Under the pieces are notes generated by a model. It made no database searches and was not told where the DNA came from. It saw only the letters and a program-made list of their open reading frames with translations. From assembly GCF_002155965.1 (NCBI RefSeq), contig NZ_MUMH01000173.1, forward strand, positions 1-33,950: 33,950 nucleotides of DNA, written 5' to 3'. Positions 1-33,950 of this stretch are shown piece after piece. This DNA comes from Allokutzneria sp. NRRL B-24872. Lineage in GTDB: Bacteria > Actinomycetota > Actinomycetes > Mycobacteriales > Pseudonocardiaceae. A program made the translations under genes and the position numbers. Positions within the stretch are counted from its first letter, which is position 1; each line of letters starts with the position of its first letter.

Positions 1-216
1 GAACACTCCCGGGCGGGAGGTGAGATCCGTGGCCCGGTCGATGAGCCTGGATGCTTTGACCCGCGATACCCGGAGTTCACGCATGAGGATTTCTTCGGAG
101 AATTCCTGGTCGCGTGGATCGAGGTCGGAAATGTAGTCGAGCAGGGTCACGGAAAAGTCCGCTACGGCTTTGCCCATGCCGGTGAAGGCCGCCTTCAAGA
201 CGGCATCGGAATCCAT
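1..216 (-). CDS. DUF222/HNH endonuclease-like protein, N-terminal part (runs off left edge)
   Basis: An open frame of 72 codons starts at ATG 216 and leaves the window at base 1. The visible part is acidic and helical and contains the segment EEILMRELRVSRVKASRLID followed by ATDL. This resembles the helical region of DUF222 (13E12-repeat) proteins, where a short Leu-rich stretch ending in RVS precedes an R/A-rich helix. These proteins usually carry a C-terminal HNH nuclease domain, which lies outside the window. The base composition is visibly less GC-rich than the neighbouring genes, which is common for this mobile, multi-copy family. The assignment is tentative because only the N-terminus is present; an unrelated helical protein is the alternative. 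Confidence 0.55.
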   Translation of the reverse strand, partial: MDSDAVLKAAFTGMGKAVADFSVTLLDYISDLDPRDQEFSEEILMRELRVSRVKASRLIDRATDLTSRPGVF

Positions 217-556
217 ACTTCTATTCTACGCCGTTTAAATAGACGATCATGGCTCTAAGGGGTGAATTCCCAGGCGTCCGCAACGCCGAAAAGGCAACCC
301 CCGACTAGCGGAACACGCGGCTGGAATGGTCGGCTTTACCTGGGGTGCGCGTGCCATACGCTTGCGCGAGGGCCGGGTGTTTCATCCCGTGCCCCTGTAA
401 GGCCCAGGGGCACGCGCAAGGGGTTCCCAGGTCAAGCCGACCCCACGTTGGAACCGGCGCGAGCTGGAAGCCCAGCCGTGCCCCAGCCGACCCCACGCAG
501 AAACCAAGCCGAGCGCTGGCAGACTCCACCATCCGCACAACAAAGGGAGAACCAGC
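217..556. other. Intergenic region with nested inverted repeats upstream of permease
   Basis: No convincing gene is present; the open frames here lack a start context and family resemblance. The region holds nested palindromes at 328-444 and a direct repeat of 13 bases (AGCCGACCCCACG) at 435-447 and 485-497. A purine-rich AAAGGGAGA at 541-549 is the ribosome-binding site of the downstream permease. Confidence 0.6.
328..444. repeat. Nested inverted repeat (REP-like element)
   Basis: GGTCGGCTTTACCTGGG near 329-345 is repeated inverted near 427-443 as CCCAGGTCAAGCCGACC with one mismatch. Inside it, CTTGCGCG (361-368) pairs with CGCGCAAG (413-420 region). At the centre GTGCCCCTG (389-397) pairs perfectly with CAGGGGCAC (405-413) around a 7-base loop. 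The whole can fold as a long interrupted hairpin on either strand. Confidence 0.7.
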
Positions 557-1939
557 GTGGAGACGGGCCTGCGGAGAGAGCTCTCCAGCCGCCAGGTCGG
601 CATGATCGCCCTCGGTGGCGCGATCGGGACCGGGCTGTTCCTCGGCTCAGGCCTCGCCATCTCGATGGCCGGGCCCTCCGTCGTCGTGGTCTACGCCGTC
701 GCGGCGGTCGTCGCGCTCGCCCTCGCCTACGCGCTCGCCGAAATGACCGTCGTGCACCCCGAAGCAGGCGGGTTCGGGGCGATCGCGCACCGCTACCTCG
801 GGCCGCTGGCGGGGTTCGTGCAGCGGTGGCTCTACGTGGTCGCGCAGATCGTGAACATCGGCAGCGAGGTCGTGGCCGCGGGCCTGTACATCCAGTTCTG
901 GTGGCCGCAGGTGCCGTTGTGGATGCCGGTGGTCGCGTTCTCCGTCTTGATCCTGACGGTGAACACGTTGTCGGTGCGCTTCTTCGGCGAGTTCGAGTAC
1001 TGGTTCGCGATGATCAAGGTCGTCACCATCGTGGCGTTCATCGGGATCGGCGCGTACTTCCTGCTCTTCGGGTTCGCGGGGCATCCATCGCCGGGGTTGT
1101 CGGCGATCACCGAGCACGGCGGTTTCCTGCCGAACGGGCTCGGCGCGGCGTGGCTGGCGCTGAGCGTGGTGTCCTTCAGCTACCTGGGCACGGAGGCGGT
1201 CGCGGTCACGGCCGCGGAGTCCCGTGACCCGGAGCGCGACGTGCCGAGGGCGGCGCGGAGCATGGTGCTGCGCCTCGGGCTGTTCTACGTGCTGGGCACG
1301 GCCGTCCTGGTGCTGGTGGTGCCGTGGTCGGAGGCCGCTGGTGTGGAAGGCATCACACAGAGCCCCTTCGTCCGGCTCTTCGAGTACGCCGGTGTGCCCG
1401 CCGCGGCCGGGGTGATGAACTTCGTGGTGCTGACCGCGGCGCTGTCGGCGATGAACACCAACCTGTACCTCAGCTCGCGGATGGTGCACTCGCTCGCGGT
1501 GGTCCGGCAGGCGCCGCGCGGTCTGTTGAAGATCAGCAAGCGTGGTGTGCCGAGCCGCTCGCTCGGGGTGTGCGCGGTCGGCCTGGTGATCGCGGTGCTG
1601 GCGTCGGTGTTCTCCCCGAAGGACGCGTTCCCGCTGCTCATCGGTGCCGCGCTGTTCAGCGGACTGGCCGCGTGGATCATCATCTTCGCCACCCACTTCG
1701 CGTTCCGCAGGGCCCGCGAGCGCGAGGGAGCGGCGCCGTCGTCGATCCGCCTGCCGGGCGCGCCGGTGACCTCCGGGCTCGCGGTGCTGGTGCTCGTGGC
1801 GGTGCTCGTCACGACCGGCTTCACCGACCAGTTCTTCGTCGCGTGGCTCGCGGGGCCGCCGTTCTTGGTGCTGCTCGTGCTCGCCTACCTCGTGGTTCGG
1901 CGCCGGGCCGCCGCGCGAGCGGACGAACCAGCCGCCTAG
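557..1939 (+). CDS. APC-family amino acid permease
   Basis: A 460-residue multi-spanning membrane protein, probably an amino acid/proton symporter of the APC superfamily, AAT subfamily. Residues 12-32 carry the family signature around [15 protein letters not shown], followed by about 12 hydrophobic segments spread over the whole length, the usual size and topology. The stretch [15 protein letters not shown] is the conserved TM5 region of GABA, proline and aromatic permeases. The GTG at 557 is preceded by AAAGGGAGA at a good distance. The substrate cannot be read from the sequence. Only 11 bases separate its stop from rpe, so read-through transcription into the riboflavin block is possible. 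Confidence 0.9.
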
Positions 1940-1950
1940 ACTGCTGTTCC

Positions 1951-2628
1951 GTGGATCGTCAGGCGCTGATCGCCCCCTCCATCCTGTCCGCGGACTTCGC
2001 CCGTCTCGCCGAGGAGGCCGCCGCAGTCGGCGGTCCCGACGGCGCCGACTGGCTGCACGTCGACGTCATGGACGCGCACTTCGTGCCGAACCTGACGCTG
2101 GGCCTTCCGGTGGTGAAGTCGCTGCGCAAGGCGACCGAGATCCCGCTGGACTGCCACCTCATGATCGAGAACCCGGACCGGTGGGCCGTCGGCTACGCCG
2201 AGGCGGGCGCCTACAACGTGACCGTGCACGCCGAGGCGGCAGGGGACCCGGTGAAGATCGCCAAGGACCTGCGCGCGGCCGGTGCCAAGGCGGGCCTCTC
2301 GGTGAAGCCCGGAACGCCGCTCGAGTCCTATGTGGACGTTCTGAAGCACTACGACACGCTGCTGGTGATGTCGGTGGAGCCGGGCTTCGGCGGGCAGTCC
2401 TTCATGCCCGAGGTGCTGGACAAGGTGCGCACCGCGCGGCGGCTGGTCGACACCGGGCACCTGAAGCTCGTGGTGGAGATCGACGGCGGCATCAACGCCG
2501 ACACCATCGAGCAGGCGGCGGAGGCGGGCGTGGACTGCTTCGTCGCGGGCTCAGCGGTCTACGACGGCAAGGACCCCGGCAAGGCGGTGCGCGCCCTGCG
2601 CCGCCAGGTGCTCGACACGGCGCGCTGA
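1951..2628 (+). CDS. rpe: Ribulose-phosphate 3-epimerase
   Basis: A TIM-barrel enzyme of the pentose phosphate pathway that interconverts ribulose-5-phosphate and xylulose-5-phosphate in the cytosol. The 225-residue protein has the expected motifs in order: APSILSADF near the start, [17 protein letters not shown] (metal-binding His and catalytic Asp), the CHLM histidine, [10 protein letters not shown] (phosphate loop) and EIDGGI (second catalytic Asp). The GTG start at 1951 fits the family N-terminus. There is no clear Shine-Dalgarno sequence; a TAGACT box eight bases upstream suggests a leaderless transcript or translation from permease read-through. The stop overlaps the ribD start (TGATG). 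Ribulose-5-phosphate is also a substrate of RibBA downstream, which gives a metabolic reason for the linkage. Confidence 0.95.
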
Positions 2629-3680
2629 TGTCCTCCGTGTCAAGACTCGACCCCGCAAGCGGGTCTTCGGCCCTCGAACTCGCGATGCGCTCGGCGATCG
2701 CCGCCAGCGAGGGGGTTCGCGGCTTCACCAGCCCGAACCCGCCCGTCGGCTGCCTGATCGTCGACGCGAGCGGCAAACCCGTCGGGTTCGGGGGCACGCA
2801 ACCGCCCGGCCAGGCGCACGCCGAGGTCGTCGCGCTCCGCATGGCCGGGGCCGCCGCGCGGGGCGGGACCGCCTTCGTCACGCTGGAGCCCTGCGCGCAC
2901 CACGGCCGCACCCCGCCGTGCGTCGACGCGCTGCTCAAGGCGGGGATCGTCCAGGTCTACTACGCGGTCGACGACCCGTCACCGGTCGCTTCCGGTGGGG
3001 CGCAACGACTCCGCGAAGCGGGCGTGACCGTCCACTCAGGACTGTTGGCGGAGCAGGTCCGCACCGGGCCGCTGCGCGCGTGGCTGCACCGCGTGCGCAC
3101 CGGCCGCCCGCACGTGACGTGGAAGTTCGCGTCCTCTGTGGACGGTCGTCTGTCCGCGTCGGACGGCACCAGTCGCTGGATCAGCTCGCCGGAGGCCAGG
3201 GCCGAGGTGCACGAGCTGCGGCTCAAGGTCGACGCGGTGATCGTCGGCACCGGGACCGTGCTCGCCGACGACCCCCAGTTGATTTCCCGTCCCCCGGTGA
3301 ACGAGACCGCGACCCGGCAGCCGCTGCGCGTCGTCGTCGGCGAGCGCGACATCCCGGCGGGCGCGCGCGTGCTGGACGACGCGGCGGAGACGATCCACCT
3401 GCGCACCCGTGACCCGCGCGAAGTGCTCGCCGCGCTGACCGAGCGCGGCGTGGTGGACGTGCTGCTCGAAGGCGGCGCGAAACTCGCGGGCGCGTTCTGG
3501 GAAGCAGGAGTGGTGGACCGGGCGTTGGTGTACATGGCACCGATGCTGCTCGGCGCGGGAACCCCCGTGCTGGGCGAGATCGGCGTCGGCACCATCGGCG
3601 ACGCGCTCCCGCTGATGTTCGAGAGCGCCACCATGATCGGCCCGGACGTGCGCATCAGCGCCGTCCCGGCACCCGAGTAG
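2628..3680 (+). CDS. ribD: Bifunctional riboflavin deaminase/reductase RibD
   Basis: Catalyses the second and third steps of riboflavin synthesis: deamination of the pyrimidine intermediate and reduction of its ribosyl side chain with NADPH. The 350-residue protein has an N-terminal cytidine-deaminase-like domain with the zinc motif HAE (64-66) and PCAHHGRTPPC (88-98), and a C-terminal reductase domain beginning near HVTWKFASSVDGRL with the DAVIVGTGTVLADDP motif. The ATG at 2628 overlaps the rpe stop. A GTG at 2640 is an alternative start. Full length and all zinc ligands are present. Confidence 0.96.
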   Translation: MSSVSRLDPASGSSALELAMRSAIAASEGVRGFTSPNPPVGCLIVDASGKPVGFGGTQPPGQAHAEVVALRMAGAAARGGTAFVTLEPCAHHGRTPPCVDALLKAGIVQVYYAVDDPSPVASGGAQRLREAGVTVHSGLLAEQVRTGPLRAWLHRVRTGRPHVTWKFASSVDGRLSASDGTSRWISSPEARAEVHELRLKVDAVIVGTGTVLADDPQLISRPPVNETATRQPLRVVVGERDIPAGARVLDDAAETIHLRTRDPREVLAALTERGVVDVLLEGGAKLAGAFWEAGVVDRALVYMAPMLLGAGTPVLGEIGVGTIGDALPLMFESATMIGPDVRISAVPAPE

Positions 3681-3690
3681 GAGGACCACC

Positions 3691-4281
3691 TTGTTCACCG
3701 GAATCGTCGAGGAACTGGGCAGCATCACCGCGGTGGAGCACGCCGCGCACTCGGCGCGCCTGACGGTGCACGGCCCGCTGGTGACCTCCGACGCCAAGCA
3801 CGGCGACTCGATCGCGGTGAACGGCGTGTGCCTGACCGTGGTGGACGTCGCGGACGGCGCCTTCACCGTGGACGTGGTGCACGAGACGCTCCAGCGCTCC
3901 AGCCTGGCCAAGGCGGAGGCGGGGCAGGCCGTGAACCTGGAGCGCGCGGTGGCGGCCGGTCAGCGCCTCGGCGGGCACATCATGCAGGGCCACGTCGACG
4001 GCACCGGCACGCTGCTCTCCCGCGACGAGACCGGGCTGACGCGCTTCGCCATGCCGCGCGAGCTGGCCCGCTACGTGGTGGAGAAGGGCTCGATCGCGGT
4101 CGACGGCGTGTCGCTGACCGTGGTCGACGCGGGCTCCGACGAGTTCAGCATCGCGCTCATCCCGACCACGCTGGAGCTGACCACGCTCGGCCGCCGCGAG
4201 CCCGGCGACGTGGTGAACCTGGAGGTCGACGTGGTCGCCAAGTACGTGGAGCGCCTCGCGACCCCGCACCTGGCCAAGTGA
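3691..4281 (+). CDS. ribE: Riboflavin synthase, alpha chain
   Basis: Dismutates two 6,7-dimethyl-8-ribityllumazine molecules to riboflavin and the pyrimidine precursor. The 196-residue protein begins with [10 protein letters not shown], the invariant family start, and consists of two similar lumazine-binding barrels (about 1-95 and 96-190), each with a [13 protein letters not shown] or [13 protein letters not shown] segment. The start codon is TTG at 3691 with TAGGAGGA seven bases upstream, overlapping the ribD stop. The stop overlaps an ATG at 4281. Confidence 0.96.
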
Positions 4282-4346
4282 TGAACGCCGCGCCGGGAAC
4301 ACCCGAGGCAAGGGGGACAATGGGCAGCATCGAGCAAGGAGGCCCG

Positions 4347-6476
<2,130 letters not shown>

Positions 6477-6480
<4 letters not shown>

Positions 6481-7448
6481 GTGTGCGGCTCGGCGACATC
6501 GTTCTGCGCAACCGGCTGGTGACCTCGTCGAGCCTGCTGGGCTACGGCGTGTCCAACTCCTCGCTGGTGCCGTACGGGATGAGCCCGATCTCCAAGTTCG
6601 TCCCGCTGGAGCGCTTCGGCGCCGTCACCGCGCGGACCGTCACCGTCGAGCCGCGCGAGGGCCACTTCACCACCCGCGACGTGTGGCCGGTGCGCGAGCT
6701 CCCCGCGCTGCTCAAGCGCTACGGCACGGTGCTGCGGCAGACCGACACCGGCTGGCTCAACGCCTTCGGCTGGTGCAACGTCGGCATCGACGCCTACCTC
6801 CGCGACTACTTCCCGCGCACACGGGGGCAGCGCACGATCATCTCGCTCGGCGGCTTCTCGGCGGAGGAGTTCGTCGCGCTCGTGGACAAGGTCAACGCCG
6901 CCGTGCCCGCCGGTGACATCGCCGCCGTCGAGCTGAACGTGTCCTGCCACAACGTGAACTTCGACTTCAACAAGATCATCGGCTCGGTGCTCGCGGAGGC
7001 CGTGCCGCGCAGCAACCACCCGGTGATCCTGAAGCTGTCGCCCGACTACGACTACCTCGGGCACGCGAAGTTGGCGGCGAAGCACGGGGTCTCCGGGCTG
7101 ACCGCCATCAACACCGTGAAGGGCCTGCGGCTCGATCCGAAGACCGGGAAGCCGTGGCTGGCCAACCGCTACGGCGGGGTCTCCGGCCGCGCGATCAAGC
7201 CGATCGGCCTGCGCGTGGTGTCCGAACTGCGCGAGGCCGGGGTGACGCTGCCGATCATCGCCACCGGCGGCATCCGCACCTTCGACGACTGCCGCGAGTA
7301 CTTCTGGGCGGGCGCCGACGCGGTCAGCCTCGGCAGCGCGTCGTGGTTCGCCAGCTACCCCGGCTACCTCCTCTCCCCGCTGCACGGCCTGCGCATCCGC
7401 GGCCTGCTCAACAAGATCGAGAAGTTCACCCCGCCCGCTCGCCAGTAG
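6477..7448 (+). CDS. Dihydroorotate dehydrogenase-like FMN flavoprotein
   Basis: A 323-residue TIM-barrel protein of the dihydroorotate dehydrogenase superfamily. ELNVSCHNVNFDF matches the ELNxSCPN segment, GLTAINTVKGLRLD is the substrate/FMN loop, and IIATGGIRTFDDCREYFWAGADAVSLGSA is the C-terminal phosphate-binding region. The usual proline after SC is replaced by His. The start is GTG 6477, overlapping the previous stop; GTG 6483 is an alternative. Whether it is the pyrimidine enzyme PyrD or a relative with another substrate is not decided by sequence. Its position after FMN-precursor genes fits an FMN enzyme but not specifically pyrimidine synthesis. Confidence 0.8.
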
Positions 7449-7452
7449 TCAC

Positions 7453-7466
7453 CCGAAGTGATTCGG
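7453..7466 (+). terminator. Small hairpin after the riboflavin block
   Basis: CCGAA (7453-7457) pairs with TTCGG (7462-7466) around a GTGA tetraloop, five bases after the stop of the flavoprotein gene, with flanking CAC/GTG able to extend the stem. There is no T-run, so it is a weak terminator candidate or an mRNA 3'-end stabiliser. Confidence 0.3.
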
Positions 7467-7535
7467 AGGTGCCTTGAACGGCGCAACCGGTCGCTTTGGG
7501 TGGCAGCAGGACCGCGTTTTTCGCTGTGTCGGATC

Positions 7536-7560
7536 GGGTAACCGGGCGAATCGGTTTCCC
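7536..7560. promoter_or_regulatory. Imperfect palindrome upstream of PPOX gene
   Basis: GGGTAACCG (7536-7544) and CGGTTTCCC (7552-7560) form a 9-base inverted repeat with one mismatch and a 7-base spacer, about 80 bases before the TTG start at 7637. It is a possible regulator site; no regulator gene is adjacent. Confidence 0.35.
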
Positions 7561-7636
7561 GGAAGAGTTGTGGCTGGATAAAAGGCATTCTTCGTCAAGT
7601 ACCGTTCCCTCGACTTTCACCGTCGAAGGAGCTGCC

Positions 7637-8059
7637 TTGTCCGAGATCGCCGAGCTGGCCCGCACCACTCTCGCCAAGCACCAGTCGTTGTTCTTGGCCA
7701 CTTCGGGCCCCACTGGTCCCTGGGTGAACGGCGTCTACTTCGCCGAGGACGGTCTCTTCTCGCTGCTGCTCGTGCTCGAACAGCGCGGGCGCACCCTCGC
7801 CGCGCTGCGCGAGAACCCGATGGCCGCCGTCATCGTCTCCACCGGCTCGCCCGCCGACCCGTTCTTGCAGGCCACGGTTCGCGCGGAGATCCTGGAGGGT
7901 TCGGAGGCAGAGGCCGCGCGCGCGACTCTGCTGGCCAAGGTGCCCTACGTCGCGCCGTTCCTGGAGACACCGATCGTCACCGCGTGCCTGCGCGTGGAGT
8001 CCTGGCGCGTCACCGACATCCCCAACGGCTGGCTCCCCGGACGCGAGCTCGCCGCCTGA
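7637..8059 (+). CDS. Pyridoxamine 5'-phosphate oxidase-fold protein
   Basis: A 140-residue protein with the split-barrel PPOX fold: IAELARTTLAKHQSLFLATS, then WVNGVYFAEDGLFSLLLV and the NPMAAVIVST strand. Such proteins bind FMN or F420 and reduce small molecules, or only bind the cofactor. The TTG start at 7637 was chosen because GAAGGAG lies five bases upstream; the open frame extends further 5' but has no start signal there. Substrate and cofactor cannot be told. A second PPOX gene lies at 9143-9589. Confidence 0.75.
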   Translation: MSEIAELARTTLAKHQSLFLATSGPTGPWVNGVYFAEDGLFSLLLVLEQRGRTLAALRENPMAAVIVSTGSPADPFLQATVRAEILEGSEAEAARATLLAKVPYVAPFLETPIVTACLRVESWRVTDIPNGWLPGRELAA

Positions 8060-8117
8060 CAGTGATCCCGCCGCCCGGCAGCGGCCGAACGGGTCGACAA
8101 TTTCCCGCGAAGAGTGA

Positions 8118-8744
8118 GTGTGTTCACGGAATCCGTTGTTCGCGCGCCGGATTCGCACACGCTCGGGTGACTGGCCGTTCCGGAAATGTCGACCTAATGT
8201 CGATCGCATCAGCCTCGCGACGCGAACCGAGAACGAGAACAAGCGCTTCGAGAAGTGGGACGTCAATGGTGACGGACGGGTCGACCGCACCGACTACCGC
8301 GAGGAGGGTCTGCGCATTCTCGCGGCGTTCGGCAGGGACGTGGACTCGCCGCAGGGGCGGGCCGTCATGGGCGCGCTGATGGAGCTGTTCGCGGTCCAGG
8401 CCGCTGCCGTCGGCGTCGGCCCCGACGGCTCGCTCGACCGCGAACAGTTCCTCGCCGCCGACCAGGAACTGATGTTCGGCCGGGGCGACGTGGGCTTCGA
8501 CGAGGTGCTGCGCCCGACGATCGCGGCCATCGCCGACCTGTGCGACACCGACCGCGACGGCCTGGTAGACAGGGTTGAGCTGCGGCTGTGGCTCACCTCG
8601 GCCGTCGGCCTCAGCGAGGAGGAGTCCGACCGCAGCTTCGAGTTGATCGACCTCGACGGCGACGGCCGTCTGACCGTCGAGGAGCTGGTGACGGCCGTGC
8701 GCGAGTTTCACTACGGACGCCTGGACATCCCGCTCTTGGGCTGA
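8118..8744 (+). CDS. EF-hand calcium-binding protein (calerythrin type)
   Basis: A soluble four-EF-hand protein similar in layout to calerythrin of Saccharopolyspora and related sarcoplasmic calcium-binding-like proteins. Three canonical 12-residue loops are visible: DVNGDGRVDRTD, DTDRDGLVDRVE and DLDGDGRLTVEE, with acidic residues at positions 1, 3 (Asn or Asp) and 5 and Asp/Glu at 12. The second hand (GVGPDGSLDREQ) is degenerate, as in the family. It probably buffers or senses calcium. The start is uncertain: GTG 8118 is the only plausible in-frame start upstream, but the family N-terminus should begin near LATRTENENKRFEKWD (about 8210), and a nearby ATG at 8198 is out of frame. A small indel near the 5' end is possible. 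Confidence 0.85.
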   Translation: MCSRNPLFARRIRTRSGDWPFRKCRPNVDRISLATRTENENKRFEKWDVNGDGRVDRTDYREEGLRILAAFGRDVDSPQGRAVMGALMELFAVQAAAVGVGPDGSLDREQFLAADQELMFGRGDVGFDEVLRPTIAAIADLCDTDRDGLVDRVELRLWLTSAVGLSEEESDRSFELIDLDGDGRLTVEELVTAVREFHYGRLDIPLLG

Positions 8745-8748
8745 GCCC

Positions 8749-8859
8749 CGCCGTATCGAAGTCGCACGCGACTACCGGGTGATCTACGAGATCCACGACG
8801 AGGTCCTGGTCGTCACGGTGATCGAGATCGGTCACCGCCAGGAGATCTACCAGCGCTAG
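8749..8859 (+). pseudogene. RelE/ParE-family toxin, C-terminal remnant
   Basis: Directly behind the EF-hand stop, 36 codons read RRIEVARDYRVIYEIHDEVL then VVTVIEIGHRQEIYQR and stop at 8857-8859. This is the typical C-terminal half of RelE toxins (R-YRV-YEI-DD-LVV-V--GHR-EVY). The N-terminal half and any antitoxin are absent upstream, where the frame runs into the EF-hand gene. It is best explained as a decayed toxin-antitoxin locus. Confidence 0.75.
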
Positions 8860-9142
8860 GCGTCGGGGTCGATACGTCCTCAGGTTTACTGGTCTTCAAG
8901 ATCGCCTGACTCCCGTCCCCACGGTCTCCTTCGACGGCAAACCCTTGGGCGAGTAGGAGTTTGGGGTGGTGAGCGACATCTGCAACGGGGGACTGCGGTA
9001 CTTGAAGACTGCCCAACCACAGGCACATCCGCACGGCCGACCCCAACGGCCCGTTTGACGCGCTGAACGGGTCGTTTAGTGCGTTCAAGTACCCGAACGG
9101 GCCGTTCAGGGCTTCAGCGGAGGCTGAGGTTCACGCCAGGGG
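8860..9142. other. Intergenic region with repeats, no gene seen
   Basis: No credible coding frame. GTCTTCAAG near 8892 is repeated inverted as CTTGAAGAC at about 9001-9009. Three 11-base palindromes lie at 9045-9106. The region probably reflects decay around the RelE remnant plus an intergenic repeat family. Confidence 0.5.
9045..9106. repeat. Three copies of palindrome AACGGSYCGTT
   Basis: AACGGCCCGTT (9045-9055), AACGGGTCGTT (9066-9076) and AACGGGCCGTT (9096-9106) are near-identical palindromes. The linkers include GTTCAAGTACC, which is itself close to palindromic. Such clusters recur between genes in related actinomycetes as far as I remember; copy number here cannot be assessed. Confidence 0.75.
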
Positions 9143-9589
9143 CTAAGCGTCGGAGAAGTCGGCGCTGAGCCAGCGGTCGGGGTGCGCGGTGAACAGCACG
9201 AACACGCCGGCCAGGTGCGCGGCCTCGGCCTCGGCGAACTGGCGCGCGGCCTCCTCGGGAAGGTAGCGGCTGGTGATCGCGAAGACCTCGTCGAAGGACG
9301 GCGAGCGGTCGGCGCGCACCACGGTGCACTCGGCGGTGACGTACTTGTACGGGAACTGAGGCTGCTGGACGCACAGGCTGAGCTGCCCGGCGTGGTGCAG
9401 CAGAAGGGTTTTGCGTGATGTCCGGCCCTGCGTGTTGGTGAAGAACGTCAGCTCGCCATCGGCCCGCGACGCGTACCAGACCGGGACGGTCAGCGGCGGG
9501 CGGCCGTCGTTCGAGGCGACGCTGAGCACGGCGATGTGGGGCTGCGCCAGGAAATCCGCGCGTTCGGAGTCGGTGAGCTGCCTGGGCAC
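9143..9589 (-). CDS. PPOX-family FMN/F420-binding oxidoreductase
   Basis: A 148-residue split-barrel protein. QLTDSERADFLAQPHIAVLSV, then PPLTVPVWYASRADGELTFFT and the GRTSRKTLLL helix are typical of PPOX-type enzymes (pyridoxamine phosphate oxidase-like, F420-binding). The start is GTG 9589, five bases after the stop of the DUF899 gene on the same strand, with GGGAG upstream inside that gene, so the two form an operon controlled from 10254-10323. The substrate is unknown; HxlR-linked reductases often handle quinones or electrophiles, which is inference. Confidence 0.85.
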   Translation of the reverse strand: MPRQLTDSERADFLAQPHIAVLSVASNDGRPPLTVPVWYASRADGELTFFTNTQGRTSRKTLLLHHAGQLSLCVQQPQFPYKYVTAECTVVRADRSPSFDEVFAITSRYLPEEAARQFAEAEAAHLAGVFVLFTAHPDRWLSADFSDA

Positions 9590-9594
9590 GGTGG

Positions 9595-10254
9595 TCAGCT
9601 CCCGTACTCGTCGCGGTGGCGCATCCACTGCATGGTGGGCGTCTGCGGCCAACCCTCCGGCGAGTCCTCCCACTCCTCCTGCCTGCCGTACGGGGTCAGG
9701 TCGAGCAGGTTGAGGTCGACCCGGAGCCGGTCGACGCCGCGCCCGGAGGTGTAGTAGCTCCGGAAGATCTCGTCACCGTCGCGCAGGAACACGCTCACCC
9801 CGAACATGCCGCCGAGGCCGAGATCGGCGTAGAGCGAGTTGCCGAACGCCGAGTACCACGGGATGGTCCAGCCGAAGCGCTTGCGCACCAACGAGATCTG
9901 CTCCTGCGGCGCGGGGGACATCAGGGCGAGCGTGGTGTCGCGGGGGCTCAGGTGCGGGTGACCGGCGATGTTGTCGGTGAACGACGAGCAGCCGTCGCAG
10001 ACGTGGTCGCTGCCCGGCTCCAGCATGAAGTGGTAGACGACGAGCTGGCGGCGGCCCTCGAAGAGCTCGGCGAAGTCGACGGCGGAGCCGTCCGGCGCGG
10101 TGAACCGGTAGCCGGGGTCCAAGCGCACCATCGGCAGCCTCCTGCGCTCGGCGGCGAGCGCGTCGAGGGCGCGGGTGTGCTCCTTCTCCTTGACCAGCAG
10201 GGCCTCGCGGGCGGCCTGCCACTCCTGGGCGCTCACCACGGGCGGACGGTTCAT
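9595..10254 (-). CDS. DUF899 thioredoxin-fold protein
   Basis: A 219-residue protein of the DUF899 family (thioredoxin-like, related to AhpC/TSA). It shows the N-terminal helix EWQAAREALLVKEKEHTRA, the AERRRLPMV segment, ELFEGRRQLVVYHFML, and a VCDGCSSF CxxC motif where thioredoxin-like proteins have their redox cysteines. The start at ATG 10254 has GGAGG five bases upstream; a TTG 12 bases further is less likely. It is divergent from an HxlR regulator gene, and the shared intergenic repeats suggest redox or electrophile-responsive control. Confidence 0.9.
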   Translation of the reverse strand: MNRPPVVSAQEWQAAREALLVKEKEHTRALDALAAERRRLPMVRLDPGYRFTAPDGSAVDFAELFEGRRQLVVYHFMLEPGSDHVCDGCSSFTDNIAGHPHLSPRDTTLALMSPAPQEQISLVRKRFGWTIPWYSAFGNSLYADLGLGGMFGVSVFLRDGDEIFRSYYTSGRGVDRLRVDLNLLDLTPYGRQEEWEDSPEGWPQTPTMQWMRHRDEYGS

Positions 10255-10266
10255 CACTACCTCCAA

Positions 10267-10313
10267 GTTCCTTGAGGAGACTGACTGTAGCGCAGAACGT
10301 TCCTTTAGGGAAC
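10267..10313. promoter_or_regulatory. Paired HxlR-type operator candidates
   Basis: GTTCCTTGAGGA (10267-10278) and GTTCCTTTAGGG (10299-10310) are near-identical 12-mers, and the second continues to GGAAC so that GTTCC-N5-GGAAC (10299-10313) is a palindrome. The repeats start 32 bases apart, about three helical turns, in the divergent promoter region of the DUF899 and HxlR genes. Confidence 0.6.
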
Positions 10314-10322
10314 TATGGTGGG

Positions 10323-10781
10323 GTGGTGCAACGGACGCAATTCGGCGACATGGCGTGTTCCATCGCGCGCACCCTCGACGTGATCGGGGAGCCGTGGTCG
10401 CCGCTCATCCTGCGCGACGTCTACGTCGGCATGACCCGCTTCGAGCAGATGCAGCAGGACCTCGGGATCTCCCGCAAGGTGCTGACCGAGCGGCTGAAGT
10501 GGCTGGTGGAGCAGGGTGTACTGGAACGGCGCGAGTACTCCAGCCGGCCGCCGCGCTTCGAGTACGTGCTCACCGCGAAGGGCACCGAGCTGTGCGACCT
10601 GCTCATGGTGATGGTGCGCTGGGGCGATCGCTGGACGGCGGGTGCGGCTGGGCCGCCGGTGCTCTACCGCCACCACGCCTGCGGGCAGATCGCGCACGTC
10701 GAACCGCGCTGCTCGGCGTGCGGGGAGCCCATGCACGCCACGGACATCGACGTGCTCCCCGGGCCGGGGCTGAGCGGATAG
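10323..10781 (+). CDS. HxlR-family transcriptional regulator
   Basis: A 152-residue winged-helix regulator. Conserved blocks are CSIARTLDVIGEPWSPLILRD, the recognition region RFEQMQQDLGISRKVLTERL, and the wing GVLERREYSSRPPRFEYVLT ending in KG. The C-terminus has HACGQIAHVEPRCSACGEPM, a four-ligand zinc-ribbon-like tail found in many actinobacterial members. Start GTG 10323 (or 10326) was preferred over the longer frame because it matches the family N-terminus and leaves the operator region free. It is divergently arranged with DUF899/PPOX genes, its probable targets along with itself. Cys in the first motif (DMACSIA) is the redox-sensing position in YodB/QorR-type members. Confidence 0.92.
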   Translation: MVQRTQFGDMACSIARTLDVIGEPWSPLILRDVYVGMTRFEQMQQDLGISRKVLTERLKWLVEQGVLERREYSSRPPRFEYVLTAKGTELCDLLMVMVRWGDRWTAGAAGPPVLYRHHACGQIAHVEPRCSACGEPMHATDIDVLPGPGLSG

Positions 10782-10791
10782 CTTGGGATGC

Positions 10792-11622
10792 ATGGAGATC
10801 GAAGTCGGCGAGTTCACCTTCGACGTTGTCGCCTCCGGGCCGGAGTCCGGTGAGCCCGTGCTGCTGCTGCACGGCTTCCCGCAGACCTCGCACAGCTGGC
10901 GCCGAGTCACCGCGCAGCTCACCGCGGCGGGCCTGCGCACCTACGCGCCTGACCAGCGCGGGTACTCACCGCGGGCCCGGCCGCTCGGGGTGGACGCCTA
11001 CCGGATGCCGCACCTGGTCGGTGACGTCGTCGGGATCGCGGACGCGCTCGGGCTGGACTCCTTCCACCTGGTCGGCCACGACTGGGGCGCGGCGGTGGCG
11101 TGGGCGGCGGCCATCACCCACCCGGGGCGCGTGCGCGCGCTGACGGCGGTGTCCGTACCGCATCCCGCCGCCTTCGGCTGGGCCCTCGCCAACGACGCTG
11201 ACCAGGCCGAACGCTCGCAGTACATCAAGCTGTTCCGCACGGAGGGCACGGCCGAGGAGGCGCTGCTGGCCGACGACGCCGCCTGGCTGCGCCAGGTCTT
11301 CGCGGGGGTGCTGCCCGTCGAGGACGCCGAGGTCTACCTGCGGGCGATGGCCGAGCCGGGGGCGCTCACCGCCGCGCTGAACTGGTACCGGGCGGTCGGT
11401 GGTGGGCGGCTCGAAGAGCCCGTGCGCGTGCCGACCACCTACATCTGGAGCACGGCCGATGTCGCGCTCGGCGAGGCGGGGGCGCGCCGGTGCGCGGAGT
11501 TCGTCGACGCGCCCTACGAGCTGCGCGTGCTGGAGGGGGTCAGCCACTGGGTCCCCGAGGAGGCCCCTGACGCCGTCGTATCCGCGGTGTTGTCCCGAAT
11601 CGCGGGAACGGGCACGGACTGA
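10792..11622 (+). CDS. Alpha/beta hydrolase, epoxide hydrolase-like
   Basis: A 276-residue alpha/beta hydrolase. HGFPQTSHSW is the oxyanion region, GHDWGA contains the nucleophile Asp97, WSTADVAL the acid and GVSHWVPEE the catalytic His. Asp as nucleophile in GHDWG is typical of soluble epoxide hydrolases and haloalkane dehalogenases. The ATG at 10792 was chosen over TTG 10783; TAGCTT seven bases upstream suggests a leaderless transcript, although the HxlR stop is only ten bases away. The substrate is unknown. Confidence 0.87.
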   Translation: MEIEVGEFTFDVVASGPESGEPVLLLHGFPQTSHSWRRVTAQLTAAGLRTYAPDQRGYSPRARPLGVDAYRMPHLVGDVVGIADALGLDSFHLVGHDWGAAVAWAAAITHPGRVRALTAVSVPHPAAFGWALANDADQAERSQYIKLFRTEGTAEEALLADDAAWLRQVFAGVLPVEDAEVYLRAMAEPGALTAALNWYRAVGGGRLEEPVRVPTTYIWSTADVALGEAGARRCAEFVDAPYELRVLEGVSHWVPEEAPDAVVSAVLSRIAGTGTD

Positions 11623-12022
11623 GACGGAACTCTCGTCCCCGCCGTTTGTGTCGCTCTGACGAAGGACAAAACAGATTAGTTCGATACGCGGTGGGTGCTA
11701 ACAGCAGGCCAGGACCGGACCAAGCGATTTCAAGTTGTTGGGGACAAAGGGTCTTGCGTGTGCGGCAAGCGAGCGGGCGCAGTACAGCCGGGCGCATGTC
11801 CACTCGATCGGGCGGTATTGCCATTATCCCAGGTCGAAGGCCGGTTTTCACCCATTAGAGTTAGGGTATAGAAGTTCCTGGGCGCCGTTCGCCGACTGGC
11901 ATCGCGCGTCCGACGAACTGTTTACCGCGTGTTGATTCTTCTCCATCTTCGCCTTCTACGGTGGTGGGTCCCTGCGGTATACCAAGTGCGATCGGTGCTG
12001 AGCGGAGGTTGAGATCATCGAA
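11623..12022. other. Long intergenic region upstream of SARP gene
   Basis: About 400 bases of clearly lower GC content than the genes around it. No convincing gene was found. CTTGC and GCAAG around 11754-11770 can form a small hairpin. Possible promoter elements for the SARP gene are listed separately. Such long, AT-richer leaders are usual upstream of pathway-specific regulators. Confidence 0.5.
11932..11983 (+). promoter_or_regulatory. Candidate promoter of SARP gene
   Basis: TTGATT (11932-11937) and TACGGT (11957-11962) are separated by 19 bases, and a second -10-like TATACC lies at 11978-11983. These are weak matches to the actinobacterial housekeeping consensus. Confidence 0.3.
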
Positions 12023-13858
12023 GTGCGCGTGCTCGGCCAGTTCGAGGTCCTGCGCGGTGGTGTCGCCATCACCCCGACCCCGCCGAAGATGCGTCAGGTC
12101 TTCGCCCTCCTCGCGGTCAACGCCAACAGCGTCGTGCGGACCGAGTCCTTCATGGAGGAGCTCTGGGGACCTCGACCGCCGTCCAAGGCGACCACCACGT
12201 TGCAGACCTACGTCTCGCACCTGCGCAAGATCCTGGCCAGCTCCGAGCGCGCCGAGCTGGCGGACTCGGTGCTGCGGACGCATCGCGTCGGCTACTCGCT
12301 CGACCTGCCGTCGGAGTCGCTGGACGTCCAGCACTTCGCCGAGCTGGCCCAGCGCGGGCGCACCGAGCTGGAGAGCGGGATGTACGAGAACGCGGCCGAC
12401 TCGCTGCGCTCGGCGCTGGCGGTGTGGCGCGGCTCCGCGCTCAGCGACGTCCAGCCCGGTCCCGTGCTCAAGACGCACATCGCCCGCCTCGAGGAGAGCC
12501 GCAGCAGCGTCACCGAGCAGCGCATGGAGGTCGACCTGCTGCTCGGGCGGCACCACCAGCTGATCGCCGAGCTGAGCACCCTGGTGCGGCAGTACCCGAC
12601 GCACGAGGGCCTGCACGGCAAGCTCATGCTGGCGCTGCACCGCGCCGGCCGCCGCTCCGAGGCGCTGCGGGTGTTCCAGACGATCCGCTCCACCCTGGTC
12701 GCCAAGCTCGGCATCGAGCCGGGGCCGGAGCTGCAGCGGCTGCACCGCTCGCTGCTCGCGGGCGGCACCGACCACGCCGCCGAGTCCACCGCGAGCGGGC
12801 TGACCGTGGTCCGCGACAGTGGGCGCGAGGCCGCGTGGGGCGAACCGCCCGCGCAGCTGCCGCCCGACCTGCCCGCCTTCATCGGCCGCTCCGACGAGCT
12901 GGCCAAGGTCGAGGCGCTGATGCTGCGCCCGCCGTCCTCCGCGCCGCCGGTGGTGTCGGTGACCGGGCCGCCCGGCTCCGGCAAGTCGGCGTTCTGCGTC
13001 CACGCCGCCAACCGGGTGCGGGCGCGCTTCCAACAGGGTCAGCTCTACGCCGACCTGGCCACCACCGAGCCCGCCGAGGTGCTGGCCGGGTTCCTGCGCG
13101 CGCTGCGCGGCCCGCACGTCCCGCTGCCCGCCGCCCTGGAGGAGCGCAGCCAGCTCTTCCGCAGCTGGACGGCCCAGCGCAAGATCCTCGTCGTGCTGGA
13201 CAACGCCACCAGCGCGGCCCAGGTCGCGCCGCTGGTGCCGACCGGCCAGCGCTGCGCGGTGATCGTCAGCTGCCGCCGCAGGCTGCACTGGCGCAGCGTC
13301 GGGCTGATGCTCGACCTGCCGCCGCTGAGCCCCTCGGAGAGCACCGACCTGCTCGCCTCGGTGATCGGCCAGGCCAGGGCGGGCCGCGACGACGCTGCCG
13401 CCGCCGCACTGCTGCGGCTGTGCGGGGGCTCGCCGCTGGCGGTCCTGGCCGCCGCGACCCGGCTCGCGCTGCGCCCGCACTGGTCGGTGGCCCGCCTGGT
13501 GGAGCGACTGGGCGCGGAGGACCAGCGGCTGCGCGAGCTGACCAGCGGCAAGCTCGACGTGCGGGCCAGCGTGGAGGCCAGCGTCGAGGAACTCGACGCC
13601 GACACCCGCGCCGCGTTCCTCGCGCTCGCCCCGCACGCCAGGGAACCGTTGCCCCTGGAAGACGCGGCGAAGCTGCTCAACCTCGACGAGTACCACGCGG
13701 AGTCGGTGCTGGAGCGCCTGGTGGAGTTCCACCTCGCGATCCCGGAGACCGGTGGCGCGGCGGACTTCGCCGGGTGGTTCCGCTACCGCGTGCCGCCGCT
13801 GTTCCGGCTCACCGCGCAGGCGATGGCCGACGCCGACGCCGTGCCCGGGCTCAGGTGA
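12023..13858 (+). CDS. SARP-family regulator with NB-ARC ATPase domain
   Basis: A 611-residue AfsR/DnrI-type regulator. An OmpR-like winged helix (about 1-95) is followed by a BTAD all-helical domain (about 100-245) and an NB-ARC module (285-600) with P-loop GPPGSGKS at 315-322, kinase-2 KILVVLDNA and a GLPL-like GGSPLAV. The AfsR-type TPR tail is missing, so it is a medium-size SARP. Such proteins activate secondary-metabolite genes after ATP-dependent assembly; no biosynthetic cluster is visible nearby. GGAGG at 12004-12008 is badly placed for GTG 12023 (14 bases) but ideal for an in-frame ATC at 12017. The 3' end overlaps the opposite gene by 8 bases. Confidence 0.92.
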   Translation: MRVLGQFEVLRGGVAITPTPPKMRQVFALLAVNANSVVRTESFMEELWGPRPPSKATTTLQTYVSHLRKILASSERAELADSVLRTHRVGYSLDLPSESLDVQHFAELAQRGRTELESGMYENAADSLRSALAVWRGSALSDVQPGPVLKTHIARLEESRSSVTEQRMEVDLLLGRHHQLIAELSTLVRQYPTHEGLHGKLMLALHRAGRRSEALRVFQTIRSTLVAKLGIEPGPELQRLHRSLLAGGTDHAAESTASGLTVVRDSGREAAWGEPPAQLPPDLPAFIGRSDELAKVEALMLRPPSSAPPVVSVTGPPGSGKSAFCVHAANRVRARFQQGQLYADLATTEPAEVLAGFLRALRGPHVPLPAALEERSQLFRSWTAQRKILVVLDNATSAAQVAPLVPTGQRCAVIVSCRRRLHWRSVGLMLDLPPLSPSESTDLLASVIGQARAGRDDAAAAALLRLCGGSPLAVLAAATRLALRPHWSVARLVERLGAEDQRLRELTSGKLDVRASVEASVEELDADTRAAFLALAPHAREPLPLEDAAKLLNLDEYHAESVLERLVEFHLAIPETGGAADFAGWFRYRVPPLFRLTAQAMADADAVPGLR

Positions 13859-14708
13859 GGCTCGGGCGGGTGCCGCGCAGCAGGTAGCCGGTCAGCGCGC
13901 GGCCCTGTTCGCGCTCCTTCACCGGCGATGAGGGCATCGGCCAGCGCAGCTGCTCGTAGAGCGCGGCGCGGTGCAGGTCGTAGGTCGACTCGAACAACGC
14001 CGCGAAGTGCGCCGCGCGCGAGGGCACCCAGAACCACGCGGTCACGCCGAGCAGGCCGAGCCCGATCGGCAGCGCCCACCACGACCACCAGGTGAAGCCG
14101 CAGAACAACGCCGCCCACACCAGCGTCGCGGCCGAGGAGTGCAGCGCCGCCCTCGCCGCCGCCAGCTCCTCGCGCGCGGCCCTCGGCAGCACCAGCCACA
14201 GCCTGGGCCAGGTGATCACCGCGTCCAGGCCGTACTTCTCGCTGACCCGCGCCTGCGCCGCGCTGAGCAGGTTGCCCACGCGCGTCGGCTGGTGCTGGGC
14301 CACGTCCGCCGAGCACCGGCTGAGCCGCCGCTCCAGCTCCACGTGCTCGGCGCGCTCCTCGTCGGTTGCCAGCTCGGACTTCACCGCCGCCGTCAGCTCG
14401 CGCCACTTCAGCTCGTCGGCCTCCACGCGCGCGCTGATCTCCGCGGTTCGCTTGCGGGACAACTCCTTCAGCGGCCCCGGCCACGGTCCCCGGAGCACCC
14501 GCAACGCCAACGGCGCCACCTGGTTCACCAGCACCGCCGAGCCGACGAGCGCGCCGGCGAACAGGAAGGCGCCCGGCACCGTCGCCAGCCACGCCGGCCC
14601 GCCCGGCACGAGCGCGAGCCCGCCGAGCCAGAAGATCACCGCAGGTGCTCCCGCGCGCACCAGCCGGTCGAGCAGCCTGCCGGAAGTGGCCTCCCAGAAC
14701 GGTGTCAT
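13851..14708 (-). CDS. Membrane protein of unknown function with central coiled region
   Basis: A 285-residue protein with two membrane helices near residues 23-60, a charged helical middle (about 75-150: LSRKRTAEISARVEADELKW and after) and two further hydrophobic segments near 190-230, followed by a soluble tail. The middle contains QHQPTRVGNLLSAAQAR and EKYGLDAVITWPRLWLVLP. I remember a similar PTR-GN--R-A-----YGLDAV--WPRLW motif in uncharacterised actinobacterial membrane proteins, but no function. It starts at ATG 14708 and overlaps the SARP stop by 8 bases tail to tail. Confidence 0.75.
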   Translation of the reverse strand: MTPFWEATSGRLLDRLVRAGAPAVIFWLGGLALVPGGPAWLATVPGAFLFAGALVGSAVLVNQVAPLALRVLRGPWPGPLKELSRKRTAEISARVEADELKWRELTAAVKSELATDEERAEHVELERRLSRCSADVAQHQPTRVGNLLSAAQARVSEKYGLDAVITWPRLWLVLPRAAREELAAARAALHSSAATLVWAALFCGFTWWSWWALPIGLGLLGVTAWFWVPSRAAHFAALFESTYDLHRAALYEQLRWPMPSSPVKEREQGRALTGYLLRGTRPSLT

Positions 14709-14967
14709 CGCGGGCTCCTCCCGTCGAACCGACTTCCGACGTCACCCGTCCGGGGCCGGAAGATCAGCGTGCGCCGCCGCAGGCCAGGAGACCGCGCCCG
14801 TTCCCATCTCGTAAGCCCATTGGCCCCAACCGGTTGCCGGTCGGGTGTCGGCGCCGAGGGTGAAGCGACGCCGGAAGTGTTGTGGCGCAAACCGTCCGTG
14901 CTCGTGCACGCCGCGCCGCGCTCCCGGACGTGAGCTGACTGTCAGGGCTCGGGTGCACCATGCGGGC

Positions 14968-15333
14968 ATGGACAACGGATCGGTGGACATGGCGCCCGTT
15001 CCGACGGAGCGCGAACTGCTCGAAGACTGGATGCGCGTGCTGACCCTGCTCGGCGAAGCCCGCCCGGTCGAGGAGATCTTCGAGCTGATCGCGCGCGCGA
15101 ACAGGCACGACGAGCCCACGGGCAGCATTCGCGTGGTCCCGCCCTGCACGCACGAGGACCTGATGCGCGTGATCTTCGCGCTGCGCTGGTCGCAGCACAC
15201 GCGCACGGCGGAGGCCAACGCGCACATGGTGGTCGACCTGATGCTGATCGACCGCGTGTCGAGGGCGACCGGCGAGACGCACTCGGAGGTGGTGCGCGAG
15301 CTCGCGGCGGAGGTGGCCGCGATGACCGGCTAG
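14968..15333 (+). CDS. Small helical protein of unknown function
   Basis: A 121-residue, probably all-helical soluble protein (TERELLEDWMRVLTLLGEAR, VEEIFELIARANRHDE, HEDLMRVIFALRWSQHTRTA and a final helix). I do not recognise the family. ATG 14968 is chosen because CACCAT six bases upstream looks like a -10 box of a leaderless gene, as also seen before 26854; the frame is open further upstream without signal. Its stop overlaps the stop of the lacI-type gene on the other strand by two bases. Confidence 0.6.
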   Translation: MDNGSVDMAPVPTERELLEDWMRVLTLLGEARPVEEIFELIARANRHDEPTGSIRVVPPCTHEDLMRVIFALRWSQHTRTAEANAHMVVDLMLIDRVSRATGETHSEVVRELAAEVAAMTG

Positions 15334-16385
15334 CGCGGCGGCGCGGTGGAGGCGCGCACGACCAGCTCCGGCCGGATCAGCAGCGAGCGGCCGGGAAGCG
15401 GTGCGCCGCCCTCGATCCCGGCGCGCAGGTGCTGGAAGGCCTCGGCGGCCATGCGCTCCAGCGGTTGGCGCACGGTGGTCAGCGCGGGCGCGCACAGCTC
15501 GGCGAGCAGGATGTCGTCGAAGCCCACGACCGACACGTCCTCGGCGACCTGGCGGCCGGTGTCGCGCACGCCCGCGCAGACGCCGAGCGCGCACATGTCG
15601 TTCATCGCCACGAGCGCGGTCGGCGGGTTCGCCGAGCCGAGCAGTTCGACGGTGCGCGCGCGGCCGAGCTCGGCGGCGTCCCGGTCGCCGTAGCTGGTGT
15701 CCGAAGTGGACAGTTCGGCGTTGGCGTCGGCCAGGTCCAGCCCGGCGTCGGTGATCGCGGAGAGGTAGCCCCGGTAGCGCTCCTGCCGGTTCACCGCGCG
15801 CAGCGAACCGGAGACGTAGGCCAGCCGCCGGTGCCCGAGGTCGAGCAGGTGCTGGGTCACCAGGTGCGCGCCGACGACGTTGTCCACGCTGATGTTCACC
15901 AGCGCCTCGGGATCGCCGGGCTGGGCGGTGCGGTCGAAGGCGACCACCGTCAAACCGGCCTCCAGCAACGGTTTCACGTGGTCGAGCGAGGGCAGCGACG
16001 AGCACAGCACCACGCCGCGGATGCCGTCGTCCCAGAGCTGTTCGAGGTAGCGGCGCTCGCGCTCCGGCTCGCGCTCGCTGTTGCACAGCAGCACGTGGTA
16101 GTCCTCGGCCAGCGCGGCGCCTTCGAGGTGGCGGGCGAAGGTCCCCCAGAACGGGTTCGCCACCGAGGGCACGACGAGGCCGATCGCCTGGGTGCGGCCG
16201 GTGCGCAGCTGGCGGGCGGTGCGGTTGGGGCGGTAGCCGAGCTGTTCGATCGCTTCCTCGACCCGCTGCCGGGTCGCGGGCAGCATTCGCCCGGGCCTGC
16301 CGTTGAGCAGGTTGGACACCGTGCTCGGTGACACTCCCGCGGCGCGCGCGACCTGGTAAATCGTCACACTGCTGCCGTTGCGCAC
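15330..16385 (-). CDS. LacI-family transcriptional repressor
   Basis: A 351-residue regulator. VTIYQVARAAGVSPSTVSNLLNG near residues 7-29 is the helix-turn-helix, NRTARQLRTGRTQAIGLVVP is the hinge and start of the periplasmic-binding-protein-like sensor domain, and VSVVGFDDILLAELCAPALT and TTVRQPLERM are conserved C-terminal motifs. The start GTG 16385 has GGGAGGGG about seven bases upstream; a longer frame is unlikely. It is divergent from a secreted alginate-lyase-like gene, so it probably represses this gene until an oligouronate or related sugar binds. This control is inferred from arrangement and a candidate operator at 16495. Confidence 0.95.
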   Translation of the reverse strand: MRNGSSVTIYQVARAAGVSPSTVSNLLNGRPGRMLPATRQRVEEAIEQLGYRPNRTARQLRTGRTQAIGLVVPSVANPFWGTFARHLEGAALAEDYHVLLCNSEREPERERRYLEQLWDDGIRGVVLCSSLPSLDHVKPLLEAGLTVVAFDRTAQPGDPEALVNISVDNVVGAHLVTQHLLDLGHRRLAYVSGSLRAVNRQERYRGYLSAITDAGLDLADANAELSTSDTSYGDRDAAELGRARTVELLGSANPPTALVAMNDMCALGVCAGVRDTGRQVAEDVSVVGFDDILLAELCAPALTTVRQPLERMAAEAFQHLRAGIEGGAPLPGRSLLIRPELVVRASTAPPR

Positions 16386-16448
16386 TCCGGCACCCCTCCC
16401 TCTCACCTGGCGAGACCGTACCAGGGGACAAGTTTTCTGAGGTGGGCG

Positions 16449-16477
16449 TTGACGTGCTCGCAGGCCGCCCCTAGCCT
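16449..16477 (+). promoter_or_regulatory. Promoter of PL7 lyase gene
   Basis: TTGACG (16449-16454) and TAGCCT (16472-16477) are separated by 17 bases, a good housekeeping promoter for an actinomycete, about 80 bases before the lyase start. Confidence 0.6.
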
Positions 16478-16494
16478 TCGGGCACCGCCGGACA

Positions 16495-16508
16495 GTAAAT
16501 CGATGCAC
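16495..16508. promoter_or_regulatory. Candidate LacI-type operator
   Basis: GTAAATCGATGCAC is a 14-base palindrome with two mismatched pairs (GT-N2-ATCGAT-N2-AC) and the central CG usual for LacI sites. It lies just after the expected transcription start of the lyase promoter, where a repressor would block it. Confidence 0.45.
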
Positions 16509-16559
16509 GAGTCTTTGTCGGCGGCTTGCCGGGTCGTCCCCTGATGAGAGAAGCGACCG

Positions 16560-17312
16560 ATGAATCGTCTGATTCCCCTGTGCTGTGCGGCTTTCTCCGT
16601 TGCCGCGCTGGCCTCAGCGGCGCCCGTGGCCGCGGCTGACCCGTCCTGCAAGCACCCCGGTGACGTGCTCGACCTGAAGAACTGGAAGCAGACGTTGCCG
16701 ACCGGTTCCGCCGAGAAGCCGAAGGAGGTCAAGCAACCTGCCCTCGCCACGTTCAGCGCGGACCCCTGGTTCGTGCCGACGCCGGACTGCGCGGGCGTCC
16801 AGTTCCGCGCCGCCGTCAACGGCGTGACCACCAGCGGCTCCGGCTACCCCCGCTCCGAGCTGCGCGAGATGACCAGCAACGGCAAGGACAACGCGAGCTG
16901 GTCGTCGAGCTCCGGCAAGCACGTCCTTGAGGTCGAAGCGGCCGTGACCCGCCTCCCGAACGGCAAGCCGCACGTGGTGGCCGCGCAGATCCACGACGGC
17001 AGCGACGACGTGTCGGTGTTCCGGGTCGAGGGGAACAAGGTTTACGTCACGAAGGGCGATGACACGCACTTCCACCTCGTGACGAGTTCGTACGAGCTGG
17101 GACGGAAGTTCGTGGCCCGGTTCGAAGTGAGCGGCGGGCGGATCAAGGCCTTCTTCGACGGGAAGCTGGCTGTGGAGATCCCCAAGAAGTTCTCCGGGGG
17201 CTACTTCAAGACCGGGGCGTACGTGCAGGCGAACTGCTCGAACTCCTCGCCCTGCAGTGGGGCCAACCACGGGGAGGTGCGGGTGTTCCGGGTCGGGGTG
17301 GCGCACTCGTAG
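16560..17312 (+). CDS. Secreted polysaccharide lyase family 7 (alginate lyase-like)
   Basis: A 250-residue secreted enzyme. Residues 1 to about 26 are a Sec signal peptide ending in AAA-D. The mature part is a PL7 jelly roll: LDLKNWKQTLPTG at the start, RSELREM (98-104), QIH (143-145) and YFKTGAYVQANCS (215-227), the three conserved motifs that bear the catalytic Arg, Gln/His and Tyr. Family members cleave alginate or polyglucuronate by beta-elimination. QIH rather than QVH is often associated with poly-G or mixed preference, though this is only a tendency. Divergent from a LacI regulator. Confidence 0.93.
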   Translation: MNRLIPLCCAAFSVAALASAAPVAAADPSCKHPGDVLDLKNWKQTLPTGSAEKPKEVKQPALATFSADPWFVPTPDCAGVQFRAAVNGVTTSGSGYPRSELREMTSNGKDNASWSSSSGKHVLEVEAAVTRLPNGKPHVVAAQIHDGSDDVSVFRVEGNKVYVTKGDDTHFHLVTSSYELGRKFVARFEVSGGRIKAFFDGKLAVEIPKKFSGGYFKTGAYVQANCSNSSPCSGANHGEVRVFRVGVAHS

Positions 17313-17327
17313 CACGGCTCACCGGCA

Positions 17328-17789
17328 TCACAGGTGCTTCAGCTTGGTGCACCTGGGGTCCTTGCCGGCGGTGTTGAAGATGAACTCGACGAAGATGCCC
17401 GGGTGCTGGGTCCTCGTCGCGTCGATCTCGCGGCTGAGCGAGTGCCACTTGTTGTCCGCCAGGGCTTTGTCGCCGCTCTTGGCCAACAGGTAGCTCACCT
17501 CGGGGTCGTGCGGATCGGGGCGGTAGTGCACGAAGACGTCATTGCGCTCCGTCCGCCCACCACCCGGCTTCTTGATCTTGTACTGCACCTTGGTGATCAG
17601 CGCCAGTGGTGCGGTGCCACCGAATCCGTCGGGGCCTGACTTGCCGTAGACGGCGACGGAACCGGTGAAACCCGCCTTGCTGCAACTGGCGGTGAGCTTC
17701 GGCTTCTCCGCCGCCTCCGCCGCGATCCCGGAGACGACAGTGCCCAAGCCCGTGACCGCGACGACCGCGATCGCTCGACGAAGATCCAT
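17328..17789 (-). CDS. Secreted protein of unknown function
   Basis: A 153-residue protein with a signal peptide (MDLRRAIAVVAVTGLGTVVS, then cleavage near AEAAE). The mature part has two cysteines (in TASCSKAG and DPRCTKL) that may form a disulfide joining N- and C-terminus, and a beta-rich core with VQYKIKKPGGG and AKSGDKALADNKWHSL. I recall similar KWHSL-containing small secreted proteins in streptomycetes without known function. ATG 17789 was chosen for the signal peptide; the frame runs 12 codons further upstream. It lies tail to tail with the lyase gene, 15 bases apart. Confidence 0.7.
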   Translation of the reverse strand: MDLRRAIAVVAVTGLGTVVSGIAAEAAEKPKLTASCSKAGFTGSVAVYGKSGPDGFGGTAPLALITKVQYKIKKPGGGRTERNDVFVHYRPDPHDPEVSYLLAKSGDKALADNKWHSLSREIDATRTQHPGIFVEFIFNTAGKDPRCTKLKHL

Positions 17790-17868
17790 CCGCCGAGACT
17801 CGCACGTGCGGTCGTTGAGCCGCAAAAAGGTCCGGGCTGGGCCGAAGCAACCACGTGCGTGGGGTTCG

Positions 17869-18324
17869 CTAGCCCTTGACGTGCTTGCGCAGCGACTCCA
17901 GCGCTTGGTCGGCGTGGGCCTCGAAGCGGAGCTCGCTCTTGATCACGTCGAGCAGGACGCGGTCGGTGCCGATGACGAAGGTGTGGCGCTTCACCATCTT
18001 GATGATCCTGCGCTTCACCCCGAACTGGGCCGACACGGTTCCGTCCACATCGGACAGAAGGGGGTAGTCGAAGGTGTTCTGCGACGCGAACTCCTTCTGC
18101 TTGCTCACCGCGTCACCGCTGATGCCGACGCGCTGCGCGCCCAGCTCGGCGAACTCGGCGCCGAGGTCGCGGAAGTGGCAGGCCTCCGCGGTGCAACCAC
18201 CGGTCATGGCGGCGGGGTAGAAGAACAGCACGACAGGGCCGTCGGTGAGCAGCTTGCTCAACGTGCGGGGCTCGCCGTCCTGGTCGGGGAGTGTGAAGTC
18301 TGCGATGGTGTCACCGGGGCGCAT
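17869..18324 (-). CDS. bcp: Peroxiredoxin, BCP/PrxQ type
   Basis: A 151-residue thiol peroxidase that reduces hydrogen peroxide and lipid hydroperoxides with thioredoxin. The active site PAAMTGGCTAEACHFRD has peroxidatic Cys44 within TxxC and the resolving Cys49 five residues later, as in the PrxQ/BCP subfamily; the usual KD-T-P is changed to AAMTG. VGISGDAVSKQKEFA and PLLSDVDGTVSAQFGV are further family blocks. The ATG at 18324 lies two bases after the DUF1295 stop, so it is the last gene of an operon CFA - DUF1295 - peroxiredoxin. This suggests protection of, or response to damage in, unsaturated lipids. Confidence 0.9.
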   Translation of the reverse strand: MRPGDTIADFTLPDQDGEPRTLSKLLTDGPVVLFFYPAAMTGGCTAEACHFRDLGAEFAELGAQRVGISGDAVSKQKEFASQNTFDYPLLSDVDGTVSAQFGVKRRIIKMVKRHTFVIGTDRVLLDVIKSELRFEAHADQALESLRKHVKG

Positions 18325-18326
18325 TG

Positions 18327-19067
18327 TCAGCCTTTCTTGGGTGGCAGCGGGAAGAAACCGCTGGTGCGGGAGACGTACTCGGCGTATCCGGGGCGCTCGC
18401 GCATGGCCCTCTCGGTCAGCGGGGCACCGCTTCCCTTGGCCAGCAACAGGATCATCGCCACCGGCGACAACACGGTCGCGGCGCCGATCCAGTGCTCGCA
18501 GGCCATGAGGTAGAGGCCGGCCCACACGCACGCGTCGCCGAAGTAGTTGGGGTGCCTGGTGTAGCGCCACAAACCCGTGTTGAGCACCGGCGGGCGGTCG
18601 GGGGTGGCCTTGTAGCGGGCGAGCTGGTGGTCGCCAACGGTCTCGAAGACGAAGCCGAGCAGCCACACCGCCGCGCCGAGCCATCCCAGCCAGCCGACCT
18701 CCGGGACCCAGTACTGCGCCGCCTGCACGGGCAGCGACACGAACCACATGATCACCGCTTGGAGCATGTACACGCGGTAGAACGGGTTGCCCTTGATCTT
18801 GGTGTAGCGGGGGTCCTCGCCGCGACCGTGGTTGCGGGAGTGGATGTGCCACGCGAGCCGGACGCCCCACACGACGGTCAGCGCGGCGCTGAGCAGGTGA
18901 CCGCCGCCGGAGAGCGCGTAGCTCGTCACGGCGATCACGGCGAAGCCCAAGCCCCAGAGCGTGTCGATGGTGTCGAGGCGCCCTCGGCGGCGCGCGATCA
19001 CGTAGGTGATCACGAAGAGCACGATGGAGAGGGCGCCGGTGATCGCGAGGTTGCCGGTGAAGCTCAC
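18327..19067 (-). CDS. DUF1295 membrane protein (steroid 5-alpha-reductase-like)
   Basis: A 246-residue protein with six to seven membrane segments, of the DUF1295 family (steroid 5-alpha reductase / isoprenylcysteine methyltransferase superfamily). LDTIDTLWGLGFAV and TVVWGVRLAWHIHSRN are typical N-terminal blocks, and NTGLWRYTRHPNYFGDACVW is the conserved C-terminal cofactor-binding motif (LWRYTRHPNYFG). Members are thought to reduce or modify lipid double bonds using NADPH; direct evidence is scarce. Start GTG 19067 overlaps nothing; the CFA gene stop lies two bases upstream. The M. tuberculosis counterpart is Rv0446c, next to ufaA1. Confidence 0.9.
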   Translation of the reverse strand: MSFTGNLAITGALSIVLFVITYVIARRRGRLDTIDTLWGLGFAVIAVTSYALSGGGHLLSAALTVVWGVRLAWHIHSRNHGRGEDPRYTKIKGNPFYRVYMLQAVIMWFVSLPVQAAQYWVPEVGWLGWLGAAVWLLGFVFETVGDHQLARYKATPDRPPVLNTGLWRYTRHPNYFGDACVWAGLYLMACEHWIGAATVLSPVAMILLLAKGSGAPLTERAMRERPGYAEYVSRTSGFFPLPPKKG

Positions 19068-19068
19068 C

Positions 19069-20283
19069 TCAGATCACCGCCGGGCGCATCGCCAGGATCT
19101 GGTTGACGCCCATGCGGTTCTCGGCGAACGCCAGCGATCCGCCCGCCATGTACAGCCGCCACACGCGCGCCTGCCCTTCGCCGACGAGCCGCACGAGCTC
19201 GGCCCAGCGCTTCTCGATGGTCTCAGCCCACACGTCCACGGTCCGAACGTAGTGCTCGCGCATCGCCTCGACACCACGGACCTCGAAACCGGCGCGCTCG
19301 ATGAGGTTCACGGTGCTGCCGACGGGGCTCATGGTCATGTCGGGTGCCACGTAGCCCTCGATGAACGCGCCGCCGCCGGGAGCGACCTTGCCGCGCGACA
19401 TCTGCTGGATCAGCACACGACCACCGGGCTTGACCGCGCGGTGCAGCGCCGAGGTGTAGATCGGGTAGTTCCCGGCGCCGACGTGCTCGCCCATCTCGAT
19501 CGACGACACCGCGTCGTAGGGGCCGTCGGACAGTTCGCGGTAGTCCTGCAAGCGCACGGTGACCTTGTCGGTGAGGTCGCGCTCCTTGATCCGGTTCTCG
19601 ATGAAGTCGCGCTGCTGCGCGGAAAGCGTGATGCCGGTCGCGTGCACGCCGTAGTGCTCGGCCGCGTGCAGGATCATCGAGCCCCAGCCGCACCCGACGT
19701 CCAGCAGGTGCATCCCGGGCTTCAGTTCCAGCTTGCGGCAGACGAGGTCGAGCTTGTCCCGCTGTGCGTCCGTGAGGGTGTAGTCGGGATCGTCGCTGGT
19801 CCAGTAGCCCGACGAGTACGCCATGTGCGGGTCGAGGACCTTCTCGTAGAACTCGTTGCTGAGGTCGTAGTGGTGGGCGATGGCCGCCCGGTCCCGCAGC
19901 CGCGTGTGCAGCCGCCCGCGCAGCCTGGCCTCCTCCGGCGGCGCCTTCGGGCGAGGGCCGATCACGCCGAGCCGCAGAGCAGCCTTGACCAGGTCCACGC
20001 GGTCGGCGGCCGTCACCTTCGGCCGCTGCTTCCTGGCGAGCGCCCAGAACCGGCGAAGGCCCTCGGCGAGGTCACCGTCGACGTCAAGATCTCCAGAGAC
20101 GTAGGCCCTGGCGAGGCCCAGCTCGTTCGGGTCCCACAGCAGCCTGCGCAGCGCCCTGCGGTTGCGGACCACCGCGACCGGGCCGTCGGAGGGCCCCGCG
20201 GTGCTGCCGTCCCAGGCCCGCACCCCCACCGGCAGACCGGCTCCGAGCACCCGTTCGACCAGCTCAGCCAATGTCTGAGCCAC
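19069..20283 (-). CDS. CFA-synthase-family methyltransferase A
   Basis: A SAM-dependent methyltransferase acting on unsaturated phospholipid acyl chains. The N-terminal domain is followed by IAHHYDLSNEFYEKVL, the SAM motif LDVGCGWGS (194-202), GITLSAQQ and IEMGEHVG with Glu266. It has 404 residues from GTG 20283; GTG 20301 adds six. Compared with E. coli Cfa from memory, the bicarbonate-site Cys139 position (YSCAYW) reads YSSGYW and the His266 position (LHTI) reads IQQM, while the Glu and the Tyr (EHYVRTV) remain. It heads an operon with DUF1295 and peroxiredoxin and is divergent from the FAD/DUF1365/CFA-B set. The product could be cyclopropane, methyl-branched or other modified acyl chains. 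Confidence 0.9.
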   Translation of the reverse strand: MAQTLAELVERVLGAGLPVGVRAWDGSTAGPSDGPVAVVRNRRALRRLLWDPNELGLARAYVSGDLDVDGDLAEGLRRFWALARKQRPKVTAADRVDLVKAALRLGVIGPRPKAPPEEARLRGRLHTRLRDRAAIAHHYDLSNEFYEKVLDPHMAYSSGYWTSDDPDYTLTDAQRDKLDLVCRKLELKPGMHLLDVGCGWGSMILHAAEHYGVHATGITLSAQQRDFIENRIKERDLTDKVTVRLQDYRELSDGPYDAVSSIEMGEHVGAGNYPIYTSALHRAVKPGGRVLIQQMSRGKVAPGGGAFIEGYVAPDMTMSPVGSTVNLIERAGFEVRGVEAMREHYVRTVDVWAETIEKRWAELVRLVGEGQARVWRLYMAGGSLAFAENRMGVNQILAMRPAVI

Positions 20284-20403
20284 ACCATGCTGCTGGGACA
20301 CGCCGCACACCCCGCTTCCGAAGCTTTCCCGGTCTTCGTCGCGCGCGGGCGCCCGGATTGGTGGATCACCCGAAAGACCAAACCGGAGCGCCGACTGCCC
20401 CGA
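20284..20403. promoter_or_regulatory. Divergent promoter region between the two lipid-enzyme operons
   Basis: About 120 bases separate the starts of the CFA-A gene and the alpha/beta hydrolase gene. An imperfect palindrome around AAGCTT (about 20332-20341) is visible. No clear -35/-10 pair or ECF-sigma promoter could be assigned by eye. Confidence 0.4.
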
Positions 20404-21051
20404 ATGACCGATGTGCGCACACCCGACGTGACGATCATGGAAGCCGGTGCGGAGGTTGAGGCCGTTGTCATCGTTCTGCACGGCGGCAAGGTCCGCAGCA
20501 GGGAGCCGGTGCTGCGGCGCAACCTCAGCTACCGGCGGATGGTCCCGATCGCCCGGTCGCTGCACCGTGCGGGGCGGGAGCACGGCGTCTCCGTCTGGCT
20601 GGTCCGCTTCCGCGAGCGCGGCTGGAACGAGCCGGAGCTGCCCGCCGTCGCCGACGCGCGGTGGGCGATCGCCGAGGCCCGCCGCAACCACCCCGGCGCG
20701 GCGATCGTGCTGGTCGGGCACTCGATGGGCGGCAGGACGGCGTTGCGCGTGGCCGACGAGAGCGGAGTGCGGGCGGTCTGCGCGCTCGCGCCGTGGATCG
20801 AGCCCGGCGAGCCCGTCGGCCACCTCGTCCGGTCCGGGCGCGAGGTGCTGATCGTGCACGGCACCGCCGACCGGTGGACGAGCCCGGCGCAGTCCGCGAG
20901 CTACGTCGAGCGGCTGCGCTCCCTGGGGGTCGCGGCCGAGCACGTCGCGCTGCCGGGCACCGGGCACTTCATGCTCCGGCGGATCGCCGACTGGACCGAC
21001 GCCGCCCGCACGTTCGTCATGAAGATCACGGAGGAGAAGCGCGATGCGTGA
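20404..21051 (+). CDS. Alpha/beta hydrolase (serine type)
   Basis: A 215-residue compact alpha/beta hydrolase. VIVLHGGKV holds the oxyanion turn, GHSMGG the nucleophile Ser107, HGTADRWTSP the acid and GTGHFML the catalytic His. There is no lid insertion and no signal peptide, so it is a cytosolic esterase or thioesterase of the dienelactone-hydrolase-like size class. It is the first gene of the plus-strand operon, and the FAD-enzyme gene starts inside its last codons (8-base overlap), so a role in releasing or handling acyl groups in the same pathway is plausible but inferred. Confidence 0.85.
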   Translation: MTDVRTPDVTIMEAGAEVEAVVIVLHGGKVRSREPVLRRNLSYRRMVPIARSLHRAGREHGVSVWLVRFRERGWNEPELPAVADARWAIAEARRNHPGAAIVLVGHSMGGRTALRVADESGVRAVCALAPWIEPGEPVGHLVRSGREVLIVHGTADRWTSPAQSASYVERLRSLGVAAEHVALPGTGHFMLRRIADWTDAARTFVMKITEEKRDA

Positions 21052-22306
21052 CCGTGTTGCCGTCATCGGCAGTGGAGTTGCTGGACTCACCGCGGCCTAC
21101 CTGTTGCAGCGGCGCTACGACGTGGTGATGTTCGAGCGGGACGAGCGCGTTGGCGGCCACGCGCACACCCATGACGTGCCCGCGCCCGATGGCGGGATGG
21201 TCGCCGTGGACAGCGGTTTCATCGTGCACAACCAGCGCACCTACCCGAACCTGCTGCGGCTCTTCGGGGAACTCGGGGTGTCCACGCAGGACTCCGAGAT
21301 GTCGATGAGCGTGCGCTGCGAGGGCTGTGGCCTGGAGTACGCGGGCGCCAAGCAGATCGGCGGGCTGTTCGCGCAGCCGAGGAACCTCGTCAAGCCCGCG
21401 TACCTGCGGATGCTGGCCGAGGTCACCCGCTTCCACAAGCACGCCCGCCGCGTCCTGGCCGAGCCGGACGCCGGAGACGTCACGCTCGGCGCGTTCCTGG
21501 CGATCGGCGGCTACTCCTCCTACTTCGTCGACCACTTCGTGCTGCCGGTGGTCTCCGCCGTGTGGTCGTCCTCGCGCGAGGTCAGCAAGCAGTACCCCGC
21601 GCGCTACCTCTTCGAGTTCCTCCGCAACCACGGCATGCTCGCCGTCGGCGGTTCTCCGCAGTGGAAGACGGTCACCGGTGGTTCTCGGTCCTATGTGGAA
21701 CGCGCTGTCAAGGGGCTCACCGCCGTGCACGTCTCCACGCCGATCCGTGCCGTGCACCGCGACGCCGACGGCGTGGACATCCGTGACGACGCCGACGAGC
21801 TGCACCGCGTCGACCGCGTGGTGATCGCCACCCACCCCGACCAGGCGCTGCGGTTGCTGGGCGACGCGACCGAGGAGGAGAGCGCCGTGCTGGGCGCCTT
21901 CCAGTACTCCCGCAACGAGACCTGGCTGCACAAGGACGCTTCGCTGCTGCCGCGCGCCGAGGGTGCGCGGGCGTCGTGGAACTACCTCAAGCCGTCGTGC
22001 CGGTCGGACTCCAACGAGGTCGTCGTCAGCTACCACATGAACCGGCTCATGCGCCTGTCCGAGCCGGAGGACTACGTCGTCACGCTCAACGCCCCCACCC
22101 GGATCGCGAAGGAGTCGGTGATCGCGAAGATGGTGTACGAGCACCCGATCTACACGCCGGAGTCCGTTGCCGCGCAAGCGAAACTCCCCGGGCTCGCGAC
22201 CGGCAGGACGGCGTTCGCCGGTGCCTACCACGGGTGGGGCTTCCACGAGGACGGCTGCGCGTCCGGGGTGCGGGCGGCGGAGGCGTTCGGAGCGGGTTGG
22301 ACATGA
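21044..22306 (+). CDS. FAD-dependent amine-oxidase-like oxidoreductase
   Basis: A 420-residue flavoprotein with an N-terminal dinucleotide fold (VAVIGSGVAGLTAAYLL, then FERDERVGGHAHT, the Glu and GG of the amine-oxidase FAD motif). DSGFIVHNQRTYPNLLRLF, WSSSREVSKQYPARYLFEFL and GGSRSYVERAV are typical of the subgroup linked to CFA genes, including Rv0449c. The C-terminal GTAYHGW-like segment FAGAYHGWGFHEDG completes the FAD site. Not an amine oxidase in function as far as is known; members are suspected to oxidise or desaturate modified acyl chains, like the flavoenzyme partners of furan or methyl-branched fatty acid synthesis. Coupled by ATGA to DUF1365. Confidence 0.9.
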   Translation: MRDRVAVIGSGVAGLTAAYLLQRRYDVVMFERDERVGGHAHTHDVPAPDGGMVAVDSGFIVHNQRTYPNLLRLFGELGVSTQDSEMSMSVRCEGCGLEYAGAKQIGGLFAQPRNLVKPAYLRMLAEVTRFHKHARRVLAEPDAGDVTLGAFLAIGGYSSYFVDHFVLPVVSAVWSSSREVSKQYPARYLFEFLRNHGMLAVGGSPQWKTVTGGSRSYVERAVKGLTAVHVSTPIRAVHRDADGVDIRDDADELHRVDRVVIATHPDQALRLLGDATEEESAVLGAFQYSRNETWLHKDASLLPRAEGARASWNYLKPSCRSDSNEVVVSYHMNRLMRLSEPEDYVVTLNAPTRIAKESVIAKMVYEHPIYTPESVAAQAKLPGLATGRTAFAGAYHGWGFHEDGCASGVRAAEAFGAGWT

Positions 22307-22968
22307 TCTACGACGCCGTCGTCACGCACACGCGCCTCGACCAGATCCGGCGGCGGTTCTCCCACCGCGTCCAGATGTCGCTGGTCGACCTCGCCGCGCT
22401 GCCCAAGGGGTTCGAGGCGCGCGACCACCTCGGCGACCCGGAGCGGTCGATCCGCGCGAACCTCGACGCCTGGCTCGCCTCGCAGGGCGTCGACCTCCGG
22501 GGTGGGCGCGTGCTGTTGCTGGCAAACCCGCGCTCGTTCGGCTTCGTCTTCAACCCGCTGTCGGTGTTCTGGTGCCACGGCCCCGACGGTGAGCTGGAGT
22601 GCATCGTCGCCGAGGTCCACAACACCTACGGCGAACGGCACTGCTACCTGCTCCGCCCCGACCCGGCCGGCCGCGCGGTGGCGGACAAGGAGTTCTACGT
22701 CTCGCCGTTCTTCACCGTCGAGGGCCGCTACCACATGAAGTTCAGCAGGCCGGGCGAGCGGCTGGACATCAGCATCTCGTTGCGGCAGAACGACGAGGTC
22801 GTGTTCGTCGCGACGCTGCGCGGGCAGCGGATGTCCACCCGCAAGCGCCTGCTCGCCCTGTCCCACCGCGTGTTCGCCCTGATCTTCCGGCACGGGATCG
22901 CCCTGTGGCTCAGGCGAATCCCGGTCGTTCCCCGCAAGCCGCACACCGTTCAGGAGGGTGTCCAGTGA
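22303..22968 (+). CDS. DUF1365 family protein
   Basis: A 221-residue DUF1365 protein. Conserved blocks are VTHTRLDQIRRRFSHRVQMS at the start, RVLLLANPRSFGFVFNPLSV, EVHNTYGERHCYLL and KEFYVSPFFTVEGRYHMKF. The family is nearly always next to the FAD enzyme and a CFA synthase, in actinobacteria (Rv0448c) and in proteobacterial singlet-oxygen or light-response loci. The biochemical role is unknown; a lipid-binding or accessory role is a guess. It overlaps both neighbours by four bases (ATGA, GTGA). Confidence 0.93.
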   Translation: MIYDAVVTHTRLDQIRRRFSHRVQMSLVDLAALPKGFEARDHLGDPERSIRANLDAWLASQGVDLRGGRVLLLANPRSFGFVFNPLSVFWCHGPDGELECIVAEVHNTYGERHCYLLRPDPAGRAVADKEFYVSPFFTVEGRYHMKFSRPGERLDISISLRQNDEVVFVATLRGQRMSTRKRLLALSHRVFALIFRHGIALWLRRIPVVPRKPHTVQEGVQ

Positions 22969-24125
22969 CCGTGCTCCGAGCCAGGATCGCCGAAAGTCTG
23001 TTCAGGAACGCCGTCCGGGCGTTGCCGGTCCGCGTCACGCTCCCCGGCGGCACGCGCTGGGGTGCCGGTGGCTCGAACTCGCCGATCATGCGGATCGTGC
23101 GGCCCGAGGAGTTCTTCCGCAAGCTCGGCGCCGACGCCAAGATCGGCTTCGGCGAGTCCTACATGGCCGGGGACTGGACCAGCGGCCACCTCGCCGACGT
23201 GCTCACCCCGTTCGCGCGGCGGATGGCCACGCTGATCCCCAAGCCGTTGCAGGTCTTCCGGCACATCGTCGAACGGCGCCAGCCCACCGAGGAGCGCAAC
23301 ACCGTCGACGGCGCGCGGAACAACATCCACCGCCACTACGACCTGTCCAACGACCTCTTCGCGAACTTCCTCGACGAGACGATGACCTACTCGGCGGCCT
23401 GGTTCGCGCCCGGCGTCACCGACCTCGCCGAGGCCCAGCGCCGCAAGATCGACGGCATCCTGGACTACGCGGGGGTGCGCGCGGGGAGCAGGGTGCTGGA
23501 GATCGGCACCGGCTGGGGCGAGCTGGCGATCCGCGCGGCCCGCCGGGGAGCGCACATCACGTCGATCACCATCTCCGCCGAACAGAAAGCCTTGGCGGAC
23601 AAGCGGATCGTCGAGGCCGGGGTCTCGCACCTGGCCAAGGTGGAACTGAAGGACTACCGCGACGCCACCGGGGCCTACGACGCGATCGTCTCGGTGGAGA
23701 TGATCGAGGCGGTCGGCCGCGAGTACTGGCCGACGTACTTCGGCGCGCTGGACCGGCTGCTCGTGCCCGGCGGGCGGGTCGGGCTCCAGGCGATCACCAT
23801 GCCGCACGACCGGTTGCTGGCCACGAGCGAGTCCTACACCTGGATTCACAAGTACGTCTTCCCGGGCGGACAGCTCCTGTCCGTGCCCGCGATCGAGAGC
23901 CACAGCCACCTCCCGCTCGTCGCGCGCCGCTCGCTCGGCCAGGACTACGCGCGCACGCTGCGGCACTGGCACCAGCGCTTCACCGCCAACTGGGACACCA
24001 TCGCCGAGTTCGGCTTCGACGCCCAGTTCAAGCGGATGTGGGAGTTCTACCTCGGCTACTGCGAGGCCGGGTTCCGCTCCGGCTACCTCGACGTGTGGCA
24101 GCTCGGATTCGAGAAGGCCCGATGA
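22965..24125 (+). CDS. CFA-synthase-family methyltransferase B (UfaA1-like)
   Basis: A 386-residue methyltransferase. IHRHYDLSNDLFANFLDE, the SAM motif LEIGTGWGE (178-186; Thr where most have Cys), ITISAEQ, VEMIEAVG with Glu248, WIHKYVFPGGQL and GFRSGYLDVWQLGF follow E. coli Cfa closely. From memory of that enzyme, the Cys139 position (YSCAYW) is YSAAWF and the His266 position (LHTI) is LQAI, while Glu248 and the Tyr of DYARTL are kept. The start GTG overlaps the DUF1365 stop, and the stop overlaps the SDR gene. Its context matches Rv0447c (ufaA1), a candidate methyltransferase for cyclopropane or 10-methyl fatty acids. Confidence 0.92.
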   Translation: MTVLRARIAESLFRNAVRALPVRVTLPGGTRWGAGGSNSPIMRIVRPEEFFRKLGADAKIGFGESYMAGDWTSGHLADVLTPFARRMATLIPKPLQVFRHIVERRQPTEERNTVDGARNNIHRHYDLSNDLFANFLDETMTYSAAWFAPGVTDLAEAQRRKIDGILDYAGVRAGSRVLEIGTGWGELAIRAARRGAHITSITISAEQKALADKRIVEAGVSHLAKVELKDYRDATGAYDAIVSVEMIEAVGREYWPTYFGALDRLLVPGGRVGLQAITMPHDRLLATSESYTWIHKYVFPGGQLLSVPAIESHSHLPLVARRSLGQDYARTLRHWHQRFTANWDTIAEFGFDAQFKRMWEFYLGYCEAGFRSGYLDVWQLGFEKAR

Positions 24126-24853
24126 GCCCGCGCGTCTGGATCACCGGTGCCTCCAGCGGGATCGGCGCCGCGCTCGCCCAGGAGCTGCACGCGCGCGGCG
24201 CCCGGGTCGCGATCAGCGCCCGCCGCACCGACCAGCTGGCCAAGGTCTCCGACGGCCGGATGCTCGTCCAGCCCGTCGACGTGATGGACCGCATCGCCGT
24301 GCTCACCGCCGCGGAGAAGGTCATCGACGCGTTCGGCGGCATCGACATCGCCGTGCTCAACGCGGGTGCTTGGGACCGCTTCGACGTGACGAACTGGGAC
24401 CCGGACTCGTTCCGGAGGCAGTTCGAGGTCAACGTGTTCGGGATGTCCTACGGCATCGAGGCCGTGCTGCCGTCGATGCTGGAGCGCGGCAAGGGCACGA
24501 TCGTCGGTGTCGCCTCGGTCGCGGGCTATCGCGGCATGCCGGGCGGGGAGGCCTACAGCGCGACCAAGGCCGCGCAGATCAACCTGCTGGAGTCGTTGCG
24601 AGGAGGCTTGCGGCACAAGGGAATCCGCGTGCAGACCATCTGCCCGGGTTTCGTGCGGACCCCGATGACCGCGCGCAACACCTTCCGGATGCCGTTCATG
24701 GTCGAGCCCGACCACGCCGCTCGCAAGATCGCCGACGGCATCGTCTCCGGCAAGCCGGAGATCGTCTTCCCCCGGCGGATGGCGGTGCTGATGAAGGCGG
24801 CACGCCTGGTACCAGTCGGCATGTGGTCCCAGCTCACCGGTCGCCGCCGCTGA
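24122..24853 (+). CDS. Short-chain dehydrogenase/reductase
   Basis: A 243-residue classical SDR using NAD(P). WITGASSGIGAAL is the cofactor motif, LNAGA the stabilising NAG, VASVAGYRG holds the catalytic Ser, YSATKAA the Tyr and Lys, and ICPGFVRTPMT the PG motif. The Arg residues near position 37 (ISARR) favour NADPH. It is the last gene of the plus-strand lipid operon, with an ATGA overlap, so its substrate is likely a keto, hydroxy or aldehyde lipid intermediate. A hydrophobic C-terminal segment may touch the membrane. Confidence 0.92.
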   Translation: MSPRVWITGASSGIGAALAQELHARGARVAISARRTDQLAKVSDGRMLVQPVDVMDRIAVLTAAEKVIDAFGGIDIAVLNAGAWDRFDVTNWDPDSFRRQFEVNVFGMSYGIEAVLPSMLERGKGTIVGVASVAGYRGMPGGEAYSATKAAQINLLESLRGGLRHKGIRVQTICPGFVRTPMTARNTFRMPFMVEPDHAARKIADGIVSGKPEIVFPRRMAVLMKAARLVPVGMWSQLTGRRR

Positions 24854-24879
24854 TTCGTTCGCGCCGCACCGGGTAGCCA
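24851..24879 (+). promoter_or_regulatory. Promoter of DUF72 gene, probably leaderless
   Basis: TGATTC (24851-24856) and TAGCCA (24874-24879) have a 17-base spacer, and the -10 box ends six bases before ATG 24886. There is no Shine-Dalgarno sequence, so transcription probably starts at or next to the ATG. Confidence 0.5.
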
Positions 24880-24885
24880 GAAGCC

Positions 24886-25758
24886 ATGGGCGAGGTGCTG
24901 GTGGGAACGGCGGGGTGGACCGACCGAGGGCTGACCGAGACCGGCTGGTACCCGGCGGGAGTGCGCGACGCGGAGCGGCTGACCAGCTACGCGTCGCGCT
25001 TCCCGCTGGTGGAGGTCAACACCTCCTACTACGCCATCCCCACACCCGAGGTCGCGCAGGGCTGGGTGGACCGCACCCCGGAGGACTTCACCTTCAACGT
25101 CAAGGCTTTCGCCGCGTTGACCAAGCACACCGTGCGCTCCTCCCACCTGCCGCCAGACCTGCGCACCGGCACCGATCGCGTCCGCCTCAGCGACCTCACC
25201 CCGGCGCGCGCCGAGGAGTTGTGGTCGCGGTTTCTCCTTGCCGTGGAACCGATCCACGCCGCGGGGAAGCTCGGGCTGCTGCTGTTCCAGTTCCCGCCGT
25301 GGTTCCGGCCGGGGGAGTCCGCGCGGCAGTTCCTGGTGGAGTGCAGGAGCCGTTGCGCGCCGATGCGGATCTGCGTCGAGCTGCGTCACTCCACGTGGCT
25401 GGACCACGTCAACGGCCCCAGCACGCTCGCTTTCCTGTGCCAGCACGACATTCCGTACGTGTCGGTGGACATGCCCCAGGGCCACGACGACTCCGTGCCG
25501 CCGCTGCTCGTGGCGACCTCCGACATAGCCGTGCTCCGCATGCACGGTCACAGTCCACAGTGGACGAGCAAGGACATCGAGAAACGGTTCCGCTACTCCT
25601 ACTCCGAGGCTGAGCTGGCCGCGTGGGCCCGGCGCCTGCACGAGCTCGACGAGCCCGCGCACGTGGTCTTCAACAACTGCTACCGCGACGAGGGTCATCT
25701 CAACGCGCAGTTCTTGCAGGGGCTGCTGAACAATTCTTCTATTCACAGTCTTGAGTGA
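24886..25758 (+). CDS. DUF72 (YecE-like) TIM-barrel protein
   Basis: A 290-residue DUF72 protein. VLVGTAGWTDRGL is the GTSGW-type start, FPLVEVNTSYYAIPTPEVAQ the VE-NSTFY block, TFNVKAFAALT the FxFxVK block, GLLLFQFPPWF the QxPP block, and ICVELRHSTWL the VE-RH-SW block. Most signature residues are intact. The family fold is known, but the reaction is not. It is not coupled to the lipid operon (32-base gap with its own promoter). No partner Fe-S protein (often found next to yecE-type genes) is visible. Confidence 0.92.
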   Translation: MGEVLVGTAGWTDRGLTETGWYPAGVRDAERLTSYASRFPLVEVNTSYYAIPTPEVAQGWVDRTPEDFTFNVKAFAALTKHTVRSSHLPPDLRTGTDRVRLSDLTPARAEELWSRFLLAVEPIHAAGKLGLLLFQFPPWFRPGESARQFLVECRSRCAPMRICVELRHSTWLDHVNGPSTLAFLCQHDIPYVSVDMPQGHDDSVPPLLVATSDIAVLRMHGHSPQWTSKDIEKRFRYSYSEAELAAWARRLHELDEPAHVVFNNCYRDEGHLNAQFLQGLLNNSSIHSLE

Positions 25759-25815
25759 AGGTGAGCAGTTCTCGGCTGTGATCCTGCGTGATCGAACCGC
25801 TACCCCGAATGCTCT

Positions 25816-25834
25816 GGCCTGCGCATTTCAGGCC
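25816..25834. terminator. Hairpin after DUF72 gene
   Basis: GGCCTG (25816-25821) pairs with CAGGCC (25829-25834) around a 7-base loop, about 60 bases after the DUF72 stop. No T-run follows directly; it is a weak terminator candidate. Confidence 0.3.
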
Positions 25835-25847
25835 TGCTTGAAGGGGA

Positions 25848-25877
25848 TTGTTCACTATTTTTTTCGCTGCCTACGGT
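25848..25877 (+). promoter_or_regulatory. Promoter of secreted-protein operon
   Basis: TTGTTC (25848-25853) and TACGGT (25872-25877) are 18 bases apart, with a run of seven Ts in the spacer, unusually AT-rich for this genome. The first gene starts 42 bases downstream. Confidence 0.5.
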
Positions 25878-25919
25878 CCTCTCGATTTCGGGTACGACCG
25901 AACTGAAAGGCAGAAAACG

Positions 25920-26378
25920 GTGAAGAGGCTCTTCTCGGCCCTGCTGGCCGCGGCGGCGGTCATCGCCGCCCTCCCCGGAACGGCCTCGGCGATCCCCGCG
26001 TTCGTCAACGCCAGCGACTGCTTCCGGACCGCGCACCCCCAGGACGTCGTCGCGTCGCTGACCCCTGGCGGCTCCCCGCACCAGTCCGTTCAGCTGCGCT
26101 GCGGCGACTACACCTCCGGTGTCATCCACATCGACGCCGGTCACCCCATCGCGGAGAACGGCGCCGACGACGTCAACGTCAACGCCTGCTTCAACCACAT
26201 CTTCTCGCGGAACTACTACGAGGTTCCCGCCGCGAACGGAAATGTCGCACTGCGTTACGACCGCAGCCACGGCGGTCACGCGACCCTCGTTTACAACAAG
26301 GGCTCCGGAAATGTTGTGACCATGTTCACCTCGGACGGCCCCTCCGGCAACAACTGGCGCGGCTGCGCCACCGGCTGA
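25920..26378 (+). CDS. Secreted protein of unknown function (possible small enzyme or toxin fold)
   Basis: A 152-residue exported protein starting at GTG 25920 (GAAAGG about ten bases upstream). The first 24 residues are a clear Sec signal peptide (VKRLFSALLAAAAVIAALPG, cleavage after ASA). The mature part of about 128 residues has four cysteines (SDCF, LRCGDY, NACFNH, RGCATG), likely two disulfides, and polar beta-rich stretches: GVIHIDAGHPI, NHIFSRNYYEV, NVALRYDRSHGGHATLVYN, VVTMFTSDG. The His-rich HIDAGHP and NHIF segments and the final T-F pattern loosely recall small secreted ribonuclease (BECR-fold) domains, but I cannot name a family. It shares an operon with the next secreted gene, 35 bases apart. 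Confidence 0.75.
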   Translation: MKRLFSALLAAAAVIAALPGTASAIPAFVNASDCFRTAHPQDVVASLTPGGSPHQSVQLRCGDYTSGVIHIDAGHPIAENGADDVNVNACFNHIFSRNYYEVPAANGNVALRYDRSHGGHATLVYNKGSGNVVTMFTSDGPSGNNWRGCATG

Positions 26379-26413
26379 GCAATTCCGCCCCCCACGACGA
26401 CACAGGAGTAGTT

Positions 26414-26713
26414 GTGCGAACCGCCCTTTCCCTGACCCTTGCCGCCGTCGCCGCGCTTTCGTTCACCGGAACCGCCGGCGCCGCCGAACCGCGGGCGAAC
26501 GTCCCGGACTGCGTGAGCTACCGCCTGCAGGAGCCGGTGGGCATCTTCGAGCAGACCGTCCACATCACCAACAACTGCCGGACGTCGCAGACCGTGCGCG
26601 TCGACATCGCCTTCGCGCTGGACAGCGAGTGCGTGTCGGTGCTGCCCTTCACCACCAAGCCGTACACGTTCCTCGCGTCGCACCTCCTGGTCCGCGGCCT
26701 GGCCAGCTGCTGA
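26414..26713 (+). CDS. Small secreted four-cysteine protein, tendamistat-like pattern
   Basis: A 99-residue exported protein. GTG 26414 has AGGAG seven bases upstream. The signal peptide (about 1-23) ends at AGA-A. The mature 75 residues carry four cysteines (VPDC, NNC, SEC, ASC at the C-terminus). The spacing between second and third is 17 residues, as I recall for the alpha-amylase inhibitor tendamistat, with a similar beta-strand QTVRVDIAF; third to fourth is 25 versus 27. The inhibitory Trp-Arg-Tyr motif is absent. It may be a diverged member with another target, or one of the common small secreted actinomycete proteins of similar pattern. Expected location: outside the cell. Confidence 0.75.
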   Translation: MRTALSLTLAAVAALSFTGTAGAAEPRANVPDCVSYRLQEPVGIFEQTVHITNNCRTSQTVRVDIAFALDSECVSVLPFTTKPYTFLASHLLVRGLASC

Positions 26714-26723
26714 CCCCGCCGGT

Positions 26724-26759
26724 GACGGGTCCGCCCTCCCCCCGGTCCACGGACCCGTC
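26724..26759. terminator. Stem-loop 1 after secreted-protein operon
   Basis: GACGGGTCCG (26724-26733) and CGGACCCGTC (26750-26759) form a perfect 10-base stem with a 16-base loop, starting 10 bases after the stop of the upstream gene. Confidence 0.6.
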
Positions 26760-26767
26760 GCTCCACA

Positions 26768-26807
26768 GTGGACGGTCGTGGGGCCCGCTCGCCCCGCGAC
26801 CGTCCAC
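26768..26807. terminator. Stem-loop 2, long GC-rich hairpin
   Basis: GTGGACGGTCG (26768-26778) pairs perfectly with CGACCGTCCAC (26797-26807). Inside, after a T/G position (a GU wobble in RNA), GGGGC pairs with GCCCC around a 6-base loop, giving a 17-step stem. No strong T-run follows, as is common in actinobacteria; it works in both orientations in principle. Confidence 0.75.
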
Positions 26808-26853
26808 CGTGTTCTCCAGCGAGTTCTGACACGCGGTGGCGCACCATGAAGGC

Positions 26854-27188
26854 ATGACACCGACCGACATCCCGGGCTCGGTGGAGGACAGCGGCCCCGA
26901 GCGCCTGCTCACCGACCGAGGTTCACCTTCGACCGGACGGCCGTCGCGGTCCGGGCCGCGCTCGCCGCCACCAACGCCGACGTGCTCGCCGAGTTCGAAC
27001 GCGAGTTCCACGTGGCCATGGCCGAGGCCGACGATGACTTCGACCTCGCCAGGGTGGACGTGGTCGTGCGGCACTGGTGGCTCCGCGCGGTGCTGTACCT
27101 CGATCGCGAGGCGTTCGAGCACACCGTCGCCGTGACTGAACGCCTGGAGACGGGCGACGAGTCGGACGTCCACCGGGCGCGGCGGTGA
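26854..27188 (+). pseudogene. DUF6247-family protein, frameshifted
   Basis: The frame ending at 27188 encodes RFTFDRTAVAVRAALAATN followed by FEREFHVAMAEADDDFDLA and VVVRHWWLRAV, the body of DUF6247 proteins, which are often the antitoxin-like partner of a small RelE-like gene. The body frame has no start codon at the right place. ATG 26854, in a different frame, gives a plausible N-terminus (MTPTDIPGSVEDSGPERLLT) and enters the same region, so one base seems lost near 26918-26921. CACCAT six bases before ATG 26854 looks like a leaderless -10 box. If the shift is a sequencing error the gene would be intact, about 110 residues. Confidence 0.7.
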
Positions 27189-27333
27189 GCTGCGAAGCCC
27201 GCTGCACCACGCGTGCCCAAGAGCAGAAGGAGCCTGGTACGCGTCGTTCGACGAATTCGGTCAAGTCAAGTACGTCATCGGCGCGAACAACGCGGTTCGC
27301 GTGACCGTGCTGTTCGTGACCTGGGCAGCCTAG
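27184..27333 (+). pseudogene. Toxin-like partner of DUF6247, C-terminal remnant
   Basis: Directly overlapping the DUF6247 stop, 49 codons (GELRSPLHHACPRAEGAWYA, then SFDEFGQVKYVIGANNAVRV and TVLFVTWAA) stop at 27331-27333. The end resembles RelE-like partners of DUF6247 genes (a G-VKYVI-N-V-V---V-W pattern). There is no start codon or N-terminal half, so it looks like a remnant. The stop overlaps the stop of the VOC gene on the other strand. Confidence 0.5.
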
Positions 27334-27710
27334 GAGCGGGTGTCGCGGCGCAGCGGGTGGTCGGCGGGGATCTCCACCAGCACGATGCGCACCCCGTCCG
27401 GATCGCGAATCCAGCCCTCGTGCAGCCCCCACGGCTCCACCTCCGGCTCGCGCAGGACCTCGGCGCCGCGCGAGACGAGCACCTCGAACTCCGCCCGCAC
27501 ATCGCGCACCTGCATGTACAGCGAAGTGCTCCCCGGAGCGGAGCCGTCGCCGCTGTGCGCGGCCACCTCCAGCAACCCCTGCCCGAGGAAGAACACAGTG
27601 CCGCCGGGGAACTCGCGGAAGACGGCGAGGCCGAGCACGTCCCGGTAGAACGCGCGCGAGCGCTCCGGGTCACGCGGGCGCAACAACACCCTGCTGCTCA
27701 AGATCTCCAT
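27330..27710 (-). CDS. VOC-family (glyoxalase/bleomycin resistance-like) protein
   Basis: A 126-residue vicinal-oxygen-chelate protein. SRVLLRPRDPERSRAFYRDV is the first beta-alpha-beta-beta-beta unit start, GGTVFFLGQGLLEV and STSLYMQVRDVRAEFEVLVS the middle, and GWIRDPDGVRIVLVEIP the C-terminal DPDGN-like block with its acidic metal-ligand position. Such single-domain proteins are metal-dependent dioxygenases, isomerases or antibiotic-binding proteins; the function cannot be told. ATG 27710 has no ribosome-binding site but CACCGT six bases upstream. Confidence 0.88.
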   Translation of the reverse strand: MEILSSRVLLRPRDPERSRAFYRDVLGLAVFREFPGGTVFFLGQGLLEVAAHSGDGSAPGSTSLYMQVRDVRAEFEVLVSRGAEVLREPEVEPWGLHEGWIRDPDGVRIVLVEIPADHPLRRDTRS

Positions 27711-27788
27711 ACGTCCACGGTGGCAGCTGAACGGCCCCACCGCATCAGGTGATGACGTGAACCTGATCGGGTTGGCAGGCTCGCCGGT

Positions 27789-28568
27789 GTGACTGGCATC
27801 GACGAAGACCGCCTCGCCCTGGCCGACGCGCTCACCCGGGAGGAGGTGGACGAGGTGCTCGCGGAACTGGACGAGCACATCGAGGTACTGCGTACCGCGC
27901 AGCGGCGGACCGAGTCCCGCTACCGCGAGGCGGTCGAGGCGCACCGCAGGGCGAAGGTGCCGAGGGCGGGCCTGGACGTCGCGCACCCGCTCGCGGTGGT
28001 CACCACGGAGACGATGTTCCTCGCCGAGCAGCACGACACCTCCACCAAGGAGTCCTACCGCAAGGTCGCGGCGTGGTTCGCCGACATCGCGGTGCTGGCG
28101 CTGGAGGAGGCGGTGCACGGCACCCCGGTGGACCCGGTCAGGGTGGTCGCGGTGATCAACCCCGGCCTGCTCTCCAGACCGCAGCTGCTGGAGGTCGTCA
28201 GCCGCTACCGGCCCGGCCTCGCCGAGGACCACCTGCTGGAGCCCGACGACGCCCGGCACGCGCTGTGGGGCAGCGAGTGGAACGACTTCTGGCTCTGCCG
28301 CCTCCCCGAGATGTCCACATTGGACAGACTGCCGCTGTTGTCGGAGGAGGTCTTCGAAGACGTCCGCGCCGCGCTCAAGCGCGTGCTGCTCGCTGTCCAG
28401 TCCGGGCAGACCGCGTTCGAACTGGAGGACTCCGGGCGCCCGCTGACCGTGGACGAACTCGCCGAGGCGTGCGCGCTCAACGGCGACCTGCACCGCATGC
28501 CCGACCTGCTCAGCGAGTTCGCCAGGGCGATCAGGCGCGGCCTTCCTGCTCTTCGCTCGGCGGCGTGA
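27789..28568 (+). CDS. Protein of unknown function, helical
   Basis: A 259-residue acidic, largely alpha-helical cytosolic protein. The first 65 residues (LTREEVDEVLAELDEHIEVL and on) look like a coiled coil. Central blocks are TKESYRKVAAWFADIAVLAL and VRVVAVINPGLLSRPQLLEV, and the end has LTVDELAEACALNGDLHRMP. I do not recognise the family. It starts at GTG 27789. Its last 38 bases overlap the 3' end of the ephD-like gene on the opposite strand, so both C-termini are encoded by the same DNA. No operon partner. Confidence 0.65.
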   Translation: MTGIDEDRLALADALTREEVDEVLAELDEHIEVLRTAQRRTESRYREAVEAHRRAKVPRAGLDVAHPLAVVTTETMFLAEQHDTSTKESYRKVAAWFADIAVLALEEAVHGTPVDPVRVVAVINPGLLSRPQLLEVVSRYRPGLAEDHLLEPDDARHALWGSEWNDFWLCRLPEMSTLDRLPLLSEEVFEDVRAALKRVLLAVQSGQTAFELEDSGRPLTVDELAEACALNGDLHRMPDLLSEFARAIRRGLPALRSAA

Positions 28569-30273
28569 GCTTGGCGAAGGCCCGCAGTGCCCCCGGGCTG
28601 ACCTTGGACAGCGCGAACGCGACCCTGGCCTCGGCGTTCACCGGGACCAGGGGCGCGTTGCGGAGCACCGCGCGCAGGATCTGGGCCGCGACGCGCTCCG
28701 GCGGGTAGTTGCGCGCCTGGTAGCTCTGCACGGCGCGTTCGCGGAACGCCGCCTGCTCGGCGTCGCTGGCGCCGACGTAGGTCGTGGTGGCCGCGATGTT
28801 GGTGTTGATCAGCCCCGGGCAGATCGCGCTGACGCCGATGCCGTTGTGCGCCAGCTCCGCGCGCAGGCACTCGCTGAGCATCAGCACCGCGGACTTCGTC
28901 GTCGCGTACGCGGGCAGGACCTGCGTCGGCGTGTAGGCCGCCGCCGAGGCGACGTTGACGATGTGCCCGCCCTCCGCGCGCTCGGCCATCGCCGCGCCGA
29001 AGAAGCGGCAGCCGTGGATCACACCCCACAGGTTGACGTCGAGCACGCGCTTCCACTGCTCCGTCGAGGTGTCCAGGAACGGCCCAGCCACACCGATTCC
29101 GGCGTTGTTGACCACGATGTCGGGAATGCCGTGGTCGGCCAGCACGGTGTCGGCGAAGCGCCGCATGGCCGCCTCGTCGGAGACGTCGACCTGGTAGGCG
29201 GCCCCGGAACCCATGCGCCGCACGGTGTCCTTCGCCGCCACCTCGTTGATGTCGCAGGCGATCACGTCCGCGCCCTGCTCGGCGAACGCCTCCGCCGTGG
29301 CCCTTCCGATGCCGCTGCCCGCGCCGGTGATGACGATCAGCTTGTCGGCAAAGGGTTTCCGGTTCTCCGAGACGCGGTGCTGGCGCAGCGCGCGCGTGCT
29401 CGTCCCGGTCTCGACGTGGTCGACGAACTCCTCGACCATGCGAGCCACGGCCTCGGGGTGGCTCAGCGGGGCCCAGTGCCCAGCGGCCAGCGGGCGCCGC
29501 CACAGCTCCGGCGCCCACCGCTCCAGGTCCTCGGCGAGCGCGGGCGTGACGTAGCGGTCGTGCAACGGCGTGATCGCCTGCACCGGCACTGTTGTCCGCC
29601 GCTCACGGGGATTCTTCAAGCGCGGCAAGATGTTCGCGCGGTACAGCTCCATGCCGAGCACGCCGTCCTTGGCGAGCACGCGGGTCGGGCGGTCGAACTT
29701 GATCCCCTCGGTGCGCCACAGCCGCCGCGCCCAGTTCCGCGCGAGCACGGTGCGCCACAACAACGCGGGCAGCACGGGGAGGTGGAAGAACAGGATGTAC
29801 AAGGAGTGCAGCTGCTGCGAGATGACCTGCCGCAACCTTCGCGGGGTCGGGCGGCGCAGCCTGCTCCGCGTCCAGTGGCCGACGTGGTCCAGGCAAGGCC
29901 CGGAAATCGTTGTGTACGAAGCGATCCGGTGCCGCGCGGCGGGATCGGTCACCGCCTCCCACGCCTGGATCGAGCCCCAGTCGTGCCCGACCACGTGCAC
30001 CGGCTGGTTCGGGCTCACCGCGTCCGCGACCGCGAGCAGGTCCTCGCCGAGGTGTTCCAGGCGGTAGCCGGAGCGCTCCTTCGGCCCGGCCGAGGTGCCG
30101 GTGCCGCGCGTGTCGTAGGTGACGACGTGGAACTTCCCGCGCAGGCGCTGCGCGACCCGGTCCCACACGTGATGATCGTCGGGGTAGCCGTGCACCAGCA
30201 GCACTGTCGGCCGATCGGGCGCTCCGCTCTCGTACACCGCGAGTCGTGCCGAGCCGGACCGGACTGAACGCAT
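28531..30273 (-). CDS. ephD: EphD-like fusion: epoxide hydrolase domain + short-chain dehydrogenase
   Basis: A 580-residue two-domain enzyme. The N-terminal alpha/beta hydrolase (about 1-290) has HGYPDDHHVW and GHDWGS with nucleophile Asp98, plus GHWAPLSHPE with the catalytic His. The C-terminal SDR (about 305-580) has ITGAGSGIGRAT, NNAGIG, VASAAAY and the YATTKSA Tyr/Lys pair. This is the architecture and size of M. tuberculosis EphD (Rv2214c), implicated in mycolic acid oxidation state. The expected host order lacks mycolates, so the substrate here must differ, for example epoxidised or hydroxylated fatty acids. ATG 30273 has GGGAG five bases upstream. Divergent from a tetR-type gene with a shared palindrome. 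Confidence 0.92.
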   Translation of the reverse strand: MRSVRSGSARLAVYESGAPDRPTVLLVHGYPDDHHVWDRVAQRLRGKFHVVTYDTRGTGTSAGPKERSGYRLEHLGEDLLAVADAVSPNQPVHVVGHDWGSIQAWEAVTDPAARHRIASYTTISGPCLDHVGHWTRSRLRRPTPRRLRQVISQQLHSLYILFFHLPVLPALLWRTVLARNWARRLWRTEGIKFDRPTRVLAKDGVLGMELYRANILPRLKNPRERRTTVPVQAITPLHDRYVTPALAEDLERWAPELWRRPLAAGHWAPLSHPEAVARMVEEFVDHVETGTSTRALRQHRVSENRKPFADKLIVITGAGSGIGRATAEAFAEQGADVIACDINEVAAKDTVRRMGSGAAYQVDVSDEAAMRRFADTVLADHGIPDIVVNNAGIGVAGPFLDTSTEQWKRVLDVNLWGVIHGCRFFGAAMAERAEGGHIVNVASAAAYTPTQVLPAYATTKSAVLMLSECLRAELAHNGIGVSAICPGLINTNIAATTTYVGASDAEQAAFRERAVQSYQARNYPPERVAAQILRAVLRNAPLVPVNAEARVAFALSKVSPGALRAFAKLTPPSEEQEGRA

Positions 30274-30292
30274 GTCGTCTCCCGACCACTAG

Positions 30293-30307
30293 TAGACGTG
30301 ATGTCTA
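30293..30307. promoter_or_regulatory. TetR operator candidate between ephD and tetR
   Basis: TAGAC (30293-30297) and GTCTA (30303-30307) form a perfect inverted repeat with a 5-base spacer. It overlaps TAATAT (30306-30311), a good -10 box for the tetR gene, and lies 20 bases before the ephD start, so one dimer could repress both genes. Confidence 0.65.
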
Positions 30308-30315
30308 ATATTGAT

Positions 30316-30930
30316 GTGAGCAGGACTCGTGTCAATGCCACACGCAGGCGACTGCCCGTCGCCCAGCGGAGGGACGAGATCCTCGCCGCGGCGCAGCGGC
30401 TCTTCGGCACGCGCCGGAGCGAGGACGTCACCATCGACGAGATCGCCGCCGCCGCCGGTGCCTCAAGAGCGCTGGTCTACCGTTACTTCGGCGGGAAGCG
30501 GTCGCTGTACCTGCACGCGCTGCTGGCCGCCGTCGACGAGCTCGCTCGCGCGGTCGAGCCCCCGCCGGGGCCGCCGTTGAGCCGCCTGCGCTTCGCCGTA
30601 TCGGGTTACCTCGACTTCGCCGAGCGGCACGCGCACGGCTACGTGGCGCTGCTGCGCGGGGCCAGTCAGGGCGCCGAGGTCGCCGAGATCGTCAACCGCA
30701 CCCGCGAGCTGATCGCCGAGCTGGCCTTCGAGGGCTTGGAGCTGGACCGCGCGTGCCCGCGACTGCGCCTCGTGCTCGTCGGCTGGGTCGCCGCCGCGGA
30801 AGCCATGACGCTGCACTGGCTCGAACACCGCGACCTCGCCCGCGACGACCTCGCGGGACTGCTCATAGAGAACCTGCTCGCGGTCCTGTCGCCACCGGGC
30901 CGCGCAGGTACGCCCACAGCACGGGCTTGA
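30316..30930 (+). CDS. TetR-family transcriptional regulator
   Basis: A 204-residue regulator. QRRDEILAAAQRLFGTRRSE, VTIDEIAAAAGASRALVYRY and FGGKRSLYLHAL form the N-terminal helix-turn-helix; the rest is a helical ligand domain (FAVSGYLDFAERHAHGYVAL and on). GTG 30316 is preferred: the more upstream GTG 30298 and ATG 30301 lie within the operator palindrome and before the TAATAT -10 box at 30306-30311, so they could not be translated from that promoter. It probably represses ephD and itself; the ligand may be a fatty acid or epoxide. Its last 68 bases overlap the 3' end of the NO synthase gene on the other strand. Confidence 0.9.
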   Translation: MSRTRVNATRRRLPVAQRRDEILAAAQRLFGTRRSEDVTIDEIAAAAGASRALVYRYFGGKRSLYLHALLAAVDELARAVEPPPGPPLSRLRFAVSGYLDFAERHAHGYVALLRGASQGAEVAEIVNRTRELIAELAFEGLELDRACPRLRLVLVGWVAAAEAMTLHWLEHRDLARDDLAGLLIENLLAVLSPPGRAGTPTARA

Positions 30931-32164
30931 ACTCCTCCTCGGGCGGTGTCGGGCGGTGGTCGGCGTAGTGCGCCGGGCAGCCCTTCAGCCCCCGCTCGGC
31001 GGCATCGGGGTCCACGACGAACTCCGGCTTGAAGTGGTCGGTGTCGTAGTAGCGGTGGAACACCGGCGTCAGCCCGCCCGACACCGGCGGCACGATCCAG
31101 CTCCAGTCGGCGGGGCACTTGCGGCCCGCGCGCGCCTCCTTGTCGATGTGCTTCAGGAAGTGCTGCGACTCGGTGTGGTGGTCGGTGATCGTCACGCCCG
31201 CCTCGGCGTAGGAGTGCAGCACCGCGCGGTTGAGTTCCACCAGCGCCCGATCGCGCCAGAGCGTCGTCTCCCGGCTGGTATCGAGTCCCAATCGGTTCGC
31301 AAGCTCCGGCAGCATGTCGTACCGGTCGGCGTCTGCCAGGTTGCGCGCGCCGATCTCGGTGCCCATGTACCAGCCGTTGAACGGCGCGGCGGGGTAGGAG
31401 ACGCCGCCGATGACCATGCGCATGTTGCTGATCGCCGGTACCGCGTGCCACCGGAGACCCAGTTCCGCGAACCACGGGTGGTCGGGGTGGGTCAGCCGCA
31501 CCTCGTCGATCGCGGTCCTCGGCAGCGGGAACAGCCTCGGCCCCTCCTCGGGGGTCTCCACCACCAGCGGCAACACGTCGAAGCGCCCGCGCTCCCTCGG
31601 CTGCTGCCAACCCATGGACGTCACGGTGCTGGTGAAGTCGACGTAGCGCGGGTCGCCGAGCACCCCGCCGTCGGCGTCGCGGTAGCCCGCGTACCGGATC
31701 AGCTGTTCGTTCCAGATCCTCGGCGCGGGCCTGCCCGGCACCTCCGGCGCGAAGATGGTGATCAGCGGGCGCAGCCGCCCCTTGTTGTGGGCCAGCCGCA
31801 GGTGCTCGACGCACTGCGTGGCCACCTCGGTCGCACCGCGCACCGCCCGCATGTCGCGCACGCGCAGGCTGCGCCAGTACAACCGGCCGATGCAGCGCGC
31901 GGCGTTGCGCCAGGCCACCCGCGCGCCGAAGGACAGTTCGGCGGTGGTGTGCTGGTAGGAGCCGGTCATCTCGATCTCGGTGCGGACCCAGGCCACGCGG
32001 CGCTCGACCGGTCCGGCGTCCGGGTTCTCGCCGTGGAAGATCCTCAGGAACTCCTCGGCCTCGTCGGCGTCAACGACCTGGTCACCGGTGGGCGCCTCGG
32101 TCGGTGCCGACAGGTGCGGGGGCAGCGCCCAGGTCCCGGCGTGCGCTCCGTTGTCGTCAGCCAC
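30863..32164 (-). CDS. nos: Bacterial nitric oxide synthase oxygenase
   Basis: Oxidises L-arginine to nitric oxide and citrulline; the bacterial form lacks the reductase domain and needs an external electron donor. WRNAARCIGR contains the heme-ligand Cys91, PFNGWYMGTEIGARN the arginine-binding Glu270, and AVPAISNM has Ile245 at the NO-gating position (Ile in bacteria, Val in mammals). KCPADWSWIVPPVSGG and TPVFHRYYDTDHFKPEF are the cofactor/dimer region. It has 433 residues, about 60-70 more than Bacillus NOS, with a 40-residue N-terminal extension and a short C-terminal tail within the tetR overlap. GTG 32164 follows TATAGG by 8 bases, so it is probably leaderless. No nitration cluster (as in thaxtomin synthesis) is nearby. 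Confidence 0.96.
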   Translation of the reverse strand: MADDNGAHAGTWALPPHLSAPTEAPTGDQVVDADEAEEFLRIFHGENPDAGPVERRVAWVRTEIEMTGSYQHTTAELSFGARVAWRNAARCIGRLYWRSLRVRDMRAVRGATEVATQCVEHLRLAHNKGRLRPLITIFAPEVPGRPAPRIWNEQLIRYAGYRDADGGVLGDPRYVDFTSTVTSMGWQQPRERGRFDVLPLVVETPEEGPRLFPLPRTAIDEVRLTHPDHPWFAELGLRWHAVPAISNMRMVIGGVSYPAAPFNGWYMGTEIGARNLADADRYDMLPELANRLGLDTSRETTLWRDRALVELNRAVLHSYAEAGVTITDHHTESQHFLKHIDKEARAGRKCPADWSWIVPPVSGGLTPVFHRYYDTDHFKPEFVVDPDAAERGLKGCPAHYADHRPTPPEEEFKPVLWAYLRGPVATGPRAGSL

Positions 32165-32172
32165 CGCGTGAA

Positions 32173-32201
32173 CCTATACGCCCGGTCGATCACCCGTCAC
32201 C
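32173..32201 (-). promoter_or_regulatory. Promoter of nos gene, leaderless
   Basis: On the minus strand GGTGAC (32201-32196) and TATAGG (32178-32173) have a 17-base spacer. The -10 box ends 8 bases before GTG 32164, so transcription would start at the start codon. Confidence 0.55.
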
Positions 32202-32251
32202 GCTGATCAGGTAGCCGAAAACCCGAAGATCGCTCACTCACAGCACTCGTG

Positions 32252-32923
32252 TCAGGAACGATCACCCTGGTGAGCGAGCTGCGCCACGGCCTCGGCCACG
32301 CTCTGCTCACCCCCGGTCACCTCGACCTGGCGGTGCACCGTTTCCGGGGAGTCGAGCAGCTCCAGCAGTACCAGTGCCACGTCCTCCCTGGTGATCGAGC
32401 CCCTCGGCAGCTTCTCGGCGATCCGCACCCGCCCGGTCGCTGGTTCGTTGGTCAGCGCGCCCGGCCGCAGCACCGTCCAGTCGAGGTCGCGGCCCCGCAC
32501 GTCGGCGTCGGCCTCGCTCTTGGCGCGCAGGTACGTGGCGAAGGTCTCGTCCATGTCCGGCGGCGGCGTGATGTCGGCGTTCATCGCGGAGATCATCAGG
32601 TAGCGCCGGACCCCGGCCAGCTGCGCGCCCTCGGCCAGCAGCGCCGCCGCGTCGCGGTCCACGGTGAGCTTGCGCGCCGTGCCGCTGCCCGGTCCTGCCC
32701 CCGCCGCGAAGACCACCGCGTCGGCGCCCCGCACCACGTCAGCGACCTGTTCGGCGGTCGCGGACTCCAGGTCCAGCACGGCCGCTTCGGCCCCGGCCGC
32801 GCGCAGGTCGTCGGCGTGGCCGGGGTTGCGGATGATGCCGACCGAGGTGTCCCCGCGCGCGGCGAGGTGGCGTTCCAGGTGCAGGGCGATCTGGCCGTGT
32901 CCTCCGGCGATGACGATGCGCAT
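32252..32923 (-). CDS. NAD(P)-binding SDR-like (NmrA/YwnB type) protein
   Basis: A 223-residue atypical SDR. The Rossmann motif MRIVIAGGHGQIALHLERHL at the start, LESATAEQVADVV, DAVVFAAGAGPGS and YLRAKSEADADVRGRDLDWT followed by VLRPGALT are typical of the NAD(P)H-binding NmrA-like and YwnB/YhfK group. The catalytic Tyr and Lys are present (Y--AKS-AD). They bind NADP and act as redox sensors or reductases of unknown substrates. ATG 32923 starts the motif directly, as in the family; a longer frame exists upstream. It is divergent from the siderophore-interacting protein and may share its regulatory region. Confidence 0.87.
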   Translation of the reverse strand: MRIVIAGGHGQIALHLERHLAARGDTSVGIIRNPGHADDLRAAGAEAAVLDLESATAEQVADVVRGADAVVFAAGAGPGSGTARKLTVDRDAAALLAEGAQLAGVRRYLMISAMNADITPPPDMDETFATYLRAKSEADADVRGRDLDWTVLRPGALTNEPATGRVRIAEKLPRGSITREDVALVLLELLDSPETVHRQVEVTGGEQSVAEAVAQLAHQGDRS

Positions 32924-32969
32924 GAGGCCCAGGTTAGTGAAGGCGTTTCGGAACCACCGCGCCAAACCC

Positions 32970-32998
32970 TTGAACACTTAGGTATGCCTTGCTTTACT
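32970..32998 (+). promoter_or_regulatory. Promoter with IdeR/DmdR-type iron box
   Basis: TTGAAC (32970-32975) and TTTACT (32993-32998) are 17 bases apart. Between and over them lies TTAGGTATGCCTTGCTTTA (32978-32996), which matches 16 of 19 positions of the actinobacterial iron box TWAGGTWAGSCTWACCTWA. An iron-loaded IdeR/DmdR repressor bound here would block RNA polymerase. Confidence 0.75.
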
Positions 32999-33033
32999 CG
33001 GACGGGTCCGTGTCCCAGTGAGGGAAGGCCCGC

Positions 33034-33858
33034 ATGACCGCGACGACCGACACCCGGCCCGAGCAGGTCCTGTCCTACGTCCACTTCCGCGCCCAGGTGC
33101 GCGAGGTTCGCCGACTCACCCCGAACATGGCTCGGGTGACCCTCGGCGGCCCCGATCTCGCCGGGTTGACCAGTGGCGGCAAGGACCAGCGGATCAAGCT
33201 GTTCTTCCCGTTGGCCGGTCAGCGGGAGCCCGTGCTGACCAGCGGTCCCGGTTGGTACCAGGACTACCTCGCGCAGCCCACCGAGATCCGCCCGGTGATG
33301 CGCACCTACACGCTGCGCGGCCACCGCCCCGAGCACAACGAGGTCGACGTCGATTTCGTGCTGCACGGCGACACCGGCCCCGCTTCCGCCTGGGTGGCCC
33401 GCGCCGAGCGCGGCGACCACGTCGGCCTGCTCGCCCCCAACGCCCTGCACGCACCGATCCTCGGCTACGAGTACCACCCGGTACCCGGTACCGACTGGCA
33501 CCTGCTCGCCGGTGACGAGACCGCGCTCCCCGCTATCGGCGGCATCATCGAGTCCCTGCCCGCAGGCGCCGTCGCGAAGGTCTTCGTCGAGGTGCCCGAG
33601 GAGGCCGACCGCCAGGACCTCCGCAGTGCAGCCGATGTCGAGATCACCTGGCTCGCGCACCACCACGGCGAGTCCCGCCTCCTCGACGCCATCCGCGCCG
33701 CTGATTTCCCGTCAGGCCAGGCCTACGCGTGGATCGCGGGGGAGTGCGCCGTGATCAAGCACGTGCGCCGCCACCTGCTCCGCGAACGCGGCGTCGCCAA
33801 GGACGCCCTCTACTTCTCGGGTTACTGGCGTCGCGGCGCCGACCACGATTCCCTCTGA
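33034..33858 (+). CDS. Siderophore-interacting protein (FAD-dependent ferric-siderophore reductase)
   Basis: A 274-residue flavoprotein of the SIP/ViuB family, which reduces ferric siderophores in the cytosol so that iron is released. RRLTPNMARVTLGGPDL starts the FAD barrel, PVMRTYTLRGHRPE is the FAD-binding R-YT-R motif, HLLAGDETALPAIGGIIESL the nucleotide-binding start, and YAWIAGECAVIKHVRRHLL the C-terminal conserved block. GGGAAGG about 8 bases before ATG 33034 serves as ribosome-binding site. The iron box in its promoter supports iron repression. No siderophore synthesis or uptake gene is in the window. Confidence 0.95.
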   Translation: MTATTDTRPEQVLSYVHFRAQVREVRRLTPNMARVTLGGPDLAGLTSGGKDQRIKLFFPLAGQREPVLTSGPGWYQDYLAQPTEIRPVMRTYTLRGHRPEHNEVDVDFVLHGDTGPASAWVARAERGDHVGLLAPNALHAPILGYEYHPVPGTDWHLLAGDETALPAIGGIIESLPAGAVAKVFVEVPEEADRQDLRSAADVEITWLAHHHGESRLLDAIRAADFPSGQAYAWIAGECAVIKHVRRHLLRERGVAKDALYFSGYWRRGADHDSL

Positions 33859-33870
33859 GCCTCACTCAGA
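33854..33870. terminator. Small palindrome joining two convergent stops
   Basis: TCTGAG (33854-33859) and CTCAGA (33865-33870) pair around a 5-base loop. The stem contains the stop codon of the SIP gene and that of the opposite gene. Short for a terminator. Confidence 0.3.
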
Positions 33871-33950
33871 ACGGCGCCGGTTCGGCGATCGGTACCGGGT
33901 GAACGTCCTCGGTCTTCCCACGCGGTGTCGTCCAGGTGTGCGTCCCGTCG
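33866..33950 (-). CDS. DUF222/HNH endonuclease-like protein, C-terminal end (runs off right edge)
   Basis: The last 27 codons of a gene that enters from the right edge and stops at 33866. The tail DGTHTWTTPRGKTEDVHPVP followed by IAEPAPF resembles the C-terminus of DUF222/HNH proteins, which often ends in a G-T-WT-P-GR--- stretch and a proline-rich tail behind the HNH motif. Only the tail is visible, so the assignment is tentative. It lies in the same orientation as the similar gene start on the left edge. Confidence 0.5.
   Translation of the reverse strand, partial: DGTHTWTTPRGKTEDVHPVPIAEPAPF

What the first reader, a model, noticed from the sequence alone, without database searches (positions are those of the whole stretch)
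17869..24853. Two-operon lipid-modification cluster with two CFA-type methyltransferases
Seen: a minus-strand operon (CFA-A, DUF1295, peroxiredoxin) and a plus-strand operon (alpha/beta hydrolase, FAD enzyme, DUF1365, CFA-B, SDR) diverge from one 120-base region, nearly all genes coupled by short overlaps. Known: FAD enzyme, DUF1365, CFA and DUF1295 recur together (M. tuberculosis Rv0449c-Rv0446c next to sigK; proteobacterial singlet-oxygen loci). Inference: the added second CFA, peroxiredoxin, hydrolase and SDR suggest a full pathway that methylates, oxidises and possibly remodels membrane acyl chains, for example to methyl-branched, cyclopropyl or furan-like fatty acids, perhaps under photo-oxidative stress.
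Basis: partly seen in the sequence, partly recalled or inferred. Interest (0 to 1): 0.75.

Follow-up and report, generated by a model that had tools for sequence, protein, structure and literature searches.

The report
Likely furan fatty-acid gene cluster
A bacterium carries a back-to-back gene cluster that probably turns ordinary membrane fats into methylated furan fats, which may protect membranes from light-made reactive oxygen; it appears to use an uncharacterised second methylating enzyme where the known bacterial pathway uses a different one.

Summary
The eight genes exist as described. They are best read as an actinobacterial furan fatty acid (FuFA) locus. The FAD enzyme, DUF1365 and CFA-B match UfaD, UfaO and UfaM, whose functions were shown in Rhodobacter and Rhodopseudomonas (PMC7380195): same order, 36-41% identity to Rhodopseudomonas copies, CFA-B in the UfaM clade with its active-site signature. 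CFA-B occurs in 51 of 51 UfaD-positive genomes among 100 sampled. The second methyltransferase, CFA-A, is by sequence neither FufM, BfaB nor a cyclopropane synthase. It forms its own clade; a His-to-Gln plus Ile-to-Met change in the bicarbonate site marks it when beside ufa genes or DUF1295 (28 of 28) and almost never otherwise (1 of 32). It sits beside DUF1295, as FufM does in Rhodopseudomonas (3 of 3). I infer, untested, that it replaces FufM and adds a second methyl. Two SigK-type promoter sites lie back to back between the operons; the genome has SigK/RskA.

The parts
17869..18324 (-). PrxQ/BCP-type peroxiredoxin; CxxxxC motif visible in the translation
   Evidence: Pfam AhpC-TSA 7e-33; present in 12 of 51 family loci; follows CFA-A/DUF1295 elsewhere too (L235, L244, L246; L269)
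18327..19067 (-). DUF1295 membrane protein (weakly 5-alpha-reductase/ICMT-like), role unknown
   Evidence: Pfam 3e-62; directly next to CFA-A in 29 of 51 family loci and next to FufM in 3 of 3 Rhodopseudomonas genomes
19069..20301 (-). CFA-A: second SAM methyltransferase, own clade, active-site signature S-E-H-Q-M-Y; proposed FufM replacement
   Evidence: start codon unsure (GTG 20301; alternatives 20310, 20283, 20271)
20334..20361 (-). SigK-type promoter candidate for CFA-A: CCAATC-N16-ACGAAG
   Evidence: in same-genus L041 the -35 is identical and the -10 reads ACGAAC
20378..20405 (+). SigK-type promoter candidate for the plus-strand operon: CCAAAC-N16-CCGAAT
   Evidence: both hexamers identical in L041 while the spacer differs
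20404..21051 (+). alpha/beta hydrolase (true start probably 20428 or 20437)
   Evidence: Pfam; directly upstream of ufaD in 34 of 51 family loci; travels with CFA-B in three genomes where CFA-B is apart from ufaD (L240, L241, L243)
21044..22306 (+). UfaD homologue (FAD fatty-acyl desaturase)
   Evidence: Pfam PF01593; 36-38% identical to Rhodopseudomonas UfaD
22303..22968 (+). UfaO homologue (DUF1365, O2-dependent furan-forming enzyme)
   Evidence: Pfam PF07103 4e-59; 36-39% identical to Rhodopseudomonas UfaO
22965..24125 (+). CFA-B = UfaM homologue (fatty-acyl methyltransferase), signature A-E-A-Q-I-Y
   Evidence: 41% to Rhodopseudomonas UfaM; one clade with UfaM, support 100/98
24122..24853 (+). 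SDR, overlaps CFA-B but not a conserved part
   Evidence: Pfam; not found next to CFA-B in same-genus G034; 1 of 51 other loci

Best explanation
The two divergent operons make methylated furan fatty acids on membrane phospholipids. Inferred from characterised homologues: CFA-B (UfaM) methylates a cis double bond and leaves an allylic methyl-alkene rather than a cyclopropane; the FAD enzyme (UfaD) desaturates it to a methyl-diene; DUF1365 (UfaO) puts in one oxygen from O2 and closes the furan. Inferred here, and the least sure step (about 0.4 on its own): CFA-A then adds a second methyl to the furan, doing FufM's job with an enzyme of another clade, with DUF1295 as its unexplained companion; peroxiredoxin may clear lipid peroxides and the hydrolase may remodel acyl chains. 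Both operons are probably switched on together by a SigK/RskA-type sigma/anti-sigma pair from back-to-back promoters, likely under photo-oxidative or redox stress.
For: UfaM, UfaD and UfaO functions, intermediates and the FufM step are shown in PMC7380195 (abstract, passages and one section seen). Rhodopseudomonas genomes (same genus as the tested strain, not the strain itself) have ufaD-ufaO-ufaM in the window's order (3 of 3 fetched), and window proteins match them at 36-41%. CFA-B clusters with these and with beta/alpha-proteobacterial UfaM, 100/98, sharing S/A-E-A-Q-I-Y. Co-occurrence in 100 family genomes: CFA-B in 51 of 51 UfaD-positive and 3 of 49 negative; CFA-A in 43 of 51 and 1 of 49 (lists typed; four 50-54% hits in UfaD-negative genomes and the partial hit of G098 were counted as absent, the partial hit of G005 as present; three of the four were checked and fall outside the CFA-A clade; genomes are related, so the Fisher p-values overstate). 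In 394 class genomes, 97 have UfaD and 52 of these have a CFA-A-type hit within 10 kb; 20 of those 52 were fetched and all 20 read ufaD-ufaO-CFA-B-CFA-A on one strand, DUF1295 next in 19. Gln plus Met signature: 28 of 28 CFA-A-type proteins beside ufa genes, CFA-B or DUF1295, against 1 of 32 with none of these in the 4-6 kb fetched. No FufM in the family: best hits about 100 bits over part of the query, against 295 bits for the Rhodopseudomonas protein; the four best, all fetched, fit other CMAS relatives better. No FufM hit at 1e-35 in 394 class genomes. FufM overlaps or abuts DUF1295 in Rhodopseudomonas, and FufM-clade genes abut DUF1295 in Caballeronia, Burkholderia, Cupriavidus and Rhizobium plasmids. 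Promoter sites. SigK/RskA in the own genome; sigma and RskA clusters beside the locus in 19 and 20 of 51 family loci (one member of each tested by Pfam).
Against: No product, activity or expression was measured. CFA-A is phylogenetically closest to BfaB-like enzymes, not FufM, and has a different signature from FufM (C/S-E-H-H-F-Y). DUF1295 also follows UfaM where no CFA-A is seen (Streptomyces L101), so the pairing is not unique to a second methylase. The empty FufM search in the class had no positive control, as the tool itself warns. 8 of 51 UfaD-positive genomes lack an intact CFA-A. The promoter motif is missing from most hydrolase-first (27 of 35) and CFA-A (27 of 34) upstream stretches of the family, and from 9 of 20 class loci; the -10 of the window's CFA-A site differs at 2 of 6 positions; both search patterns were drawn up after the window's sites had been seen. 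In R. sphaeroides three further genes of the ufa operon are not needed for FuFA, so neighbours need not be pathway enzymes.
Confidence: 0.66

Rival explanations
1. The ufaDOM part makes a monomethyl furan, but CFA-A is a second UfaM-like enzyme for another acyl chain or position (for example oleate versus cis-vaccenate), not a furan methylase.
For: CFA-A independently lost the bicarbonate-site His, as UfaM did, which would suit chain rather than methyl deprotonation (inference); it is much closer to CFA synthases than to the FufM-like coclaurine methyltransferases (183 against 57 bits).
Against: Its position beside DUF1295 is FufM's position in Rhodopseudomonas, and it is found almost only where UfaD is (43 of 44 family genomes), while CFA-B is always there too, as expected for a later step.
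Confidence: 0.35
2. CFA-A plus DUF1295 is a reductive methylation pair making 10-methyl (tuberculostearic-type) fatty acids, replacing BfaAB in this genus.
For: CFA-A is nearest to the BfaB-like clade; DUF1295 has weak similarity to 5-alpha-reductases; no BfaB-type hit was found in the window genome at 1e-60.
Against: BfaB and 30 of 31 of the unlinked class relatives without the Gln/Met pair keep the His that CFA-A lost; many family genomes hold both CFA-A and a BfaB-type paralog; CFA-A follows UfaD in distribution.
Confidence: 0.1
3. The locus makes cyclopropane fatty acids, as the Pfam family name suggests.
For: Both proteins hit the CMAS Pfam family.
Against: His266, a bicarbonate ligand together with Glu239 and Tyr317 (PMC11387697 passages), is Gln in both proteins; passages of PMC9821293 call the bicarbonate-binding residues essential for ring formation. 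A Halomonas UfaM gave 11-methyloctadec-12-enoate in E. coli (PMC12089945 passages).
Confidence: 0.04

Closest known systems
ufaM/ufaD/ufaO furan fatty acid pathway of Rhodobacter sphaeroides and Rhodopseudomonas palustris (PMC7380195)
   Same: Homologous methylase, FAD desaturase and DUF1365 oxygenase; same ufaD-ufaO-ufaM order as in Rhodopseudomonas; DUF1295 beside a second methylase; related loci in Azospirillum and Rhizobium lie next to an ECF sigma/ChrR pair
   Different: Second methylase is CFA-A, not FufM; a hydrolase and a peroxiredoxin are added; SigK/RskA-type control is proposed in place of RpoE/ChrR
Mycobacterium tuberculosis Rv0449c-Rv0446c-sigK-rskA operon
   Different: In the window's genome sigK/rskA is on another contig, and there is a second methylase, a hydrolase and a divergent layout
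BfaAB 10-methyl fatty acid synthesis (PMC5660069, PMC7791843; passages seen)
   Same: CFA-family methylase; CFA-A is 40% identical to a Tsukamurella BfaB-type protein
   Different: No FAD_binding_4 reductase partner here; bicarbonate His lost
FufM (RPA0924)
   Same: Proposed reaction and DUF1295 neighbour
   Different: Different clade, different active-site signature

Membership tests
ufaMDO furan fatty acid pathway | UfaM-clade methyltransferase | tested here: met
   CFA-B in UfaM clade 100/98 with the same S/A-E-A-Q-I-Y signature
ufaMDO furan fatty acid pathway | UfaD FAD desaturase and UfaO DUF1365 next to each other | tested here: met
   Pfam; 36-39% to Rhodopseudomonas copies, same order
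ufaMDO furan fatty acid pathway | Makes methyl-alkene, methyl-diene and furan FAMEs | not testable with these tools
   needs GC-MS
FufM furan methylase | Belongs to the FufM (coclaurine-methyltransferase-like) clade | tested here: not met
   CFA-A lies outside, branch 100/100; 29% over 238 residues to the Caballeronia FufM type
FufM furan methylase | Gene next to DUF1295 (a context trait, seen in Rhodopseudomonas) | tested here: met
   window; 29 of 51 family loci; Rhodopseudomonas 3 of 3
FufM furan methylase | Converts monomethyl to dimethyl furan | not testable with these tools
   needs expression in a FuFA-making host
BfaAB (10-methyl fatty acids) | FAD_binding_4 reductase next to the methylase | tested here: not met
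   no such gene among the eight; three reference pairs do have it
Cyclopropane fatty acid synthase | Glu/His/Tyr bicarbonate ligands | tested here: not met
   His266 is Gln in both CFA-A and CFA-B
SigK regulon | SigK/RskA in the genome | tested here: met
   RskA_C in 1 place; adjacent ECF sigma, best PDB match SigK 7e-45, next RpoE 3e-20
SigK regulon | CCAWNC-N16-CCGAAT-type promoter | tested here: met
   plus-strand site exact, minus-strand site with 2 changes in the -10; the M. tuberculosis consensus is recalled, its paper was not held
SigK regulon | Transcription depends on SigK | not testable with these tools
   needs a mutant or run-off transcription

The most novel reading that the evidence does not exclude
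Actinobacteria make dimethyl furan fatty acids with a new methyltransferase class. CFA-A arose among BfaB-like enzymes, lost the bicarbonate site in parallel with UfaM, and displaced FufM beside DUF1295. The whole set is a core output of SigK/RskA, so furan fatty acids would be an unrecognised product of the SigK regulon, the tubercle bacillus operon included, and SigK would be the actinobacterial counterpart of the RpoE/ChrR singlet-oxygen switch.
Probability: 0.38. Interest if true: 0.8.

Novelty: new variant of a known kind. Interest (0 to 1): 0.6.

Why it matters
The stimuli of SigK/RskA are called obscure in a passage I saw (PMC9861118), which also reports light-induced expression of two M. 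kansasii antigens with putative SigK sites. A furan fatty acid output would make that question testable by simple FAME analysis. It would extend FuFA synthesis, shown in the work seen here for two alpha-proteobacteria, to a large part of the class (UfaD in 97 of 394 genomes), and give CFA-A, which Pfam files under mycolic acid cyclopropane synthetase, a different predicted activity. The two independent His-to-Gln changes offer a rule, still to be tested, for telling ring-forming from ring-free members of this family.

Tried and rejected
Rejected: cyclopropane product (bicarbonate His lost in both enzymes). CFA-A as a FufM orthologue. CFA-A as BfaB. SDR and peroxiredoxin as core parts. Sigma-70 promoters (0 found in 17700-25900). 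The third strong CMAS gene of the genome (C20) as BfaB: it is a UfaM-clade paralog, 73% identical to CFA-B, beside a zinc-type dehydrogenase. DUF1295 against solved structures gave nothing usable. The tRNA scan found none in the window. A paper search with LitR, light and cyclopropane words led to nothing that I used.

Not done: structure prediction and fold search, because relatives fetched through genome searches are not among the inputs the tool lists and a single-sequence model seemed not worth a job. R. palustris CGA009 and R. sphaeroides sequences themselves were not obtained; same-genus Rhodopseudomonas genomes stood in.

Weak points of my own tests: shuffles were single-letter shuffles; the patterns were shaped after seeing the sites; gene starts from my own ORF caller are rough; the 20 linked class loci were picked by me from 52, and the 40 unlinked hits from the rest; neighbours of unlinked hits were looked for only in the 4-6 kb fetched.
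Full report
What is there. The window is contig C83 of an 8.19-Mb genome in 475 contigs, 70% GC. Plus-strand junctions overlap by 4-8 bases; minus-strand genes are separated by 1-2 bases. Downstream is a DUF72 gene (24886-25758).

Conservation. UfaD-type FAD proteins occur in 51 of 100 family genomes, the window's included, two of them cut by a contig end or broken. I fetched stretches around 51 further loci in 50 genomes and mapped the window's proteins on them: DUF1365 adjacent in 50, CFA-B adjacent in 42, hydrolase upstream in 34, CFA-A present in 33 (divergent 22, convergent 4, same strand 7), DUF1295 in 32 (directly beside CFA-A in 29), peroxiredoxin 12, SDR 1, an ECF sigma cluster 19 and an RskA-type anti-sigma cluster 20 (clusters; one member of each tested by Pfam). 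Where the set is split, it splits in a regular way in the cases fetched: CFA-A stays with DUF1295 (L235, L244-L247) and often peroxiredoxin, and the hydrolase stays with CFA-B (L240, L241, L243), though not in L242. Genome-wide, CFA-B is in 51 of 51 UfaD-positive genomes and 3 of 49 others; CFA-A in 43 of 51 and 1 of 49.

Beyond the family. In 394 genomes of the class, 97 have UfaD and 52 of these have a CFA-A-type hit within 10 kb. I fetched 20 of the 52: all 20 read ufaD-ufaO-CFA-B-CFA-A on one strand, and DUF1295 follows in 19. A Rhodococcus plasmid shows hydrolase-ufaD-ufaO-CFA-B, then an unannotated CFA-A match in two pieces, then DUF1295. Tsukamurella has ufaD-ufaO-methylase-lipocalin-sigK-anti-sigma, and a Streptomyces plasmid has ufaD-ufaO-methylase-DUF1295-hydrolase next to a MerR regulator with B12-binding domains, the LitR/CarH build (the LitR label is recalled).

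What the ufa genes do. PMC7380195 (abstract, passages, one section) shows in R. sphaeroides and R. palustris that UfaM methylates phospholipid-bound cis-vaccenate, UfaD (FAD protein) desaturates the product to a methyl-diene, UfaO (DUF1365) makes the furan with oxygen from O2, and FufM adds a second methyl in R. palustris. In three Rhodopseudomonas genomes, identified by record titles and searched, ufaD-ufaO-ufaM stand in that order, and a FufM-type gene overlaps or abuts a DUF1295 gene. The R. palustris paper lists deletions of RPA0923 and of RPA0923 plus fufM among its strains; that RPA0923 is the DUF1295 gene is my inference, and I saw no result for it.

Two methyltransferases, two classes. 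A maximum-likelihood tree of 56 proteins puts CFA-B with Rhodopseudomonas, Azospirillum, Caballeronia, Burkholderia and Cupriavidus UfaM (100/98), FufM types in a separate clade (100/100), and CFA-A in a clade of its own (100/100) beside BfaB and other actinobacterial CFA proteins. At E. coli positions 139, 239, 240, 266, 268 and 317, cyclopropane synthases and BfaB read C-E-H-H-I-Y, FufM types C/S-E-H-H-F-Y, UfaM and CFA-B S/A-E-A-Q-I-Y (a few have C or G first), and CFA-A C/S-E-H-Q-M-Y. Glu239, His266 and Tyr317 hold the bicarbonate that takes the proton in ring closure (passages of PMC11387697). In 60 further class proteins of the CFA-A kind: 20 of 20 beside ufa genes carry Q and M; of 20 hits apart from ufaD in UfaD-positive genomes, 9 carry Q and M (7 beside DUF1295, 1 beside CFA-B, 1 with neither) and 11 are C-E-H-H-I-Y with neither neighbour; of 20 hits in UfaD-negative genomes, 19 are C-E-H-H-I-Y and 1 is C-E-H-Q-I-Y. 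So Q plus M is in 28 of 28 with such a neighbour and 1 of 32 without. G087, a UfaD-negative family genome, has C-E-H-Q-A-Y. The His-to-Gln change thus arose separately in UfaM and in CFA-A, and tracks the furan locus.

CFA-A as FufM's stand-in. In the proteobacterial plasmids read, the DUF1295 neighbour is a FufM-clade gene; the Caballeronia one scores 263 bits to coclaurine N-methyltransferase 6gkv and 95 to E. coli CFA synthase. A plant paper reports FufM as 38% identical to an Arabidopsis methyltransferase (PMC10940516 passages); that this one is coclaurine-like is recalled. FufM was not found in 100 family genomes: the best hits reach about 100 bits, and the four best are other CMAS relatives. 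Nor was it at 1e-35 in 394 class genomes (no positive control). CFA-A sits where FufM sits and is nearly confined to UfaD genomes, much as PMC7380195 says that FufM is found in a subset of ufa organisms. This is an argument from position and distribution, not a shown activity.

Control. The 102-135-base divergent region holds CCAAAC-N16-CCGAAT at 20378-20405 (+) and CCAATC-N16-ACGAAG at 20334-20361 (-). With a pattern drawn up to cover both, they are the only two matches in the window at up to one mismatch, against 0.15 expected. A pattern taken from the family sites, the window's own included (CCAAWC-N15-17-CCGAAT), has 3 matches in the genome (reversed control 1), one of them here. In same-genus L041 the plus-strand hexamers are identical and the minus-strand site has the same -35 and ACGAAC as -10, while spacer bases differ. 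A looser form, CCANNN-N15-17-CCGAAN, is upstream of 12 of 17 ufaD-first, 8 of 35 hydrolase-first and 7 of 34 CFA-A genes in the family (window included; single-letter shuffles 0.4, 0.8, 0.5) and of 11 of 20 class loci (shuffles 0.4). So the motif is enriched, but most hydrolase-first and CFA-A stretches lack it. The genome's only RskA_C match lies beside an ECF sigma whose best solved match is SigK and next best an RpoE (that the latter is the R. sphaeroides protein is recalled), next to molybdopterin-oxidoreductase and fasciclin genes, and 69% identical to the sigma beside a ufa locus in a relative. In M. tuberculosis sigK is autoregulated through the Rv0449c promoter (PMC7509140 passage). 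Azospirillum and Rhizobium loci carry ChrR-type anti-sigma genes.

Print. In the held open-access library, searches showed me no paper that joins furan fatty acids with SigK, ufaA1 or actinobacterial ufa operons. One search found 8 papers with at least two of its terms, none with 'furan'. Searches listed only 15 each of thousands, and a review with all three terms (PMC6222795) was not opened. Lemke et al. state in general that homologues occur across bacteria. PMC9323897 (passages) reports a furan fatty acid from an Agrococcus strain but no UfaO-like enzyme there. Most subscription papers are not in that library.

Verdict. Real, conserved, and a variant of a known pathway. Furan fatty acid synthesis under SigK-type control is the best reading (0.66). 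The second methylation by CFA-A is the new and testable part (about 0.4).

Noticed in passing
genome contig C20:1855-3009 (L097:1846-3078, -): A second UfaM-clade gene, 73% identical to CFA-B, next to an ABC-transporter-like operon (my reading of the translations); same neighbourhood in both other genomes of the genus examined, G034 and G068, and G068 has no full UfaD hit.
   Followed up: partly
genome contig C2 (L118:6079-9793): sigK/rskA pair divergent from a molybdopterin oxidoreductase and a fasciclin-domain protein, resembling the MPT70/83 setting of mycobacterial SigK (that parallel is recalled; domains).
   Followed up: partly
L106:8965-19027 (Cupriavidus plasmid): One locus with ufaD, ufaO, a FufM-clade gene, DUF1295, a UfaM-clade gene, a lipocalin and a cryptochrome/photolyase: a compact proteobacterial light-stress version.
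   Followed up: partly
G043 and G076 (L236, L237): CFA-B (UfaM) orthologues in family genomes without any full UfaD hit; the product would stop at the methyl-alkene.
   Followed up: no
L083, L084, L085 with L242 (genus g42): CFA-B lies far from ufaD-ufaO and, in the one case read (L242), next to an SDR-like gene, while CFA-A stays with ufaD.
   Followed up: no
L288 (G122): A UfaD-negative genome whose CFA-A-like protein has the His-to-Gln change but not Ile-to-Met, a possible intermediate or relic.
   Followed up: no
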